From contig JAMLHA010000003.1 of the NCBI GenBank assembly GCA_023957475.1, forward strand, positions 62,001 to 126,000: a stretch of 64,000 bases of DNA. The letters are read 5' to 3'. Shown here piece after piece: positions 1-64,000 of the stretch; within the stretch, counting starts at the first letter, position 1; every line of letters starts with the position of its first letter. Origin of the DNA: Crocinitomicaceae bacterium. Its GTDB lineage: Bacteria > Bacteroidota > Bacteroidia > Flavobacteriales_D > Crocinitomicaceae. A model generated the notes under the pieces. It was not told where the DNA came from. It made no database searches and worked only from the letters and a program-made list of their open reading frames with translations. The translations under genes were made by a program, and so were the position numbers.

Positions 1-408
1 CTGTTAATTCGTTTTCCTACTTTATTTGTTTCTAATAATCCTAGTGAATCTCAATTTGAAAACCCTGTAGTTTGGTTTGTTATCAAGCAAAAAAACTGTA
101 TGGTAGGATTGGCTCAAAATGATGAAATAGCTATAAGTGAAGTACAAGATTTATCCCAATCATTGGGTAATACAAATATTGTATTAGAAGAATTCAAACC
201 TCAAATATATCCTAACCCTTTTAATGACTATATAGTTGTTGAAAGCAATATAGACGATGTGCTAATTATTAAAAATATTGAAGGACGAATTGTATTAAAA
301 CAAAATGTAAATAAAGGAAAACAACAAATAAACACATCTACGCTAAATAAAGGGATGTATTTTATTCAATTAGAAAAACAAAGTTTTACTGAAAAATTTA
401 CTAAATGA
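1..408 (+). CDS. C-terminal part of a T9SS-secreted protein (type A sorting domain), 5' end outside the window
   Basis: The reading frame is open from base 1, so the gene starts upstream of the window; the first ATG visible, at 100, need not be the start. About the last 75 residues match a type A T9SS C-terminal sorting domain: a YPNPF motif, an I-x-N-x-x-G-R-I-V core, an N-x-G-x-Y-F-I turn and a Lys-rich end. Known role of this domain: it directs the folded cargo through the type IX secretion system and is removed at the cell surface. The N-terminal cargo part is not in view, so its function is unknown. The stop codon overlaps the ATG of the next gene (ATGATG). Near-identical copies or fragments of this tail recur three more times within the next 4 kb. 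Confidence 0.8.
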   Translation: MLIRFPTLFVSNNPSESQFENPVVWFVIKQKNCMVGLAQNDEIAISEVQDLSQSLGNTNIVLEEFKPQIYPNPFNDYIVVESNIDDVLIIKNIEGRIVLKQNVNKGKQQINTSTLNKGMYFIQLEKQSFTEKFTK

Positions 409-1136
409 TGAAAAAATTAAAGTTCATATTAATTATGGTTATATCATTTAACTCTCAAGCGCAGGAGAATCATAGTTTGTATCTTGAAATAAGTCAAGGT
501 ATTTCACATAGTTTTTTTCAATTTGTTTCGTTAGAATCTAAATTAAATCTAGGATGGCAAATTAGTTCAAATAAAGGTGATTTTTCTTTATATAGTAAAT
601 TTGGTTATGTTGGCTATATTAATACTTTTATTAGTGATGTACAAGTACCATACAGAAAGAAACCGTTTGAATTAAATTATCCTACAATAGGTTTGGGTTT
701 TAATTATCGTTTTTTTAAAGAGAACAGAAAAATAGCCCCTTTTTTTGCGTTTGATTTTCAATCAGGAATAATAACCATGAAAAATAAAACTTCATCCATT
801 TTTATAGAAAGAGATAGTTATTATATTGCAAATAAATATGAGATAAATGAATTAAGTACTTATGATTATGATATATATTATTCCACTCCTTTTATAGGGT
901 CAACTACGTTTGGAATAAGTTGGAAAGGTTATATAAATCAATTTCAGATTAATTTTGCATTAGGATATAGTGCTACTTGCATAAGAGCTGGACATCAAAT
1001 TAATGAGAGTCATGTTCTTGAATCTAGAAAAGGGTATAAAGACTATTGGTATCATGGATTACTATTTAATATAGGGTTTAATTATTCGTTTCTCTTTAAT
1101 AAAACAAATAATAATCATAACGTAGAAAAAATATGA
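405..1136 (+). CDS. Hypothetical outer-membrane beta-barrel-like protein (intact copy of module gene A)
   Basis: A 243-residue protein with an N-terminal signal peptide (Met-Met-Lys-Lys, hydrophobic run, cleavage near Ser-Gln-Ala-Gln at about residue 20). The rest alternates aromatic and polar residues with Gly turns, as in small outer-membrane barrels, and ends with an aromatic-rich strand (FNIGFNYSF). I recognise no named family. It overlaps the T9SS tail gene upstream and the next gene downstream by 4 bases, so the three were probably co-transcribed. A heavily decayed second copy lies at 1956-2697. Confidence 0.6.
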   Translation: MMKKLKFILIMVISFNSQAQENHSLYLEISQGISHSFFQFVSLESKLNLGWQISSNKGDFSLYSKFGYVGYINTFISDVQVPYRKKPFELNYPTIGLGFNYRFFKENRKIAPFFAFDFQSGIITMKNKTSSIFIERDSYYIANKYEINELSTYDYDIYYSTPFIGSTTFGISWKGYINQFQINFALGYSATCIRAGHQINESHVLESRKGYKDYWYHGLLFNIGFNYSFLFNKTNNNHNVEKI

Positions 1137-1959
1137 ATAAAATAAAATTTACCATACTATTTTTTACTCTTTTGAATTATTCATTTGTGTTTAATCAAAT
1201 GCAAACAAAGGGTTATTTTGGTTTAAATCAAATTTTTCATCCAACTAAAGATTTTACAGAGTCAAATTTGGATTTAGGAATGTCTTTTCAATTTGATAAA
1301 TTCAGCATATCTCCATTTATTTTATACCAATTTGGAGGTAATTATAAAATAAATAATTATAAACCATATACTTTAAATTACAACCTAATAGGCGCAGGTT
1401 TAGGCGTTAAAATGCGAGGTACAGACAAAAAAGAAGAAGCATGTTTCAAATTAAATTGTTTTTCAAAGGTACCACCAACTATGGAGGTTTTAGTAAGACT
1501 TTAAATGATAAACTATCTCTGTTTACATCTCAGACTAGTAGTGATGAAAAAATAATCATTTTAGAAAATAGTTATGAAAATTTATTAGCATATCAACATT
1601 ACTTATTTTACTACTATGGTACTAACATAAATGCAAGTATTAATATAGCACATCATTTTAAGATTTTTAATGGATTTTATTTAAATATCAGTATAGGATA
1701 TTCTTATAGAGAAATTAAATATAAATATTTTAATAAAACTTTAAATTATTATGATTTATCTTATTTTTCTGATAATCGATATTTCTATAAAGGAGTTCAC
1801 TTGTTAGATCTAGGAATAGGGTTGAGTTATACTTTTGGTCGTAATCATCAAGTTGAAAAAGCAAAAAAACAGAATGAAATAAACACATCTACGCTTAATA
1901 AAGGGATGTATTTTATTCAATTAGAAAAACAAAGTTTCACTGTAAAATTTACTAAATGA
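1133..1959 (+). pseudogene. Frameshifted barrel-like gene (module gene B, copy 1) with a T9SS tail fragment fused to its 3' end
   Basis: The frame starting at 1133 encodes a signal peptide and the first half of a barrel-like protein, then shifts by one base near 1430-1480 and stops at 1504. The second half continues in another frame (open from about 1441) to 1959. The copy at 2698-3489 reads straight through this point (Asp-Lys-Lys, then a Val-Lys-Leu-Phe-Phe stretch and Gly-Gly-Phe-Ser), so the shift is a lesion or a sequence error. After the residues KAKKQNEIN the 3' end runs into about 24 residues identical in type to the T9SS tail at 335-408, whereas copy 2 stops there. The tail looks acquired by recombination. 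Function unknown. Confidence 0.7.
1877..1959 (+). repeat. T9SS sorting-tail fragment, copy ii
   Basis: Bases from about 1877 repeat the end of the sorting domain at 329-408, encoding the INTSTLNKGMYF segment to the terminal Lys, with only a few substitutions, and end in the same TGA overlapped by ATGATG. The fragment is in frame with the second half of the broken gene B. It shares the variant CGCTTAATAAA with the fragment at 4317-4425, whereas the copies at 1-408 and 3484-3525 have CGCTAAATAAA. Confidence 0.8.
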
Positions 1960-2697
1960 TGAAAAAATTAAGGCTCCGTATTATTACATAGTTATCATTT
2001 AAACTTTCACAACTTTGGATGAATCATAGTTTTGTCTTGAAATAACTCAGGTACTTCATATAATTTTTTCAATTTGTTCCGTTAAGATCAGTCCGATATC
2101 GGGATGGCAAATTAACAATATTAAGATAGAATAAGGTGATTTTTCATTTCTTATATTAAATTTGATTATGTTGAAACATATTAATACTTACACATTAATT
2201 GATCTCACTTTAAAGTACCAGCCGCAGAAAACCGTTTGGAATTAAATTATCCCTCTGTAATGGAGTTTGGTTTAGTATCAGTTTTAAAGCGAATGAAAAA
2301 ATATTACTGCGTTTTGATTTTCAATCCCTGAGATAATAATAATGAAAATAAAACTCCATCATTTTATAAAGGAGATAATTTATTATAATTACCAAATAAT
2401 CATGAGATAAATGAATTATTGCCATGATTATGAATGTCTGTAATTCCACTCTCCTTTTATTGGCTCAACTACGGTTTGGAATAAGTTGAAGTTAAAAATC
2501 AATTTTCAGATGTGACAAAATTTGCATTGGATATAATTGCTCTTGCTTAAGGCTGGACATCTGTAGAATTAATGAAAGTTATATTTTTGGATTTAGAAAG
2601 GTATAGGGATATTGGTATCATGGATGTTTCGCACCATCATCAGCTTTAATTATTCGTTTCTCTTTAACTAAATAATAATCATAACATTATCCAAATA
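1956..2697 (+). pseudogene. Decayed second copy of module gene A
   Basis: This stretch aligns along its whole length with 405-1136, starting at the same ATGATGAAAAAATTAA junction. It carries many substitutions and short insertions or deletions (for example TAG stops within the first 30 codons and a 7-base insertion near 2120), so no long frame survives. It is the first half of a tandem duplication of the A-B module. Decay here is much heavier than in the gene B part that follows. Confidence 0.8.
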
Positions 2698-3489
2698 ATA
2701 GATAAAATAAAATTTCACCAACACTATTATTTTTTATCTTTGAATTTAAATTCGTTTATTGACCCAATCATCTTATCAAATACAAACAAAGGGTTATTTT
2801 GGTTTAAATCAAATTTTTCATCCAACTAAAGATTTTACAGAGTCAAATTTGGATTTAGGATGTCTTTTCAATTTGATAAATTCAGCATATCTCCATTTAT
2901 TTTATATCAATTTGGAGGTAATTATAAAATAAATAATTATAAACCATATTCTTTAAATTACAATCTAATAGGCGCAGGTTTAGGCGTTAAAATGCGAGGT
3001 GCAGACAAAAAATATGTCCCGGAAGTTAAATTGTTTTTTTCAAAAGAATTTTTTCCAAGCTATGGAGGTTTTAGTAAAACTTTAAATGATAAACTATCTT
3101 TATTTACATCTCAGACTAGTAGCTATGAAAAAGTAATGTTAGGAGGAATGTTTTTATTATATAAACATTACTTGTTTTATTACTGTGGTGCGAACATAAA
3201 TACAGGCATTAATATAACGCATCATTTTAAAATTTTTAATGGGTTTTATTTGAATATCAGTATTGGATATTCTTATAGAGAAATTAAATATAAAGATATT
3301 TTTGAATTAGTGAATAATATATCAGAAAATAATTTTGGCGATAAATATACTAATTCATATATAGAGACAGAAAATAGATATTTCTATAAAGGAGTTCACT
3401 TGTTAGATCTAGGAATAGGGTTGAGTTATATTTTTGGTCGTAATCATCAAGTTGAAAAGGCAAAAAAACAGAATGAAATAAACAAATAA
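2698..3489 (+). pseudogene. Second copy of module gene B, 5' end broken, 3' part open
   Basis: Alignment to 1133-1880 shows the start codon replaced by ATA (2698-2700), several indels before 2790, and one missing A near 2858 that shifts the frame. From 2860 onward 209 codons are open and encode a barrel-like protein ending KKQNEINK. Between about 2790 and 3005 the two copies differ by only a handful of bases. The open part could still be translated from ATG 2860, but it would lack a signal peptide, so I treat it as a pseudogene. Confidence 0.7.
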
Positions 3490-3525
3490 ACACATCTACG
3501 CTAAATAAATGGATGGTATTTTAAG
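3484..3525 (+). repeat. T9SS sorting-tail fragment, copy iii (short)
   Basis: The bases AAATAAACACATCTACGC and those following match the tail of the first gene at about 325-362, then diverge. The fragment starts exactly at the stop codon of the broken gene B copy, which suggests a recombination junction at an ATAAACA microhomology. Confidence 0.7.
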
Positions 3526-3616
3526 GATTAATGAGTAATGAGTTTTTAATTATACATTTCCAATTAGTAAGAACACAAACAACAAAATAAAAAAATTAGT
3601 TTCTAAAAAATCGGAT

Positions 3617-4312
3617 ATGAAAAATAGCTTAATTATTATCATTTTAGGAGTTTATTCACTTTTAGGATGTAAGAAGAAAACAGAACACGTAATTGAGTTA
3701 AATCTTAAGATTAAAAATCACATGAATTTAACCGGAAATTATGGAATGTATGGGAAAAAAGTAATAGTGTACGAATACAATAAAAAAAAGCAATGGGAAA
3801 GAGAAATTACTTCGGGTTTAACCGATAATAAAGGAGAATTTAGTTATAGAATTCCTGCTCCTGCTCTTAGTAATAGTAATAATAAGAATATAATTTACAA
3901 ATTTAGTTGCGAAAGAGCTCAAATTAGTTTAGGCAATGGTTCTAGTAATCCACTCGGAATGTGGGGCGCAATAGAATTAAATAGACCAGCAAGTGATGAA
4001 TTAAAAAAAGATGAAGTAACCAATGTTTTGATAACGTATGCAGATCTTATTAGAATGGGAGTGGTGTTTGTAAATAGCAATTGTTTTGATCAAAATGATA
4101 GAATTCGTTATCGGTTTAAATACATGCACGTAAAAGAAGGATGGTCAAATTGGCAAACTCATTATGGGTGCGCACCATTTTCATTTGCAGAATTTACATA
4201 CAATGATTCTATTTTGTATGAATACGAAGTAGAACGAAATGGTGTAATAAATACCTTTCAAATGAAGAGATATACTTATGATTATATAATGCCTGATACG
4301 TTGTATTATTGA
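3617..4312 (+). CDS. Putative lipoprotein of unknown function
   Basis: A 231-residue protein with a type II signal peptide: Met-Lys, a run of Ile/Leu, and the lipobox Leu-Leu-Gly-Cys18 followed by Lys-Lys-Lys. Residues about 25-100 look like a beta-sandwich of the kind that follows lipoprotein anchors in Bacteroidota (an N-x-x-L-T-G segment, then a D-N-K-G-E-F-S-Y motif typical of carboxypeptidase-regulatory-like or transthyretin-like folds). No family is recognised with confidence. It stands alone, bracketed by two T9SS-tail fragments (3484-3525 and 4317-4425), which suggests it belongs to a shuffled cassette of surface-protein genes. Confidence 0.65.
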   Translation: MKNSLIIIILGVYSLLGCKKKTEHVIELNLKIKNHMNLTGNYGMYGKKVIVYEYNKKKQWEREITSGLTDNKGEFSYRIPAPALSNSNNKNIIYKFSCERAQISLGNGSSNPLGMWGAIELNRPASDELKKDEVTNVLITYADLIRMGVVFVNSNCFDQNDRIRYRFKYMHVKEGWSNWQTHYGCAPFSFAEFTYNDSILYEYEVERNGVINTFQMKRYTYDYIMPDTLYY

Positions 4313-4316
4313 ACAG

Positions 4317-4425
4317 ATGAAGTAATAATTATTAAAAATCTTGAAGGGCGAATTGTATTAAAACAAAATGTAAATAAAGGAAGCAACAAATAAACACATC
4401 TACGCTTAATAAAGGGAAGGTATTT
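4317..4425 (+). repeat. T9SS sorting-tail fragment, copy iv, decayed
   Basis: About 109 bases match the first gene's tail from about 255 to 363 (encoding the IIKN-x-EGRIVLKQNVNKG stretch), with deletions after AAAGGAA and in the MYF region that break the frame. It directly follows the lipoprotein stop codon. No start or continuous frame is present, so it is a relic, not a gene. Confidence 0.8.
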
Positions 4426-4506
4426 ACATCATAAAAACACAAAATTATGAAACCACAGAAACACATAAAGTTATTGTTCGTTAGTTTTTAATAAATTTGA
4501 GAAAAT

Positions 4507-4715
4507 TGATAGATTACAAAGGTCACGTCCCTACGGGACTAAAAAGCGTTTAATCATAGGAAATCGACATCAAGCACTGTAGGTGCGATAGCTTTGTAGC
4601 ACAATCAGTATCAATTTTCATCAAGCTCCATCGGAGCGACACCTTTGTAATAAAATTATCCATCAATTCTATCAAACATGGGAGATGCAATATCTTTGTA
4701 TAAACACTAATCAGA
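4507..4715. repeat. REP-like intergenic repeat cluster: one forward and three reverse units of about 50 bp
   Basis: A forward unit near 4515-4545 has the pattern TACAAAGGT..CGTCCCTACGGGACT. It is followed by three units of the opposite orientation spaced 50 bases apart, centred near 4587, 4637 and 4687 (GGTGCGATAGCTTTGTA, GGAGCGACACCTTTGTA, and a decayed GAGATGCAATATCTTTGTA). Each unit holds a small palindrome such as CCCTACGGG. Similar elements are common between genes in Bacteroidota genomes. The rest of 4431-4805 shows no gene. Confidence 0.6.
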
Positions 4716-4780
4716 GAAAGTAACGTAGAAGCCACTCCTCTTAAGTTGATTTATTTAATTCAATTATATCTTAAATTCCT

Positions 4781-4788
4781 TATCTTTG
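4781..4788 (+). promoter_or_regulatory. Bacteroidota -7 promoter box (TATCTTTG) before the ferredoxin gene
   Basis: TATCTTTG matches the TAnnTTTG consensus used by the Bacteroidota primary sigma factor and lies 17 bases before ATG 4806. No clear -33 TTTG is seen. It shows that upstream in-frame TTG 4746 cannot be the start. Confidence 0.55.
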
Positions 4789-4805
4789 CAAAAGTTTTTA
4801 TAGGT

Positions 4806-5126
4806 ATGCAAGACATTAAAGTAATCATAATTGACAGAGAAGGCGTTGAGCATGAATTAGCTGCTCCAACTGATATGAATATGAACATCATGGAGTTATG
4901 CAAATCGTATGATTTACCTGTTAAAGGTGAATGTGGTGGAATGGCTATGTGTGCTACTTGTCAATGTTATTTGGAATCTGACCATGAATTGGCAGAACAA
5001 TCGAATGATGAATTAGATATGTTGGATCAGGCTTTTTTCGTTAAGCCAAACAGCAGATTGGGTTGCCAAATTCCAATTACCGAAGAGATAGACGGTATTC
5101 GATTAAGATTAGCTCCAGATGCTTAA
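4806..5126 (+). CDS. 2Fe-2S ferredoxin (adrenodoxin/Isc type)
   Basis: A 106-residue electron carrier. The cluster ligands are visible as Cys43-x5-Cys49-x2-Cys52 with the fourth at Cys87 (RLGCQI), the spacing of adrenodoxin-type ferredoxins that act in iron-sulfur assembly or with cytochrome P450 and oxygenase partners. The frame is open back to a TTG at 4746, but the promoter box at 4781-4788 lies inside that extension, and the ATG at 4806 gives the family-like N-terminus (Met-Gln-Asp-Ile-Lys-Val). It stands alone, so the redox partner is not evident. Length is normal for the family. Confidence 0.9.
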   Translation: MQDIKVIIIDREGVEHELAAPTDMNMNIMELCKSYDLPVKGECGGMAMCATCQCYLESDHELAEQSNDELDMLDQAFFVKPNSRLGCQIPITEEIDGIRLRLAPDA

Positions 5127-5404
5127 TTTTCTAAGTGAATAGTCGCTAATATACCACTTGTGTTCTTTAAAAGGGATTTCTCCAAACAAGTTTGTAGAAA
5201 TGACTTCATTCTAGTGAGATTGTTATTGCGGTTTGTTCATTTCGACACGTGAAGAAAACTTTACTTTTACCATTTTTAAAGTTAAGAATGATAGGTTTGT
5301 GGATACTCAATTTTTTAATAAAATTTAGTTTACTACATGATAAAAATTAAAATTTGAGATAAAAGAAGTGTTTATTTCTTTATTGAATCAATTAATCGAT
5401 TGAT

Positions 5405-5485
5405 AATTTCGCACCTACGGCGTTCTGTTATGTGGGGAAACTATCAATTTTCTACAAAGATTTCGTCTCTACGAGACTAAAAAGG
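5405..5485 (+). repeat. REP-like repeat, two forward units
   Basis: TTCGCACCTACGGCGTT near 5408 and TTCGTCTCTACGAGACT near 5462 are about 54 bases apart. The second is preceded by TCTACAAAGA and followed by AAAAAGG. They belong to the same family as the units at 4507-4715 but face the other way from most of those. Confidence 0.55.
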
Positions 5486-5564
5486 AACCCCAAAACGATA
5501 GTTCATACAAGGAACCAAAAAGTGCGGTGGCCCGATGAAAATAGCGGGAAGCGGTGGCGAGAAT

Positions 5565-5649
5565 GTCTGTCGTGTAGTAAATTCATCGAAGGCGCTTGTC
5601 GTTTTCTTCTGCAAGAAGGACTACTTCGATAGAATTTCAAACGACAGAC
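5565..5649. repeat. Long imperfect inverted repeat (85-base stem-loop)
   Basis: The left arm 5565-5591 begins GTCTGTCG and ends ATCGAAG; the right arm 5624-5649 begins CTTCGAT and ends CGACAGAC. The arms pair along about 26 bases with one small internal loop. The 32-base loop contains a further short hairpin (CTTC-tgcaa-GAAG). This could be a MITE/REP-like element or a structured RNA. Confidence 0.6.
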
Positions 5650-5784
5650 AGTGCGGGAGGGCAGCATTATTTTCATCTTGATCTTTTGATTCTTTTGGAT
5701 CAAGCCAAAAGAATAATAATTAACATTCGTAGAGTTTATCTATATTGTTTGGAAAATGTCATATATTAAAAAAATTCAGTCTAA

Positions 5785-5822
5785 AAAAAGAGGATGCCCG
5801 AAAAATCGAACATCCTCTTTTT
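5785..5822 (-). terminator. Rho-independent terminator of the T9SS/VCBS pseudogene
   Basis: A perfect 12-bp stem (AAAAAGAGGATG with CATCCTCTTTTT) around a 14-base loop, followed on the minus strand by a T run. It lies 15 bases beyond the minus-strand stop codon at 5837. Confidence 0.75.
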
Positions 5823-5836
5823 CTATAATTTTTTAA

Positions 5837-6604
5837 TTAGAATTTTACAACTCGAATTGCTTGTTGTCCATCTACTCTTAAGATGTAAACACCATTTGGT
5901 TGTGATGATAAATTAATTGACGCATTTGAACCAGAGAAATGAGTTGTATAAACCAACTCTCCTACTGCATTGTATGCATGAATTGCGTCATAAGTACTCA
6001 TTGTTTGAAACGAATAATTGGAAGTATTATCTGTAAAAATACCTGTCCCATCATTGATGAACACCATCGTCAATTCATCATAATCATCATCCATGGCTAA
6101 TAAGAACATATCTAAATCGCCATCATTGTCGATATCCATAAAATCAAAAACGCCAAAACCATCAGTAGATAACAAAATACTTTCTGTTTGAATCAAATCT
6201 TCAAAAGTTCCATCACCGATACCTTTGTAGAATTTAATCTGATTATCAAAATTTAAATCCCCACCAGAAATGACAACATCTAAATGACCATCTCCATTGA
6301 TATCAGCAAATGTAACTAGACCTGCAGAAAGTTATAAAAAATTATTCCATGGAGCTATCGTAAAATCACCTTGTCCATCTCCAAGATACAATTTAACAAA
6401 TGGGCTCATGTTCTCATCATCTCCAGAAACAATTAAATCAACATTTCCATCCCCATCCCCATTCACATCTCCAAAATCTGATGAAGATCAATCCACACCA
6501 ACTAAATCTGCTGGAGTTGCTTCTGTATAAACAACTTGCCCAAAAGAGTGCTGTGCAAAAAATAAAGTTCCAATGAGAAGAGCATTAACAGTAATTTTTT
6601 TCAT
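5837..6604 (-). pseudogene. VCBS/FG-GAP repeat protein with T9SS tail, interrupted by two in-frame stops
   Basis: One reading frame runs from ATG 6604 to the stop at 5837 (255 codons) with a signal peptide (Met-Lys-Lys-Ile, cleavage near FGQ), Asp-rich DxNGDG and DIDNDGD loops typical of VCBS/FG-GAP calcium-binding beta-propeller repeats, and a type A T9SS sorting domain at the end (SQPNGVYILRV, final VVKF). The frame is broken by TGA at 6490-6488 (codon 39) and TAA at 6334-6332 (codon 91). No indel is needed to restore it. At 255 codons it is also short for this class, so it may have been an internally shortened gene already. Known role of the class: secreted surface or adhesin-like proteins. 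Confidence 0.8.
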
Positions 6605-6664
6605 ATTTTTCTAATTTTCAGGAAAATTACTAAGAATTAGAAACAAATAGAAAAATTAACGGAC

Positions 6665-7441
6665 TTAATCTAATAGTACATTTGGAATCCTACAAACAGG
6701 AATTGGATTTATTTTATGTTGATTGATTCTATTCAATCGTTTATATATACTTAATACCTTAGCTTCTCTTTCCGAAAGAGCTTGTTCATTTCCTTGAAAA
6801 GCCATTGCCCATTCCAACTCAGGATAAGTAGCACCAATTTGATCTTCGTCACTTCGCCCATCTTCAAACAACCCATCTGTTGGTTTTGCCTCGATAATGT
6901 CTGAAATAACATTAAGGTAACGAGCTAATTCGAATACTTGTGTTTTAGTAATATCTGCAATCGGTGAAATGTCCACTCCTCCATCGCCGTATTTTGTAAA
7001 AAAACCAATTCCAAAGTCTTCGATTTTATTTCCTGTTCCAACAACCAAACAATTATTCGCTTGACCAACAGCATACAAAGTCATCATGCGCAATCGTGAG
7101 CGTGAATTAGCCATTGCCAAATGATTTTTCGTTAAATCAAAGGGCATTTGACCTTCAAATTGTTCAAATGTAGCTGTCAAATCAATTTCAATAGCTGTTA
7201 CATTGTCAAATTCTGATTTTAACGCATCAATATGCTTCGATGCCCTACTGTATTCAGACTTTGTTTGACGTATAGGCATCGAAAGAAAAATGGTTTTCCG
7301 ACCAGTCAATGCACATAATTTGGAAACAACAGCAGAATCAATTCCACCTGAAATTCCGATAATAAAGCCCCCAACTCCGGTTGAATCTAAATAATCAGAT
7401 AACCATTGTTGAATATGCTCGGCAACTAAATTTACTTTCAA
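6665..7441 (-). CDS. nadE: NAD+ synthase (ammonia- or glutamine-dependent synthetase domain)
   Basis: A 258-residue protein that converts deamido-NAD+ to NAD+ with ATP, the last step of NAD synthesis. The ATP pyrophosphatase PP-loop is visible as SGGIDS at residues 31-36, followed by conserved NADS segments (a GTGNKIEDFGIGFFTKYGDGG stretch in the middle, then PTDGL and DEDQIG). There is no N-terminal nitrilase-type glutaminase domain, so it is the short form that would use free ammonia or a separate amidase. It lies 10 bases downstream of the barrel gene on the same strand. In flavobacteria nadE commonly sits beside gldB, which agrees with gldB at 8350. Confidence 0.93.
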   Translation of the reverse strand: MKVNLVAEHIQQWLSDYLDSTGVGGFIIGISGGIDSAVVSKLCALTGRKTIFLSMPIRQTKSEYSRASKHIDALKSEFDNVTAIEIDLTATFEQFEGQMPFDLTKNHLAMANSRSRLRMMTLYAVGQANNCLVVGTGNKIEDFGIGFFTKYGDGGVDISPIADITKTQVFELARYLNVISDIIEAKPTDGLFEDGRSDEDQIGATYPELEWAMAFQGNEQALSEREAKVLSIYKRLNRINQHKINPIPVCRIPNVLLD

Positions 7442-7451
7442 TTGGTATCCA

Positions 7452-8273
7452 TTAAAACAAAACAGAAACTTTCACTTCAAATTGCCCTTGAGTTGCTTTG
7501 TTTGAAACTCCTTTTCTTACAACAGTTGCATTGTCTGTTTCGTAGGTAAACATGTAGGAATTATTACGATTATAATACAAAGGTGTAATGCCGTAGTAAT
7601 AACCGATCTCAGCCAACAAGCACGTGTTTCCTGTAAAATTCCATTCTGCTCCACCAGCAATACCAACAGAACCTTTGTAGAACACCACTTCATTTTTAGC
7701 TTTCATATTTTTTTGTTCCACTTCTTCACCTAATTTAGATAAATCTTGTGTTTGAGCTGTCAATGAATATCCTTTGTCATCCGATTTTTGAGTTAGCAAG
7801 AAATTGTGTTTCATCCCAAATTTACCATAATAACGAACGTAACCGATGAAATTAGTTCGAAACAACAACATTGTAGGAATGGTAATATATGTAGCTTTTT
7901 GCTTTCTTTCTTTTAAAACAAAAACATCTTTTACTGAGGCTGGATCTTTGTCAAAATCATCTACACCTATAATTTTTGAATCGTTGTAATAATATAAAAT
8001 TGGACTTGGTCCAGATTTAAATTTTGTATTGGAAAATGCAAATTCTAATCCAGTTGAAAAACCAATATTATCCGTGAAACCAAAGTTCAAAGCCCCACCA
8101 ATAAACAAATCAGTCCCTACTCCATCTTTTTCGATTAATTTTGTGCCCATATTTTGAAAATTAATTCCAAATCCTGCTGTTAACCCTCCTTGAAATTTCT
8201 TTTCAGCCGCACTTTGTGCGTTTAAAACAGAACTAATTGACAAAATCATTAGTCCTAACACAATCTTTTTCAT
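7452..8273 (-). CDS. Outer-membrane beta-barrel protein (porin-like family)
   Basis: 273 residues with a clear signal peptide (MKKIVLGLMILSISS, cleavage after NAQ). The mature part has alternating-residue strands, e.g. a GGLTAGFGINFQNMG start, ITIPTMLLFRTNF, and a C-terminal strand ending KVSVLF with terminal Phe, the outer-membrane insertion signal. It resembles the generic Bacteroidota outer membrane protein beta-barrel domain (PF13568 type). The specific function is unknown. It lies just upstream of nadE on the same strand and is divergent from gldB. Confidence 0.75.
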   Translation of the reverse strand: MKKIVLGLMILSISSVLNAQSAAEKKFQGGLTAGFGINFQNMGTKLIEKDGVGTDLFIGGALNFGFTDNIGFSTGLEFAFSNTKFKSGPSPILYYYNDSKIIGVDDFDKDPASVKDVFVLKERKQKATYITIPTMLLFRTNFIGYVRYYGKFGMKHNFLLTQKSDDKGYSLTAQTQDLSKLGEEVEQKNMKAKNEVVFYKGSVGIAGGAEWNFTGNTCLLAEIGYYYGITPLYYNRNNSYMFTYETDNATVVRKGVSNKATQGQFEVKVSVLF

Positions 8274-8349
8274 ACAATTATATGTTATTTAAAATTATTT
8301 TAAATAAATCCGTCAAAATGACTAAATTTGAGGCAAAATTATACAAATA

Positions 8350-9357
8350 ATGAGACTTATAAAAGTTTTTATACTCTGTATATGTTTTTTAACATTCTGG
8401 TCATGTAAAAGAAACCCTTTAAAAATTGATTCCAGCAATGTTAAAATAGATGTGGCATTCATTCATTTGGATTCACTTTTATTCAATACCCCTAAAAACG
8501 ATTTGATCAATTTAAGACATCAATTATCGGCAGCAATTCCCGAAATTTTTGATTATCAAATTGGTTATTGTATGCGCATCGGGAAAGTAGTTGATACAGC
8601 CTTTGTAAATAGCATCACGCAATATAGAGAGGATCCCATGATTCAAAAATTGGAAGCTGAAATCGCACAGAAATTCACCAATTTGAGTAACTATAAAGAA
8701 ACAATCACCGTCGGACTCAAACGTTTAAAGGCAATTGTTCCCAATGCTAAAATTCCATCACATATTGTTTTTCAAAATTCATTATTTAGTAGCAGTGCCT
8801 TTTGTACCGAAAAAGAAATCGGTGTTGGATTGGATCAATATTTAGGAAAAGACTCTCCTATTATTAAACAACTACCACCAGAACCGTTTTATGATTGGAT
8901 AAAAGAGGGATACGACCAACAATACTTGGAACGTGACGCCATTTTATCGTGGATTTTAACACACATTTTACCAGAAACAAAAGGAAACTTGGCAGAACTA
9001 ATGATCTATCACGGAAAAGCAATTTACCTAACAGAAGCTTGTTTGTCTGAAAAAGATAAAAACATTATCATTCGTTATTCAAAAGAAGACTTAAAATGGG
9101 CAAAAGAGAATGAATACAGTCTATGGAAATATTTAGTGGACGAAAAACTATTGTTTAAAGTAGATGATTTAAATAGCATGAATTTACTACAAGAAGGACC
9201 TTTCACCTCTGGATTACCAGAAAAAGGACCAGATAGATTGGGGCAATATTTGGGCTGGATAATGGTGAAAAACTACATGGAAAATACCAAAACGTCGTTT
9301 ACAGACTTAATAACCACTCCTTACAACGAGATTTTACAAAACTATAAGCCAAATTAA
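8350..9357 (+). CDS. gldB: Gliding motility lipoprotein GldB
   Basis: 335 residues with a lipoprotein signal peptide ending in the lipobox Phe-Trp-Ser-Cys19. The body matches the GldB family as I recall it (N-terminal DVAFIHLDSLLF segment, mid-protein FSSSAFC and EIGVGLDQYLG, C-terminal LGWIMVKNYM). GldB is required for gliding in Flavobacterium johnsoniae and is a membrane-anchored accessory of the T9SS/gliding machinery; its biochemical role is not well defined. It is followed 18 bases later by gldC, the standard order. This organism therefore has at least part of the gliding/T9SS apparatus, consistent with the T9SS tails in the window. Confidence 0.9.
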   Translation: MRLIKVFILCICFLTFWSCKRNPLKIDSSNVKIDVAFIHLDSLLFNTPKNDLINLRHQLSAAIPEIFDYQIGYCMRIGKVVDTAFVNSITQYREDPMIQKLEAEIAQKFTNLSNYKETITVGLKRLKAIVPNAKIPSHIVFQNSLFSSSAFCTEKEIGVGLDQYLGKDSPIIKQLPPEPFYDWIKEGYDQQYLERDAILSWILTHILPETKGNLAELMIYHGKAIYLTEACLSEKDKNIIIRYSKEDLKWAKENEYSLWKYLVDEKLLFKVDDLNSMNLLQEGPFTSGLPEKGPDRLGQYLGWIMVKNYMENTKTSFTDLITTPYNEILQNYKPN

Positions 9358-9375
9358 AAATTTAAACGTTTTAAA

Positions 9376-9729
9376 ATGAATCAAGAAGATAAAATTGTAA
9401 AAACATCCGAAATCTTATTGAAAGTAGGTGTGAATGAAAACAACCTCCCTTTAGGTATAAAATGGACGGCTAAAGATGGAGATGTAGAAGATGCTAATGC
9501 AAAAGCATTATTACTTTCTGTTTGGGATCCAAAAGAAAACAACACTATGAAAATTGATTTATGGACAAAAGATATGTCCGTAGAAGAAATGAAGCAATTT
9601 TTTCATCAAACGTTGCTCACAATGGCCGATACGTTTGAAAGAGCTACAGGCGAAAGAAATATTTGTGAAGATTTGAGAGATTATTGTCATCACTTTGCTG
9701 AAAAAATGCAAATTTTACCAGAAGATTAA
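9376..9729 (+). CDS. gldC: Gliding motility protein GldC
   Basis: 117 residues, no signal peptide, so cytoplasmic or peripheral. The N-terminal pattern (TSEILLKVGVNENNLPLGIKW) and position straight after gldB identify GldC, a small protein that enhances gliding in flavobacteria. Its stop codon overlaps the next start (TAATG at 9727-9731), so translation of the DUF2797 gene is probably coupled to it. Confidence 0.9.
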   Translation: MNQEDKIVKTSEILLKVGVNENNLPLGIKWTAKDGDVEDANAKALLLSVWDPKENNTMKIDLWTKDMSVEEMKQFFHQTLLTMADTFERATGERNICEDLRDYCHHFAEKMQILPED

Positions 9730-10520
9730 TGAAATTTATCTTACATAAAATGGCGACTGTACTTAACGAATCGGTTACGTACAGTCTTTTTTATGACAAC
9801 CAGCCAATTCACATTAACGAATTTATTGGAAAACCTTTTCACATCCGCTTCACAAGAAACATCTATTGCGTAAATTGCTCAAAAAGAATTACAAAAACAT
9901 TCCAAAACGGGCTTTGTTTCAATTGTTTTCAAACGGCACCAGAAGCTGCTGAATGCACTATTCGACCTGAATTGTGTCGCGCACACTTGGGTGAAGGTCG
10001 AAATGTAGAGTGGGAATCAAAAAACCACAATCAACCACACATTGTTTATTTAGCCGCATCAAGTGAAGTAAAAGTTGGCGTAACACGTTCAACACAAGCA
10101 CCAACTCGATGGATTGACCAAGGAGCATCTGCTGCTATTCGTTTGGCTGAAACACCCAATCGGTATGAAGCTGGTAAATTAGAAGTTGCACTTAAAAGCA
10201 TTTTTACAGACAAAACCAATTGGCAAAAAATGCTCAAAAATGAAATTGATGAATCCATTGATTTAGTTGATGAAAAATGGCGTTTACAAGAACAATTACC
10301 GTATGAATTAACTACTTTTTTCTCAGAAAACGACGACGTAACAACTATTCATTATCCTGTTTTACACTATCCAAAAAAAGTAAAAAGCTTATCCTTAGAT
10401 AAAGAACCCGATATTGAAAAAACATTGATTGGAATTAAAGGACAATACTTGTTATTTAGCGATGAAACCGTTATAAATATTCGCAAACACGAAGGATATG
10501 AAGTTGAACTATTGGTTTAA
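9729..10520 (+). CDS. DUF2797 protein with an N-terminal zinc-ribbon-like Cys cluster
   Basis: 263 residues. Two CxxC pairs near residues 46-73 (CVNC then CFNC), with further Cys in an AAECTIRPELCRAH segment, suggest metal binding. The following IVYLAASSEVKVGVT and RWIDQGA stretches are characteristic of DUF2797. Some of these resemble a GIY-YIG-like core (YLA...VGVT), but I do not claim nuclease activity. It is the last gene of the gldB-gldC operon by overlap. Function unknown. Confidence 0.75.
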   Translation: MKFILHKMATVLNESVTYSLFYDNQPIHINEFIGKPFHIRFTRNIYCVNCSKRITKTFQNGLCFNCFQTAPEAAECTIRPELCRAHLGEGRNVEWESKNHNQPHIVYLAASSEVKVGVTRSTQAPTRWIDQGASAAIRLAETPNRYEAGKLEVALKSIFTDKTNWQKMLKNEIDESIDLVDEKWRLQEQLPYELTTFFSENDDVTTIHYPVLHYPKKVKSLSLDKEPDIEKTLIGIKGQYLLFSDETVINIRKHEGYEVELLV

Positions 10521-10536
10521 ATTCCTTTTATCTTAA

Positions 10537-10560
10537 ATTGACAATATTTCGTTTGTCAAT
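10537..10560. promoter_or_regulatory. Palindrome ATTGACAA-N8-TTGTCAAT between DUF2797 and htpG
   Basis: A perfect 8+8 bp inverted repeat with an 8-base spacer, 92 bases before the htpG start. A second, weaker GACA-N3-TGTC element follows at about 10580-10591. No T run follows, so it may be an operator for the heat-shock gene rather than a terminator. No CIRCE element is seen. Confidence 0.4.
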
Positions 10561-10651
10561 GAGTTTTTACTTATTGAAACTGACACTTTGTCGCTTTTTA
10601 CAATTTGGTACAAAACTTGTCGGTTGAAAAGAAAAAGTAAAAATTAAAATC

Positions 10652-12541
10652 ATGAGAACAGGTCAAATTAATGTACAAACGGAAAACATTTTTCCAATTA
10701 TCAAAAAGTTTTTATACTCAGATCATGAGATTTTTTTGCGTGAATTGGTTTCAAACGCAGTAGATGCCTCACAAAAACTAAAATTTTTTGCTAAGAATGG
10801 AGAGTTTAAAGGAGAGTTAGGAAATTTAGCTGTTGAAGTTATCTTAAACAAAGATGAAAAAACGCTAACGATCCGTGATAATGGTATCGGTATGACGGCT
10901 GATGAAATTGATAAATACATCAACCAAATTGCGTTTTCAGGAGCAGAAGAATTTGTGCAAAAGTATAAAGGTAAAGAAGGTGCAGAAAACATTATCGGGC
11001 ATTTTGGATTGGGCTTTTATTCGGCATTTATGGTTGCTGAAAAAGTGCAAATTAAAACCAAAAGTTTTGTTGACGGGGCACAAGCTGTTCAGTGGGAAAG
11101 CAATGGTTCACCAGAATTTACGATAACCGAAATTGAAAAAGAATCAAGAGGTACAGATATTGTATTGTATATTGCAGAAGACTCGATAGAGTTTTTGGAA
11201 AAAGCAAGAATTCAAGAAATCTTGAGTAAATACTGTAAATTCTTACCAGTACCGGTAATTTTTGGTACAAAAAAAGAATACATCGATTCTCCTGAAGGTG
11301 AAAAGGATGAAGATGGAAAAATCAAACGTGTAGCTGTTGATGTTGAAAATCAAGTGAACAACACAACACCTGCATGGACAAAAGCACCTATTGATTTAAA
11401 GGATGAGGATTACAAATCGTTCTATCGTGAGTTGTACCCAATGACTTTTGAAAGTCCGTTGTTTCACATTCATCTCAACGTTGATTATCCTTTTAACTTA
11501 ACAGGTATTCTTTATTTCCCAAAAATTAAAGAAAATGTTGAGGTACAGCGCAACAAAATCAATCTTTATTCCAACCAAGTTTTTATTACAGATAGTGTAG
11601 AAAATATCGTGCCAGAGTTTTTAACATTGTTGCACGGGGTGATTGACTCACCTGATATTCCATTAAATGTATCTCGTTCCTATTTACAAAGTGATGGAAA
11701 TGTGAAAAAGATTTCTGCACACATTACCAAAAAAGTAGCTGATAAATTGGCCGAAATGTTTAAGAAAGACAGGGCTGATTTTGAATCAAAATGGGATGAT
11801 TTACAGGTATTTGTGCAATATGGTACGCTTTCAGAAGAAAAATTTGCAGAAAAAGCAAAATCTTTTAGCTTGGTTAAGTCAACGGATGGAAAATACTACA
11901 CAATTGATGAGTACAAAGAAAAAATTGCTGCATTGCAAACGGATAAGGACGGAAAAACCGTTATTTTATATACCAACAATGCAGAAATGCAATATGGATT
12001 TGTTAAGAAAGCCAACGAAAGAGGTTACGATGTATTGAGTTTTGAAAGTCCGCTCACACCCCATTGGATTAGTAAAATGGAGCAAACGTATGAGAACATA
12101 ACATTTGCACGAGTGGATGCAGATACGTTGGATAAACTTATCAAAAAAGAGGAAGAAATACCATCAAAATTAACCAAAGAAGACGAAGATAAATTGAAAC
12201 CAGTATTTGAAAATTCATTAGTTGAAAAAGAAAAATATACCGTTCAATTTGAAAGTATGAGCGCTTCAGAATCACCAATCATGGTTACGCAACCAGAATT
12301 CATTAGAAGAATGATGGAGCAACAACGCATGGGTGGTGGCGGTTTTTATGGTGCGTTTCCAGAGCATTATACCATTGTTGTGAATAGCAATCACGATAAA
12401 ATTAACAATGTATTAAAAGCATCCGAAGAAGACCAATCGAGAAAAGCAAAACAGTTAATCGACTTGGCATTGCTTTCTCAAGGTTTATTAAAGGGAGAAG
12501 CATTGGATTCTTTCATCGAAAGAAGTATTGAATTGGTTTAA
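10652..12541 (+). CDS. htpG: Molecular chaperone HtpG (Hsp90)
   Basis: 629 residues, normal length for bacterial Hsp90. The N-terminal GHKL ATPase domain shows ELVSNAVDA (the ATP/Mg-binding Glu and Asn), DNGIGM and GHFGLGFYSAF (lid glycine loop). The middle domain contains NVDYPF and VSRSYLQSD. The C-terminal dimerisation domain starts near residue 510 and holds a Met- and Gly-rich loop (MMEQQRMGGGGFYG). It acts in the cytoplasm in protein refolding. It stands alone, with a palindrome upstream at 10537-10560 and no standard -7 box, consistent with stress control. Confidence 0.96.
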   Translation: MRTGQINVQTENIFPIIKKFLYSDHEIFLRELVSNAVDASQKLKFFAKNGEFKGELGNLAVEVILNKDEKTLTIRDNGIGMTADEIDKYINQIAFSGAEEFVQKYKGKEGAENIIGHFGLGFYSAFMVAEKVQIKTKSFVDGAQAVQWESNGSPEFTITEIEKESRGTDIVLYIAEDSIEFLEKARIQEILSKYCKFLPVPVIFGTKKEYIDSPEGEKDEDGKIKRVAVDVENQVNNTTPAWTKAPIDLKDEDYKSFYRELYPMTFESPLFHIHLNVDYPFNLTGILYFPKIKENVEVQRNKINLYSNQVFITDSVENIVPEFLTLLHGVIDSPDIPLNVSRSYLQSDGNVKKISAHITKKVADKLAEMFKKDRADFESKWDDLQVFVQYGTLSEEKFAEKAKSFSLVKSTDGKYYTIDEYKEKIAALQTDKDGKTVILYTNNAEMQYGFVKKANERGYDVLSFESPLTPHWISKMEQTYENITFARVDADTLDKLIKKEEEIPSKLTKEDEDKLKPVFENSLVEKEKYTVQFESMSASESPIMVTQPEFIRRMMEQQRMGGGGFYGAFPEHYTIVVNSNHDKINNVLKASEEDQSRKAKQLIDLALLSQGLLKGEALDSFIERSIELV

Positions 12542-12560
12542 TTCATTTAAAAACAAATAG

Positions 12561-12590
12561 AAGCGGCAATGATTTAAGACGTTGTCGCTT
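12561..12590 (+). terminator. Possible terminator after htpG
   Basis: AAGCGGCAA pairs with TTGTCGCTT (9 bp with one G-T pair) around a 12-base loop, 20 bases after the htpG stop. The T run afterwards is weak. Confidence 0.45.
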
Positions 12591-12609
12591 TGATTGTCTT
12601 TGGCGATTA

Positions 12610-12778
12610 TGATGAAACACTGGCTACACTGATTGAACAGATTTTCACGGATTAATTAGGTGTTTTAACTGTTACATAAAATCAGCGATAATCCCTTTTT
12701 TATAAAAATCTACTTCAAAAAAACATCAGCGTCACTTGTGCTGAACTGGTTGAAGTATCTGCGTTCCAATAACTAAAC
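12610..12778. repeat. Relics of dispersed intergenic repeats before ffh
   Basis: The segment near 12620-12655 (GATTGAACAGATTTTCACGG) and the segment near 12720-12770 (GTGCTGAACTGGTTGAAGTATC and ATCTGCGTTCC) resemble phrases I know to recur between genes in Bacteroidota genomes. There is no gene in 12542-12839. Confidence 0.35.
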
Positions 12779-12810
12779 AAAAAATAGCTTCAAATCTCAA
12801 AGAAAAATCT

Positions 12811-12818
12811 TATCTTTG
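12811..12818 (+). promoter_or_regulatory. -7 promoter box (TATCTTTG) of ffh
   Basis: An exact TAnnTTTG match 21 bases before the ATG at 12840. It supports that start. Confidence 0.6.
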
Positions 12819-12839
12819 CTATCCAAAAATTAAAAAACT

Positions 12840-14186
12840 ATGTTTGAAAATCTTACCGATAAGTTTGAACGTGCCTTTAAAGTTTTAAAAGGACAAGGAC
12901 AAATTACAGAAATTAACGTAGCAGAAACGCTTAAAGAGGTGCGTCGTGCCTTACTGGATGCGGATGTTAATTTTAAAACGGCAAAAGAATTTACAAACAC
13001 TGTAAAAGAAAAAGCACTTGGACGTGATGTGTTAACCGCAGTTTCTCCAGGCCAATTGATGGTAAAAATATGCCATGAAGAGTTGGTTGAATTGATGGGA
13101 GGAAATGAAGTGGACATCAATGTAAAAGGAAATCCTGGAATTATTCTAATGTCGGGGTTACAAGGTTCGGGAAAAACAACTTTCACAGGAAAATTAGGAA
13201 ATTACCTTAAAACAAAAAAACACAAAAATGTATTGTTAGCAGCTTGTGACGTTTACCGACCAGCCGCTATCGATCAACTACACGTTCTTGGAGAGCAATT
13301 GGGTATAGAAGTTTACTCCAATAAAGAAGAAAAAAATCCAGTATCGATTGCTCAAGCAGCTGTTCAACATGCAAAAAGTAAAGGTTTTCAAGTAGTCATC
13401 ATCGACACCGCTGGACGATTAGCTGTTGACGAGCAAATGATGGATGAAATTGCAGCGATTAAAAATGCGATTCAACCAACAGAAACATTGTTTGTAGTTG
13501 ACTCCATGACGGGTCAAGATGCGGTTAATACAGCAAAAGCATTTAATGATAAAATCAATTTTGACGGAGTTGTTTTAACCAAATTAGATGGTGATACACG
13601 TGGTGGAGCTGCCTTATCTATCAAATCTGTTGTTAATAAGCCAATTAAGTTTGTTGGTACAGGAGAAAAGATGGATGCATTGGATGTTTTCTATCCTTCT
13701 CGTATGGCTGACCGTATTTTGGGGATGGGAGACGTTGTTTCCTTAGTTGAAAGAGCACAAGAGCAATTTAACGAAGAAGAAGCAAGAAAACTACAAAAAC
13801 GTATTCATAAAAACCAATTTGACTTCAATGATTTCTTAAGCCAATTACAGCAAGTCAAAAAAATGGGGAATGTAAAGGATTTAATGGGAATGATTCCAGG
13901 AATGGGAAAAGCAATGAAAGATGTTGATATAGAGGACGATGCTTTCAAACACATTGAAGCGATTATTTATTCTATGACACCGAAAGAAAGAGAAAATCCT
14001 GGTTTGATTAATCAATCAAGAAAAAACCGTATAGCAGCTGGAAGTGGTACATCAATTCAAGATATTAACAAGTTATTGAAACAGTTTGAAGATACCAAAA
14101 AAATGATGAAATTAATGAGTAATCCTAAGAACATGATGAGTATGATGAAGCAGTTTCAAGGGATGAAAGGAATGCCTGGAATGTAG
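12840..14186 (+). CDS. ffh: Signal recognition particle protein Ffh (SRP54)
   Basis: 448 residues. An N-terminal helical bundle is followed by the G domain with P-loop GLQGSGKTT (residues 106-114), DVYRPAA, DTAGR, TKLDGD and GTGEK motifs, then the Met-rich M domain from about residue 300 to the end (MMKLMSNPKNMM, final MKGMPGM). It binds 4.5S RNA and signal peptides and targets ribosomes to FtsY at the membrane. It is preceded by a good -7 box and stands as a single gene. Confidence 0.97.
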   Translation: MFENLTDKFERAFKVLKGQGQITEINVAETLKEVRRALLDADVNFKTAKEFTNTVKEKALGRDVLTAVSPGQLMVKICHEELVELMGGNEVDINVKGNPGIILMSGLQGSGKTTFTGKLGNYLKTKKHKNVLLAACDVYRPAAIDQLHVLGEQLGIEVYSNKEEKNPVSIAQAAVQHAKSKGFQVVIIDTAGRLAVDEQMMDEIAAIKNAIQPTETLFVVDSMTGQDAVNTAKAFNDKINFDGVVLTKLDGDTRGGAALSIKSVVNKPIKFVGTGEKMDALDVFYPSRMADRILGMGDVVSLVERAQEQFNEEEARKLQKRIHKNQFDFNDFLSQLQQVKKMGNVKDLMGMIPGMGKAMKDVDIEDDAFKHIEAIIYSMTPKERENPGLINQSRKNRIAAGSGTSIQDINKLLKQFEDTKKMMKLMSNPKNMMSMMKQFQGMKGMPGM

Positions 14187-14310
14187 GATTTCCAAAACAA
14201 TCAGTTTTAAACTGTTAGAATTTGTGTAGAAAAGTCGTTAATAACTAATAACGAATTTACGCAGAATATTCATCATTTCATATTATCTTTAGCTCTTCAA
14301 ATACATAAAA

Positions 14311-15117
14311 ATGGGTAAAATCATTGCAATAGCAAATCAAAAAGGAGGGGTTGGAAAAACAACTACTTCCATCAACTTGGCAGCATGTTTAGGAGTGTTG
14401 GAGTATAAAACATTACTTGTAGATGCTGATCCTCAAGCAAATGCCACAAGCGGCGTTGGATTGGATCCTAAAAATGCCAGAAATATTTATGATTGCTTGG
14501 TCAACGATGTCAATCCAAAGGATTTGATCCTTACAACCGATAGTCCTAATTTAGACATTCTGCCATCTCACATTGATTTAGTTGGAGCAGAATTGGAAAT
14601 GATCAACATTCCAAATAGAGAGCATAAATTAAAATTGGCACTGGACAAAGTGAAGGATGAATATGACTTCATTATCATTGATTGTTCGCCTTCATTGGGG
14701 TTGATAACCGTTAATGCGTTGACTGCTTCTGATTCCGTTTTAATCCCTGTTCAATGTGAATATTTTGCATTGGAAGGATTGGGTAAATTATTAAATACCA
14801 TTAAAATTGTTCAAGGAAGATTAAATACCAATCTTCAAATTGAAGGGATTTTACTAACCATGTACGATACACGCTTACGATTGGCCAATCAAGTGGTAGA
14901 TGAGGTTAAGGCGCATTTCCAAGATTTGGTATTTGACACGTTGATTCACCGCAACACAAAACTAGGTGAAGCTCCAAGTTTTGGACAAACCATTGTAATG
15001 CACGATGTTTCCAGTAAAGGTGCTATCAATTATTTAAATTTTGCACGAGAATTGTTGCAAAAAAATGACATGACACAAATTTCTAATAACGATAAAAATT
15101 ATTCATTAAATGAGTAG
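14311..15117 (+). CDS. parA: Chromosome-partitioning ATPase ParA (Soj)
   Basis: 268 residues with a deviant Walker A motif KGGVGKTT starting at residue 11, Walker A' DADPQ and Walker B-like IIDCSPSLG. It is the ATPase of chromosome segregation, working with ParB bound at parS. The gene begins the run parA-parB-DUF5683-dapB-lepB-wbqC, all on the same strand with overlaps or gaps of a few bases. A near-consensus -7 box (TATCTTTA, 14284-14291) precedes it. It overlaps parB by 8 bases. I did not find an obvious parS palindrome in the window. Confidence 0.95.
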   Translation: MGKIIAIANQKGGVGKTTTSINLAACLGVLEYKTLLVDADPQANATSGVGLDPKNARNIYDCLVNDVNPKDLILTTDSPNLDILPSHIDLVGAELEMINIPNREHKLKLALDKVKDEYDFIIIDCSPSLGLITVNALTASDSVLIPVQCEYFALEGLGKLLNTIKIVQGRLNTNLQIEGILLTMYDTRLRLANQVVDEVKAHFQDLVFDTLIHRNTKLGEAPSFGQTIVMHDVSSKGAINYLNFARELLQKNDMTQISNNDKNYSLNE

Positions 15118-16012
15118 CGCAGTAAATAAAAAATCAGGTTTAGGAAAAGGATTAGGGGCTCTTTTGGGAAATGAAGCAAGTATTTCTTCCCAAAAAGGAG
15201 AGGCTGGTTCTATTTCATTGATTGCAATTGAGGAAATTGAAGCAAACCCGTTCAATCCTCGTACTCATTTTGAAAGAGAAGCATTAGAAGAATTAAGTCA
15301 GTCTATTCGTATTCATGGCATCATTCAGCCTTTGACTGTACGTAAGGTTGGACAAGATAAATACCAACTTATTTCAGGTGAGCGTCGTTTTAGAGCTTCT
15401 CAATTGGCTGGTTTAACTGAGGTTCCATGTTACGTACGTGTTGCCAACGACCAAACCATGTTGGAAATGGCATTGGTAGAAAACATTCAACGCGAAGATT
15501 TAAACGCAATTGAAGTGGCCTTGTCTTACCAACGATTGATCGAAGAATGTTCGTTAACACAAGACCAATTGAGTCAAAAAGTTGCAAAATCTCGTTCAAG
15601 CATCACCAATTTCTTGCGTTTATTGAAACTTCCTGCCGAAATTCAGGCTGGAGTTAGAGATAATTTGATATCAATGGGGCACGCACGTTCATTGGTCTCT
15701 GCTGGTGACGAGTCCAAACAATTGGAGATTTACGCACAAGTTATCGCTCATTCTTTATCTGTTAGAGATACAGAAGCATTGGTTAAAGGTGAACTTCAGT
15801 TGACAGGAAAAGATAAGGCAAACGTTGATTTTGTTAAAAAACCTAAAACAAATACAATAACAGATAATCAATACGTTTTTAAAGAGCATTTAAGTGATCG
15901 ATTGGCAACAAAAGTGGATATTAAAAAAGCTACAAATGGATCGGGAACCATTGTTCTGAAGTTTAATTCAGAAAATGACTTGAATCGCATTATTGAGTTA
16001 TTGAATAAGTGA
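15110..16012 (+). CDS. parB: Chromosome-partitioning protein ParB
   Basis: 300 residues. The N-terminal ParB/Srx CTPase domain is shown by NPFNPRTHF and SGERRFRAS (box II), the ALVENIQREDLN segment (box III) leads into the central helix-turn-helix (LTQDQLSQKVAKSRSSITNFLRLL spans it), and the C-terminal dimerisation part ends with ENDLNRIIELL. It spreads from parS and forms the segregation complex with ParA. Translation starts within the end of parA, implying coupling. Confidence 0.95.
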   Translation: MSSAVNKKSGLGKGLGALLGNEASISSQKGEAGSISLIAIEEIEANPFNPRTHFEREALEELSQSIRIHGIIQPLTVRKVGQDKYQLISGERRFRASQLAGLTEVPCYVRVANDQTMLEMALVENIQREDLNAIEVALSYQRLIEECSLTQDQLSQKVAKSRSSITNFLRLLKLPAEIQAGVRDNLISMGHARSLVSAGDESKQLEIYAQVIAHSLSVRDTEALVKGELQLTGKDKANVDFVKKPKTNTITDNQYVFKEHLSDRLATKVDIKKATNGSGTIVLKFNSENDLNRIIELLNK

Positions 16013-16017
16013 TTTAA

Positions 16018-16602
16018 ATGAAATTTTGCAGTGTATTTTTTGTGTTAATTTTATTCTTTCCGGCATTCTGTCAAGAGAAGGTAAAGGAAAAAACTATTGA
16101 CACAACAGAAGACACTGTTAAGCAGCATTCGGTGAAAACTGCAGTAATTTTATCAGCTGCTTTACCTGGAGCTGGTCAAGTCTATAATCACATCGCAATG
16201 CCGAAAGGAAAAAAGAAAGCCTATTGGAAAGTCCCATTGATTTATACTGGTTTAGGGGTAACTGGTTATTTCGCAGTTAAAAATCATTTGGAACAAAAAA
16301 CATTGAAACAAGAATACATCAACCGTACTGAATACAATTTGACGCCAATTGAAAAATACAGTATGTACGATGATGCGGGTATTCTGCAATTGTACAATCA
16401 AAAAGTTACCAGAAGGGATTGGTTGTTTTTAGGAATGGGATTGGTTTATTTACTACAAATTGCCGATGCTGCTGTTGAAGCACATTTTGTTAAATTTGAT
16501 GTCTCTAAAGATTTGACAATGAAAGTGCGCCCGGCTGTAATGCCTATTGATTATGCAACATTACCAACTGTTGGTGTATCTTTACAACTTTCCATAAAAT
16601 AA
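16018..16602 (+). CDS. DUF5683 membrane-associated protein
   Basis: 194 residues with a signal peptide (cleavage near AFCQ) and the conserved ALPGAGQVYN core of DUF5683, followed by a hydrophobic PLIYTGLGVTGYFAV segment and another around residues 137-152. In Bacteroidota this gene regularly lies between parB and dapB, as here. Function unknown; the sequence suggests an envelope protein. It lies 5 bases after parB, and its stop codon abuts the dapB start. Confidence 0.8.
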   Translation: MKFCSVFFVLILFFPAFCQEKVKEKTIDTTEDTVKQHSVKTAVILSAALPGAGQVYNHIAMPKGKKKAYWKVPLIYTGLGVTGYFAVKNHLEQKTLKQEYINRTEYNLTPIEKYSMYDDAGILQLYNQKVTRRDWLFLGMGLVYLLQIADAAVEAHFVKFDVSKDLTMKVRPAVMPIDYATLPTVGVSLQLSIK

Positions 16603-17337
16603 ATGAGCATGAATATAGCATTGGTTGGATACGGTAAAATGGGAAAAGCAATTGAAGAAATTGCGGTTCAACGTGGTCATACTATTGTTGCAAAAATCAA
16701 TCGTGATACACCTTTGGATACTTTGTTGATACAAAAAATTGATGTTGCCATTGAATTTACTCGTCCAGATGTTGTTGTAAACAATTTGCTCTTTTGTTTG
16801 AAACATCACTTACCGGTAGTAGTTGGAACGACTGCATGGTACGATGATTTTAATAAAGTTGTAGAACAAGTGAAACAAGAAAATGGGGCGTTACTGTATG
16901 CCAGCAATTTCTCAATTGGCGTTAACATCTTCTTTGAAATCAATCGGAAATTGGCGCAATTAATGAATCCATATACGGATTACAAAGCAGCTGTTGAAGA
17001 AATTCATCACTTACAAAAATTAGATGCACCAAGTGGCACAGCTGTTACAATTGCCAATACAATTATAGAAAACAATGACCAATTAAGTACTTGGAAATTA
17101 GGCGAAGAAACACACCCAACTGTGACAAACAATGAATTGGGGATCACTTCTTATAGAAAACCAGATGTGCCAGGCACACATATTGTAACGTATCAATCAG
17201 ATATTGATACTATTGAAATAAAACACGAAGCACATAACCGCAAAGGCTTTGCACTAGGCGCAGTTATGGCAGCAGAATATCTATTCGGTAAAAAAGGTAT
17301 CTTTACGATGTCTGATGTATTGAATAGTAGAGATTAA
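16603..17337 (+). CDS. dapB: 4-hydroxy-tetrahydrodipicolinate reductase DapB
   Basis: 244 residues. The NAD(P)H-binding loop GYGKMG is at residues 9-14, and the catalytic segment EIHHLQKLDAPSGTA holds the His-His pair, the catalytic Lys and the substrate-binding GT. It makes tetrahydrodipicolinate for lysine and diaminopimelate, the peptidoglycan cross-link residue. A second in-frame ATG at codon 3 is an equally good start. It sits in the conserved run between DUF5683 and lepB. Confidence 0.95.
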   Translation: MSMNIALVGYGKMGKAIEEIAVQRGHTIVAKINRDTPLDTLLIQKIDVAIEFTRPDVVVNNLLFCLKHHLPVVVGTTAWYDDFNKVVEQVKQENGALLYASNFSIGVNIFFEINRKLAQLMNPYTDYKAAVEEIHHLQKLDAPSGTAVTIANTIIENNDQLSTWKLGEETHPTVTNNELGITSYRKPDVPGTHIVTYQSDIDTIEIKHEAHNRKGFALGAVMAAEYLFGKKGIFTMSDVLNSRD

Positions 17338-17359
17338 TTAATAATTTATACGATAACAA

Positions 17360-19225
17360 ATGAGCTTTATTTATTTCTATCTTTTTATTTTGATTCACCC
17401 ATACTTAGCAATGTGGTGGAAGAGTTTTGAACTTGCAGAAAGAAAATCATGGGAGGCATTGATTCCTGTTTACAACTATTATGTTGCGTTTAAAGTTTTT
17501 AACAAAAAAGGATGGTGGGCTATTTTAATGGTTGTACCTGGTGTGCACTTAGCGATGTGGTCTATCTTAAACACTTCGTATATTCGAAGATTTGGTTACT
17601 TTACATTGTTAGACACGGTTCAAGGAATCTTTTTTCCCTACATCATCTTCTTTAAGATTGCTAAAAATCAAGATAAATTATTACCCGAAACAAATTGGGC
17701 AAATAGTAAGGAAATCTCTGAAAGAGAATGGGGCGATCATTTGGTTTTATTTTTAGTATTACCTGTTATCGGACACATCATCGCTTTAGGTTTGGGTGCT
17801 GTAACAAGAGCTAAACCGGGGTCAAAATCAAAAGTAAAAGAATGGGGAGATTCCATCTTATTTGCGTTGATTGCAGCATTAATCATCCGAACGTATGTCT
17901 TTGAGCCGTTTAAAATTCCAACAGGTTCCATGGAGCGCACATTGTTGGTTGGTGATTTCTTGTTTGTAAACAAATTGGCTTATGGACCAAAAGTTCCTGT
18001 AACGCCTCTTTCCTATCCATTGGTTCACAATACTACACCTTTTATTACCATGCAATCTTATACAACGTTTGAAAAGGGAACTTACAAGCGTTTGCCAGGT
18101 TTTTCTGATGTAAAACGCTACGATGTGGTGGTGTTTAACTACCCTGCTGGAGACACTGCTGTATATGATCCACGTATGCCTTATGGTTTAATGGGACATG
18201 AATACGAAGGTATTGTCAACAATGAAGCGTTTAGATTGTATCGCGAGGAATCACAGCCTCGATTCAATATGATTCGTCAATTTTACATTGATTCACTTAA
18301 AAAAGTTGGTCAAAGTAGTGATGCTTTATTGGATCGTTTGGTGACTGAACGTGCAAGCTTTGAATTTATCCGCGATTTGGATGAATGGAAATCCAAAGCT
18401 CGAAAAATGATTGCTGTTGATAAAATCACGTATGACGGTCGTTTGGGCGAATTTATCAAGCACCATGGTGTAATCTATCGCCCAGTAGATAAGCGTGAAA
18501 ATTACATCAAACGTTGCGTTGGTATGCCCAAAGATTTCTTGGAAATTCGCAATTCTATTTTGTATGTAAACGACAAACCAGCAGAAGTTGCTCCACACCA
18601 AAATTTACTTTATTTATCCAGTCAACGTAATTTCTCTACTCCAGAGAGTTTGTATGAGCGTTTTGGTATTGAACGAAGTGATTGGGCGTATGAAGGCGGA
18701 GAATTGATTGGTGTACATGCCAATTTGGAAACAATTGCAAAAGTTAGAAAAGCCTATCCAGATATTGAATTCACCATCTATATAGAACCACAATACACAC
18801 CAGATTCTAATGGAAAATTCAAACCATCTGAGCAAATTGAAAACTTGAAAACATTCCCGAAAGATATCAATGTGTCTAACAATGTATCTAATTTTGAACG
18901 TTTCCAAGTACCATATAAGGGACAAGTTGTGGACTTTACCAAAGTAAACATTGCTTATTACCGAAGAATTATCACTGCTTATGAAGGTCATAAATTGGAA
19001 GAAAAAGCAGATGGAATTTACATTGATGGAAAGAAAACAACGACTTATACAGTGGAGATGAACTATTATTGGATGATGGGAGATAATCGCTACCAATCAG
19101 CAGATTCACGTACTTGGGGATTTGTTCCAGAAGACCATATTGTTGGAAAAGCTTCCATGACTTGGTATTCTAGCAATCCAGAATATGGTGTTAGATGGAA
19201 CCGTGTTTTCAAATCAATTAAGTAA
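17360..19225 (+). CDS. lepB: Signal peptidase I with an N-terminal DUF5684-like membrane domain
   Basis: 621 residues, about twice the length of E. coli LepB. Residues 1-110 form a multi-span domain with the WWKSFELAERKSWEALIPVYN and GWWAI patterns of DUF5684. A membrane segment near residue 165-180 precedes the catalytic Ser190 (IPTGSMERTLL); the general base is Lys384 (NYIKRCVGMPKD), and the GDN box (MMGDNRYQSADSR) lies near residue 575. The long stretches between the S26 boxes are usual for Bacteroidota. It cleaves Sec signal peptides in the inner membrane. Its stop overlaps the wbqC start (TAATG). Confidence 0.95.
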   Translation: MSFIYFYLFILIHPYLAMWWKSFELAERKSWEALIPVYNYYVAFKVFNKKGWWAILMVVPGVHLAMWSILNTSYIRRFGYFTLLDTVQGIFFPYIIFFKIAKNQDKLLPETNWANSKEISEREWGDHLVLFLVLPVIGHIIALGLGAVTRAKPGSKSKVKEWGDSILFALIAALIIRTYVFEPFKIPTGSMERTLLVGDFLFVNKLAYGPKVPVTPLSYPLVHNTTPFITMQSYTTFEKGTYKRLPGFSDVKRYDVVVFNYPAGDTAVYDPRMPYGLMGHEYEGIVNNEAFRLYREESQPRFNMIRQFYIDSLKKVGQSSDALLDRLVTERASFEFIRDLDEWKSKARKMIAVDKITYDGRLGEFIKHHGVIYRPVDKRENYIKRCVGMPKDFLEIRNSILYVNDKPAEVAPHQNLLYLSSQRNFSTPESLYERFGIERSDWAYEGGELIGVHANLETIAKVRKAYPDIEFTIYIEPQYTPDSNGKFKPSEQIENLKTFPKDINVSNNVSNFERFQVPYKGQVVDFTKVNIAYYRRIITAYEGHKLEEKADGIYIDGKKTTTYTVEMNYYWMMGDNRYQSADSRTWGFVPEDHIVGKASMTWYSSNPEYGVRWNRVFKSIK

Positions 19226-19818
19226 TGGACGTTTTTCCAATTGCTTATTTTGGCCCCATTCATTATTATCAATTATTTGTCAATTCAGAAAATGCTGTAA
19301 TTGAGGTAAAAGAACATTTTGTCAAACAAACCATTCGTACTCGTTGCGAAATATTAGCACCAAATGGCATACAAACATTGAGCATTCCGCTTCACAAACC
19401 GAACGGGAATAAATCAACCATTGATGAATTGGAAATCATTGATGATGGTTGGCGAAAAGTACATTGGAAAGCAATAGAGACGGCTTATTCTTCTGCTGCT
19501 TATTTTGATTATTATGGAATAGAAATTAAGGAATTGATCTTTAATAATTACAACCGATTGCTGGATTTGACTATAGCAATTCATGAACGTGTTTTATCGT
19601 GGTTGGATGTTGAAAGGCCAACCATTCTTTCCAATAGTTATTTACCTTGTTCTGAAATTACAGATTATCGAACTACTAAATTTGATACTACTTCCGAATC
19701 AATGCACGTCTGCTATCACCAAGTTTTTAGAGATAAAACGGATTGCGTACAAAATTTATCCATTCTTGATTTGATCTTGAACGAAGGTCCAATGGCACAT
19801 AATTGGGTGTTTTGCTAA
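19225..19818 (+). CDS. WbqC-like family protein
   Basis: 197 residues with the WbqC-family start (FPIAYFGPIHYYQLF), an R-T-R-C-E-I-L-x-P-N-G-x-Q-x-L-S-I-P segment, and SAAYFDYYG. WbqC-like proteins occur in O-antigen loci and elsewhere; their biochemical role is not settled. It is translationally coupled to lepB (TAATG overlap), the usual arrangement in Bacteroidota, and ends 3 bases from the convergent oxidoreductase gene. Confidence 0.85.
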   Translation: MDVFPIAYFGPIHYYQLFVNSENAVIEVKEHFVKQTIRTRCEILAPNGIQTLSIPLHKPNGNKSTIDELEIIDDGWRKVHWKAIETAYSSAAYFDYYGIEIKELIFNNYNRLLDLTIAIHERVLSWLDVERPTILSNSYLPCSEITDYRTTKFDTTSESMHVCYHQVFRDKTDCVQNLSILDLILNEGPMAHNWVFC

Positions 19819-19821
19819 ATA

Positions 19822-20949
19822 TTAGAACAAATCCGCTACTTTTTTACCAACATTTGTACCCAAAGCCACACCAATCCCCCCCAATCTCGCACCAACAGCC
19901 ACGTGATTGGATATTTTTTCAATAATCGGGTATTTACTTTCTCCCAACCCCATGATACCACTCCATTGATAATCAATCGAGAATGCCGTATTAGGTATTA
20001 TCATTGTTTTCAACAACTCTTTTAAACGTTTTTGAATTTTGGGAGTAGTAACCATTTCATAAGTTGTTTCTCCTTCAAAATCCAAATTTCTTGCTCCACC
20101 AAAAAGTATTCTGTTTTCAAAATTCCTAAAATAGTAATAACCAGCATCGTAATGAAATGTTCCTTTAATTTTTAAATCTGGAATGGGTGACGTAACCAAA
20201 ACTTGTGCTCTTGCAGGCTGAACAGCAATATTTTTCAGCAATTGAGAAGTAAATCCATTTGTTGTAATGATGATATTGGCCGATTTTATATCTCCTATCG
20301 ATGTTTTCACAGTGACGTTACTTTCATCTACAGCCAAAACAGAAATTCCATTAAGCACAACAACACCCAAAACATGCAATAACTGGTTAAATCGTTGCAT
20401 CATTTTACCGGTATCTATTTGTCCCTCAAGATTAATTTTAAAAGCTGTATCCAACCCAGAAAAACCAAATCTTTTGATAGCTGATTTATCTTCTTGAAAA
20501 CCTTTATTGCCCGTAATTCTGACAAATTCATCGTTTAAATATTCCAACTGATTCCGAACATCATCGGCAACATTTGTTTGGTAGGGAGAAATTAAATCCC
20601 AACCACCATTTTGTTGGAAATCTAAAAATTTATCTCCAATTAATTCACGTAAATAAACAAGTCCTTCATAACGTGCTTGAACCGTATCCCAAACCAATTT
20701 TGCATCTTGTTTTTTTAAATCTTCTATCAACTCCACTGGTCCACCAAAACTTGCAAATCCAGCGTTTTTTGTGCTGGCACCACTAGGTAAATAACCTCTT
20801 TCAAGCAACACTATCTTTGCTTTCGGATAGTTAATTTTAAGGTGATAAGCAGTTGAACAACCAACAATTCCACCGCCTACAATTAAAAAATCATTATTTT
20901 CAAAAAAAGATTTTCTTTCCCAAAAACTTAATTGTTCTATGTTTAGCAT
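19822..20949 (-). CDS. FAD-dependent oxidoreductase (DadA/glycine oxidase type)
   Basis: 375 residues. A Rossmann FAD-binding motif near residues 22-30 (FLIVGGGIVGCSTAYHL) is followed by LLERG (acidic ribose-binding end), the PSGASTKNAGF flavin-contact loop of the DAO family, and a C-terminal second FAD region with GARLGGIGVALG. The family oxidises amines or amino acids; the substrate cannot be told from sequence. It is a single gene, divergent from the giant repeat protein. Confidence 0.85.
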   Translation of the reverse strand: MLNIEQLSFWERKSFFENNDFLIVGGGIVGCSTAYHLKINYPKAKIVLLERGYLPSGASTKNAGFASFGGPVELIEDLKKQDAKLVWDTVQARYEGLVYLRELIGDKFLDFQQNGGWDLISPYQTNVADDVRNQLEYLNDEFVRITGNKGFQEDKSAIKRFGFSGLDTAFKINLEGQIDTGKMMQRFNQLLHVLGVVVLNGISVLAVDESNVTVKTSIGDIKSANIIITTNGFTSQLLKNIAVQPARAQVLVTSPIPDLKIKGTFHYDAGYYYFRNFENRILFGGARNLDFEGETTYEMVTTPKIQKRLKELLKTMIIPNTAFSIDYQWSGIMGLGESKYPIIEKISNHVAVGARLGGIGVALGTNVGKKVADLF

Positions 20950-21060
20950 GATATTTGATGTATTATTTCAAGACTTTTTACGATATTTGTCACTAAATTT
21001 AAACCAAATTTAAACCAAATCTGTAACTAGTTGTACAGAAAGTACGTTTAAGTATAAAAT

Positions 21061-24000
21061 ATGAAGATTTTTTTCCTTGTTCTGCTTTTGTTAATCCCAT
21101 TTATAGGGGTTAGTCAATCATTGAGTGTAAAATTTGATGGTGCAATCGGGAATTTGGATAAAGGCAATAAGGAAGGAGGTGTAACGGTTAGCATCATACA
21201 AGGAGGTCAATCTGTAACATCTACCACAACAAGTTCTAACGGTAGGTATTCCGTGAAAGGAGAAATTGATATCAAAAAACCATTTGATGTGGTCTTTTCA
21301 AAAAATGGTTTTGCCAGTAAAAAGGTAAGTTTCAATTTTTACGGCATCAATTTGGAAGATACACCTGCTGGTGAGTTTAAGCCTATTGAAAAATTGGATC
21401 TAGACATTTTTGCAGAGCGACCAGGAGTTGATTTTTCTTTTCTAAATACACAAAGTGTTGGTGAATTTAAATGGAATAGTAGCAAAGGATCCGTAGAGGT
21501 AGATGAAGTTAAGCGGAAAGCAGTAGCCGACAAAATTAGCAACCTATTAAAAAAGGCTGATCAAGATGCACAAAAGAATGAAGCAGCCTATAATGCAGCT
21601 ATACAAGCAGCTGACAAAGCATTCAATGCAAAAAGTTACCAAGAAGCATTAAAAAAATACGAAGAAGCAACTCAATACAAGCCAAAAGAGCAATATCCGA
21701 TTTTGCGTATTGATGAAATTGATGCTATTTTACAAAAACAAAAAGAAGAGGACTTAAAATTTCAACAAGAAAATGCTGCCTACTTAAAATTAATCAAAGA
21801 AGCTGATGTTTTATTTAAAGCTGGTGATTATGAAAAAGCAAAAAGCAAGTATTACGAAGCGTCTGACGTCAGTGATGAACAATATCCTCTTGACCAAATC
21901 AAGGAAATCAATCGTTTGGTGAAAGAAAAAGAAAACGAAGCCAAATACAAGCAATTTATTGAAGCTGCAGACATCATGGTGAAACAAAAAAGTTTCCGTT
22001 CTGCTCGAGACAATTACAACGAAGCACTTAAATTAAAACCAAATGAGGCTTATCCGAAGCAAAAAATTCAAGAAATAGATGCCTTTATTAAAGCAGAAGA
22101 AGCCACTGCAGCTAAAAAAGAACAATACGACAAATTAGTTACCGAAGGCGATCAATTGGTAAAAGAAGAAAAGTGGGAAGAAGCTAAAGGTAAATACGAT
22201 GAAGCGTTAAAAATTGAAGCTGCATCTACCTATGTGAAAGGACAACTTGATATCGTCAACAAAAAGATTGCTGAGATCAAGGCAGAAAAGGAAAAAGCAG
22301 AAAAAATCGCCAAATTATTACAAGAAGGAGATAAAGCGATCAATGATAAAACCTACGATGTTGCTATAAGCAAATTCAAAGAAGTTTTAACCTTGGATAG
22401 CAAAAACTCGGTTGCTCCCGAAAAAATAAAAGCAGTAGAAGAAATTTTAGCCCAACAAGCTAAAGACAAAGCTCTCAATGACCAATTCAACGCCTTGGTG
22501 AAGCAAGGTGATGATGCTGTAACGGTAAAAAAGTACAAAGAAGGTATTGAGAAATACAACGAAGCATTAAAATTAAAACAAGACCCTGCTGTTGACATTA
22601 AAATTCAGGAAGCTCAGAAATTATTAACTGATAGTGAAAATGCGCAGAAAAAAGAAGAGGAATTTAAAGCCTTAATCGCAGAAGGAGTAACAGCATTTAA
22701 TGCAAAAGATTATTCCACTTCCCTTTCAAAATACGAAGCTGCATTGGAAATTAAACCAACAGATGCTCCAACACAACAGAAAATTGGTGAATTGAAAAAA
22801 TTAATCGCTGATCAAAAAGCTGATTCGGATAAAAAACAACGCATTGATGAGTTGATTCAGGAAGGTATTTCGTTGATGGAAGGTTCAGTGATGGATGGCC
22901 CGCAATTGGATAAAGCTAAACAAAAATTCAATGAAGTACTAACGTTAGAAGCTAAAAATGCAGTTGCAACGGCTAAAATTGCTGAAATTGACAAATTATT
23001 AAAAGCACAGAAAGATGCAGCGGATAAAACAGCTAAATTCAACGATTTTGTTTCCAAAGGAGATGCCAGTGCTACTGCTCAAGAATGGGAAAAAGCAGTC
23101 GGATTCTATAAAAATGCACTTGACTTACAAGAAGATGCAGGTGTTAGAACAAAATACACCCAAGCACAAGAAAAAATTAAAGATTTAGTCGATCAAAAGA
23201 AAAAGAACGACGATTACCAAAAAGCTATTGCAGATGCAAATGCGTTGAGAGATGCTAAAAAATACACAGAAGCAATTACTAAATACGAAGCAGCATTAGC
23301 AATTAAGTCAACAGAATCGTACCCACAAGAAGAAATCAGCAAAATCAATACCCTCATTTCTGACCAACAAGCATTGGCCGAAAAACAGAAACAAATCACG
23401 GATTTATTAGCCGAAGGAGAAAAATTATTTACACAAAAAGAATTTACAACGGCTAAAACGAAGTTTGAACAAGTCATTGCTTTAGATGCAACCAACGAAA
23501 AAGCAAAAAATAGAATCAAGGACATTGAAAATGAATTGGCGAAACAACTTGCTGCTAGTGAAAAAGAACAAAAAATAAAAACACTCGTTGATGAAGGTGT
23601 CAACCTTTTCAATGGAACACAATACGATGCTTCTGAAAGCAAGTTCAATGAAGTATTATCGTTGGATAAAGACAATGCAACAGCAAAAAAATACTTAACG
23701 GATATTGCAACTAAGAAAAATGAATTAAAGTCCCAAGCTGAAAGCGAAACGAAATTTAATGCATTCGTTGCACAAGGAGATAAATCTGTTGGTTCAGAAA
23801 AATGGCAAGAGGCAATCAATGCTTATTCCGATGCATTAAAAATCAAAACGGATAATAGCGTTGAGCAAAAACTTAATTCAGCAAAAGAAAAATTAGCTCA
23901 AGAGAATGCTAGCAACGAAATTAAAGGCAAATACAACAAACTGATTAGCGATGCAAAAGCATTGACAGATGCAACCAAATACACTGATGCTATCGGTAAA

Positions 24001-27000
24001 TTGGAAGAAGCAAAAAGCATAAAACCTGACGAAACGTTTCCGCAACAAGAAATAAATCGCATCAACCAATTATTGGCATCATCACAAAAAAGTGAAAAGA
24101 TAAGTGATTTATTGATTGAAGGTCAAACCTTACTTTCACAAAAAGAATACTTAAAAGCACAAGGTAAATACCAAGAAATTATTTCACTCGATGCTGCAAA
24201 TACAACAGCTATTAGCAAACTAAACGAAATCAAAGATATTTTAGAAAAGCAAAGCAACGAAAACAAGATAAATGAGGAGTTTAACCTATTGAAAAATCAA
24301 GGTTTACAAGCATTTGGAAACAATGACTACAAAGGCGCTTTGAATTATTTTGAAAAAGCTTTACAAATAAAGAGTGACACTGAAGTTAAGAACAAAATAA
24401 GCGAAATCAATGCGTTGTTGGCTGAAAAAGATCAAACAGCAGCTAAAATTGCATCCTTATTAGCTCAAGGTGATGCTTCATACAACAAAAAAGAATGGGG
24501 ATTGGCTTTGTCTTCTTACCAAGAAGTACTTACCATTGACCCTTCTAATACTACTGCAAAATCAAAAATTACCAGCATCGAAAGCGAAATGTCCAAAGCA
24601 AAAGCAGATTTGGCAACGGCACAAGAATTCAACCGTTTGAAAAAACAAGGATTTGACGAAGCAAGCAGTGGTGAATATGTCAAAGCACGTCATTCTCTTT
24701 CTGAAGCTTTAAAAATCAAGCAAGACAAAGAAACTTCTGACAAATTAGCTGAAATTGAAAAAATCATTGATAATAAAGTCAAATCAGAAGCAATTGATAA
24801 AGATTACAAGCAAGCAATGACCAATGCACAAGTTGCAGAAGCAGCTAATCAATTGGAGGAAGCCATTAATCAATACAAAAAAGCAAGTAATTTAAAACCG
24901 TTGGAAGAACTTCCAAAAACAAAGATTGAAGAATTAAGCAAGCGAGTAAACCAACAAAAGGCCTTATCGGAAGTTGATAAAAAATACAACGATTTAATGG
25001 CAAAAGGAGATGATTTGGTAAATCAAAAAGACTATGTTGGAGCAATTCAACAGTACAATAAAGCGTTGGAAGTTAAACCAAACGAAGAGTTGCCTGTCAT
25101 CAAAGCAAAACATGCCGAAAAATTAGCACAAGATCAAATAAAAACAGAACAAGATACGCAATTTGAGAAAATCATCACGGCTATCAAATCAAAAATCAGT
25201 GAAGATGATTTCAAAAAAGCACGTGAATACATCAAAACAGCATCCAATCTTCGTCCAACAGATCCACGTCCTGCTGAATATCTAGCAACCATTGAAAAAA
25301 TGGAAAAAGAAAATATTGCATTTGATAATTTCATGTCGCAAGCGGCCAACGCCGAAAATGAAAAGAAATATGTAGAGGCAATTACACTTTATGAAAAAGC
25401 AAAAGGACTTAAACCAAATAGACCTGAGCCAATTGCCAAAATAAATGAAATTAGACAAATACTTGCCGACAAAGAAAAAGAAGCTCAATCAGAAGAAATT
25501 TACAACCAATATTTCAATGCTGGTGTTACCAATCAAAATGCAAAAGAATACGAATTGGCCATCAATAACTTTAGAAGTGCTTTAAATGTAAAACCTAACG
25601 ATAGTAAGGCTATTCAAAAAATTGCAGAGATAGAAGCAATACTAGCAAAACTCAATGCTGACAAAAAAAGCCAGCAAGAAGCAGATGCTGCATTCAATAA
25701 AATAGTTGCCGAAGCGGATGATTATTTCTACAGTAAAAACTACCAAAAAGCTGGTGAAGTTTACCGCAAAGCATTGGCTGTTCGCCCAGACAATCAATAT
25801 GTAAAAAAACAATTGGCTGAGTCTGAAAGATTGAATAAATTAGAAGCGAATGTGCTTGTCAATCAACAATACCAAAAAATATTGGATGTTGCTGACAAGT
25901 ATTTACAAGAAGAAAATTATGAAAAAGCGTTGGAATATTACAACAGAGCTTTAAGCATCAAATCCAGTGATCCTTATCCAAAAAGAAAGATTGATGAAAT
26001 CAATGCAATCTTAAACCCTGTTGTTGAACAAAGTGGTGATTTAAAACCATTGGGAGAACCTTTCGATGGCTCAATTATAGATGGTGAATTGGCATTGGAA
26101 AAAGCAGAAGAGACAAGAAAAAGTAGAAAATTGAAAAAAGTTGTTGATACAGAATCGAAAGTGATAGAAAAACACGTTCAAATTTCTGAAAACAAAAAAG
26201 CAGAATTAACAGCAACAATAAGCGGAATTTATGACTTGTTTACACGAATTATTTTAGATGAAAACGATCGTTCTGTGGACAAATTACTTGTAAAATCAAG
26301 CTTAGAAAAAGTTGACTTCTCTAAAATTTCTTTGGATAAAGCCAATGATAATTACGAGCGCAATTCAAATCTTTCTGCTCAATCAGTTTTAGATGATTAC
26401 AATAAAGTTGTTGAAACAGACTTTAATGTAAACACTAAAAAACAAGTAGAAAACCACATTGACGTAGAAAAAGTCAGAATAGACGAACAAGACAGAACAA
26501 GTACTAAAATTTCTACAACACATCAAAAAAGTATCACTACCAATACAGAATTAACGCAAAGAAAAATTAAAATAGAGGGTGATAATGCAAAGAGTGTGAG
26601 TGAACAAATAGCAATTGTTGATGATGTTACTCAAAAAAGAACAGGCGCCGAAGATTTACAAACAGCTATTAGCGATGATAAATACAACAACGTAGTTGAT
26701 CATAAATTGCAAATGGAAAAAATCCAAGATAAAGTTGCGGATAAAACAACAGAAAGCATTAACAATTTGAAAAATAACAATTCCGAGATTAAAAAAATTG
26801 ACCAAACCATCGTTGACAAGAATACGCAAGACACGCAAAATAATTACCATGAATCTATTGGGGTAAAAGAAAATGTATCTAAAATCACAGAAAAAGTAGA
26901 GCAAGACGAAACAGATTACAAAGTAAAAACTGTACAAACAGCTGAAACAATTAAAAGTACTGCAAGTGAATTGGTAAAAGAAGCTGAGAACAAAACGCTT

Positions 27001-27645
27001 GCAAACGCAACAAAAAATAGTGATATAAAAGAATCAATTGAAAAAGAAGATGTTACGAATGCTAACAACACTGCAAAATCAATAGATACCTATAAGGATA
27101 AAGCAAAAGAAGTTGTAAATGTCGCAACGGAAACTACTGATTCTTATGTTGCCAAAAGTAACGATAACAAGCAAGAAGCCAATAAAATACAAATAGGTCT
27201 TGACAACGCTGGTGAACAAAGTCGTGAAAGAGATAAAGTTGAAGCCGAGCGCATTAAAGAAAAAGTAGAGCAAGTAAAAGAAGCTTCAAAAGCTTTAACC
27301 GATGATCAAATAGCTTCTTCCAAAGAGAAAAAACAAACTTCCCTTGATGTAAAAGATGAGATATCGAAAATTGAAAATACCAAAATTACTAAAACTATCA
27401 CTCCAAATTCATTAGGAGAAAAATATCCTGAGGGTGTTTCACAAGAAATGTTCCAACGCAAAGATGAAGCAGGTATCCTTTCAACAATCATCACTAGAAG
27501 AATCGTTGTTTCACAAGGAAGAGGTGACGAATATGTAAGAACACAAACGTCAAATTCAATAACTTATACAAAGAATGGAACGCCGATTACAGAATATGTT
27601 TGGCAAAAAGAAACACAAGATGCGAAATTACAGCGTCATTATTAG
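21061..27645 (+). CDS. Giant secreted TPR-like repeat protein (2194 aa) with a carboxypeptidase-regulatory-like N-terminus
   Basis: A signal peptide (residues 1-18, FIGVSQ) leads to a CarboxypepD_reg-like beta-sandwich (about 20-110; GGVTV...SSNGRYSVKG). From about residue 174 to 1656 I count about 25 consecutive helical repeats of about 59 residues each, with the pattern KLI-x2-GD-x2-F-x3-(D/E)Y-x2-A-x2-KY-x2-AL-x-IKP-x6-KI-x-EI. Residues about 1670-2110 are charged and coiled-coil-like without the repeat. The C-terminus (LGEKYPEGVSQE, then RRIVVSQGRGDEYV) is a segment I recall from other Bacteroidota proteins. It should act in the periplasm or outer membrane as a scaffold. A direct repeat AAATTTAAACC x2 lies upstream at 20996-21017. 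Its end overlaps apbE. Confidence 0.8.
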   Translation: MKIFFLVLLLLIPFIGVSQSLSVKFDGAIGNLDKGNKEGGVTVSIIQGGQSVTSTTTSSNGRYSVKGEIDIKKPFDVVFSKNGFASKKVSFNFYGINLEDTPAGEFKPIEKLDLDIFAERPGVDFSFLNTQSVGEFKWNSSKGSVEVDEVKRKAVADKISNLLKKADQDAQKNEAAYNAAIQAADKAFNAKSYQEALKKYEEATQYKPKEQYPILRIDEIDAILQKQKEEDLKFQQENAAYLKLIKEADVLFKAGDYEKAKSKYYEASDVSDEQYPLDQIKEINRLVKEKENEAKYKQFIEAADIMVKQKSFRSARDNYNEALKLKPNEAYPKQKIQEIDAFIKAEEATAAKKEQYDKLVTEGDQLVKEEKWEEAKGKYDEALKIEAASTYVKGQLDIVNKKIAEIKAEKEKAEKIAKLLQEGDKAINDKTYDVAISKFKEVLTLDSKNSVAPEKIKAVEEILAQQAKDKALNDQFNALVKQGDDAVTVKKYKEGIEKYNEALKLKQDPAVDIKIQEAQKLLTDSENAQKKEEEFKALIAEGVTAFNAKDYSTSLSKYEAALEIKPTDAPTQQKIGELKKLIADQKADSDKKQRIDELIQEGISLMEGSVMDGPQLDKAKQKFNEVLTLEAKNAVATAKIAEIDKLLKAQKDAADKTAKFNDFVSKGDASATAQEWEKAVGFYKNALDLQEDAGVRTKYTQAQEKIKDLVDQKKKNDDYQKAIADANALRDAKKYTEAITKYEAALAIKSTESYPQEEISKINTLISDQQALAEKQKQITDLLAEGEKLFTQKEFTTAKTKFEQVIALDATNEKAKNRIKDIENELAKQLAASEKEQKIKTLVDEGVNLFNGTQYDASESKFNEVLSLDKDNATAKKYLTDIATKKNELKSQAESETKFNAFVAQGDKSVGSEKWQEAINAYSDALKIKTDNSVEQKLNSAKEKLAQENASNEIKGKYNKLISDAKALTDATKYTDAIGKLEEAKSIKPDETFPQQEINRINQLLASSQKSEKISDLLIEGQTLLSQKEYLKAQGKYQEIISLDAANTTAISKLNEIKDILEKQSNENKINEEFNLLKNQGLQAFGNNDYKGALNYFEKALQIKSDTEVKNKISEINALLAEKDQTAAKIASLLAQGDASYNKKEWGLALSSYQEVLTIDPSNTTAKSKITSIESEMSKAKADLATAQEFNRLKKQGFDEASSGEYVKARHSLSEALKIKQDKETSDKLAEIEKIIDNKVKSEAIDKDYKQAMTNAQVAEAANQLEEAINQYKKASNLKPLEELPKTKIEELSKRVNQQKALSEVDKKYNDLMAKGDDLVNQKDYVGAIQQYNKALEVKPNEELPVIKAKHAEKLAQDQIKTEQDTQFEKIITAIKSKISEDDFKKAREYIKTASNLRPTDPRPAEYLATIEKMEKENIAFDNFMSQAANAENEKKYVEAITLYEKAKGLKPNRPEPIAKINEIRQILADKEKEAQSEEIYNQYFNAGVTNQNAKEYELAINNFRSALNVKPNDSKAIQKIAEIEAILAKLNADKKSQQEADAAFNKIVAEADDYFYSKNYQKAGEVYRKALAVRPDNQYVKKQLAESERLNKLEANVLVNQQYQKILDVADKYLQEENYEKALEYYNRALSIKSSDPYPKRKIDEINAILNPVVEQSGDLKPLGEPFDGSIIDGELALEKAEETRKSRKLKKVVDTESKVIEKHVQISENKKAELTATISGIYDLFTRIILDENDRSVDKLLVKSSLEKVDFSKISLDKANDNYERNSNLSAQSVLDDYNKVVETDFNVNTKKQVENHIDVEKVRIDEQDRTSTKISTTHQKSITTNTELTQRKIKIEGDNAKSVSEQIAIVDDVTQKRTGAEDLQTAISDDKYNNVVDHKLQMEKIQDKVADKTTESINNLKNNNSEIKKIDQTIVDKNTQDTQNNYHESIGVKENVSKITEKVEQDETDYKVKTVQTAETIKSTASELVKEAENKTLANATKNSDIKESIEKEDVTNANNTAKSIDTYKDKAKEVVNVATETTDSYVAKSNDNKQEANKIQIGLDNAGEQSRERDKVEAERIKEKVEQVKEASKALTDDQIASSKEKKQTSLDVKDEISKIENTKITKTITPNSLGEKYPEGVSQEMFQRKDEAGILSTIITRRIVVSQGRGDEYVRTQTSNSITYTKNGTPITEYVWQKETQDAKLQRHY

Positions 27646-28717
27646 TCTGTTTTTTCTTTTTTCTTGTACATCAAAAAATTCCGAAAAAGTATTCCACACC
27701 CTATCTGGTTTTACCCAAGGTACAACCTACACCATTACCGTTGTTGATGACTCATTACATTTTAAACAAAGTGAAATTGACCATTTATTAGCCGAATTTG
27801 ACACTATTTTATCTACTTACATTGATGAGTCGAAAATAACTCAATTAAACAATTCAACAACGTACTTCGCATTTGAAGACAACTACCATTTTTTTAAAAA
27901 TTGTTACAACCACTCATTGGCAATTTACAACGAAACGAATGAATTATTTGATCCATCCATTTACCCTTTAGTGAAACAATGGGGGTTTTATAAAAAAAGC
28001 AATACCGTTCCTGCACAAGCTAAAATCGATTCCATCATACATTTTATCGGTTTTAAACCTGAGTTATTTCATACTGTTCAATTTCAAAACGACAGCGTTT
28101 ATTTTCAGAAAAAAGATGAACGTTTTAAACTCGATTTTAATGCCATTGCACAAGGTTATTCTGTAGATGTATTAGCTGAATTTATTGAAAATAGGGGGCA
28201 CAAAAATTATTATATAGAAATTGGTGGAGAATTAAGGGTTAAAGGTAAAAACAGTAGCGAAAAAGATTGGACTATCGGCATCGATTCGCCAGGAAATAGC
28301 TCAAATCATTCAACTTTAACAACTTTATCAGTAACAAACTGTGGTATTGCTACCAGTGGAAATTACCGCAACTTTTTTGAAATAGCAGGAAAGAAATACG
28401 GACACATTTTAAACCCTAAAACCGGATATCCTGTCAACTCTGACATCATTTCTGTTACAGTTGTTGCTCCAAACGCTACACTAGCAGATGCTTACGCTAC
28501 TTATTTTATGATCATTGGGAAAGAAAAAACCATTCAGTTCGTTGAAAAGCATAATAACATACAAGTTGTTTTAATGTATTTGGATAAAATGAATCAAACG
28601 GTTGTTTACCAATCGGGGAAGGGTGAAGGAGGAAGGTTGAAGGGTGAAGGAAGAAGGATGAAGGAGGAAGGAGGAAGGTTGAAGGAGGAAGGAGGAAGGA
28701 GGAAGGATGAAGGATGA
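27620..28717 (+). CDS. apbE: FAD:protein FMN transferase (ApbE), lipoprotein
   Basis: 365 residues from the ATG at 27620, which gives a lipoprotein signal peptide (FLFSC16); the frame also opens at 27575, but that start lacks the signal at the N-terminus. ApbE motifs: GFTQGTTY, the DFNAIAQGYSVD segment, the IEIGGELRVKG segment, a CGIATSGNYRNFF segment, GHILNPKTGYPV and ADAYATYFM. The enzyme attaches FMN to Thr/Ser of periplasmic electron-transfer proteins. The natural end is near QTVVYQS; the last about 32 codons (Gly/Arg/Lys/Glu-rich) are read from the GAAGGNN heptamer array. The start overlaps the giant repeat gene by 26 bases. Confidence 0.92.
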   Translation: MRNYSVIISLFFLFSCTSKNSEKVFHTLSGFTQGTTYTITVVDDSLHFKQSEIDHLLAEFDTILSTYIDESKITQLNNSTTYFAFEDNYHFFKNCYNHSLAIYNETNELFDPSIYPLVKQWGFYKKSNTVPAQAKIDSIIHFIGFKPELFHTVQFQNDSVYFQKKDERFKLDFNAIAQGYSVDVLAEFIENRGHKNYYIEIGGELRVKGKNSSEKDWTIGIDSPGNSSNHSTLTTLSVTNCGIATSGNYRNFFEIAGKKYGHILNPKTGYPVNSDIISVTVVAPNATLADAYATYFMIIGKEKTIQFVEKHNNIQVVLMYLDKMNQTVVYQSGKGEGGRLKGEGRRMKEEGGRLKEEGGRRKDEG

Positions 28718-28792
28718 AGGAGGAAGGTTGAAGGGTGAAGGAAGAAGGATGAAGGATGAAGGATGAAGGAGGAAGGTGGAAGGGGGAAGGGA
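28618..28792 (+). repeat. Heptanucleotide tandem array, 25 units of GAAGGNN
   Basis: Twenty-five uninterrupted 7-base units (consensus GAAGGAG/GAAGGAT) with all purines on one strand except scattered T. A five-unit block (28625-28659) recurs exactly at 28716-28750, 13 units later. The array supplies the last apbE codons and its stop (TGA at 28715-28717, formed at a GGAT/GAAG junction). Because 7 is not a multiple of 3, gain or loss of a unit shifts the frame. Confidence 0.9.
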
Positions 28793-28829
28793 AAAGTAAT
28801 CAATTTATAGTAGGAATTATAGTTTTTTG

Positions 28830-28837
28830 TATATTTG
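28830..28837 (+). promoter_or_regulatory. -7 promoter box (TATATTTG) of the small lipoprotein gene
   Basis: An exact TAnnTTTG match 26 bases before ATG 28864, just downstream of the heptamer array. No convincing -33 box. Confidence 0.5.
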
Positions 28838-28863
28838 TATTAACTAAATTTAAATTATCAGAT

Positions 28864-29067
28864 ATGAAAAAGATTTTTGTTGTTGGGTTAGTATTAGGTA
28901 CATTTGTTTTGACTTCTTGTAAAAAAGATTGGACATGTGAATGCACAGGGGCTCTTGGAACATATTCAAGCCAAATAAAAGACAAAACGAAAAAAGATGC
29001 TACCGAAGAATGTGACAAAGGTACTATTAGTATTTTGGGGTATTCTCAAACATGTAAAATCAATTAA
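28864..29067 (+). CDS. Small Cys-rich lipoprotein (67 aa)
   Basis: The ATG at 28864 gives a type II signal peptide with lipobox Leu-Thr-Ser-Cys19. The mature peptide has four more cysteines (25, 27, 50, 64) in the pattern CxC...KKDATEECD...GYSQTCKIN, which would allow two disulfides in the periplasm. Similar short Cys-rich lipoproteins occur in Bacteroidota, but I know no function. The frame extends upstream into the heptamer array (to 28756), but that extension is repeat-encoded and lies before the promoter box, so 28864 is preferred. Confidence 0.75.
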   Translation: MKKIFVVGLVLGTFVLTSCKKDWTCECTGALGTYSSQIKDKTKKDATEECDKGTISILGYSQTCKIN

Positions 29068-29174
29068 TCGTTCGTATTTAATCGTCTTAATTTTAGTGAA
29101 TTGAAACTGGGAAACTTACAAGGTAATTGTGTGTCTTAGCTTTCTATTTAACGTTATTTGAATATTCTATTTTT

Positions 29175-30158
29175 TCAGAATATAGCAATCGTTTTTGCCT
29201 TATTTTCGGTTTCCTCCCATTCATGTTGCGCAATTGATTTTTGAGTTAAACCACCTCCGACATACAAAAACAACGTATTGTCTAAAATTTGTCCGCAACG
29301 TAAATTGACAAATAAATGCGTTTTATTTGGTGCTTTCATGCCTATCATTCCTGCATAAAAGTTTCTTTCATGGGGTTCAAAATTGGCAATACACTTTAAG
29401 GCTTTATTCCTTGGAAACCCACTAACAGCTGGCGTTGGATGCAAATGTTTTATTAGTTTCCACTCCTTTTTTTGCTCCACTTTAAAACCAAAATGATGTA
29501 CCAAATGTTTCACAGGCCCTGCTTGTAACTCTTTGCGTTCAGACTGTTCCACGTGTGCACAATACGAATCCAAAATAGAGCGAATAAAATCGGTAACCAT
29601 TTGCTGCTCTTCAACTTCTTTTCTCCCCCACTCTGTAGAATCTGACGAGGGTTTTGTACCTGCAAGTGACATCGTTTTCCCAACTCCATCTTCGATTAAT
29701 ACCAATGTTTCTGGTGTTGCTCCAATCCAAGTACCAATGGATGGACTATCAATCAAATACACAAATGCAGTTGGATAGTTTTTTTCAAGTTGGTAAAACA
29801 ATTCTTCTTTTGTTAACACATCAAGCGTAACAGCCTTTATACGTGAAAGAATTGCTTTTCCGATATCAATATCTTGTAAATAATGTATGAATTCGGTAGC
29901 CAAATCAGTATATGCCGATTGACTGAGAACAATAGGTTTTTCAAAATCACCTACCGCTTCTCCTACTCCATTTTCAACAAATCCATAAAAGTTATTACCT
30001 TCAAAATCTGACAAGAAAAAACCATTAAAATCCTCAACATTTGTCAATCGTTGAAAGATTCCTTTTTGTTCAACAATGGATTTACCCGGAAAACGATATC
30101 TAAGAGTGGTTTGCAAAATTAGCGAGGAACAATCATAACAGTTAAACGACCTGTACAC
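29175..30158 (-). CDS. menF: Isochorismate synthase (chorismate-binding enzyme)
   Basis: 327 residues. Chorismate-binding-enzyme motifs: KAILSRIK, GATPETLV, SLAGTKP, HPTPAVSGFPRNKA, HERNFYAGMIG and the C-terminal GGGLTQKS. It converts chorismate to isochorismate, feeding menaquinone (the respiratory quinone of Bacteroidota) or, less likely here, siderophores. The start overlaps the thioesterase gene by 40 bases, and the first 20 residues read through that gene's end, so the true start may be a later non-ATG codon. It is shorter than E. coli MenF (about 430 residues), as is common in this phylum. Confidence 0.85.
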   Translation of the reverse strand: MYRSFNCYDCSSLILQTTLRYRFPGKSIVEQKGIFQRLTNVEDFNGFFLSDFEGNNFYGFVENGVGEAVGDFEKPIVLSQSAYTDLATEFIHYLQDIDIGKAILSRIKAVTLDVLTKEELFYQLEKNYPTAFVYLIDSPSIGTWIGATPETLVLIEDGVGKTMSLAGTKPSSDSTEWGRKEVEEQQMVTDFIRSILDSYCAHVEQSERKELQAGPVKHLVHHFGFKVEQKKEWKLIKHLHPTPAVSGFPRNKALKCIANFEPHERNFYAGMIGMKAPNKTHLFVNLRCGQILDNTLFLYVGGGLTQKSIAQHEWEETENKAKTIAIF

Positions 30159-30538
30159 ACCAATTTACCCGTTTCTTCATGGTGAATATCAACTTGCCAC
30201 ACATGTGTTCGCTTACCTGCATGGATTATTTTACCAGTAGCAACCACAAATCCATCTTTAACACCAGCAATGTGATTGGCATTGATTTCTAATCCAACAG
30301 GAATTTCCTTTTCAATATCAATTAACAAAACAGAACCCATCGATCCAATACTTTCAATCAATGCTGCACTAGCACCTCCGTGCAACAAACCAGCAGATTG
30401 ATGTGTGGAATGATTTACAGGCATTTTGGATTTGATATAATCATCTCCTAATTCGATGCATTCAATATGCAATACCTCCATCAATGTGTTCTTATTGAAA
30501 GAGTTGATAACTTCTAAGGGAACTTGTTTCAATTTCAT
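30119..30538 (-). CDS. Hotdog-fold thioesterase (PaaI/MenI-like)
   Basis: 139 residues with the hotdog signature HGGASAALIESIGSMG near residues 53-68 and an NHSTHQSAGLLHG segment; a Glu in the helix is the expected catalytic residue. Coupled to isochorismate synthase, so hydrolysis of 1,4-dihydroxy-2-naphthoyl-CoA in menaquinone synthesis is a good inference, but substrate specificity cannot be read from sequence. Confidence 0.85.
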   Translation of the reverse strand: MKLKQVPLEVINSFNKNTLMEVLHIECIELGDDYIKSKMPVNHSTHQSAGLLHGGASAALIESIGSMGSVLLIDIEKEIPVGLEINANHIAGVKDGFVVATGKIIHAGKRTHVWQVDIHHEETGKLVCTGRLTVMIVPR

Positions 30539-30580
30539 ACTACAAAAATAAGGATTAATTGATTAATCCAACTGACTGTG

Positions 30581-31342
30581 TCAATCTTTCTCAATCATCC
30601 ACAACCATGTTTTTGAATCTGAAGTAGATGGAAATTTGGCAGGAATAGTAATTTTAACACGTTTTATTTTTTTCTTTTTAGCAAAGCTGACCATTTCCAA
30701 CGAATATTTTTTTTCATTCATTGGATTTTGAGCTGTAATAATAGTGTCAAAAACTAGTGTTTCCATTGGTTTTAATTCATAAACAACAGCACTACTAATA
30801 GGTCTATTTCCTTGAATATCCGTCACCCTTACTTTTATTTTCACAGGTATCGTATTCTGTATTGAAAAATAGTTTTTAAAAACAATTGCGCATATTACCA
30901 CCTCTTTTTGGGGTGGATTCATTGGTTTTTGAGGAATCGTAACGTATTCAGGAGGATATTTATCAACAGTAGAAGTAACTTGATTACCTACTTCATCAAA
31001 TGTAACCTTCGACTTATAAAACTGAATACCAGCATCTGGTACATCACTGTAATCTACACGTTTAACTTGCCCATTTTCAAAATAGCCCACGTTCACATAG
31101 GCAGAACCGCCAATATTTCTCAAATTATAATAGAAAATTTCTTTTCCATCGGCATTGTAACCGACTATTTTTCCCAGGCGGTTATCACTTTCCCACGTTT
31201 CTACTGTTGATTGTTTTCCATTTTGATGATAGCAAACAATCTTCTTTTCACCTAATTCGGTGATTGTTTCAGTTCTATTCAACTGTGCAAACAATGAATG
31301 CACGAAAGAAAAAATAATCCCTATAGATACCAACCATTTCAT
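30581..31342 (-). CDS. Secreted YwqK/MORN-like repeat protein of unknown function
   Basis: 253 residues with a signal peptide (cleavage near LFAQ at residue 20). Residues about 35-110 contain short repeats of the form G-K-x-x-x-x-x-x-W/Y-x-x-D/N-G-K/x-V (NGKQSTVETWESDNRLGKIVGYNADGK is the region), as in MORN/YwqK-type proteins. Residues about 145-235 form a beta-rich domain. No named function. It lies 42 bases upstream of the thioesterase gene on the same strand. Confidence 0.65.
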   Translation of the reverse strand: MKWLVSIGIIFSFVHSLFAQLNRTETITELGEKKIVCYHQNGKQSTVETWESDNRLGKIVGYNADGKEIFYYNLRNIGGSAYVNVGYFENGQVKRVDYSDVPDAGIQFYKSKVTFDEVGNQVTSTVDKYPPEYVTIPQKPMNPPQKEVVICAIVFKNYFSIQNTIPVKIKVRVTDIQGNRPISSAVVYELKPMETLVFDTIITAQNPMNEKKYSLEMVSFAKKKKIKRVKITIPAKFPSTSDSKTWLWMIEKD

Positions 31343-31511
31343 AATAAATTGAACGCAAATATTGTACCAAATTATTAAAGCCCTATAGTATCATTTTTCA
31401 ACCATCTACAAAATCGTTTTGAGAAAATAGTTCATTTATAAACAAACTACTGTTAACCATTCGTGCATCTCTCCTATACAAAATCAACTAATTTACCCGT
31501 TATTTTGTAGT

Positions 31512-32435
31512 ATGAAAAAAACGTTCTTCAACTATTTGGTAGTAACACTTATCATTTTTTGCATAAGTGAAGGTGCTTATTCACAAACTTCTGCTTTTAA
31601 TAAATTGGAGCTTTACTATTCGCAAGGTTTGTATAAAAAAGTTTACAAACAATCTGGAAAGCTGATGGACAACCCTGAAAATGACCATTCTCTTATTCCG
31701 ACCTATTACCGAGCAATGAGTATTTTTAACTTATCGGGAAATAAAAAATGGAACAAAAGCAATGAAAACTCTTTGAATGACGCAATAGAAATGTACGAAA
31801 AACTTCAATCGTTAAAAGAGGGACGAGAAATTTTGGAAAGCCATAAGGAGGATATCATCGCATTAAAGCAAGATTTATTAAGTCGATTGGAAAACCTTAA
31901 ACACGATGGCAATAAAACCGAATCGGACTTAGTTGCGTCCATTATTAATAACTATTTAAAAAACATTGAAATACCAACCGAATCGACTACGATTGTTACG
32001 AAACCAAAAGAAAAAGCGATTGAAACGATTGAAGAATTTACTTTTAGTGCTAAAAACAGGGATGAAATCGTATTGTTTGCAGAAAAATACATCGGCACGC
32101 CATACACAGTTGCAGGCACATCGCCATCAACAGGATTTGATTGTTCGGGTTTCACAAGTTATATCATGAACGCTTATAAGATTGAACTTCCTCGTCGTTC
32201 AGCAGATCAATACACATCAGCAAAAAAAGTAAAAGAAAACAAAGTTAAAAAGGGTGATTTAGTCTTTTTTGACAGTGGAAATGGGGTAAATCATGTTGGT
32301 ATGATTATCTCCGAGCAAGGGCAACCTCCAGTAATGATCCACGCCAGTACAACAAAAGGTGTAATCATCACCGATATCAACTCATCTGATTATTGGAAAA
32401 AACGGATAAAGGGATATGGTACTTATTTGGAGTAG
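31512..32435 (+). CDS. Secreted NlpC/P60 (C40) peptidoglycan endopeptidase
   Basis: 307 residues with a signal peptide (ending near GAYSQ). The N-terminal half (about 25-155) is helical and TPR-like. The C-terminal NlpC/P60 domain (about 185-307) has catalytic Cys211 (FDCSGF), His261 (VNHVGM) and a third polar residue in the IHAST segment. The family cuts D-Glu-diaminopimelate bonds in peptidoglycan stems. It is a single gene convergent with the polysaccharide locus. Confidence 0.9.
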   Translation: MKKTFFNYLVVTLIIFCISEGAYSQTSAFNKLELYYSQGLYKKVYKQSGKLMDNPENDHSLIPTYYRAMSIFNLSGNKKWNKSNENSLNDAIEMYEKLQSLKEGREILESHKEDIIALKQDLLSRLENLKHDGNKTESDLVASIINNYLKNIEIPTESTTIVTKPKEKAIETIEEFTFSAKNRDEIVLFAEKYIGTPYTVAGTSPSTGFDCSGFTSYIMNAYKIELPRRSADQYTSAKKVKENKVKKGDLVFFDSGNGVNHVGMIISEQGQPPVMIHASTTKGVIITDINSSDYWKKRIKGYGTYLE

Positions 32436-32476
32436 TGATTGTAACCGATAAAACAAAAGATTAACTTCCCGAGAGA

Positions 32477-33595
32477 TTACCCTCTCAACTTAAAATAAAG
32501 AGAATACATTGTATTAATAAATAAATGTTGATTTGGAAAATCAACAAATGTCTTGGGGGGCATTGTAAGATACTTTTCAAACTCTTCAATTGATATACCA
32601 TATTTTTTGGCAATAAACTGCTTATCTTGAATGATTTTTTCTTCATTATAAGGTAATGTCTTTAATTGTTTCAAGGCTTCTATTCGTGTAATTTGATCAT
32701 TACAAATTTGAGAAGAGAACGTAGCCCTTCTGTAATCCATTCCATATTTAACAGGCATAACATACGACTGCCAAAAAGCAGTGATCTTTGATTCGTGATG
32801 TTTTCCACCATAGCATTCCCAACTGTATTTTTCAATTAAAAAAGAACGGGCGTTATCTTTGTTATAAGGATAACTATTCAATGGATAATAGGTTTTAATC
32901 CCCTTGATGAATTTATAGAAAAAATGTCCCCAAAAACCCACTGTTGGTGTTTTTTTAATTTTAACCGAACTAAACTTTTTTACAATATACCGATACAACT
33001 TCATATCACTTTGCACGTGATAACCCCACTGTAATGGTAAAATTCCTTCACCCGAATAGTTCCCACCTGATAAGATTGTTGAAATATTGTATTTCGTTGC
33101 CACCTTGTATGCTGACGCCAAAAGTGCTATATCCGTAGGCATTTCTAAGTCAACTATAGAAGATTTTAAAAATGCTAATTGAATTTCTCTAAATTCTGAC
33201 CAATCCAACACATCACTCACATAGTCAAATCCTAATTTTTCAACCATGTTTTTGATGTTTTTAACTGAAATATCAGTATTCCAACCATTATCCACATGCA
33301 ACAATAACGCTCTTAATCCAAATTCTTTGCATAAATGTGCAGTAAAACTACTATCCACACCACCGCTCAATCCAACAACACAATCGTAGGGTTTTCCTTT
33401 ACCTCTTTTTTTGATCAATTCAACTGTTTTGGCGAATTCCCTATCCGATTCAACTCCTTTGTATTTATGATGATTCAAGACATCTAAAAAATGACCGCAA
33501 TGATTACAGTTTCCTTTGTTATCAAAAACTATATCAGGGTCTGTAGTGTCCATCACACAGCGGTTGCAGATTTGGTATGGAATAGTTGTATTCAT
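32477..33595 (-). CDS. N-acetyl sugar amidotransferase (WbpG/PseA family)
   Basis: 372 residues. Two CxxC pairs (Cys10/13 and Cys30/33) form a likely zinc site. The PP-loop ATPase motif SGGVDS is at residues 77-82, with VDNGWNTD and SGGNYSGEG segments typical of WbpG. It adenylates an acetamido group of a nucleotide sugar and replaces oxygen with ammonia supplied by the HisH/HisF-like pair, giving an acetamidino group. Its ATG overlaps the HisF-like stop (TAATG). It is the last gene of the polysaccharide locus. Confidence 0.9.
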   Translation of the reverse strand: MNTTIPYQICNRCVMDTTDPDIVFDNKGNCNHCGHFLDVLNHHKYKGVESDREFAKTVELIKKRGKGKPYDCVVGLSGGVDSSFTAHLCKEFGLRALLLHVDNGWNTDISVKNIKNMVEKLGFDYVSDVLDWSEFREIQLAFLKSSIVDLEMPTDIALLASAYKVATKYNISTILSGGNYSGEGILPLQWGYHVQSDMKLYRYIVKKFSSVKIKKTPTVGFWGHFFYKFIKGIKTYYPLNSYPYNKDNARSFLIEKYSWECYGGKHHESKITAFWQSYVMPVKYGMDYRRATFSSQICNDQITRIEALKQLKTLPYNEEKIIQDKQFIAKKYGISIEEFEKYLTMPPKTFVDFPNQHLFINTMYSLYFKLRG

Positions 33596-34350
33596 TAATG
33601 AAAAGTATATGTTGAAAGTTTAGGATATTGAATTAAAACACCTCTTAGCTTTCCTTGAAAAACGAAGTAACTTCCCGCTGCAATTGCATTTAAAGGAACG
33701 GTTTTGTAAAGCTGCTCTATGTGCATTTTTTCACCTGCACCGCCTAAAGCACAAACTGGTATGGTTACTATTTCGTTAATTTGCTGCAACAATTTACTAT
33801 CAAACCCTGACATAGTACCGTCTAAATCAATGCTTTGAAGAATAACTTCTCAAGCGCCATTGTTTTGAACCATAATCGCTGCTTCTAATGGAGACATCTC
33901 AAGTTTTTTCCTTCCAGAGTTTATATAGACATATTCTTTTTTAAATAAATTCTTTTTATAGTCGATGCATACAGAAATAGTTGATGAACCAAAGTTATCA
34001 GCGGCTTCTTTAATAAAAAAAGGGTGCTGTAGGCCATAAGAATTTAAGACGACTCTTTCTGCTCCAGCCTGTATCAACTGTTTAATAGTTTCAATCGATT
34101 GTATTCCTCCACCAACTGAAAAAGGCATATTAGCTTCTTCTCCAATTTCCCTTATCAAGTCAATTGAAATACTTCTATTTTCTCGACTTGCATCTATGTC
34201 TAACACTATTAACTCATCAACTTCAAGGTCATTAAAAATACGAACAGCATTGATAGGATCGCCTATGTAAGTAAATTTACCGAATTGAACAGACTTGACA
34301 ATACCACTCCTATTGAGTAATAGAACAGGAATTATTCTAGGTCGTTTCAT
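33595..34350 (-). pseudogene. HisF-like (WbpI-associated type) ammonia-channel subunit, interrupted by one in-frame TGA
   Basis: One frame of 251 codons from ATG 34350 to TAA 33595, normal length for HisF-like proteins. It shows RPRIIPVLLL, SVGGGIQS, the DLDGTMSGFD phosphate-binding segment and CALGGAG. TGA at 33852-33850 (codon 167) interrupts the strongly conserved NGA-G-E-x-x-L-Q-S-I-D segment, where Gly (GGA) is expected. Known role: the barrel that passes ammonia from the HisH-like glutaminase to the sugar amidotransferase. No indel is present, and both flanking genes are intact. It may be a fresh mutation, a sequence error or a genuine pseudogene. Confidence 0.85.
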
Positions 34351-34468
34351 TTTTGAGTTAATTTTCTATTTTTTATAACTATAGAATTAAATCTATTGAC
34401 TTCAAAGATATTTTTTTTATCAAATAAATGACCAACTATCAAGTATTTATTTTTGATTAAATGTGCTC

Positions 34469-35092
34469 TTATATTTTTTCTATGAAGTTTTTTAACAACT
34501 GTTTACCATACCGATGGCTTTTCTCTGGATGAAATTGCATTCCGTAAATATTCTCTTTTTGAACACTAGAAGTAAACAATTGCTCATGTTCTGTCGTGGC
34601 TATAATTGCTTCTTTTTCAAAACAGTGAAAGAAAAATGAATGAACAAAATAAAAAGATGTGGAATGAGGGATACTTTCAAAAATGGGGGTAACTTTCTGT
34701 ATATTTAACTCACCCCAACCAGTATGTGGTACTTTGAATTCAACATGATTTTGAATATTGAATTGCTTAACTTCTGCATCTATCCACCCTAACCCATTTA
34801 CATTCCCTTCCTCACTATGTTTTGCAAACAACTGCATACCCAAGCAAATACCCAAAATAGGTTTTTTTTTAATTAATACTTGTTCATCTAACACTTCAAT
34901 TAAATCTAATATTTTCAATTGCTCCATTGCTTTTCCAAAGTGCCCAACTCCTGGCAATATTAATTTATCTGCTTTTTGAATCGTTGTTTTTTCTGATGCT
35001 ATTTGAACATTGGGGGTAATTTGCTTAATAGTTTTATAAATCGAGTGTAAATTACCCATTCCATAATCGATGATGGCAATTGTTTGTGTCAT
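34469..35092 (-). CDS. HisH-like glutamine amidotransferase for sugar amidination
   Basis: 207 residues from the ATG at 35092, which overlaps the glycosyltransferase stop (ATGA); the frame extends to 35122, but that start would lie deep in the neighbour. Triad class I glutaminase: nucleophile Cys83 in GICLGMQLF, and His and Glu in GMQFHPEKS. The start IAIIDYGMGNLHS is typical of HisH. It produces ammonia from glutamine for the HisF-like/WbpG pair. A 118-base gap without a gene follows, before the HisF-like start. Confidence 0.9.
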   Translation of the reverse strand: MTQTIAIIDYGMGNLHSIYKTIKQITPNVQIASEKTTIQKADKLILPGVGHFGKAMEQLKILDLIEVLDEQVLIKKKPILGICLGMQLFAKHSEEGNVNGLGWIDAEVKQFNIQNHVEFKVPHTGWGELNIQKVTPIFESIPHSTSFYFVHSFFFHCFEKEAIIATTEHEQLFTSSVQKENIYGMQFHPEKSHRYGKQLLKNFIEKI

Positions 35093-36414
35093 TTTAATGT
35101 TTGAATGATTGTTGCTAAACACTGAACTTGTAATTTTCTTGAATACTGCTCAACTCCTTGTGAAGGGCAATCGATAGCTCTTTTTTGATTAAACTCTTCC
35201 AACAAATCCATTAAAACAGTTTTTAAATGTGCTTCGTTTTCTACAACAATACCCGAATTTGTTTTTTGAATTAAATCAGCTTGAGTAGATTTACTAACAT
35301 TATCAATTTCGTTCACTATATAATAATCTTTTTTGAGCTTTAGTGCATCCTTATCATTGCTATAACACAATAAAATTTTACGTTTAACTCCTAGATAATC
35401 GTATATTTTTGTGCCGTCAAGATGGTAGTCGTTAAATAATATCATGACATTTTCTTGTGCAATTTTTTCCAATAATTTAGCATTTTCCATTTTAGGATAA
35501 ATAGAAATAGATTGTTGTGATTTTAATGGTAGTTTTTGAACAAACGATTTAACCTCTTCTTCACAGTTGATTCCGTAAAAATTAAATTGCATATTTACTT
35601 CACTGTCATTTGTCAAACAATCGGAAAAAGTTTGAACAACACTCTTCCATGGATGCCAATTGTAAATCGTACCAACAACTGAAAATGTTAAACATCTACT
35701 TGATTGTGGAAGATTTGAAATTCTATCAATTAAATTAGAATCATATCCATTTGATAAAGAATGAAATGGAAGAGTGGGAAATAAATCTATCAAACCTTCT
35801 TTTATAGAATTTACACAAGTACCACTTGTCGCTTTTGAAACTATTTTTTTCTCTAAATACTGATTGAGTAATACTTCCCAAATAAATTTTTGACGTTTAA
35901 CACTTTGACTCCAAGGGTCTCTATAGTCAGTTATCCAAGGGGTGTTATATTCTTTGCTTAACAAATTAGCATAATGAAATAATACAAAGGGGTCTCCTGT
36001 GGCTATAATTACATCCACTTGATTGTTTTTTAGATATTTTTTTGCTGCAAAATAAATATGTTTTTTAGGTCCTATGTTAAAGAAGAACTGCATAATTTCG
36101 GTAAATGCCGTCATCGATTTGCGTATAACTTTGTATTTATTTTCACCATGCTTTAATAATATTCGATTGCTCCATGTAGGAAAATATGGTGCTCGAATAA
36201 TAGTTCCATATTCGGTAATTTCTGTAATAATTTCTTTTGAGGCACTTGGAGCAATATAATCCAATCCGTTTTTGTACTTATTTTCCCATTGACGTGTAAC
36301 TACAATTGGTTCAACCCCAAATTCTTTCAAGTGCTTATACCAAGAATAAGGTCTCAATCCGCCTACAGAAACATAAGGTGGAAAATCGTATGCGAGTATG
36401 AGGAGTTTTTTCAT
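35089..36414 (-). CDS. Glycosyltransferase (GT4-like, GT-B fold)
   Basis: 441 residues. The N-terminal lobe begins LLILAYDFPPYVSVGGLRPY, a common GT4 opening, with TDYRDPWSQS near residue 165. The C-terminal lobe begins near 235 (FSVVGTIYNWHPWKS) and has a weak donor-site segment (YDYLGVKRKILLCYS). Donor and acceptor cannot be assigned. It presumably adds a sugar to the surface glycan at the cytoplasmic face. It overlaps HisH by 4 bases and the upstream AlbA_2/HTH gene by 4 bases. Confidence 0.8.
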   Translation of the reverse strand: MKKLLILAYDFPPYVSVGGLRPYSWYKHLKEFGVEPIVVTRQWENKYKNGLDYIAPSASKEIITEITEYGTIIRAPYFPTWSNRILLKHGENKYKVIRKSMTAFTEIMQFFFNIGPKKHIYFAAKKYLKNNQVDVIIATGDPFVLFHYANLLSKEYNTPWITDYRDPWSQSVKRQKFIWEVLLNQYLEKKIVSKATSGTCVNSIKEGLIDLFPTLPFHSLSNGYDSNLIDRISNLPQSSRCLTFSVVGTIYNWHPWKSVVQTFSDCLTNDSEVNMQFNFYGINCEEEVKSFVQKLPLKSQQSISIYPKMENAKLLEKIAQENVMILFNDYHLDGTKIYDYLGVKRKILLCYSNDKDALKLKKDYYIVNEIDNVSKSTQADLIQKTNSGIVVENEAHLKTVLMDLLEEFNQKRAIDCPSQGVEQYSRKLQVQCLATIIQTLK

Positions 36415-36836
36415 TTTTTATCTTCGTTGTTTAAGACAACCCATTTACCTGCTCTAAGAGAACCTTGAAATGTTATTTTTTGGTCTTTTTTTAATTTTCT
36501 TATATGGTAGCGAACACCTTCTTTTGAAAGTCCAAAAACTTCAGCCATTTTTTTGATTGAAGTTTTTGGATTAACACTTATATAATCAAGTATTTGCATT
36601 CTTATTTTTGGGGTAGTTAAAACAGGTGTTGTAACTTCAAAAACAGCTTCTTCATTCACTTTTGGCAAGCTTTCTGAATACAATTCACTGTACTTAAAAA
36701 TCACGCTTTCTTCTCTATTTAGAAATGCACACACGGTTTCAAACAAACTTTTTGAAAGCTCATTTTTTGCTTGCTTGAACTCAATGGTAAGCCCTTCTTC
36801 GCGTCGTAATATATCTTGAACAATGTCTTGTTGCAC
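36411..36836 (-). CDS. Short AlbA_2/Schlafen-type N-terminus joined to a C-terminal winged helix; probable internal-deletion remnant
   Basis: 141 residues starting at a GTG. Residues 1-42 match the beginning of AlbA_2 (Schlafen-type) proteins (REEGLTIEFKQAKNELSKS, then a FLNREES segment), but the rest of that domain and the ATPase-like middle are missing. Residues about 80-135 form a winged helix-turn-helix (RMQILDYI...SKEGVRYHIRKLKKDQKI). Full-length relatives are about 400-500 residues, so a deletion of most of the gene is likely. It could still act as a small DNA-binding protein. A -7-like box (TACCTTTA) on this strand at 36848-36841 nearly abuts the start. Confidence 0.6.
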   Translation of the reverse strand: MQQDIVQDILRREEGLTIEFKQAKNELSKSLFETVCAFLNREESVIFKYSELYSESLPKVNEEAVFEVTTPVLTTPKIRMQILDYISVNPKTSIKKMAEVFGLSKEGVRYHIRKLKKDQKITFQGSLRAGKWVVLNNEDKK

Positions 36837-37258
36837 GGGGTAAAGGTAAGATTTTTAGATGTAAAACGAATACTTATATTACAATATTTTTACGAGATAA
36901 CGCAATACCAATTATTTAATTTTTCATAAATTAACCTGGATGGGATTTTATATCGAATCAGGTTAAATCAACTTCTCTTTTTGTTTAAAAAAACATGGTG
37001 TTTATCTCTAAATCATTATGAATTCCACTAGTTTTTTCTTGAAGAGGCATGCCCGTAATATGAGATGGTAAAACTGGGTTGATATTTATTTTTAGCCTTG
37101 CATTTTATCTTCTACTATGATTTAATTTTATAATTTTAATAATATATCAACGAATTTAGTGTAATTTTTTTACCAAGTTAGGTGAACGTTTTTAAGAATA
37201 ATAGTTTTTAAGAGTGAAATTAAGAAAAACTTAAATAAGATTTGTTATAATTTATCTT
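36837..37258. other. Gene-free AT-rich gap inside the polysaccharide locus
   Basis: I find no credible frame, RNA or repeat in these 422 bases apart from the promoter-like box at the left edge. They separate the AlbA_2/HTH remnant from the acyltransferase, so the locus may be split into two transcripts here. Confidence 0.5.
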
Positions 37259-38356
37259 CTATTTTAATTGATTCTTAACTCTTAGAAATGGTTTTTCAAA
37301 ATATTTATATGATAATATCGACACTAAAACACTCAAAATCAATGACAAAATAGGATATATTACAATAATTGACCAAATTGAATCTTCCCACTTTAACGAT
37401 TTAGAAAAAATTGAAAACACAAAAAAGATTAAAATACAATGATACATATATAAGCCATAAGTATATTTCCCCAGCCTTTCAATCAGAGGTATTCTCATAA
37501 GATCGTATCGACTTCTGCAATATATTTGATAAATAATAAAGACACTAGTTGTAATAGAAAACAATAAACGACTTATACCCCATGACACAAACTTCATGTT
37601 TGCAAAATAGAAAATTCCACAAATCAATATTAATAAAAACCACCAGCCTTGTCGTCCAACCTTCTCGTTTATTTTTTTATAATTCAAATTTGAAAGTACT
37701 CCAAATAAACTCCCAACTGCTAAATTAACCATACTTGGAATTGTATTTCTATTTGCAAGAGAATAATAATCAGAAGTAAATAAACAAAAAGATATTAATA
37801 AGACTAAAAGAACTACCAACATCTTTGTATTCATTTTTCTCATTGGTAACCAAAGCAATAAAGGCCAAAATAAATAAAATTGTTCTTCAACAGAGACCGA
37901 CCAAGTTGGACCTAAACCCACTCCATAAGGTTCCCCCCCTATATACAACTGATCAAAATTTCCTAAAAAACTTAAATACATACCATAATTTGCATTTTCA
38001 ATATAACTCTCTTTTAAAAAAAATAATCTTAGAGATGGAAAAATAAGAAAACCAAAAATTAGTACCAGAAAATACAATGGCCAGATTCGCAATACTCTCT
38101 TAGTATAAAATCGTTTTAAAGAAAAATTATTATATTTAAAATCATTCATCAGCAAAAAGGTAATTAAAAATCCACTTAACACAAAAAAAATTGGAACGCC
38201 AAATCCAAAAATTTTTGCCATTATCAAAACATTTTTATAAGTGCCAGATGTAAGAATAGAGTCATTTACAGTAAAAAAAGAATGAGCTAAAAATGTAGAA
38301 AAAAATGCCAGCGTACGAATACTGTCTAAATTTTTAAAATGAAGTTTTGTTTTCAT
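37259..38356 (-). CDS. Membrane acyltransferase 3 family protein (OafA-like)
   Basis: 365 residues with about ten membrane spans. Acyltransferase 3 features: the N-terminal LDSIRTLAFFSTFLAHSFF with the conserved His, the FVLSGFLI segment, the RFYTKRVLRIWPLYF segment and SVEEQFYLFWPLLLWLP. The family transfers acetyl or other acyl groups onto extracellular or lipid-linked sugars. There is no C-terminal SGNH domain. The gene and its neighbour to 39.6 kb are visibly richer in A+T than flanking housekeeping genes, as expected for a transferred glycan gene. Confidence 0.88.
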   Translation of the reverse strand: MKTKLHFKNLDSIRTLAFFSTFLAHSFFTVNDSILTSGTYKNVLIMAKIFGFGVPIFFVLSGFLITFLLMNDFKYNNFSLKRFYTKRVLRIWPLYFLVLIFGFLIFPSLRLFFLKESYIENANYGMYLSFLGNFDQLYIGGEPYGVGLGPTWSVSVEEQFYLFWPLLLWLPMRKMNTKMLVVLLVLLISFCLFTSDYYSLANRNTIPSMVNLAVGSLFGVLSNLNYKKINEKVGRQGWWFLLILICGIFYFANMKFVSWGISRLLFSITTSVFIIYQIYCRSRYDLMRIPLIERLGKYTYGLYMYHCILIFFVFSIFSKSLKWEDSIWSIIVIYPILSLILSVLVSILSYKYFEKPFLRVKNQLK

Positions 38357-38448
38357 TAAATGTATAAAGTAATTTTCAGTCTATAATATTTAACAGTTGT
38401 AAATATAAGGATATATCACTTATATTATTAAAAATCAATTTTACTTTA

Positions 38449-39627
38449 TCAAAATTTTGCGGAATAATGATTTTCGATTAAATAATCAATTATTTTTTTT
38501 ATTTCCACATCCCAATTATATTTTTCCTCAATTACCTCCCTACCTCTTTTACCTATTTCTTCTAAATCAATTCTATTTGTAATTTCATTAATAGCGCTTG
38601 CTATTTTCTGAGGAGTAGAGTCATCAATAACAAAACCACAATTACATTCATTGGCTATTTTTGAAGATTCTGGTAAATTATTTGTTATAAAAGGTTTTGA
38701 AGCAACCATATACTCAAAAATTTTATTTGGTAAAGCATACTTTTTTGACAAATTATACGGTTCAATTATTGAAAGTCCGACATCTGCTGAAGATATGTAT
38801 TCATATAACATATCAAAAGGTATTTTACCTAAGAAATGTATTCTATTTGATGAATATTTATCTTTAAATTCTTCTAATCTAGGTCCTCCTCCTATTACTA
38901 CAAAATGTATATCTTTATTAATAAATTGCATTGCCTCAACCATCTTAACTATACCTCTACTTATATTCACGTCTCCTTGATATAATATAATCTTTTCAGT
39001 ACTTTTTAATTGAAGTTGATTTTGAAGTAAGACTGGATTCTTATTTATAGCAATATCTTTTGGACAATTTTTAACAACTATCACATTATTTATCGACCAT
39101 TTTTTTTCAAAATAATATTTTAGACTTTCACAAACAGTTATCACTTGATCAACCTGCTTTACATTCATTTTTTCAATTCTTGAATGAATAATTTTATTCA
39201 TCCAAACTAAAGGATATCCATATAGTGCTTTCCAAGTTTTTAAAGGGAAAAATTGATTAATTGTTTCAATATAAATTTCATGTGAGTCATAAATCAATTT
39301 TGCATTGCTATCCTTTGCAAGCTTTGTAGAAATAGGTAACAAAGGATAATCATTGACGTAAATGAAATCATATATAGATTTATTTTTTTCAAAAGCGATT
39401 TTTAATTCATTAAAGCGTAGATGCATTAACAAATTTTTATTTATCCAACTATTATCCAAATTATAATGAAAAACTTGAACATTCTCATTGAATAAAGAAT
39501 TATCATCAAATTCAGAATAAACACAAAATAGGTCAACTTTGAACTTAGAGGACAGACTTTCAATCGTTCTTCTAACTCTACCGTCATTTCTTATTTGACC
39601 ATCAAGTAAAACTGCTATTTTTTTCAT
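38449..39627 (-). CDS. Glycosyltransferase family 4
   Basis: 392 residues. The N-terminal lobe begins IAVLLDGQIRNDGRVRRTIESL. The C-terminal lobe starts near residue 210 (KIILYQGDVNISRGI) and contains GGGPRLEEFK, SSADVGLSIIEPYN and the retaining GT4 donor region ALPNKIFEYMVASKPF, with the conserved Glu. It is expected to be a cytoplasmic or membrane-peripheral enzyme in surface-glycan assembly; specificity unknown. It lies 17 bases downstream of the asparagine synthase gene. Confidence 0.88.
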   Translation of the reverse strand: MKKIAVLLDGQIRNDGRVRRTIESLSSKFKVDLFCVYSEFDDNSLFNENVQVFHYNLDNSWINKNLLMHLRFNELKIAFEKNKSIYDFIYVNDYPLLPISTKLAKDSNAKLIYDSHEIYIETINQFFPLKTWKALYGYPLVWMNKIIHSRIEKMNVKQVDQVITVCESLKYYFEKKWSINNVIVVKNCPKDIAINKNPVLLQNQLQLKSTEKIILYQGDVNISRGIVKMVEAMQFINKDIHFVVIGGGPRLEEFKDKYSSNRIHFLGKIPFDMLYEYISSADVGLSIIEPYNLSKKYALPNKIFEYMVASKPFITNNLPESSKIANECNCGFVIDDSTPQKIASAINEITNRIDLEEIGKRGREVIEEKYNWDVEIKKIIDYLIENHYSAKF

Positions 39628-39644
39628 ATTACCTTATTACACTT

Positions 39645-41423
39645 TTATAAAAACTCATTCAAAATCAATGACTTCCAACCCATTGGATAATCATTTGTTA
39701 TAAATTTTTCATTAATCAGATTTTGATGAGAAGTAGATAATTTATCTTGCAAACTAGCAGATTTCAACCATTGATTCTGAGGTGCCTCAAAACCAACCTT
39801 ATCTTTTCTCCATACTATTTCATGAGGTAAAATATTTTGAACAGAATTTCTAAGGATAGATTTTGTCCAACCGGCATAAAAGAAATAATTAGATGGTAAA
39901 GAAAAAACAAAATCAACCAAATGATGACTTAAAAAAGGTAATCGAACTTCAATAGAATGAGCCATAGCATTGCGGTCAGAAAAACGTAAAAGCTTTTCTA
40001 ATCCTTGTTGATTCATAGAATAAGCAAGCGATTTTTTTAAATCATTAAAGGTTTTGAATGGTTGATTCATTTTATAAGCATCTTTCAATTCATTAGTTAT
40101 CCCTTTCGAATGTTCAAAAGGGATAATTTTTTTCAATCTTCGAAATTGATTTATCAGTTGAGGATTAGTAAACTGAAATTTTTCTATTAAAGTAGGCTTT
40201 AAATTGATATTTTGATTTAACTTCATTATTTCAATAAATTCATTTTTTGATTTACTTGAAGAAAGCTCAAAATAGTAAGGCAACAAATAATTAAAATATC
40301 CTCCTAAAAGTTCATCAGCACCTTGACCATCTAACAATACTAAGGTGTTTTGTTGTTTTGCTAATTTATACACTTGAAATTGAGCATAAATACTTCCCGA
40401 CTGAAAAGGTTCTTCTTGATGATAACATAATTTATTAAAATCGCTTTCAAAACCATCTTCATTAGGGAAGCAATTGTATTGTTTTGTTTTATAATTATTA
40501 CTAACAATGTCTATGAATTTGCTTTCATCCTTATCAAAATTATTAAATCGTGCTGAAAAAGTTGAATTCCCTTCTTTAAATTGTTGCATAATAGCAGTTA
40601 TTGAACTAGAATCCATTCCACCTGAAAGCGAGCTTCCTAAATCAACATCAGCTCTCATTCTATATTGAACAGATTGTTTTAGCAAAAAATAAAAATGTTC
40701 AACCGCTTCATTGAATGAGCCTTCGAATCTAGATTCTATTGATAAATTATAGTATTTTTTTTGAACTGGTTCTTCACCATTTTTAACAATAAAATAATGG
40801 CTAGGTTTAAGTTTTTTTATATTCTCATAAAAAGTTAACTCAGGATTTTCTACGTCTTCAACCAAATCATGCACCAAAAAATAGTAAATCATTTTGTCAC
40901 GCAATTTCTTTTTAACATTAGCACTCCAAAGTGATTTCATTTCCGACCCAAAAAAAAGTCCCCGTTCATCATTAGAATAAAAAAAAGGTTTTTCACCAAA
41001 TCGGTCTCTTGCACAAAAAAGCAAATCTGTTTCTGAATCATACAAAGCAAAAGCAAACATTCCATCAAAATAACTAAGACACTTTTCTCCCCATTGGTGA
41101 AAAGCGGCACAAATTACTTCAGTATCTGAATCTGTTAAAAATACATATCCTTTACTTTTTAACTCTTTACGCAGTTCTATATAATTATATATTTCTCCAT
41201 TATAGGTAATTACATAACGACCTAAATAGTGAAAAGGTTGATTTGATCGCGAATCTAAGTCAAGTATTGAAAGCCGTCTATGCCCTAATATGATCCCTTT
41301 TTCATTTGTCCAGTGACCTTCTGCGTCAGGACCACGATGAGCAATGCTGTCAGTCATTTTCTTTATCATAGCATTATCTACTTCTTGAGGATTTATTCTC
41401 CAAATACCAGCTATTCCGCACAT
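39645..41423 (-). CDS. asnB: Asparagine synthase (glutamine-hydrolysing)
   Basis: 592 residues. The N-terminal class II glutaminase domain has Cys2 after Met (MCGIAGIWRI), then IAHRGPDAEG and YNGEIYN. The synthetase domain has the PP-loop-like SLSGGMDSSSI and DGQGADELLGGY. In polysaccharide loci of Bacteroidota such AsnB paralogues are frequent and may amidate a sugar carboxyl or aminoacyl group rather than make free asparagine; this is inference. It overlaps the deacetylase gene by 13 bases. Confidence 0.92.
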   Translation of the reverse strand: MCGIAGIWRINPQEVDNAMIKKMTDSIAHRGPDAEGHWTNEKGIILGHRRLSILDLDSRSNQPFHYLGRYVITYNGEIYNYIELRKELKSKGYVFLTDSDTEVICAAFHQWGEKCLSYFDGMFAFALYDSETDLLFCARDRFGEKPFFYSNDERGLFFGSEMKSLWSANVKKKLRDKMIYYFLVHDLVEDVENPELTFYENIKKLKPSHYFIVKNGEEPVQKKYYNLSIESRFEGSFNEAVEHFYFLLKQSVQYRMRADVDLGSSLSGGMDSSSITAIMQQFKEGNSTFSARFNNFDKDESKFIDIVSNNYKTKQYNCFPNEDGFESDFNKLCYHQEEPFQSGSIYAQFQVYKLAKQQNTLVLLDGQGADELLGGYFNYLLPYYFELSSSKSKNEFIEIMKLNQNINLKPTLIEKFQFTNPQLINQFRRLKKIIPFEHSKGITNELKDAYKMNQPFKTFNDLKKSLAYSMNQQGLEKLLRFSDRNAMAHSIEVRLPFLSHHLVDFVFSLPSNYFFYAGWTKSILRNSVQNILPHEIVWRKDKVGFEAPQNQWLKSASLQDKLSTSHQNLINEKFITNDYPMGWKSLILNEFL

Positions 41424-42565
41424 ACATCTACTACATTAATAATTTCCTTACATGTTCCAAAATAAGCATTTCTTTCTTTTCCTACTTGTAATAAGAAGCG
41501 ATACAACTCAAAATATTTTATTTCATTTACGTAATCAGGATGAAAATTTACGGTTAAACAACCACCAACAGCCTGAACTTGATCCATGACTTGTATTAAT
41601 TTTATTTTGGCAGCTTCCAAATCCATGTTTTGAAATCCTAAAATTGCACTATCCATAAATATCAATGGCAACTCCCAAATGTAACCTTCATTACTCTTGA
41701 TGACAAAAGGCATTGCCGTTCCATTACGATAACCTGCCGAACGGTTTAACCCCAATGTGCTATCAACTTTTAGTGCATTTTGAATGTGCACCTTTGGAGT
41801 TATATCGCTTTGAAAATGTAAATAATGTTGCCGTGTTGATTCAATTTTTTGTCCTAAAACTTGCTCTAAATATCGTTTCTGGTCACTAAAAACTGTTGCA
41901 TCTTTGGCAGCAGCAAAACTACCGTGCAAACCAATTTCATGACCATTTTTATATAAATCAACTATGTAATCTTTCACAGAAAGCCATTGACCGTCCATCT
42001 TAAAAGTATCATCCAACTCAAAATCGCAATCATAAAGATGAATCGGTGTTTTCTTCGTTCTAACAAAGAAAAAATAAGTTGAAAAAACGCCAAACTGTGC
42101 TTCTATTTGTTTCCATTTTTCAAAGTTCCAAATAGGATCCTCTTTCTTCCTTGTGAGAAGTTGCTTCACAGAAGTTTTGAGGTAATTGATTGCCAATTTC
42201 ACTTGCTTCATTCGACCAACATGTTGAAATTGCTTTGCAATGTTTCGCTTGAAAACTTTTGGAGAATAGGCCTCTACTCTATCCACATCATGTGTTAAAC
42301 AAATTGCAAACGAATGATCGCCAGGCCAGCTATTTTGTATTGGTAAGTTCAGTTCCTGCATTCGACTAATTACAAACTCATCCAAAAAAGGTCGGTCAAC
42401 ATTTTCAAATAAGTTCTCATCAGCATTTCCCCATTCATCCTTTGGATATGCTAATTCTCTCATGGGATTTAAGGTTGCTTCAATCCACTCCAATTCATGC
42501 TGTGCAAATAAATCGCTTGTACAACTGCTACCAAAACTTGCCAAATAACGATCTATAACATTCAT
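41411..42565 (-). CDS. Polysaccharide deacetylase-like protein
   Basis: 384 residues. The NodB-type fold is suggested by FAICLTHDVDRVEAYS (the Asp-Asp motif region, here HDVD), GHEIGLHGSFAA (metal-binding His pair region) and LTVNFHPDYV near the end. No signal peptide is seen, so it acts in the cytoplasm or on a membrane precursor. Expected reaction: removal of acetyl groups from N-acetyl sugars. It overlaps neighbours on both sides (13 and 4 bases). Confidence 0.8.
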   Translation of the reverse strand: MNVIDRYLASFGSSCTSDLFAQHELEWIEATLNPMRELAYPKDEWGNADENLFENVDRPFLDEFVISRMQELNLPIQNSWPGDHSFAICLTHDVDRVEAYSPKVFKRNIAKQFQHVGRMKQVKLAINYLKTSVKQLLTRKKEDPIWNFEKWKQIEAQFGVFSTYFFFVRTKKTPIHLYDCDFELDDTFKMDGQWLSVKDYIVDLYKNGHEIGLHGSFAAAKDATVFSDQKRYLEQVLGQKIESTRQHYLHFQSDITPKVHIQNALKVDSTLGLNRSAGYRNGTAMPFVIKSNEGYIWELPLIFMDSAILGFQNMDLEAAKIKLIQVMDQVQAVGGCLTVNFHPDYVNEIKYFELYRFLLQVGKERNAYFGTCKEIINVVDVCAE

Positions 42566-43443
42566 TTCAATAGTTTTTTAATCAATCGAAAATACCACGT
42601 TTCTGAAGCGATATAACTATACGTTTTCTTTTGCGCACCAAAACTTTCAAAATATTGCGCAATGCTCGGTATCATTGAACCTTCAAAATCAAAAATGGAA
42701 CAACCTAACTCCTTTGCATGCAAGATTCCTTGCCACATTGCAAATGGACCTGCAACATAATTTTTCTTCGCATTGTCAAATCCGCCAATGAGATAATAAG
42801 CGCTCTTTTTATCGTAGACAAAAAGCAAGGTTGCTAAACAATCTTCCTTTTCAAAAACATTTATTTGAAAATGATGCGCATATTGATGAATGATCTTTTC
42901 TAGTTGCTCGTAGGAAGTAAAACCATGCGCTTGTCGCTTAAATGTTGTCGCTACATTCTGCTTCAATAAATCAAAATTACTTTCGATCCTAAAAGTCAAC
43001 TCACTTTGCGCAGCTTTCTTAATATTTCGTTTTTTATCTTGTCGTAGATTCTTAAATAACGTTTCTTGTGACTGCAATAAATCTATCTGATACGTATTAA
43101 CAACCTCATATCCTTTCACTTCATCTGCAAACGCGTAATGGCGACTTTGATGCGATTGTGATTCGATAAAATCAATAATTGTCGTTTCATCCTTTTGCTT
43201 TATTCCTCCCATGTAGGGCGTTAAAGTTGGAGTTGAAATTGTCTTAAAAAATCTTCCTTTCTGTTCAAGAAAAGCAAACCCATTTACCATTTCTTCTCCA
43301 AGGAACAAACCAAAATAACGAATAATTTGTCCCTGTTTAACAGTACAATCAAACCATCTAGCATCTGTGAATACAGCACCATCATTTTTCATCCAAAAAG
43401 AATGATATGTTTCTTTTGCTATTTCTCTAATCACGATTTCCAT
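42562..43443 (-). CDS. FemAB/GNAT-like acyltransferase
   Basis: 293 residues. A C-terminal GNAT-type fold is suggested by the segments LATLLFVYDKKSAYYLIGGFD and GCSIFDFEGSM, which resemble the FemAB/BioF2-like acetyltransferases found in exopolysaccharide loci (they attach amino acids or acyl groups to amino sugars). The exact reaction is not determinable. It overlaps the glycosyltransferase gene upstream by 17 bases. Confidence 0.7.
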   Translation of the reverse strand: MEIVIREIAKETYHSFWMKNDGAVFTDARWFDCTVKQGQIIRYFGLFLGEEMVNGFAFLEQKGRFFKTISTPTLTPYMGGIKQKDETTIIDFIESQSHQSRHYAFADEVKGYEVVNTYQIDLLQSQETLFKNLRQDKKRNIKKAAQSELTFRIESNFDLLKQNVATTFKRQAHGFTSYEQLEKIIHQYAHHFQINVFEKEDCLATLLFVYDKKSAYYLIGGFDNAKKNYVAGPFAMWQGILHAKELGCSIFDFEGSMIPSIAQYFESFGAQKKTYSYIASETWYFRLIKKLLK

Positions 43444-44638
43444 TAATTTGTTGTGAAATAAACGCTAAATATCGTTCTAAATTTCCTTTGAAAGAATAGC
43501 TTTTATCAACCGTTTCCCACGCTTTTTGTCCCATCAGTTCATAAGCGTCTTTGGAATGCATAACATCTTCTAATACCGTTACCCAATTTCCATCCACTGG
43601 TACCAACCATCCGTTTTCTTGGTGACTCATAATTTCATTATTCACAGTTACGGCGCTCGCAACCCCAGGAATTCCTAATCCCATGTATTGTAGTAATTTG
43701 AAACCACATTTCCCCTTGCTAACAAGATCATCTTGCAGTGGCATTAATCCAATGTCCATTCTACGCATCAATTCTTGCTCTCTTTCAAGGGAAAATTGTT
43801 CGAAAACAACTGGAAAATTAGCTTGAAAAGGATAAGAATCAACTCCCGCAATGATCAATAATTCGATGGAATAGCTTTTGGCAATTTCATTTAAAGCAGG
43901 GATAATATCTTCCAATAAATACAAATTCTGATTTCCACCAATCCACCCAAAAACTACAGTCTCATTGTTTCTGTCCTTTTTCTTAGGAAGCTCATCGGTG
44001 TAATGTACGCAAGTGGGAATCACAACCACATTAGTGGTAGCATGAAACGTTTGCAAGCGTTCATTCAAATAGCTTGACCCACAAATAAAACCTTTGTAAA
44101 AGGCAAAAGAACCATAGAATTGGTTAGGAACTGTTTGCATTACACGATTAAACAAACTTCTTTTTACCGTTGGTTCTTGTTCGCCAATATCATCATCAAA
44201 ATCTAAGAAACAATTGCTATTGGCTGCCTTTAATAGTTTCTCCATGAAATGATTTCCATATTGGTTGTAAACAACCAGATTTCGCCTTACAATGACCATC
44301 TTAAATTGCCTTGCATAGCAAATCTGTCGCAAGCGAACTTTAATGCAATGAATGATATAATTAGGAAGTTCTGCAGAATTCACAGACTTAAAAAAAGTAG
44401 CCGCATCTTCCGTCACAAATAAACTTTCAACAGAAAGTCCTTTTTCTCTAAATAGTTCTTCCCAATGTTTTACGCGATAGGTATAACCTGCACCGTCCTT
44501 TGTAAAGCTTTCTAAGAATAAAACATCTTTGGACGGATTCGTTTTTCTGAAAATTTGAAAATAAACAGTTACTATTCGAACTATCAAATACCAAAATTGA
44601 AATCGTAAAACGAAATAAAGATTTTTAAACTGACTCAT
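43427..44638 (-). CDS. Glycosyltransferase (GT-B, GT1/GT4-like)
   Basis: 403 residues. A hydrophobic N-terminus (about 8-28) may associate with the membrane. The C-terminal lobe carries VFGWIGGNQNLYLLEDI, MRRMDIGLMPLQDD and KCGFKLLQYMGLGIPGVAS, the donor-binding region of GT4-like enzymes with conserved Lys and Tyr/Glu positions. Specificity unknown. The start directly abuts the end of the gene upstream (44639). Confidence 0.82.
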   Translation of the reverse strand: MSQFKNLYFVLRFQFWYLIVRIVTVYFQIFRKTNPSKDVLFLESFTKDGAGYTYRVKHWEELFREKGLSVESLFVTEDAATFFKSVNSAELPNYIIHCIKVRLRQICYARQFKMVIVRRNLVVYNQYGNHFMEKLLKAANSNCFLDFDDDIGEQEPTVKRSLFNRVMQTVPNQFYGSFAFYKGFICGSSYLNERLQTFHATTNVVVIPTCVHYTDELPKKKDRNNETVVFGWIGGNQNLYLLEDIIPALNEIAKSYSIELLIIAGVDSYPFQANFPVVFEQFSLEREQELMRRMDIGLMPLQDDLVSKGKCGFKLLQYMGLGIPGVASAVTVNNEIMSHQENGWLVPVDGNWVTVLEDVMHSKDAYELMGQKAWETVDKSYSFKGNLERYLAFISQQINGNRD

Positions 44639-45205
44639 TTAATACGGATAAATTGTACGACCAAATGACAAGCGAAATGTTTTTCCTTTGATACAATCAT
44701 ACGTTTTAACTTTAAATCCTCGTCCAAAAACAAGGTATAAATTATAGCGTTCCATTGTTTGAAAACCTACTTTTTGAGTTCCCTTTAATGACCCAATATT
44801 ATCGCTTGCTACATAACCAGCAATCACTTTATCTGGATTATCTTTTATTGCATAATCTAACGCAACAGTAAAAATTCCTAATTTATAAAATGAAGGATTT
44901 GTTTTCGACCATCCAGAAAAATATTCGTTTTCAGGCAAGTCATAAATAAAATTTGAACCTACCAAGCATTGCTCTTTTTTAACAAAAATCCAAGTCCTCA
45001 ATGCACATACGCCATTGTAGTAAGCATAATATCCTTTGTGACCGATTGATAAGAAATATTTGAACTGCTCAATTTCTTCTGGAGTATTGAAATTAAGTCC
45101 ATCAGCAACATTGTCTAAAGTAATGGGTACCACCACAACTGACTTGTCTACAAAGTTTTCTACTTTGTGAGTAACACGAATTATATCAGCTTTTTCTACG
45201 CGCAT
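44639..45205 (-). CDS. Probable GNAT-like acyltransferase of the glycan locus
   Basis: 188 residues with no signal peptide. Segments HKGYYAYYNGVCALRTW and ASDNIGSLKGTQKVGFQTM resemble the central strand and the N-x-x-S...KvGF end of GNAT acetyltransferases. I cannot name a family. The start codon shares a base with the stop of the methyltransferase gene, so the genes are coupled. A role in modifying a sugar amino group is inference from context. Confidence 0.55.
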   Translation of the reverse strand: MRVEKADIIRVTHKVENFVDKSVVVVPITLDNVADGLNFNTPEEIEQFKYFLSIGHKGYYAYYNGVCALRTWIFVKKEQCLVGSNFIYDLPENEYFSGWSKTNPSFYKLGIFTVALDYAIKDNPDKVIAGYVASDNIGSLKGTQKVGFQTMERYNLYLVFGRGFKVKTYDCIKGKTFRLSFGRTIYPY

Positions 45206-45951
45206 TAAATTTTATCCTTAAACTCTTCAAAAGTTAACAAGTTCAATTGATCTTTTCTATTATTATCAAGCACCTTAAATTCGTAGAATGGGTTTTGCAC
45301 GCTTGGTTTTGAACCTAAGTTTTTATTCTTAGAAATAATTCCAACTCCCCAATCTGTATCGATGCAACACGAACTTACGTTTTCTGCGTAGCGCAATTTT
45401 AAAAATCCTTTCCACGTGGTTCCATTCCATTGCTGCCCGGCAGGAGAAATCGTGTAATTGTGCTCCTCACGCGCGTGCCACTCTGTTGGTGGATTGCAAT
45501 CGTGCAACACAACAAAACCATCGTCTTTCAGAAATTCCAATGCATTTGCAATGTCTCGGTCTACCTGTTCAGCTAGATGCAAACCATCAATAAAAATAAC
45601 ATCAAAACGAACTGATACATCCAAAAAAGTACCATTTCGCACACCATCAAAAAAAGCATCGCTGGTAACCTTAAAATCTACTGGATTTTCAGCAAATTCA
45701 ATTCCTGGATCAACACTGTATTTTGTTGTGGCTAAAATCTTGTTGAAATTATCATTCGGATTGCGCACGCCAATCTCTAAATAAGTTGTTGGACGCTTCA
45801 ATGAATCCAATACATAGTTGATGATGTCAAATCTTTTCGGACTTTTCAATCCTTCCTGTTCATTTAATTTCTGAACGCGCAAGTGATACGGATCCGTTAA
45901 AAAACGACCTCCCCAATTGTAGTAATTAATTGTTTTTTGTATTCTGTTCAT
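45205..45951 (-). CDS. Class I SAM-dependent methyltransferase
   Basis: 248 residues from the ATG at 45951; the frame opens at a TTG (45963) that lies inside the neighbouring ABC gene. SAM-binding motif YLEIGVRNPND near residue 60, the acidic FIDGLHLAEQVDRDI segment and FVVLHDCNPP mark a family 24-type methyltransferase common in glycan loci. It would methylate a sugar or terminate the chain. It directly follows the ABC-ATPase gene, whose partner domain often recognises such terminal modifications. Confidence 0.82.
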   Translation of the reverse strand: MNRIQKTINYYNWGGRFLTDPYHLRVQKLNEQEGLKSPKRFDIINYVLDSLKRPTTYLEIGVRNPNDNFNKILATTKYSVDPGIEFAENPVDFKVTSDAFFDGVRNGTFLDVSVRFDVIFIDGLHLAEQVDRDIANALEFLKDDGFVVLHDCNPPTEWHAREEHNYTISPAGQQWNGTTWKGFLKLRYAENVSSCCIDTDWGVGIISKNKNLGSKPSVQNPFYEFKVLDNNRKDQLNLLTFEEFKDKI

Positions 45952-45953
45952 AA

Positions 45954-47129
45954 TTATTGCCAAATATAATTTCCAAAAACCACTCCATAATTATAGTCTC
46001 CATGCACTGATAATTCAGAGTCAGAATCATAAACATCGAATTCACAAACATTAGTTAGACTAAAGGCTTGATACTGTCTAGGTATATGTATGAATACATC
46101 TAAAGTATATATTCCCCTTGTTAAAAATTGTTTATTTATTATTAAAATATGATTTAAAGATAAAATTGGTTTTTCAATTGAAAACACACTGACCCCTTGA
46201 ATAGTTTTTACATTTATAAATATAGTGTAGTTTTCCTTTTTTAACGGTATATTTAATTTAAGATCTATATAAATATCTTCTTGTATTGAAAAGTTATGAT
46301 TTATTTCATTGTTATAATTTTTAATTTCTATGGAAATTACACTATATTTTAAATCGTTAATATCAGCATTATAGTAATCTTTTTGAGCGTTCGAGTTAAT
46401 GATATATTTATCAATCACTTCTGTTACATTACTATTAATTTTTAAATTCCCATCCTTCAACAACACCCCTCTAGTGCACAAACTTTTCACAGCCGCTAAA
46501 TCATGACTCACAAACAACACCGTTCTCCCTTCACCTGCCACGTCTTTCATTTTGCCGAGGCATTTCTTTTGAAATTCGGCATCGCCTACGGCTAATACTT
46601 CGTCGATAATTAAAATTTCGGGTTCTAAATGGGCTGCCACAGCAAAAGCCAAACGCACGTACATCCCTGAAGAATAATGCTTTACAGGTGTGTCAATAAA
46701 TTTTTCTATGCCTGAAAAAGCAACAATTTCGTCAAATTTGGATTGTACTTCTTTGCGGGTCATACCAAGGATAGTACCATTCAAGAAGATATTTTCTCGT
46801 CCAGTTAATTCTGGATGAAAACCAGTTCCTACCTCCAACAACGACGCTACTCGTCCATTAATTTCTATCTTTCCTTCTGTTGGCCGTGTAATTTGAGAAA
46901 GAATTTTTAAAAGAGTGGATTTCCCTGCACCATTGCGCCCAATAATACCTATCACATCTCCTTTTTTGACTTCAAAAGAAACATCTTTTAATGCCCAAAA
47001 CTCTTCTTGCTTTTCGGATTTTTTAGAAAATAAAGAAGCTAGGGTGCCACGCAGGCTACCGTCTTTTTCTTTACCAATTGTGTATTTTTTGGAAACTCCT
47101 TCGAGTTTTATGGCTATGTCGTTTTTCAT
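45954..47129 (-). CDS. wzt: ABC transporter ATP-binding protein for polysaccharide export (Wzt/TagH type)
   Basis: 391 residues. Walker A GRNGAGKS at 64-71, signature YSSGMYVRLAFA, and Walker B ILIIDEVLA. Residues about 250-391 form an extra beta-rich domain like the Wzt carbohydrate-binding domain, which in E. coli recognises the modified end of the O-antigen chain. It pairs with the permease at 47619-48443 to flip finished glycan across the inner membrane. The C-terminal part is lower in G+C than the ATPase part. Confidence 0.9.
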   Translation of the reverse strand: MKNDIAIKLEGVSKKYTIGKEKDGSLRGTLASLFSKKSEKQEEFWALKDVSFEVKKGDVIGIIGRNGAGKSTLLKILSQITRPTEGKIEINGRVASLLEVGTGFHPELTGRENIFLNGTILGMTRKEVQSKFDEIVAFSGIEKFIDTPVKHYSSGMYVRLAFAVAAHLEPEILIIDEVLAVGDAEFQKKCLGKMKDVAGEGRTVLFVSHDLAAVKSLCTRGVLLKDGNLKINSNVTEVIDKYIINSNAQKDYYNADINDLKYSVISIEIKNYNNEINHNFSIQEDIYIDLKLNIPLKKENYTIFINVKTIQGVSVFSIEKPILSLNHILIINKQFLTRGIYTLDVFIHIPRQYQAFSLTNVCEFDVYDSDSELSVHGDYNYGVVFGNYIWQ

Positions 47130-47281
47130 TCGTAATACAAATATACATTTTTAGTCCTGAATTACTCGAAATTCAATCATTTTATTTAGAGATTGTTCAC
47201 TAATTCCATATCCTTAAAATTGAAAAGTGCAATTCGGCTATCAAAAATTTTAAATAGCACTTCCATTTCATTAGCGTTTTT

Positions 47282-47641
47282 TTAGTTGGACTTTATACAG
47301 CTTCTTTTTTCAGACAGTCTATATTTTTGTTTATTACTATTAGGTTTATCTGAAATAGTCATTTCTATTAAGCCTAATTCAAGAGCTGGTTTCAAGTAAT
47401 TAGATCTAAAATATTCTCTATGATTTATTTCTAATTTCTCTTGAATTTGGTCTGAGTCGTCAACGCCTACGACAGTACCGTCATTGTCAATTCCTAGATA
47501 AATAATTCCACCACCTGTATAGTTCAAAAAAGCTACCGCCTCTTTTTCAAGTTGATCAGTCAATTTTTGTTTATATTCTATACGATTGGTTTCCAAATTG
47601 TCAATTATTTTTAAACCATTACACAAAATCGGCCATTTCAT
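47282..47641 (-). CDS. Truncated AlbA_2/Schlafen-type protein with intact C-terminal winged-helix end; internal-deletion remnant
   Basis: 119 residues. The first about 65 (ETNRIEYKQKLTDQLEKEA, then FLNYTGGGIIYLGIDNDGTVVGV) match the AlbA_2 domain of Schlafen-type ATP-binding proteins. After EKLE the sequence jumps to what is normally the far C-terminus (NYLKPALELGLIEMTI then KQKYRL). The middle is absent. The start overlaps the permease end by 23 bases; a TTG nearer to ETNR could be the original start. The gene lies between permease and ATPase genes, which normally sit side by side, so it looks like an insertion that later shrank. Confidence 0.65.
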   Translation of the reverse strand: MKWPILCNGLKIIDNLETNRIEYKQKLTDQLEKEAVAFLNYTGGGIIYLGIDNDGTVVGVDDSDQIQEKLEINHREYFRSNYLKPALELGLIEMTISDKPNSNKQKYRLSEKRSCIKSN

Positions 47642-48443
47642 CTTCTACTTTTCGGAAGTAGAAAAGACTTGAAATAAATAGTACAAATACCATCACAACA
47701 GAAATCCAGAAGTAGCCATCTGGAGCTGAGCCACCAAATAAACTCCAACGAAATCCTTGAATAATTCCTGCCATTGGATTTAAGAAATAAATCTGTGCGG
47801 CCCAACTAGGTAATGATTTCATAGCAAATTCTGCTGGGTAAGCGATTGGCGTGACATACAAACCAATTTGTACAATAAATGGTAAAACATGTTGAAAATC
47901 ACGGAAACGAACGGTTAGTGCACTCAACCAAATTCCTGCCCCCAAAGAAGCAATCATCGATAACAATATAAACAATGGTGCCGCCCAAACATTTGCAGAA
48001 GGCATCACTCGATAATAAATCATTAATCCTATTAAAATTAAAATAACGATAGCTAAATCGATTAAACCAACAACAGCCTTGGATAATGGTATTATTAAAC
48101 GAGGAAAGTAAATCTTCTTTACCATCCCTTGCGCTGAAATAATGGAATTTCCAGAATTGGATAAAACAAAAGAAAAATAAGTCCAAATTGCCATCCCTGA
48201 AACATTGTACAACAAATAAGGAACATCTGTTTCTACACCAACAAAACGACCAAAAACAATGGATAGTATAGCAATGGTAACAACTGGTTGCAAAACTGCC
48301 CACAGCAATCCTATTGTTGTTTGTGCATACCGAACTTTAAAATCGCGCCACGAAAGTGTCCAAAACAAATCTTTGTAACGAAACAATTCTTTGAAATTGG
48401 GTACAATGGATTTCTTTCCAGCTTCTATGATTAGTTTTTCCAT
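47619..48443 (-). CDS. wzm: ABC transporter permease for polysaccharide export (Wzm/TagG type)
   Basis: 274 residues with six membrane spans. The ABC-2 opening FRYKDLFWTLSWRDFKVRY is typical, followed by TTIGLLWAVLQP, and the family's IGLYVTPIAYPAE and YFLNPMAGIIQGFRWSLF segments. It forms the inner-membrane channel with the Wzt-like ATPase. It is the first gene of the minus-strand locus, 94 bases beyond the tRNA in transcription direction. Confidence 0.92.
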   Translation of the reverse strand: MEKLIIEAGKKSIVPNFKELFRYKDLFWTLSWRDFKVRYAQTTIGLLWAVLQPVVTIAILSIVFGRFVGVETDVPYLLYNVSGMAIWTYFSFVLSNSGNSIISAQGMVKKIYFPRLIIPLSKAVVGLIDLAIVILILIGLMIYYRVMPSANVWAAPLFILLSMIASLGAGIWLSALTVRFRDFQHVLPFIVQIGLYVTPIAYPAEFAMKSLPSWAAQIYFLNPMAGIIQGFRWSLFGGSAPDGYFWISVVMVFVLFISSLFYFRKVEDEMADFV

Positions 48444-48501
48444 GAAGTATTTTACGCGTCAAGTCATTAAAATATTTTACAAAAATAATATTTTTCATAA
48501 T

Positions 48502-48529
48502 AAAAGGCCGCTCAAATGAACGACCTTTT
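48502..48529 (-). terminator. Terminator after tRNA-Met
   Basis: On the minus strand AAAAGGTCGTTCA pairs with the following arm (ending GGCCTTTT) through 13 base pairs if G-T pairs are allowed; on the plus strand two of these become C-A mismatches. The loop is 2-3 bases and the T run continues after the stem. Confidence 0.6.
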
Positions 48530-48537
48530 CTATTCTG

Positions 48538-48611
48538 TAGCGAGACCGAGAGTTGAACTCGGGACCTCAGGGTTATGAATCCTGCGCTCTAACCAACTGA
48601 GCTATCTCGCC
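48538..48611 (-). tRNA. tRNA-Met (anticodon CAU)
   Basis: A 74-base cloverleaf on the minus strand: acceptor GGCGAGA pairing with TCTCGCT (first pair G-T), D arm with AGCTCAGTTGGTTAGAGC, anticodon loop TTCATAA, and T arm CCGAG-TTCAACT-CTCGG. The CCA end is not encoded. A paired first base rather than the initiator C-A mismatch, and no GGG/CCC anticodon stem, suggest an elongator Met or lysidine-type Ile tRNA. The last pair of the anticodon stem is A-C. Confidence 0.92.
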
Positions 48612-48745
48612 ATGGTTAATGCGGGTGCAAAAATAATCATTCTTTTCATTATTCCAACAATCAGCTATATTTTTTTCAAAAACAATCATTTTTGACCCTC
48701 TCCATGTGGAGAATAAAATGTAAATTTGCTTTAAAAGAATCATTG

Positions 48746-49759
48746 ATGCAAGTTGAGCAATTATCATTTTCTATCATAGTACCGGTCTTCAATCGTCCAG
48801 AAGAAACAAAAGAACTTTTGGAGAGCCTTTCAAAACAAACAGACAAAGACTTTGAGGTAATTATTGTTGAAGATGGTTCCACAACCACAAGCGAAGCCGT
48901 TGTCAATGAGTTTTCTGATCAATTAAGCATTAGCTATTATTTCAAAGAAAATTCAGGACCTGGCGATTCTAGAAATTACGGAATGCAACGTGCAAAAGGC
49001 AATTATTTTTTAATTTTAGATTCGGATTGCATTCTTCCCACTGATTACTTTGAACAAGTCAAAAAATCACTATCAGCAAATTATGTTGATTGTTTTGGTG
49101 GAATCGACACAGCTGCCGACTCATTTACACCGATCCAAAAAGCAATCAATTACTCCATGACATCTTTCTTAACAACCGGAGGTATTAGGGGTTCTTCTGA
49201 AAAATTAGGGAAATTTCATCCAAGAAGTTTTAACATGGGGATTTCCAAAAAAGCTTTTGAAGCAACCAATGGCTATAAAAACATTTACATTGGTGAGGAC
49301 ATTGATTTATCAGTTCGACTATGGAAAGCTGGTTTTGACACTCGCTTATTTCAAAATGTAGCAGTTTTTCACAAAAGAAGGATTGATTGGACTAAATTTT
49401 ATAAGCAAGTCAACCAATTTGGTAGCGGAAGACCAATATTAAATAAATGGTATCCAGAATATGCAAAATTGACTTTCTACTTCCCTGCATTATTTCTGAT
49501 TGGTTTTTGTCTTTCTGTTTTATTCACTTTCTTTGGATATCCAGCGTTATTCTTTTTGTTTATCATCTATTTTGTCATCTGTTTTGCCGATAGTTTTATT
49601 AAAAACAACAGTTTAGAAACAGGTTTTCAATCAATTAGTGCAATTGCAATTCAATTTTTTGGCTATGGAAGTGGCTTCATAAAAACTTATTACCGTTTGC
49701 ATTTCAAAAAATTACCACCCGAAGAAGCTTTTCCAACAATGTTTATTAGGAAAAAATAA
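48746..49759 (+). CDS. Glycosyltransferase family 2 with C-terminal membrane segments
   Basis: 337 residues from ATG 48746; the frame extends to 48692 without family sequence. GT-A fold: FSIIVPVFNRPEETKELLES, VEDGST, GPGDSRNYGM, the DSDCILP metal site, and GEDIDLSVRLWKAGF (ED motif). Two hydrophobic spans follow (about 240-295). The family transfers sugars from nucleotide donors to lipid- or glycan-linked acceptors. It is divergent from the tRNA and the polysaccharide locus. Confidence 0.9.
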   Translation: MQVEQLSFSIIVPVFNRPEETKELLESLSKQTDKDFEVIIVEDGSTTTSEAVVNEFSDQLSISYYFKENSGPGDSRNYGMQRAKGNYFLILDSDCILPTDYFEQVKKSLSANYVDCFGGIDTAADSFTPIQKAINYSMTSFLTTGGIRGSSEKLGKFHPRSFNMGISKKAFEATNGYKNIYIGEDIDLSVRLWKAGFDTRLFQNVAVFHKRRIDWTKFYKQVNQFGSGRPILNKWYPEYAKLTFYFPALFLIGFCLSVLFTFFGYPALFFLFIIYFVICFADSFIKNNSLETGFQSISAIAIQFFGYGSGFIKTYYRLHFKKLPPEEAFPTMFIRKK

Positions 49760-49770
49760 CAGTCTATTTT

Positions 49771-49800
49771 TTTGTCATACCATAATAGATTGTATTTTTG
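49771..49800 (+). promoter_or_regulatory. Full -33/-7 promoter (TTTG, N18, TATTTTTG)
   Basis: TTTG at 49771-49774 and TATTTTTG at 49793-49800 match both boxes of the Bacteroidota consensus with an 18-base spacer. The ATG of the next gene is 19 bases downstream, at 49819. Confidence 0.65.
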
Positions 49801-49818
49801 AACGTTCAAAGATATTGA

Positions 49819-50583
49819 ATGAGAAACAAAATACTTTTTATCGTTTTATTTTTTGCTCCATTGGTTGCCATTTCTCAACGCAACATGATGGACTCCATTG
49901 TACCTACTCCTCTTTTTGGCGTTCAATACGGTGGAACATGGAGTGGCGCAGATTTAAAACAACGTTACGGCTACTTTAATCAGGTTGGAGGAACTTTTGG
50001 TTATAAATTTCAAAAGAATTGGTATTTAGGGTTTGAAGGTGATTTTTTGTTTGGAAAAAAGATCAAAATTTCTAACTACGATTTATTTCATTATTTTGTA
50101 GATAGTTACGGAAATATAACCGATCAAAATGGGGACATTGGTTCTGTACTCACTTTTTCAAGAGGGTATCACCTCAACATTGAAGGAGGAAAAGTGATAC
50201 AACAGGCGGGACACAATAAAAATTCTGGATTGTTTTTAAAATTAGGCGTTGGTTTTTTGAGCCATAAAATTAGGATTGAAACCAACAACAATGTAATTCC
50301 TCTTTTAGAAAAAGATTACCGAAAAGGATATGATCGATTAACAGACGGTATCAATTTGAGTCAATTTGTAGGATACCTCTTTATGTCTGACAATAATTTC
50401 TTGAATTTCTATGCTGGTTTTTACATCCAAGAAGGTTTTACAAAAAATCGACGACCACTTTTTTGGGATCAACCAAACACACCTGTTCCAACAAATACAC
50501 GATTTGATTTATTGTACGGCTTTAAAGTTGGTTGGCTAATTCCAGTTTACAAAAGAGTTCCAAAATCATTTTACTTTGATTGA
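49819..50583 (+). CDS. Outer-membrane beta-barrel-like protein of unknown function
   Basis: 254 residues with a signal peptide (cleavage near AISQ at residue 19). Strand-like segments such as QVGGTFGYKFQKNWYLGFEGDF, GLFLKLGVGFLSHKI and FDLLYGFKVGWLIP fit a small outer-membrane barrel. No named family. It overlaps the Kdo transferase start (TGATG), and the shared transcript hints at an envelope/LPS role, which is only inference. It is preceded by a full consensus promoter. Confidence 0.65.
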   Translation: MRNKILFIVLFFAPLVAISQRNMMDSIVPTPLFGVQYGGTWSGADLKQRYGYFNQVGGTFGYKFQKNWYLGFEGDFLFGKKIKISNYDLFHYFVDSYGNITDQNGDIGSVLTFSRGYHLNIEGGKVIQQAGHNKNSGLFLKLGVGFLSHKIRIETNNNVIPLLEKDYRKGYDRLTDGINLSQFVGYLFMSDNNFLNFYAGFYIQEGFTKNRRPLFWDQPNTPVPTNTRFDLLYGFKVGWLIPVYKRVPKSFYFD

Positions 50584-51803
50584 TGAAAGCTTTGTATTCC
50601 ATAGGAATTAGATGTTATGCTTTTGTCATTCGAATAGCCTCATTTTTCAATCCAAAAGCAAAAGATTGGGTAAATGGAAGAAAAAACTTTTGGCAATCTT
50701 TACCCAATATCAAAGAAAAAGAGGTGTATTGGTTTCATTGCGCTTCATTGGGTGAATTTGATCAAGGATTGCCCGTTATGAACTTGCTTCGCAAAGAAAA
50801 TCCTTCGGCATTTATTTTGGTTACTTTTTTCTCACCTTCGGGAATGAATTTTTATCAAAAAAGAAAACACCCGGTCGATTATGCTTGTTACTTACCAATC
50901 GATACACAACAAAATGCAAAACGATTCATCACTCACTTCAAACCAAAACACGCTTTTTTTGTCAAATATGAGTTTTGGGCAAATTACATTTTTGAATTAA
51001 AGAAAAACAAATCCAAAATATACTCCATCAGTACATTACTGCGACCAAATCACCGATTTTTCAAATGGTATGGTGGCTATTTTAGAAAAATACTAAACCA
51101 ATTTGATTATTTCTTTGTTCAAAATCAATCAACTTTTGATCTATTAAAGTCAATCAACATTCACAATGCGATGATTACTGGCGATACTCGCTACGATCGG
51201 GTAATTGAGAACAAAAACAATTTGGTAAAAAATGAAATCCTATCCGCTTTTATTGGAACCAGTAAAGCTGTTTTCATTGCAGGAAGCACTTGGCCGAAAG
51301 ACGAAGAGGTTTTAAAACCAATTTTTGAAGAAAATCTATTTGAAAGATACATCATTGCTCCTCACAATGTGGATGAGATACATGTTCAATCTCTTATTAA
51401 AACGATTAACAAACCTGTCATTCGTTATTCAAAAATTACACCAGATGAACTCACTGCCGGATCTATCTTAGTAATTGACACAATTGGGTTGCTAGCATCT
51501 GCATACTCTTATGGTTCCATATCGTATATTGGTGGTGGATATTCAAAAAGTTTACACAACATTTTAGAACCCGCAGTTTTTGGGCTACCTGTTATTTTTG
51601 GCCCAATTTACAATCGATTTCCAGAAGCTCAGGCATTTATTGACAACGGTATTGGTTTTTCAATTAAGGATACATCTGAATTAAAAACAGTAATCAAGCA
51701 CGTAATCAGTCAAAAAGAAGAAATCAGTCACAAAAGCAGTTTATTCATAGAAGAAAACAAAGGTGCTGCACAAAAGATTCTATCAGCTATTCTTTCAAGA
51801 TAG
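50583..51803 (+). CDS. waaA: 3-deoxy-D-manno-octulosonic acid (Kdo) transferase
   Basis: 406 residues from ATG 50583, overlapping the stop of the preceding gene. Key segments: FHCASLGEFDQGLPV (the conserved catalytic Glu region; the family usually has xSVGE), FVKYEFWANYIFEL, GDTRYDRV, and the GT-B donor site GGGYSKSLHNILEPAVFGLPVIFGP. It transfers Kdo to lipid A precursor, starting the LPS core, at the inner face of the inner membrane. It supports a Gram-negative LPS-bearing envelope. Confidence 0.93.
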   Translation: MKALYSIGIRCYAFVIRIASFFNPKAKDWVNGRKNFWQSLPNIKEKEVYWFHCASLGEFDQGLPVMNLLRKENPSAFILVTFFSPSGMNFYQKRKHPVDYACYLPIDTQQNAKRFITHFKPKHAFFVKYEFWANYIFELKKNKSKIYSISTLLRPNHRFFKWYGGYFRKILNQFDYFFVQNQSTFDLLKSINIHNAMITGDTRYDRVIENKNNLVKNEILSAFIGTSKAVFIAGSTWPKDEEVLKPIFEENLFERYIIAPHNVDEIHVQSLIKTINKPVIRYSKITPDELTAGSILVIDTIGLLASAYSYGSISYIGGGYSKSLHNILEPAVFGLPVIFGPIYNRFPEAQAFIDNGIGFSIKDTSELKTVIKHVISQKEEISHKSSLFIEENKGAAQKILSAILSR

Positions 51804-51946
51804 TATTTACGTCTAAATAATTTTCTATACATGAATTGCTAAAAATAAAACAGAATCTATGCATGTGATTTATATCCAATAAATTAATTAGAGATCTCTC
51901 CCCAACATAGTTGGATCGAGATGACGGCAATTAGGTGGTTGGAAAA

Positions 51947-51983
51947 GGAAGGGCGGTGAAGGTTTTACCTTCACCGCCCTTCC
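51947..51983 (-). terminator. Perfect 17-bp hairpin, terminator for the BrkB operon
   Basis: GGAAGGGCGGTGAAGGT and its exact complement flank a 3-base TTT loop. On the minus strand the stem is followed by TTTT. At 17 bp without mismatch it is unusually long and G+C-rich for this window. Confidence 0.7.
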
Positions 51984-52003
51984 TCTAAACACAAAAAACT
52001 GTC

Positions 52004-52044
52004 ATTCCTATAAAACCGTTTAGGTTTTTGAGGAATCTTTTTTA
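52004..52044 (+). terminator. Terminator of the waaA transcript
   Basis: ATTCCT and TAAAACC pair with GGTTTTT and AGGAAT (12-13 pairs with a small internal mismatch) around GTTTA, followed by CTTTTTT on the plus strand. Confidence 0.65.
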
Positions 52045-52106
52045 GTTTAAACATACAATTGATTTCTATCTAAATGCACAACGGATATTCTTTAAATATT
52101 TATCTA

Positions 52107-53045
52107 CTATTCTTCCAAGATAATTTTTTTCTTTCTGTATTTTAACATCACTGATTTCACAGGATCTCCAATCATGCTTGAATAAATCTTTACAAATTTT
52201 GCTCCTAAGAAGATTATTTGCCCTGTATAAAATATCCAAGCAAGAATTACCAAAATAGAACCAATAACACCACCTTTAGCAAGTACAAAATAATTGGTTA
52301 AATAAAATTTAATCAAAATCTGTCCCAAATACACCAAAACAGCTGTCAATATTGCGCCATACATAGCAGGTTTCCATTTCACAACGCCATCGTGAACATA
52401 TTTAAACAACAACGTGAAAATCAAAAAATTGGAAAAAATACTGGCAAAATGAGCCAATCCATTCTGAAAAATAAACTGAAACGTTGCGTTATCAATCATC
52501 CCCTTTCCCATTGATAGAAGAATCGTTTGACTTAAATAAATAACAATAATAATCACTCCAAAAAATCCAATAAATGCAATTGACAATAGTCGTGAAACAA
52601 TAGATTTTAAAATCATGTGTTTGGCAGCTACTCTTACTTTTCTGATACCTAAAAATTCATTAATGCTCTTACTCAATGTTGTGATAAAAGCAGAGCTAAC
52701 AAAAAGTAAAACTACTATTCCAATAAACTCCATCATCGGTTGCCTTTCTTCCACATCATAAATAGAAACAATCTCCATAATTTCAGAAGTATCTTGCATT
52801 CCTATCTGATTTTGGAAAAAATTATTGGTAAGTTTATACACCATTTCATTCCCCAAAAACCGTCCAAAGAAATAAATAGCTAAATACAATAATGGAACCA
52901 ATGAAAACAAAGCATAATACGCCAAAGCAGCAGCATGTCTAAACGATGATTCAGAAAAATATTCACGAAATATCGTTTTAGTCAATTTCCACACTTGACT
53001 CCAACTAAGTTCTTTCTTTTTTTCTAATTGAGATTCCTTTGACAT
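52107..53045 (-). CDS. YihY/BrkB family membrane protein
   Basis: 312 residues with six predicted membrane spans and the family patterns FRHAAALAYYALFSLVPLLY near residue 40 and KWKPAMYGAILTAVLVYLGQ near residue 225, then a conserved YGALFSSV-like region that here reads GVIGSILVILAWIFYTGQIIFLGAKF. YihY/BrkB proteins are widespread; proposed roles include inner-membrane transport, but no function is established. The start overlaps the end of the ABC ATPase gene by 41 bases, so the two are made together. Confidence 0.88.
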   Translation of the reverse strand: MSKESQLEKKKELSWSQVWKLTKTIFREYFSESSFRHAAALAYYALFSLVPLLYLAIYFFGRFLGNEMVYKLTNNFFQNQIGMQDTSEIMEIVSIYDVEERQPMMEFIGIVVLLFVSSAFITTLSKSINEFLGIRKVRVAAKHMILKSIVSRLLSIAFIGFFGVIIIVIYLSQTILLSMGKGMIDNATFQFIFQNGLAHFASIFSNFLIFTLLFKYVHDGVVKWKPAMYGAILTAVLVYLGQILIKFYLTNYFVLAKGGVIGSILVILAWIFYTGQIIFLGAKFVKIYSSMIGDPVKSVMLKYRKKKIILEE

Positions 53046-53937
53046 CAGTCATTTTATTTAGATGCAATAATAAAATTATTTTATTGGTTGAAGTGTTAAA
53101 TTCATTTAAAAAATACCCTCCCATAAAAATAGAACGTTGATACTCAACATTTAACTGTGGATTTTGTTCGTCAACAATGTATTCATCAGGTCTAAAATGG
53201 ATGGATTTTTCATTGATGGTTACTTGATTTACAATACCAAACATCCGACCTTCTTTCACCGTTTTGTATCGATAATAAAAGTCGAAAGGAGTTGCAATTC
53301 GTTTAATTTCCCCATCTTTTAGATAAGCAATTCTATCTGTCAAATTAATTAGCTCTTCGCTGTTATGTGTCACAATTACAACACACATATTTCGCTTTTC
53401 TTTCAATTTTAACAAGTAGCTTATCAACCGTATTCTCAGTTCTGTATCTAAATGTGCAAATGGCTCGTCCAACAACAACACTTTTGGTTCCATAGCCAAC
53501 GCTCTTGCAATTGCTACACGTTGCTGTTCTCCTCCTGAAAGTGTTTGAACTTGCTGCTCTTTCATGGGTGTCAACTCTACCAAATCCAGCAACTCATCAA
53601 TAAATTGGTTCTGAATATTTCGTGGAAGATGCACCATTTTATTGCGTAAATTTTCTTCAGTAGTTTGGTAAAAATCCAAATTAAAATCTTGGTTAACCAA
53701 CTGAATTTCCGAGTGACCTGGAATCATTTTCATTGAGGGACCTACCATTGGTTTTCCGTCTAATAGAATCTGACCTTCATCCACATCAATCAAGCCTGCT
53801 ATAACTTTTAATAAGCTCGTTTTCCCAGCACCACTATGTCCTGCCAAACCAAATACTTCGCCTTCTTTTACATCAAAAGAAACACCATCCAAAATAGTTG
53901 ATTGAAACGAAAGTTTGATTTGTTGTACAGAGAGCAT
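53005..53937 (-). CDS. ABC transporter ATP-binding protein
   Basis: 310 residues. Walker A GHSGAGKT at 33-40, Q-loop VNQDF, signature LSGGEQQRVAIARALA, and Walker B VLLLDEPFAHLD followed by the H-loop VTHNSEE. After residue 215 there is an about 95-residue TOBE-like extension (FRPDEYIVDE), as in importer ATPases of the PotA/ModC kind. No ABC permease or binding protein gene is adjacent; the neighbour is BrkB. The partner is therefore unknown. Confidence 0.88.
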   Translation of the reverse strand: MLSVQQIKLSFQSTILDGVSFDVKEGEVFGLAGHSGAGKTSLLKVIAGLIDVDEGQILLDGKPMVGPSMKMIPGHSEIQLVNQDFNLDFYQTTEENLRNKMVHLPRNIQNQFIDELLDLVELTPMKEQQVQTLSGGEQQRVAIARALAMEPKVLLLDEPFAHLDTELRIRLISYLLKLKEKRNMCVVIVTHNSEELINLTDRIAYLKDGEIKRIATPFDFYYRYKTVKEGRMFGIVNQVTINEKSIHFRPDEYIVDEQNPQLNVEYQRSIFMGGYFLNEFNTSTNKIILLLHLNKMTDVKGISIRKKERT

Positions 53938-53939
53938 AC

Positions 53940-54368
53940 TTAAAAAATTAATTCTTTTGGAAATTCTTTTGAAGCAATGTAAATACCTGGAATAGGATTT
54001 GCATAAGCTTCATAATCTTTTAAATAAATAGCTAAGTAGATTACCTCATCTTCTATCTTCTGCTCAAAAGAATCCAATATGCTTTCAGAACATCCAATAA
54101 AAGTTGACGGTGCATCTTCTGATACAACCTCAAACAAAAACATATTTTTCACTTCGTGACGAAACGATTTTCCATCAGGCAATTCTCCTTCAAGTGGAAA
54201 AGACACTTTTCGGTGTTCTTCCACCTTTGTAACATTGCTTGTTATTCGCAAGTCATCTTCCCAATCATACTTACGGTTATTCTCAGAAGGCTGACCACCA
54301 TGATTGGCATCCGCATGCTCTTGCGAGAAATGCTCATTGAGCATGTAAACATTAATCTGACATTTCAT
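53940..54368 (-). CDS. Conserved-looking hypothetical protein (142 aa)
   Basis: No signal peptide, membrane span or motif that I recognise. The sequence is acidic with beta-strand-like segments (SFRHEVKNMFLFEVV, EVIYLAIYLKDYEA). It starts 42 bases from the radC end and finishes 2 bases before the ABC ATPase start, so it probably belongs to that operon. Function unknown. Confidence 0.6.
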   Translation of the reverse strand: MKCQINVYMLNEHFSQEHADANHGGQPSENNRKYDWEDDLRITSNVTKVEEHRKVSFPLEGELPDGKSFRHEVKNMFLFEVVSEDAPSTFIGCSESILDSFEQKIEDEVIYLAIYLKDYEAYANPIPGIYIASKEFPKELIF

Positions 54369-54410
54369 ACCAACAAAAGTAATTGAAAATCTGTAGTAAT
54401 CCAGTAGAAT

Positions 54411-55100
54411 TTAAAGAATTCCATTATTTGCAAAACTATAATACCCTTTATCAGTAATAATCAAATGATCCAATACTTCAATACCAATCAGCTTACCAAA
54501 CGTTTTTACATCGGTGGTTAATTTTATATCTTGCTCACTGGGATTTATCTCTCCACTCGGGTGATTGTGAGCCAAAATTACAGAGCAGGCATTTAATTCC
54601 AATGCTGTTTTAAACAACAATCGACCATCCGCAACCGTTCCAGAAAGCCCACCAATGGAAAGTTGTTTTTTCTGAATGACAAAATTTGCCCGATTCAAAT
54701 ACAAAACATGAAATTCCTCATGGGATAAATCTTGCAAGTCCATACTTAGTAAATCAAAAGCTCTACCAACTGAAGTTATTCGAACGCGTTCTTCACCCGT
54801 TGATGCTTGACGCCTTCTTCCCAATTCAATGGCAGCAATCAGCGATATTGCCTTGGCTTTTCCGATACCTTTTATTTTTTGAAATTCACTTACTGTTTGT
54901 TTACCCAACTGAAATAAGTTGTTATTGCTTTTTTCAAGTAAATCTTGTGCCACATCCAATGCAGATCTGGAAGATGTTCCAGAACCTAATAAGATTGCAA
55001 TAAGTTCGGCATCCGATAGTGCACTTCTACCTTTTAACAGCATTTTTTCTCTGGGGCGATCGTCTTCTGCCCATTGTTTAATTGTACGATTATATTCCAT
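54411..55100 (-). CDS. radC: RadC family protein (JAMM/MPN+ domain)
   Basis: 229 residues. An N-terminal helix-hairpin-helix (FQKIKGIGKAKAISLIAAIELGRR) precedes the JAMM metal site HNHPSGEINPSEQD (His-x-His...Ser...Asp). Start MEYNRTIKQWAEDDRPREKM is typical. The historic DNA-repair label is poorly supported; the biochemical role is unclear. Many relatives travel with mobile or defence genes, and here a RES/Xre toxin-antitoxin pair lies next to it. Confidence 0.93.
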   Translation of the reverse strand: MEYNRTIKQWAEDDRPREKMLLKGRSALSDAELIAILLGSGTSSRSALDVAQDLLEKSNNNLFQLGKQTVSEFQKIKGIGKAKAISLIAAIELGRRRQASTGEERVRITSVGRAFDLLSMDLQDLSHEEFHVLYLNRANFVIQKKQLSIGGLSGTVADGRLLFKTALELNACSVILAHNHPSGEINPSEQDIKLTTDVKTFGKLIGIEVLDHLIITDKGYYSFANNGIL

Positions 55101-55170
55101 ATAAAATAAGATAGGTTTCCTTGAAGTTAATAAATATTAAAAGAAAGAACCAACTATTTTATACTTTTTT

Positions 55171-55629
55171 TCATGAATTGTTCAATCGATCATCCCAAGA
55201 GAAAAACTCCAATTCCTTTATTTTTACCTTAGTTTTAAATTGCGGATGCTTGGTATTTAAAATATAGTTAAATTCATTGTTTACCAATACAGACGGCACT
55301 TTTAAGATTAAATATTGTTGCGATTTGTACCATTCAGATGCTATTGATTGCAATTCACTATATGCTTTAAACGATTTCCAATTGCAAGGTAAATCTTCTT
55401 TTTTAAATTCTAAAACATCATTATTGGAAGCATTAATTTCAATCACCATCATTTTATAGGTAGCATCGATGTAGATTGACGAACGATGAACAACTAACTC
55501 CAATGTGGATAAAGCTCTATTTTCTCCTGTATAAATTACAAATTCATCTTTCTTATTCCAACGATTTGCAACACCAGAAGCAATCAATTGATGCGCATAT
55601 TTTTCCTTACGCAAATTAAAAACTATCAT
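55171..55629 (-). CDS. RES-domain toxin
   Basis: 152 residues from ATG 55629; the upstream TTG at 55647 is inside the antitoxin gene. RES motifs: the N-terminal ...ASGVANRWNKKDEFVIYTGENRA stretch (Arg, Trp-Asn, Tyr-Thr), STLELVVH with the conserved Glu, and SVLVNNEFNYILN. Characterised RES toxins degrade NAD+ and arrest growth. It starts 1 base after the antitoxin stop, the standard antitoxin-first order. Confidence 0.88.
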   Translation of the reverse strand: MIVFNLRKEKYAHQLIASGVANRWNKKDEFVIYTGENRALSTLELVVHRSSIYIDATYKMMVIEINASNNDVLEFKKEDLPCNWKSFKAYSELQSIASEWYKSQQYLILKVPSVLVNNEFNYILNTKHPQFKTKVKIKELEFFSWDDRLNNS

Positions 55630-55630
55630 T

Positions 55631-56056
55631 TTAAGCGTTTTCGCCAAATTCTATGGCTGTAAGACGATTGTCAATAAGCTGGATACCTGAAAAAGTATCG
55701 AGAAAATCAAGAGGGGCTTTGTTATCTAAAAGGATATTTTGGGTAGATAACCACTTTTCAAAATTATCGCGAGAAGAAAAAACTTCTATTCCATGCTTGT
55801 ATAAGGCCAAAATAGTGATAATATGCTCTTTGGTAGTGTCTTTTAATTGGAGGTTTTTTATTTTGCGGTAATTGCGGAGTGTGCGTGTAGTGATATTGAG
55901 CCAATTGGAAACAACAATATCGCTAAGCGTAATGATGCTATCAAAGATTTGGAGGTAATTGAAATTTTTGTCTGAAACTTTAAGGTAGATGGATGACACA
56001 TCACTCACTGCTGGAAGCGATTCTTTTATTTTATTGTATGGATGATCTAAAGCCAT
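55631..56056 (-). CDS. Xre/MbcA/ParS-type antitoxin (DUF2384)
   Basis: 141 residues from ATG 56056. The longer frame to 56128 contains the promoter box and is not used. An N-terminal helix-turn-helix-like region (LSDIVVSNWLNITTRTLRNYRK) and the C-terminal DUF2384 region (IEVFSSRDNFEKWLSTQNILLDNKAPLDFLDTF is the span) are typical of antitoxins that block RES toxins and repress their own operon. Confidence 0.87.
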   Translation of the reverse strand: MALDHPYNKIKESLPAVSDVSSIYLKVSDKNFNYLQIFDSIITLSDIVVSNWLNITTRTLRNYRKIKNLQLKDTTKEHIITILALYKHGIEVFSSRDNFEKWLSTQNILLDNKAPLDFLDTFSGIQLIDNRLTAIEFGENA

Positions 56057-56072
56057 AATTTTTTCCTTTCCA

Positions 56073-56080
56073 CAAAGATA
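56073..56080 (-). promoter_or_regulatory. -7 promoter box (TATCTTTG) of the toxin-antitoxin operon
   Basis: An exact TAnnTTTG match on the minus strand, 16 bases before ATG 56056. It fixes the antitoxin start downstream of 56073. Confidence 0.6.
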
Positions 56081-56179
56081 CAATTTTCCTATTTTAAAAA
56101 AACTTTTTTCCCATTTTTTTATTAACACCCAAAACGAAATTTCACAATTTTTATTATCTTTACAAGAATTAAATTCTCC

Positions 56180-57139
56180 ATGAAAAAAATTATCCTTCTT
56201 GCCTTAAGCTTCATTTCGATACTTGTCATTTCATTTCTTACCTATATTCGATACGCTTTGCCCAATGTTGGTCAAGCACCCGAACTTTCTATTGAATTAT
56301 CTCCAGAAAGAATTGCTCGAGGCGAATACATTGCCAAACACATTGCAGTTTGCATCGATTGCCATTCTGAACGTGATTGGAGTAAATTTTCCGGATCCAT
56401 GTTAAAAGGCACAGAAGGTAAAGGCGGTGAGCATTTTGGCGAAGAATCTGGTGTTTTGGGTGATTATTTCAGTAAAAACATCACTCCAGCAAATCTCTCC
56501 AATTGGACAGATGGAGAACTATTTAGAGCCATCACTTCAGGAGTTGACCAGCAAGGAAAAGCACTCCACCCCATCATGCCTTATCTTTATTATGGTAAAA
56601 TGGACAAAGAAGATATTTATGACATCATTGCTTATATTCGTTCACTTCAACCAATCAACCATGAAGTTACCGCATCAAAATCATCATTTCCGATGAATTT
56701 TATCATCAATACACTACCTACAAAAGCTAGTTTTCCTCAAAAACCCGATAAAACCAATAAAATTGAATACGGAAAATACCTAACCAATGTGGCTGCCTGC
56801 ATGGAATGTCATACACCCGACAAAAACGGGCAAATACTACCCGAAAAAGCATATTCTGGCGGTAGAGCATTTAAACTTAATGGTGGAATAGTCCGCTCTT
56901 CAAACATCACTCCAGATAAAGAAACGGGTATTGGTTTGTGGACAGATAGCATGTTTGTTAATCGATTCCAATCGTTTGCTGATAGCTAGAAATTACCTAC
57001 ACTTAAAAAAGATCATTTCAATACATTGATGTCATGGTCACTCTATGCAGGTATGGAACGAACAGATTTAGAAGCTATCTTTGCTTATTTACAATCAATT
57101 CAACCAATCAAGAATCAAGTAGAAAAATTTTCAAATTAA
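56180..57139 (+). pseudogene. Di-heme cytochrome c, interrupted by one in-frame TAG
   Basis: One frame of 319 codons from ATG 56180 to TAA 57137-57139. It has an N-terminal membrane anchor or signal (about 1-25), two CxxCH heme sites (CIDCH near residue 60 and CMECH near 213), and later YAGMERTDLEAIFAYL, the usual distal helix of the second cytochrome domain. TAG at 56987-56989 (codon 270) replaces what should be a Tyr codon in the DS-Y-KLPTL context. Upstream of it everything is intact. The ATG of the DUF457 gene overlaps the final TAA (TAATG), as in a working operon. This may be a recent mutation or a sequence error. Confidence 0.85.
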
Positions 57140-58167
57140 TGGATTCAGTAACACAAATTGTACTCGGAGCAGCAATTGGAGAAGCTGTCGGAGGTAGAAA
57201 AATGGGCGCTAAGGCTGCACTCTGGGGTGCTATTGCAGGAACAATTCCTGATTTAGATGTTTTTATTTCGGCAATGTATCATCCAATAGAAAGCACTTTG
57301 GTACACCGTGGATTTTCTCATTCATTGTTATTTCCCATGCTCTTTGCCCCCTTATTTGCGTGGTTGACCTATTTGATATACAAACGCAAGTATGAATACA
57401 AAACATGGTGCTTGTTATTCTTTTGGGGAATCATCACTCACCCACTACTCGATATTTTTACAAATTACGGCACAAGCTTGTTTTGGCCATTCAAAAATCG
57501 AATAGCTTTTAATTCGGTCTTCGTGATTGATCCGCTCTATACAATCCCGTTTATGATAACTGTCTTGGTTGCTATCAGCTTAAATAAAAAAGCAAAATGG
57601 CGCAGTATGATTAATTGGAGTGGAATCATCTACTCAACACTTTACTTGTTTTGGGGCCTACTTATTCAACAAAGTATCAAAAATCATACCAATGATTATT
57701 TTGCTCAATCGAATATAAAAGTTAACCGCTCAGAGGTCTTTGCAATGCCACTCACCTCTTTTTATTGGATGATTTTAGGTGAAGACAAACAAAACTATTA
57801 TATCACATACAAATCTATTTTTGGCAAATACAACCCAAAGGATGTAGAAACACTACCCAAAAATCATGAACTACTAACCAATCTCCAATGGAAAAAAGGA
57901 CAAGAAGACTACCCTGAATTATTAAGCCGATTTTCAAAAAATTACTACTCGTTGCAACAAAATGAAGACACTTGTTATTACTACGATTTGCGTTTTGGAA
58001 CAGCTACAAAACTGACAAATGGAGTCGCAAAAAATCCAATTTATGGTTTTGGCCTGATTGTTGACAATAATATTGTGAATAAAACAATACGCTTTAAAAA
58101 CAAAGGGACATTTTCTTATGTTAACTTTGGAGCTTATTGGAATAATATATTTGCAAAAAATGAATAA
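57139..58167 (+). CDS. DUF457/YdjM-type membrane metal-dependent hydrolase
   Basis: 342 residues from ATG 57139 (MDSVTQIVLGAAIGEAVGG), the family start; the frame open from 57034 lies within the cytochrome gene. The conserved GTIPDLDVF, HRGFSHSLLF (His-x3-Ser-His) and ITHPLLDIFTNYGT motifs mark the YdjM/LexA-binding membrane hydrolase family. Several membrane spans lie in the first 200 residues. Substrate unknown. It overlaps the GH3 gene by 8 bases. Confidence 0.9.
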   Translation: MDSVTQIVLGAAIGEAVGGRKMGAKAALWGAIAGTIPDLDVFISAMYHPIESTLVHRGFSHSLLFPMLFAPLFAWLTYLIYKRKYEYKTWCLLFFWGIITHPLLDIFTNYGTSLFWPFKNRIAFNSVFVIDPLYTIPFMITVLVAISLNKKAKWRSMINWSGIIYSTLYLFWGLLIQQSIKNHTNDYFAQSNIKVNRSEVFAMPLTSFYWMILGEDKQNYYITYKSIFGKYNPKDVETLPKNHELLTNLQWKKGQEDYPELLSRFSKNYYSLQQNEDTCYYYDLRFGTATKLTNGVAKNPIYGFGLIVDNNIVNKTIRFKNKGTFSYVNFGAYWNNIFAKNE

Positions 58168-59320
58168 ACTATTAATTTCTTCTTTGTTTGTCGGCGTTTC
58201 ATTCATGTCGTGCACACAAAATCATGTTGTGAGCAACAACAAACAGGTTATTTCCCAAATTGATGAAACACCTAAAGAAAAATCAATTGATGAAATTACA
58301 ATAGCTGATTTTTTCACTACGAACTCAAACATTGATAAAGAAGTTGAGAAAAAATTCAACAGACTGTCTTCAGGTGAAAAAGTGGCACAACTTATCATGC
58401 CTGCCATGGGACGATTGGGGCTTACAGAAGAAACAATCATGAAACTTGTTGAAGAAAAGAAAATTGGTGGTATTTTAATGTTAAACGGTACCAAAGAACA
58501 ATTTACTACTTGGATTTCAACTATTAATGCCAAAAACAAAGAATTGGGCGCATTGCCTTATCTTTTCAGTGCAGATGCAGAGCCTTCTCTTGTAAATCGT
58601 AAAATAATTGGTTCAACCATTGTAAAAAAAGCAGCTGAATTAACAACAGAAGATGAGGTTCGATTAGTAGCACAGCAAATTTCAAAAGATTTGAATGAAA
58701 TAGGCATCAATTACAACTTCGCTCCTGTTGTTGATATGTCATCCAATGCTACCGTTGGTTATCGTGGTTTTGGCAAAGACCCAAAAAACATTGTACCCTT
58801 TTCAAAAGCATTTATCGAAGAATCGGCAAAGGCTAACATCATAGCAACAGCTAAACACTTCCCAGGTCACGGGCTTGTTTCAGGTGATACACATAAATCC
58901 TTACAAGTTATTGATGGTGATTTAAAGGAATTGGACAATTTCAAACAATTAATCAAAGACAACGTGCCATCCATTATGATTGGTCATTTAGCTGTGAAAA
59001 ACAACCCAAAATACGATACAAACGGCTTACCTGCAACTGTTTCTCCTGAAATTGTTACAAACCTTCTTAGAAACGAATTGGGATATCAAGGGTTGGTTGT
59101 TACAGATGCAATGAATATGGGAGGTGTAACCCAAGTTCCAAATTCGTTTGCTGCTGTAATTGCTGCAGGCGGTGACATCGTATTAATGCCAAAAGATGTC
59201 AACAAAGCTCATGAAGAAATACTTACAAAATACGAATCAGATGAAGCTTTTAAAGCAATGGTAGATAAAGCTGTAAAAAGAGTTATTCGCATGAAAGTAT
59301 GCCTAAAATTGAACGAATAG
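58160..59320 (+). CDS. Glycoside hydrolase family 3 lipoprotein (beta-N-acetylglucosaminidase-like)
   Basis: 386 residues from ATG 58160, which gives a lipoprotein signal (FMSC18). GH3 N-terminal barrel: KIGGILMLNG, NFAPVVDM, and the KHFPGHG motif at 232-238 with the following Asp-Thr-His loop (SGDTHKSL) that holds the catalytic His in NagZ-type enzymes, then VTDAMNMGG with the nucleophile Asp. It probably removes N-acetylglucosamine from peptidoglycan fragments or glycans in the periplasm. Confidence 0.9.
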   Translation: MNKLLISSLFVGVSFMSCTQNHVVSNNKQVISQIDETPKEKSIDEITIADFFTTNSNIDKEVEKKFNRLSSGEKVAQLIMPAMGRLGLTEETIMKLVEEKKIGGILMLNGTKEQFTTWISTINAKNKELGALPYLFSADAEPSLVNRKIIGSTIVKKAAELTTEDEVRLVAQQISKDLNEIGINYNFAPVVDMSSNATVGYRGFGKDPKNIVPFSKAFIEESAKANIIATAKHFPGHGLVSGDTHKSLQVIDGDLKELDNFKQLIKDNVPSIMIGHLAVKNNPKYDTNGLPATVSPEIVTNLLRNELGYQGLVVTDAMNMGGVTQVPNSFAAVIAAGGDIVLMPKDVNKAHEEILTKYESDEAFKAMVDKAVKRVIRMKVCLKLNE

Positions 59321-59346
59321 AATTACTGACCATCAAAATATAAATT

Positions 59347-60120
59347 ATGGAAATTATTGTAACTAACAACAATGGAGTTAGAACTTTAAAATTAAATCGC
59401 CCTACTGTTTTTAATTCATTCAACCAACAAATGGCCTATGCGCTGCATAAAGAATTGGATGAAGCAGAAAAAGATCAAAGCGTAAGAACAATTGTCATTA
59501 CAGGAGAAGGAAAAGCGTTTTGTGCTGGACAAGATTTAGCCGAAGTGATGGATCCAAATGGCCCTGAATTAACATCCATTGTTACCAATCATTACAACCC
59601 AATAATTGAGCGTATTCGAAAAATTGAGAAACCAATTATAGCTGCCGTAAATGGTGTTGCTGCTGGAGCTGGAGCAAATATTGCTATTGCTTGCGACATT
59701 ACCATAGCGAAGAAAAGCGCTTCATTTATTCAAGCATTCTCAAAAATTGGATTGATCCCAGATTCTGCTGGTACATTCTTTTTACCCCGCATCATCGGAT
59801 TTCAAAAAGCTGCTGCACTAATGATGACTGGCGACAAAGTTAGCGCAGATGAGGCTGTGGCTCTAAATATGATTTACAAAGCTGTTGAAGATGAAAATTT
59901 TGAAACAGAAGTAACTTCTTTTGCTGAAAAATTAGCACAAATGCCAACAAAAGGACTTGGATTAACAAAAAGAGCACTTAATTTGAGTATGACTAATAAT
60001 TTGACCGAACAATTAGCTGTTGAAGGCGAATTACAAACACTTGCTGGTCAAACATACGATTACAACGAGGGTGTAAATGCTTTCTTAGAAAAAAGAGCTC
60101 CTGTATTTAAAGGAGAATAA
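59347..60120 (+). CDS. Enoyl-CoA hydratase/isomerase (PaaG-like)
   Basis: 257 residues of the crotonase fold. Oxyanion-hole segments GKAFCAGQDL (about 57-66) and NGVAAGAGANIAIACD (about 103-118) are clear. An FIQAFSKIGLIPDSAGTFFLPRIIG segment follows, with an Asp in the place where simple hydratases have the second Glu, as in PaaG-type ring isomerases. Phenylacetate degradation or fatty acid beta-oxidation are both possible; no paa genes are adjacent. Confidence 0.88.
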   Translation: MEIIVTNNNGVRTLKLNRPTVFNSFNQQMAYALHKELDEAEKDQSVRTIVITGEGKAFCAGQDLAEVMDPNGPELTSIVTNHYNPIIERIRKIEKPIIAAVNGVAAGAGANIAIACDITIAKKSASFIQAFSKIGLIPDSAGTFFLPRIIGFQKAAALMMTGDKVSADEAVALNMIYKAVEDENFETEVTSFAEKLAQMPTKGLGLTKRALNLSMTNNLTEQLAVEGELQTLAGQTYDYNEGVNAFLEKRAPVFKGE

Positions 60121-60140
60121 TGAACAATTTTATAATTTAA

Positions 60141-60163
60141 CCGTTTTTACAGTAGTAAAACGG
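60141..60163 (+). terminator. Possible hairpin after the enoyl-CoA hydratase gene
   Basis: CCGTTTTTAC pairs with GTAAAACGG (one bulge) around AGTA, 20 bases after the stop. A T run is absent after the stem, so the assignment is weak. Confidence 0.35.
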
Positions 60164-60206
60164 CAGAAATAGTATTGACGTAATTTTAAACCAACAAATT
60201 CTTTAC

Positions 60207-60214
60207 TAACTTTG
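60207..60214 (+). promoter_or_regulatory. -7 promoter box (TAACTTTG) of pcm, only 4 bases before the ATG
   Basis: A TAnnTTTG match ending at 60214, with the ATG at 60219. The transcript would start at or within the start codon, suggesting a leaderless mRNA, unless the ATG at 60246 is used. Confidence 0.5.
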
Positions 60215-60218
60215 CATT

Positions 60219-60863
60219 ATGCAAGACACATTTAAACACAAAGGAATGAGAAAGCAACTAATTAACGAGTTGCGTGAGAAAGGCATTAATAACGAGCAAA
60301 TATTAAATGCTTTTGATGCCATTCCTCGTCATTTCTTTTTGGATTTAATATTTGAACAACAAGCATACAGCAACCAAGCTTTTCAAATTGGAGCTGGACA
60401 AACTATTTCACATCCTTATACTGTTGCATTTCAAACAGATTTATTGGAACTTAAAAAAGGTGAGAAAGTATTGGAAATTGGAACTGGATCAGGATTTCAA
60501 ACTTGTATTTTGTGTCAGTTGGGTGCCAAAGTATTTTCAATAGAACGCCAAAGAGAACTATTTTTAAAGGCAAAGAAAATCATACACCATTTTAATTTTA
60601 CACCAAGATTATCTTATGGCGATGGTTACATTGGGCTACCAAGTTTTGCTCCTTTTGATAAAATATTGGTAACGTGTGGTGCACCAGAAGTACCACAAGC
60701 GTTGGTTGATCAACTTAAAGTTGGTGGAATTATGGTTATCCCTGTTGGCGAAGGAAGGGATCAAATCATGCAAAAAATCGTAAAATTAGAAGATGGAACA
60801 ATAGAAACAACAGAATTAGGTGTTTTTAGCTTTGTTCCCATGTTAGAAAATAAAGTAAAATAA
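60219..60863 (+). CDS. pcm: Protein-L-isoaspartate O-methyltransferase
   Basis: 214 residues. The N-terminal FKHKGMRKQLINELREKGI and IPRHFF are family features. SAM motif I is VLEIGTGSGFQTCIL near residue 85, and GDGYIGLP, PFDKILVTCGAPEVP and GGIMVIPVG follow. It methylates damaged isoaspartyl residues so they can revert. The cyclophilin gene follows 5 bases later, so the pair is probably one protein-maintenance operon. Confidence 0.93.
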   Translation: MQDTFKHKGMRKQLINELREKGINNEQILNAFDAIPRHFFLDLIFEQQAYSNQAFQIGAGQTISHPYTVAFQTDLLELKKGEKVLEIGTGSGFQTCILCQLGAKVFSIERQRELFLKAKKIIHHFNFTPRLSYGDGYIGLPSFAPFDKILVTCGAPEVPQALVDQLKVGGIMVIPVGEGRDQIMQKIVKLEDGTIETTELGVFSFVPMLENKVK

Positions 60864-60868
60864 TAGAT

Positions 60869-61321
60869 ATGCACGCAATAATTAAAACAAACAAAGGAGA
60901 GATGAAGGTGGAATTTTACACCGAAGATGCTCCAAATACTGTTGCTAATTTTGTAAAATTAGCCAAAGAAGGCTATTATGATGGATTGAAATGGCACCGT
61001 GTTATCCCTAACTTTGTTATTCAAGGTGGATGTCCAAACTCTCGTGAGGGGGCTAATGGAATGCCGGGAACAGGTGGGCCAGGCTACACAATCGATTGCG
61101 AATTAAACGGCAACAATCAATACCACGATAGAGGTGTTCTTTCGATGGCACATGCTGGAAGAAATACAGGTGGTTCACAGTTTTTTGTTTGTCATTCAAG
61201 AGATAATACTGCTCATTTGGACAGAAATCACACTTGTTTTGGAAAAGTAGTAGAAGGTGTTGACGTGGTTGATGACATTCGTCAAGATGATTCTATCGAT
61301 AGCATTACAATTGTAGAATAG
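60869..61321 (+). CDS. Peptidyl-prolyl cis-trans isomerase (cyclophilin type)
   Basis: 150 residues. Cyclophilin core: KWHRVIPNFVIQGG with catalytic Arg, GSQFFVCH, and LDRNHTCFGKV. No signal peptide, so cytoplasmic. It speeds isomerisation of Xaa-Pro bonds. It is followed by a clear terminator at 61332. Confidence 0.94.
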   Translation: MHAIIKTNKGEMKVEFYTEDAPNTVANFVKLAKEGYYDGLKWHRVIPNFVIQGGCPNSREGANGMPGTGGPGYTIDCELNGNNQYHDRGVLSMAHAGRNTGGSQFFVCHSRDNTAHLDRNHTCFGKVVEGVDVVDDIRQDDSIDSITIVE

Positions 61322-61331
61322 TTTTTTTTTA

Positions 61332-61367
61332 GAAGCTGTCTTTTTAGGGCAGCTTCACTTATTTTTT
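61332..61367 (+). terminator. Rho-independent terminator after the cyclophilin gene
   Basis: GAAGCTGTC pairs with GGCAGCTTC (9 pairs, one G-T) around TTTTTAG, followed by ACTTATTTTTT. It ends just before the GNAT gene ATG at 61371. Confidence 0.7.
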
Positions 61368-61370
61368 ACT

Positions 61371-61853
61371 ATGGGTAATTTCTCTATTCGACAAGCAACC
61401 AAAGCAGACGCACCAAAAGTCGTTGACCTGATTCAGCAATTGGCTGCTTATGAAAAACTTTCGCACGAAGCGGTAATGACCGTTGAATTAATCGAACAAA
61501 ATGTGTTTGAAAAAGAATATGCACATGTATTAATGGCTTCAGAAAACGATGAAATCATTGGCTTTGCATTGTATTTCTTCAATTTCTCTACCTTTAAAGG
61601 CAAACCAGGTTTGTATTTAGAAGATTTATACATCGAACAGACACATAGAGGAAAAGGATATGGCAAAAAACTATTGATTGAATTGGCAAAAATTGCTTCC
61701 AAAATGAATTGTGGTAGAATGGAATGGAGTGTACTCGATTGGAATACACCTTCCATCAATTTTTACAAATCTCTTGGTGCCGAACCAATGGATGAATGGA
61801 CAGTTTATAGATTAACAGAAGAAAAAATCAATACTTTAGCAACAGCTAAGTAA
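61371..61853 (+). CDS. GNAT family N-acetyltransferase
   Basis: 160 residues with the full GNAT pattern: FSIRQATKADAPKVVDLI, LYLEDLYIEQTHRGKGYGKKLL (acetyl-CoA pyrophosphate loop R-G-x-G-x-G) and NTPSINFYKSLGAEPMDEW. It resembles diamine (spermidine-type) acetyltransferases in its LEDLYI and WTVYRL segments, but the substrate is unproven. The terminator just upstream means it needs its own promoter or read-through. Confidence 0.9.
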   Translation: MGNFSIRQATKADAPKVVDLIQQLAAYEKLSHEAVMTVELIEQNVFEKEYAHVLMASENDEIIGFALYFFNFSTFKGKPGLYLEDLYIEQTHRGKGYGKKLLIELAKIASKMNCGRMEWSVLDWNTPSINFYKSLGAEPMDEWTVYRLTEEKINTLATAK

Positions 61854-61886
61854 TCTGAATGAAATTTTACTAAAAAACCTTTATTA

Positions 61887-63791
61887 CTAGAAATAAGGGC
61901 GGACATCTTTTCCTTCAATCCAATTAATAAAAGCTCTATTAACCACTTTATTTCCTCCAGGTGTTGGGTAATCACCTGTAAAATACCAATCTCCTAAATC
62001 ATTCGGACAAGCCTTGTGCAAATTATCTACCGTTTGATAAACAATATCAAATTCGGCTTTTAAATCTGTTGGGGTAAGTATTTCAACAATTTTTCGTGTG
62101 ATTTCGTCGTCTGTAAAAGGAGCATAAATTTCTTTCACATAGTTTTTTATCTGTTCTTTCGGTAAGTTTTCCTGATCTTTACACTTTCTATAAACATCGT
62201 CTATTAACTGTTGTCTTCCAGATTCTTTTAACAATTCAATTGCCGCTAAAAATGCAATAAATTCATCCATTTTCGTCATGTCAATACCATAACAATCTGG
62301 ATATCTCACTTGTGGTGCAGAAGAAACTACTACTATTTTCTTAGGATCCAAACGATCCAAAATTCTTAAAACAGATTGTTTCAACGTTGTGCCGCGTACA
62401 ATACTATCGTCAATTACAACCAAATTATCTTGGTTTCTTTTAATTGTTCCGTAAGTAATATCATAAGATGAAGAAACTAAATCATCTCTAGATTCACCTT
62501 CCGAGATAAACGTTCTAACTTTAGCATCTTTATTGATGATTTTATCAATTCTTGCACGTTGGAACAGTATTTTTTCCAATTCTTCTTTTGATGCATTTGC
62601 GCCTAAAGCCGAAATTCGCTCTAATTTTCGAATATTCAGAAAATCTTCCAATCCTTTTATCATTCCATAAAAAGATGTTTCAGCTGTATTTGGAATAAAT
62701 GAGAAAACAGTATTGTCCAAATCGTGATTGATTGAATTAAGCACCTGTGGCACAACTAAATGTCCCAATTGTTGTCTTTCTTGATAAATCCCCGCATCAT
62801 TGTTTCTTGCAAAATAAATGCGTTCAAACGAACATTTTTTTGCTTCTTTGGGTTCGTTTATCAATACTTCTTTAATGTCGCCACTTTTGCGAATAATCAA
62901 CGCATGACCAGGTTTTAATTCTTGAATATCCTCACTCTTTAATTTAAAAGTAGTTTGAATAACAGGTCGCTCAGAAGCTACTACACAAATTTCATCATCT
63001 TGGTACCAAAAAGTTGGGCGAATACCAGCAGAATCTCTCAACACAAAAGCATCACCATGACCTAATAATCCAGCCATTGCATATCCTCCATCCCAATCAA
63101 CAGAAGAGCGTTTTAATATTTTTTCGATGTTTAATTGTTCAATGATTTTATTGGTGATTTCAGGATTTACATATCCTTTAGCCTTTAAATCATAATACAA
63201 TTCTTCATTTTCCTCATCAAGGAAATGTCCAATTTTTTCAAGAACCGTAACTGTATCCGATTTTTCTTTTGGATGTTGCCCGATAGAAGTCAACACCTCA
63301 AAAAGTTCATCCACATTGGTTAAATTAAAATTCCCAGCCAATACCAAATTTCGAGTTATCCAGTTATTTTGACGTAAAAATGGGTGACAACTTTCAATTG
63401 AGTATTTTCCAGAAGTTCCATATCTTAAATGTCCCAAAAATAGCTCTCCTGTAAATCCAGCATTTTCTTTCAAATATTGCACATCTTTCAGATAGTTAGC
63501 GTCTTCTTTTTCAATTTCTTTAAATTTTTTATTGATATGTTTAAAGATATCTTCTACCGGCTTACTATCTATAGAACGAAGCCTGGAGATGTAACGTTCC
63601 CCAGGCTTCATATCAAATTTTATATTGGCAAGTCCAGCTCCATCTTGGCCTCGATTAATCTGTTTCTTCATAAGAAGATTCATCTTATTCAATCCGTAAA
63701 AGGCTGTACCATATTTCTCAAGATAAAAATCAAGGGGTTTCTTTAATCGAAGAAGTGCTATTCCACACTCGTGTTTGATTGCATCACTCAT
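61887..63791 (-). CDS. purF: Amidophosphoribosyltransferase (PurF-type)
   Basis: 634 residues, longer than the classical enzyme (about 500) but usual for a second PurF type in Bacteroidota. An eight-residue leader precedes Cys9 (HECGIALL), which becomes the N-terminal nucleophile of the class II glutaminase after processing. GHLRYGTSG, RDSAGIRPTFW and a phosphoribosyl (PRPP) loop VVIDDSIVRGTTLK are visible. It makes phosphoribosylamine, the first purine step. A -7 box (TAAATTTG, 63825-63818 on the minus strand) precedes the start. Confidence 0.9.
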   Translation of the reverse strand: MSDAIKHECGIALLRLKKPLDFYLEKYGTAFYGLNKMNLLMKKQINRGQDGAGLANIKFDMKPGERYISRLRSIDSKPVEDIFKHINKKFKEIEKEDANYLKDVQYLKENAGFTGELFLGHLRYGTSGKYSIESCHPFLRQNNWITRNLVLAGNFNLTNVDELFEVLTSIGQHPKEKSDTVTVLEKIGHFLDEENEELYYDLKAKGYVNPEITNKIIEQLNIEKILKRSSVDWDGGYAMAGLLGHGDAFVLRDSAGIRPTFWYQDDEICVVASERPVIQTTFKLKSEDIQELKPGHALIIRKSGDIKEVLINEPKEAKKCSFERIYFARNNDAGIYQERQQLGHLVVPQVLNSINHDLDNTVFSFIPNTAETSFYGMIKGLEDFLNIRKLERISALGANASKEELEKILFQRARIDKIINKDAKVRTFISEGESRDDLVSSSYDITYGTIKRNQDNLVVIDDSIVRGTTLKQSVLRILDRLDPKKIVVVSSAPQVRYPDCYGIDMTKMDEFIAFLAAIELLKESGRQQLIDDVYRKCKDQENLPKEQIKNYVKEIYAPFTDDEITRKIVEILTPTDLKAEFDIVYQTVDNLHKACPNDLGDWYFTGDYPTPGGNKVVNRAFINWIEGKDVRPYF

Positions 63792-63817
63792 TAGACAAGG
63801 GAGTATTTATTTGGGTG

Positions 63818-63825
63818 CAAATTTA
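63818..63825 (-). promoter_or_regulatory. -7 promoter box (TAAATTTG) of purF
   Basis: An exact TAnnTTTG match on the minus strand, 26 bases before ATG 63791. No clear -33 box. Confidence 0.5.
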
Positions 63826-63884
63826 AAGATTAATTATCTTTTATTGTCGATATCGAATAAAAAAAGTTATTGTTTTTTTTCTTG

Positions 63885-63972
63885 TTGATTTTATGACTGG
63901 ATGACTAGATGACTAGTTGACTAGTTGACTGGATGATTTGTTGATTTTATGACTGGGTGATTGGGTGACATA
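63885..63972 (+). repeat. Octanucleotide tandem array, 11 units of about WTGACTRG
   Basis: Eleven consecutive 8-base units, e.g. ATGACTGG, ATGACTAG (twice), TTGACTAG, TTGACTGG, ATGATTTG, drifting at both ends. It lies upstream of purF, outside any gene seen. The period is exactly 8 throughout. Confidence 0.8.
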
Positions 63973-64000
63973 TTGTAAATAATAAAGTCTATTTTACTTA

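Follow-up and report, generated by a model that had tools for sequence, protein, structure and literature searches.

A decayed locus of T9SS cargo ends and predicted outer-membrane barrel genes in a Crocinitomicaceae genome, probably a degenerate 3'-cassette array

At the left end of the 64 kb stretch of DNA analysed here (the window, G000:C23:62001-126000, from a genome of 3.14 Mb in 33 contigs), a segment that starts inside the sorting tail of a T9SS cargo gene and includes two downstream barrel genes, A and B, is tandemly duplicated over 1.55-1.6 kb. Comparison with sequences from other Crocinitomicaceae suggests that the locus is probably a decayed cargo-barrel cassette array, a degenerate member of polymorphic 3'-cassette systems. 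The following features were recognized.

1-408, + strand: 3' end of the T9SS cargo gene; T1, its sorting tail of type A, lies at about 205-405 (Pfam and NCBIfam matches)
405-1136, + strand: gene A, copy A1, intact, with a signal peptide and a predicted 8-stranded outer-membrane barrel
1133-1876, + strand: gene B, copy B1, a barrel of the same broad family as A, frameshifted near 1440-1500
1877-1959, + strand: T2, a copy of the final 83 bp of the cargo gene (96% identity to 326-408), with which the second unit begins on its left side
1956 to about 2690, + strand: A2, pseudogene copy of gene A, with stops in all frames
2700-3489, + strand: B2, copy of gene B, open from 2860 only
3480-3523, + strand: T3, a short tail stub behind B2 that closes the duplicated block (self-blastn and sequence comparison)
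3617-4312, + strand: lipoprotein-like gene, intact, with a Cys after the signal peptide; a relative of four tandem genes on contig C1
4313-4484, + strand: T4, a frameshifted tail stub that begins directly after the lipoprotein stop (self-blastn and frame reading)
4447-4487, + strand: 41-bp stretch that matches the gene starts of the C1 lipoproteins at 98-100% identity

The original prediction described four copies or fragments of one tail at this locus; these are real and far beyond chance. DNA of T1, which ends at 408, is seen again at 1877-1959, about 3480-3523 and 4315-4446. Self-blastn of the window aligns 252-385 with 4315-4446 (86%, E=3e-37) and 314-364 with 3472-3523 (90%, E=9e-13), and the 12-mer ACACATCTACGC occurs at exactly four sites in 64 kb (332, 1883, 3490 and 4394), on the + strand each time. 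The copies do fall into two variants, CTAAATAAA in T1 and T3 and CTTAATAAA in T2 and T4, but the difference rests on one base. T4 extends further than the 4317-4425 first given: its left part is T1-like, and its right part (4413-4484) reads in another frame as REGIYIIKTQNYETTETHKVIVR and a stop, a typical T9SS tail end. On this comparison T4 is probably a mosaic of a T1-like left part and a different tail end on the right. T3 and T4 are broken as sorting tails. T2 alone gives a partial match to TIGR04183 (25.3 bits, cut-off 23), located on the frameshifted barrel gene and below the Pfam cut-off.

Positions 326-1915 align over their full length with 1877-3523 (self-blastn, 1710 columns at 78%, E=0), and one tandem duplication therefore accounts for the larger part of the tail pattern. 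Its alignment edges, at 326/1877 and 1915/3523, bear out the expectation of a rearranged locus with edges in or near the tail. T4 adjoins the lipoprotein stop, but T2, contrary to the original prediction, is no separate tail at a gene boundary and marks the edge of the tandem duplicate. Of the barrel genes A1 alone is intact, and its start overlaps the cargo stop as ATGA. The frameshifted B1 has an open frame that continues in frame through T2 up to the A2 start; A2 is dead and still overlaps T2 by ATGA, while the start and signal-peptide region of B2 are out of frame. An assembly error behind A2 is unlikely, as many substitutions besides indels separate A2 from A1. At the join, the sequence is ...GAATG/AAATAAACACATC in B1 and ...GAATGAAATAAAC/AAATAAACACATC at the end of B2, with an 8-bp repeat. 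The duplication could have arisen when T1 and a T3-like tail underwent unequal crossing-over.

Counted from its first ATG, upstream of the window, the cargo protein has 849 aa (L006:7859-10408); the open frame as a whole is 881 aa, with a hydrophobic stretch before this ATG, and the start codon is unsure. T1 matches PF18962 (49.2 bits, cut-off 27) and, as a type A sorting domain over the curated cut-off, TIGR04183 (46 bits, cut-off 23). TIGR04183 is the sole match among the NCBIfam sorting domains, and the type B tail TIGR04131 was not matched on the cargo. PorV is found over cut-off in the genome at C28:93018-94166. Relatedness of the cargo to DUF5060 proteins is weak in Pfam and over cut-off for the relative in genome G020, and the family profile clearly matches PDB 9gmj and 9gpc. 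Conserved LLSEP and SEFG-like motifs presumably fit a clan GH-A glycosidase. An AlphaFold2 model of the whole cargo of one relative (pLDDT 40) was set aside as too poor for domain borders.

About 300-350 bp of 5' leader DNA is common, at 85-86%, to L006:7684-8035, just upstream of the window, and to L088:5623-5918 (G000:C1) and L089:5533-5195 (G000:C31), and a leader piece of 115 bp (97%) is present on C30. The shared part comprises the promoter region and the first ~59 codons (NVGIGTTTPSSRLQVNGTAKIDSSL...), after which the genes at the three loci differ. Possibly this leader is a 5' end that is shared and swapped.

The model of A1 has a signal peptide and eight strands (pLDDT 72) and is similar to OmpW, NspA and OprF barrels. 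A and B form one divergent family when linked via relatives. Assignment of A and B to PorP/SprF was rejected, TIGR03519 giving no match to them at E 0.1; the TIGR03519 matches in the genome sit at other places.

The relatives of the lipoprotein-like gene form a second conserved-5', variable-3' array in this genome. At L088:6111-8975 on C1, four tandem lipoprotein genes are mostly 80-97% identical over the 5' 300 nt and 40-82% in their 3' halves, and the array has a barrel 3' stub on its left side and, on its right, a 41-bp remnant of a gene start, which the 41-bp stretch of the window also matches. A dispersed intergenic repeat (CGTCCCTACGGGACTAAAAAGCG...) at 4515-4678 and 5417-5495 of the window has further copies on C1, C16, C29, C31 and C33, and borders the arrays of C1, C23 and C31 on one flank or on both.

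Gene order is not fixed among relatives. Neither of the two same-genus genomes has A, B or the lipoprotein gene; they have cargo relatives, and in the two with fully read ends the tail is absent. Elsewhere in Crocinitomicaceae, a DUF5060-type T9SS cargo followed by small outer-membrane barrel genes is found at like loci in G020, G049, G008 (Brumimicrobium aurantiacum), G116 (two loci) and G140. An ATGA overlap of tail stop and barrel start is present at 24/24 tail-barrel junctions from six genomes, and because the two genes overlap, duplicated barrels bring tail ends along; a barrel copied with its start region would carry a tail end with it. Tail stubs of 18-44 residues precede four barrels in G049 and two in G140, and by sequence comparison these are the T2 pattern of the window recurring. 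Eight barrels of relatives have no preceding tail.

These junctions could also be explained by selection. If translation of the barrel were tied to termination in the tail frame that it overlaps (translational coupling), the stubs would be kept for that purpose, independently of cassette exchange. The ATGA overlap at every junction, even with stubs of only 18 codons, is consistent with such coupling, as is the reading of B1 in frame via T2 to the A2 start. However, A2 behind T2 is dead and the geometry is kept, so that common descent suffices here, and eight barrels manage without a tail. Coupling as the reason for the stubs is a doubtful explanation, although the strongest of the alternatives.

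Among the grounds for the cassette-array reading are orphan 3' modules in G116 and G008. These are open frames that begin inside the enzyme domain and extend over C-domain and tail into the barrel gene that follows, with no visible signal peptide; to judge solely from this last feature, they are apparently silent. Near its 5' end each module carries an arm, whose best 100-nt window matches the full cargo at 94-99% identity in all but one of the six modules and at 74% in the sixth. Past the arm, DNA identity between orphan and full cargo drops to ~50% over the C-domain, tail and barrel. The left edge in all three G116 orphans is cargo nt 1842, and one of them (L083 orphan 1) has a longer similarity to the cargo (87% over 694 columns). 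Within G116 and G008, protein identity is 0.93-1.00 for the compared arm part, 0.34-0.62 for the variable part and 0.25-0.33 for the barrel. Between genomes the means are 0.60, 0.37 and 0.26, respectively. This indicates that the arms are homogenised, and that in their ends and barrels the modules of one genome differ about as much as those of different genera. In the G020 orphan the arm is not homogenised (0.56). Variable module and barrel are weakly correlated (r 0.36, p 0.014, 11 pairs, relatedness not removed). Two G116 cargo genes (L082 and L083; G116:C1) are identical over 2841 nt at loci ~760 kb apart that differ in their flanks and downstream modules, an apparent case, from the sequences, of gene conversion or very recent copying. 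The genome of the window has tail stubs only and no intact orphan module; in B. aurantiacum, L081:187-477 is an orphan shrunk to the arm start and tail, which by analogy may be a model for the origin of T3 and T4.

An ordinary, isolated duplication of 1.55-1.6 kb, with illegitimate recombination at the AAATAAAC repeat as its origin and decay thereafter, would require no swapping and would treat T3 and T4 as chance leftovers. The duplication itself is certain, there is an 8-bp repeat at the join, and most copies are broken, all of which this simpler account accommodates. A single event nevertheless leaves T3 and T4 unexplained, and it does not extend to the tail stubs in the same geometry in G049 and G140 or to the arm-bearing orphan modules of G116 and G008. 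We consider it unlikely as the whole explanation.

It had also been proposed that sorting tails, as the most similar parts of T9SS cargo genes, may serve as landing sites for recombination, by which cargo bodies are shuffled or tails are put on new proteins. Within the window, the duplication edges lie inside a tail and T4 resembles a mosaic of two tails, as would be expected of such sites. In B. aurantiacum, too, two orphans share their last 400-500 nt (89-100%) while the barrels that follow differ. Genome-wide the proposal fared poorly. A search with the tail DNA found, beyond the four local copies, just one weak 41-base match (C33). A profile search with Por_Secre_tail detected 95 T9SS tails in the genome, and all-against-all DNA comparison of the 30 best-scoring of the 95 gave one long high-identity pair only (C13/C32), which is a whole-gene duplicate. 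The role of tails as genome-wide landing sites was rejected on these two results. In the arrays of relatives, moreover, the near-identical stretch is not the tail but the upstream arm, at the end of the enzyme domain, the tail lying within the variable end, although there are B. aurantiacum orphans whose tails are alike, as mentioned above. No chimera of a T1-type tail with an unrelated body was found, the B1-T2 fusion being a frameshifted accident. Overall, landing sites are a very improbable explanation. The C13/C32 pair (L120/L121) is a 4.36 kb duplication at 97.4% that holds a whole T9SS-tail gene of ~1350-1370 aa.

By analogy with polymorphic toxin-immunity systems, the variable cargo end could harm neighbours and the downstream barrel protect against it, which the matching layout of constant body, variable 3' end and orphan cassettes each with a small downstream gene would fit (PMC3482391), but the variable end consists of a sorting tail and a C-domain that is homologous, Pfam and NCBIfam gave no toxin domain, PADLOC found nothing, and the idea is highly improbable.

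The layout of those loci (CDI, Rhs and MafB, with orphan 3' cassettes; PMC3482391) is nonetheless, with that of type B cargo and its PorP/SprF shuttle, the nearest known to the one proposed here. Here too there is a constant 5' body with a variable 3' end, with linked cassettes that lack the trafficking part, are each followed by a small gene and have a homologous arm ahead of the variable part. G116 and G008 combine the constant body and variable 3' end with arm-bearing orphan cassettes, and the window has stubs only. Unlike in the toxin loci (PMC3482391), no toxin domain was found, the variable part takes in the T9SS sorting tail, and the small gene encodes a predicted outer-membrane barrel. 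T9SS type B cargo with its PorP/SprF shuttle (PMC12618676, PMC9143113) likewise has a barrel gene directly downstream of the cargo. In contrast to that system (PMC12618676, PMC9143113), this cargo has a type A tail (TIGR04183), of the kind that PorV normally serves, and A and B give no match to the PorP/SprF family and are predicted to be 8-stranded. For Porphyromonas gingivalis surface proteins, the part of the source drawn on here (PMC5266723) reports domain rearrangement and allelic exchange in which it is the adhesin domains that vary, the C-terminal domain being described as conserved. Recombination thus diversifies T9SS cargo near the C-terminal side, as proposed here; linked orphan modules with barrel genes are not described in that part of the source. 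No description of such a cassette layout was found in the literature on type IX secretion, polymorphic toxins, antigenic variation and gene conversion, a survey in which subscription journals were thinly covered.

Taken with the modules of G116 and G008, the cassette-array reading would start from a single T9SS cargo gene with a constant enzyme-like body and a type A tail, followed by barrels overlapping the tail stop. The exchanged parts seem to be cargo ends and barrel genes, with the body staying constant, rather than bodies that move onto an unchanging tail. Recombination through the arm would, in intact systems, swap the 3' end of the expressed cargo along with its barrel and so generate surface variants; the barrel may dock or anchor its own cargo end. 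T3 and T4 would be remains of such orphan-type modules. The broader model, in which Crocinitomicaceae possess a polymorphic T9SS cargo whose C-domain, tail and cognate barrel are replaced from silent downstream modules via a homogenised arm, the window holding a degenerate copy, is advanced tentatively, as a possibility that falls somewhat short of even chances.

If the cassette reading is true, these bacteria exchange the sorting end of a T9SS enzyme together with its outer-membrane partner, in the genetic layout of polymorphic toxins. Candidate benefits of such variation are phage or predator evasion, kin recognition and glycan specificity. It would also suggest that dedicated barrel partners can exist for type A cargo too, and the arrays would provide natural matched sets of cargo-end and barrel variants with which the role of the barrel could be tested.
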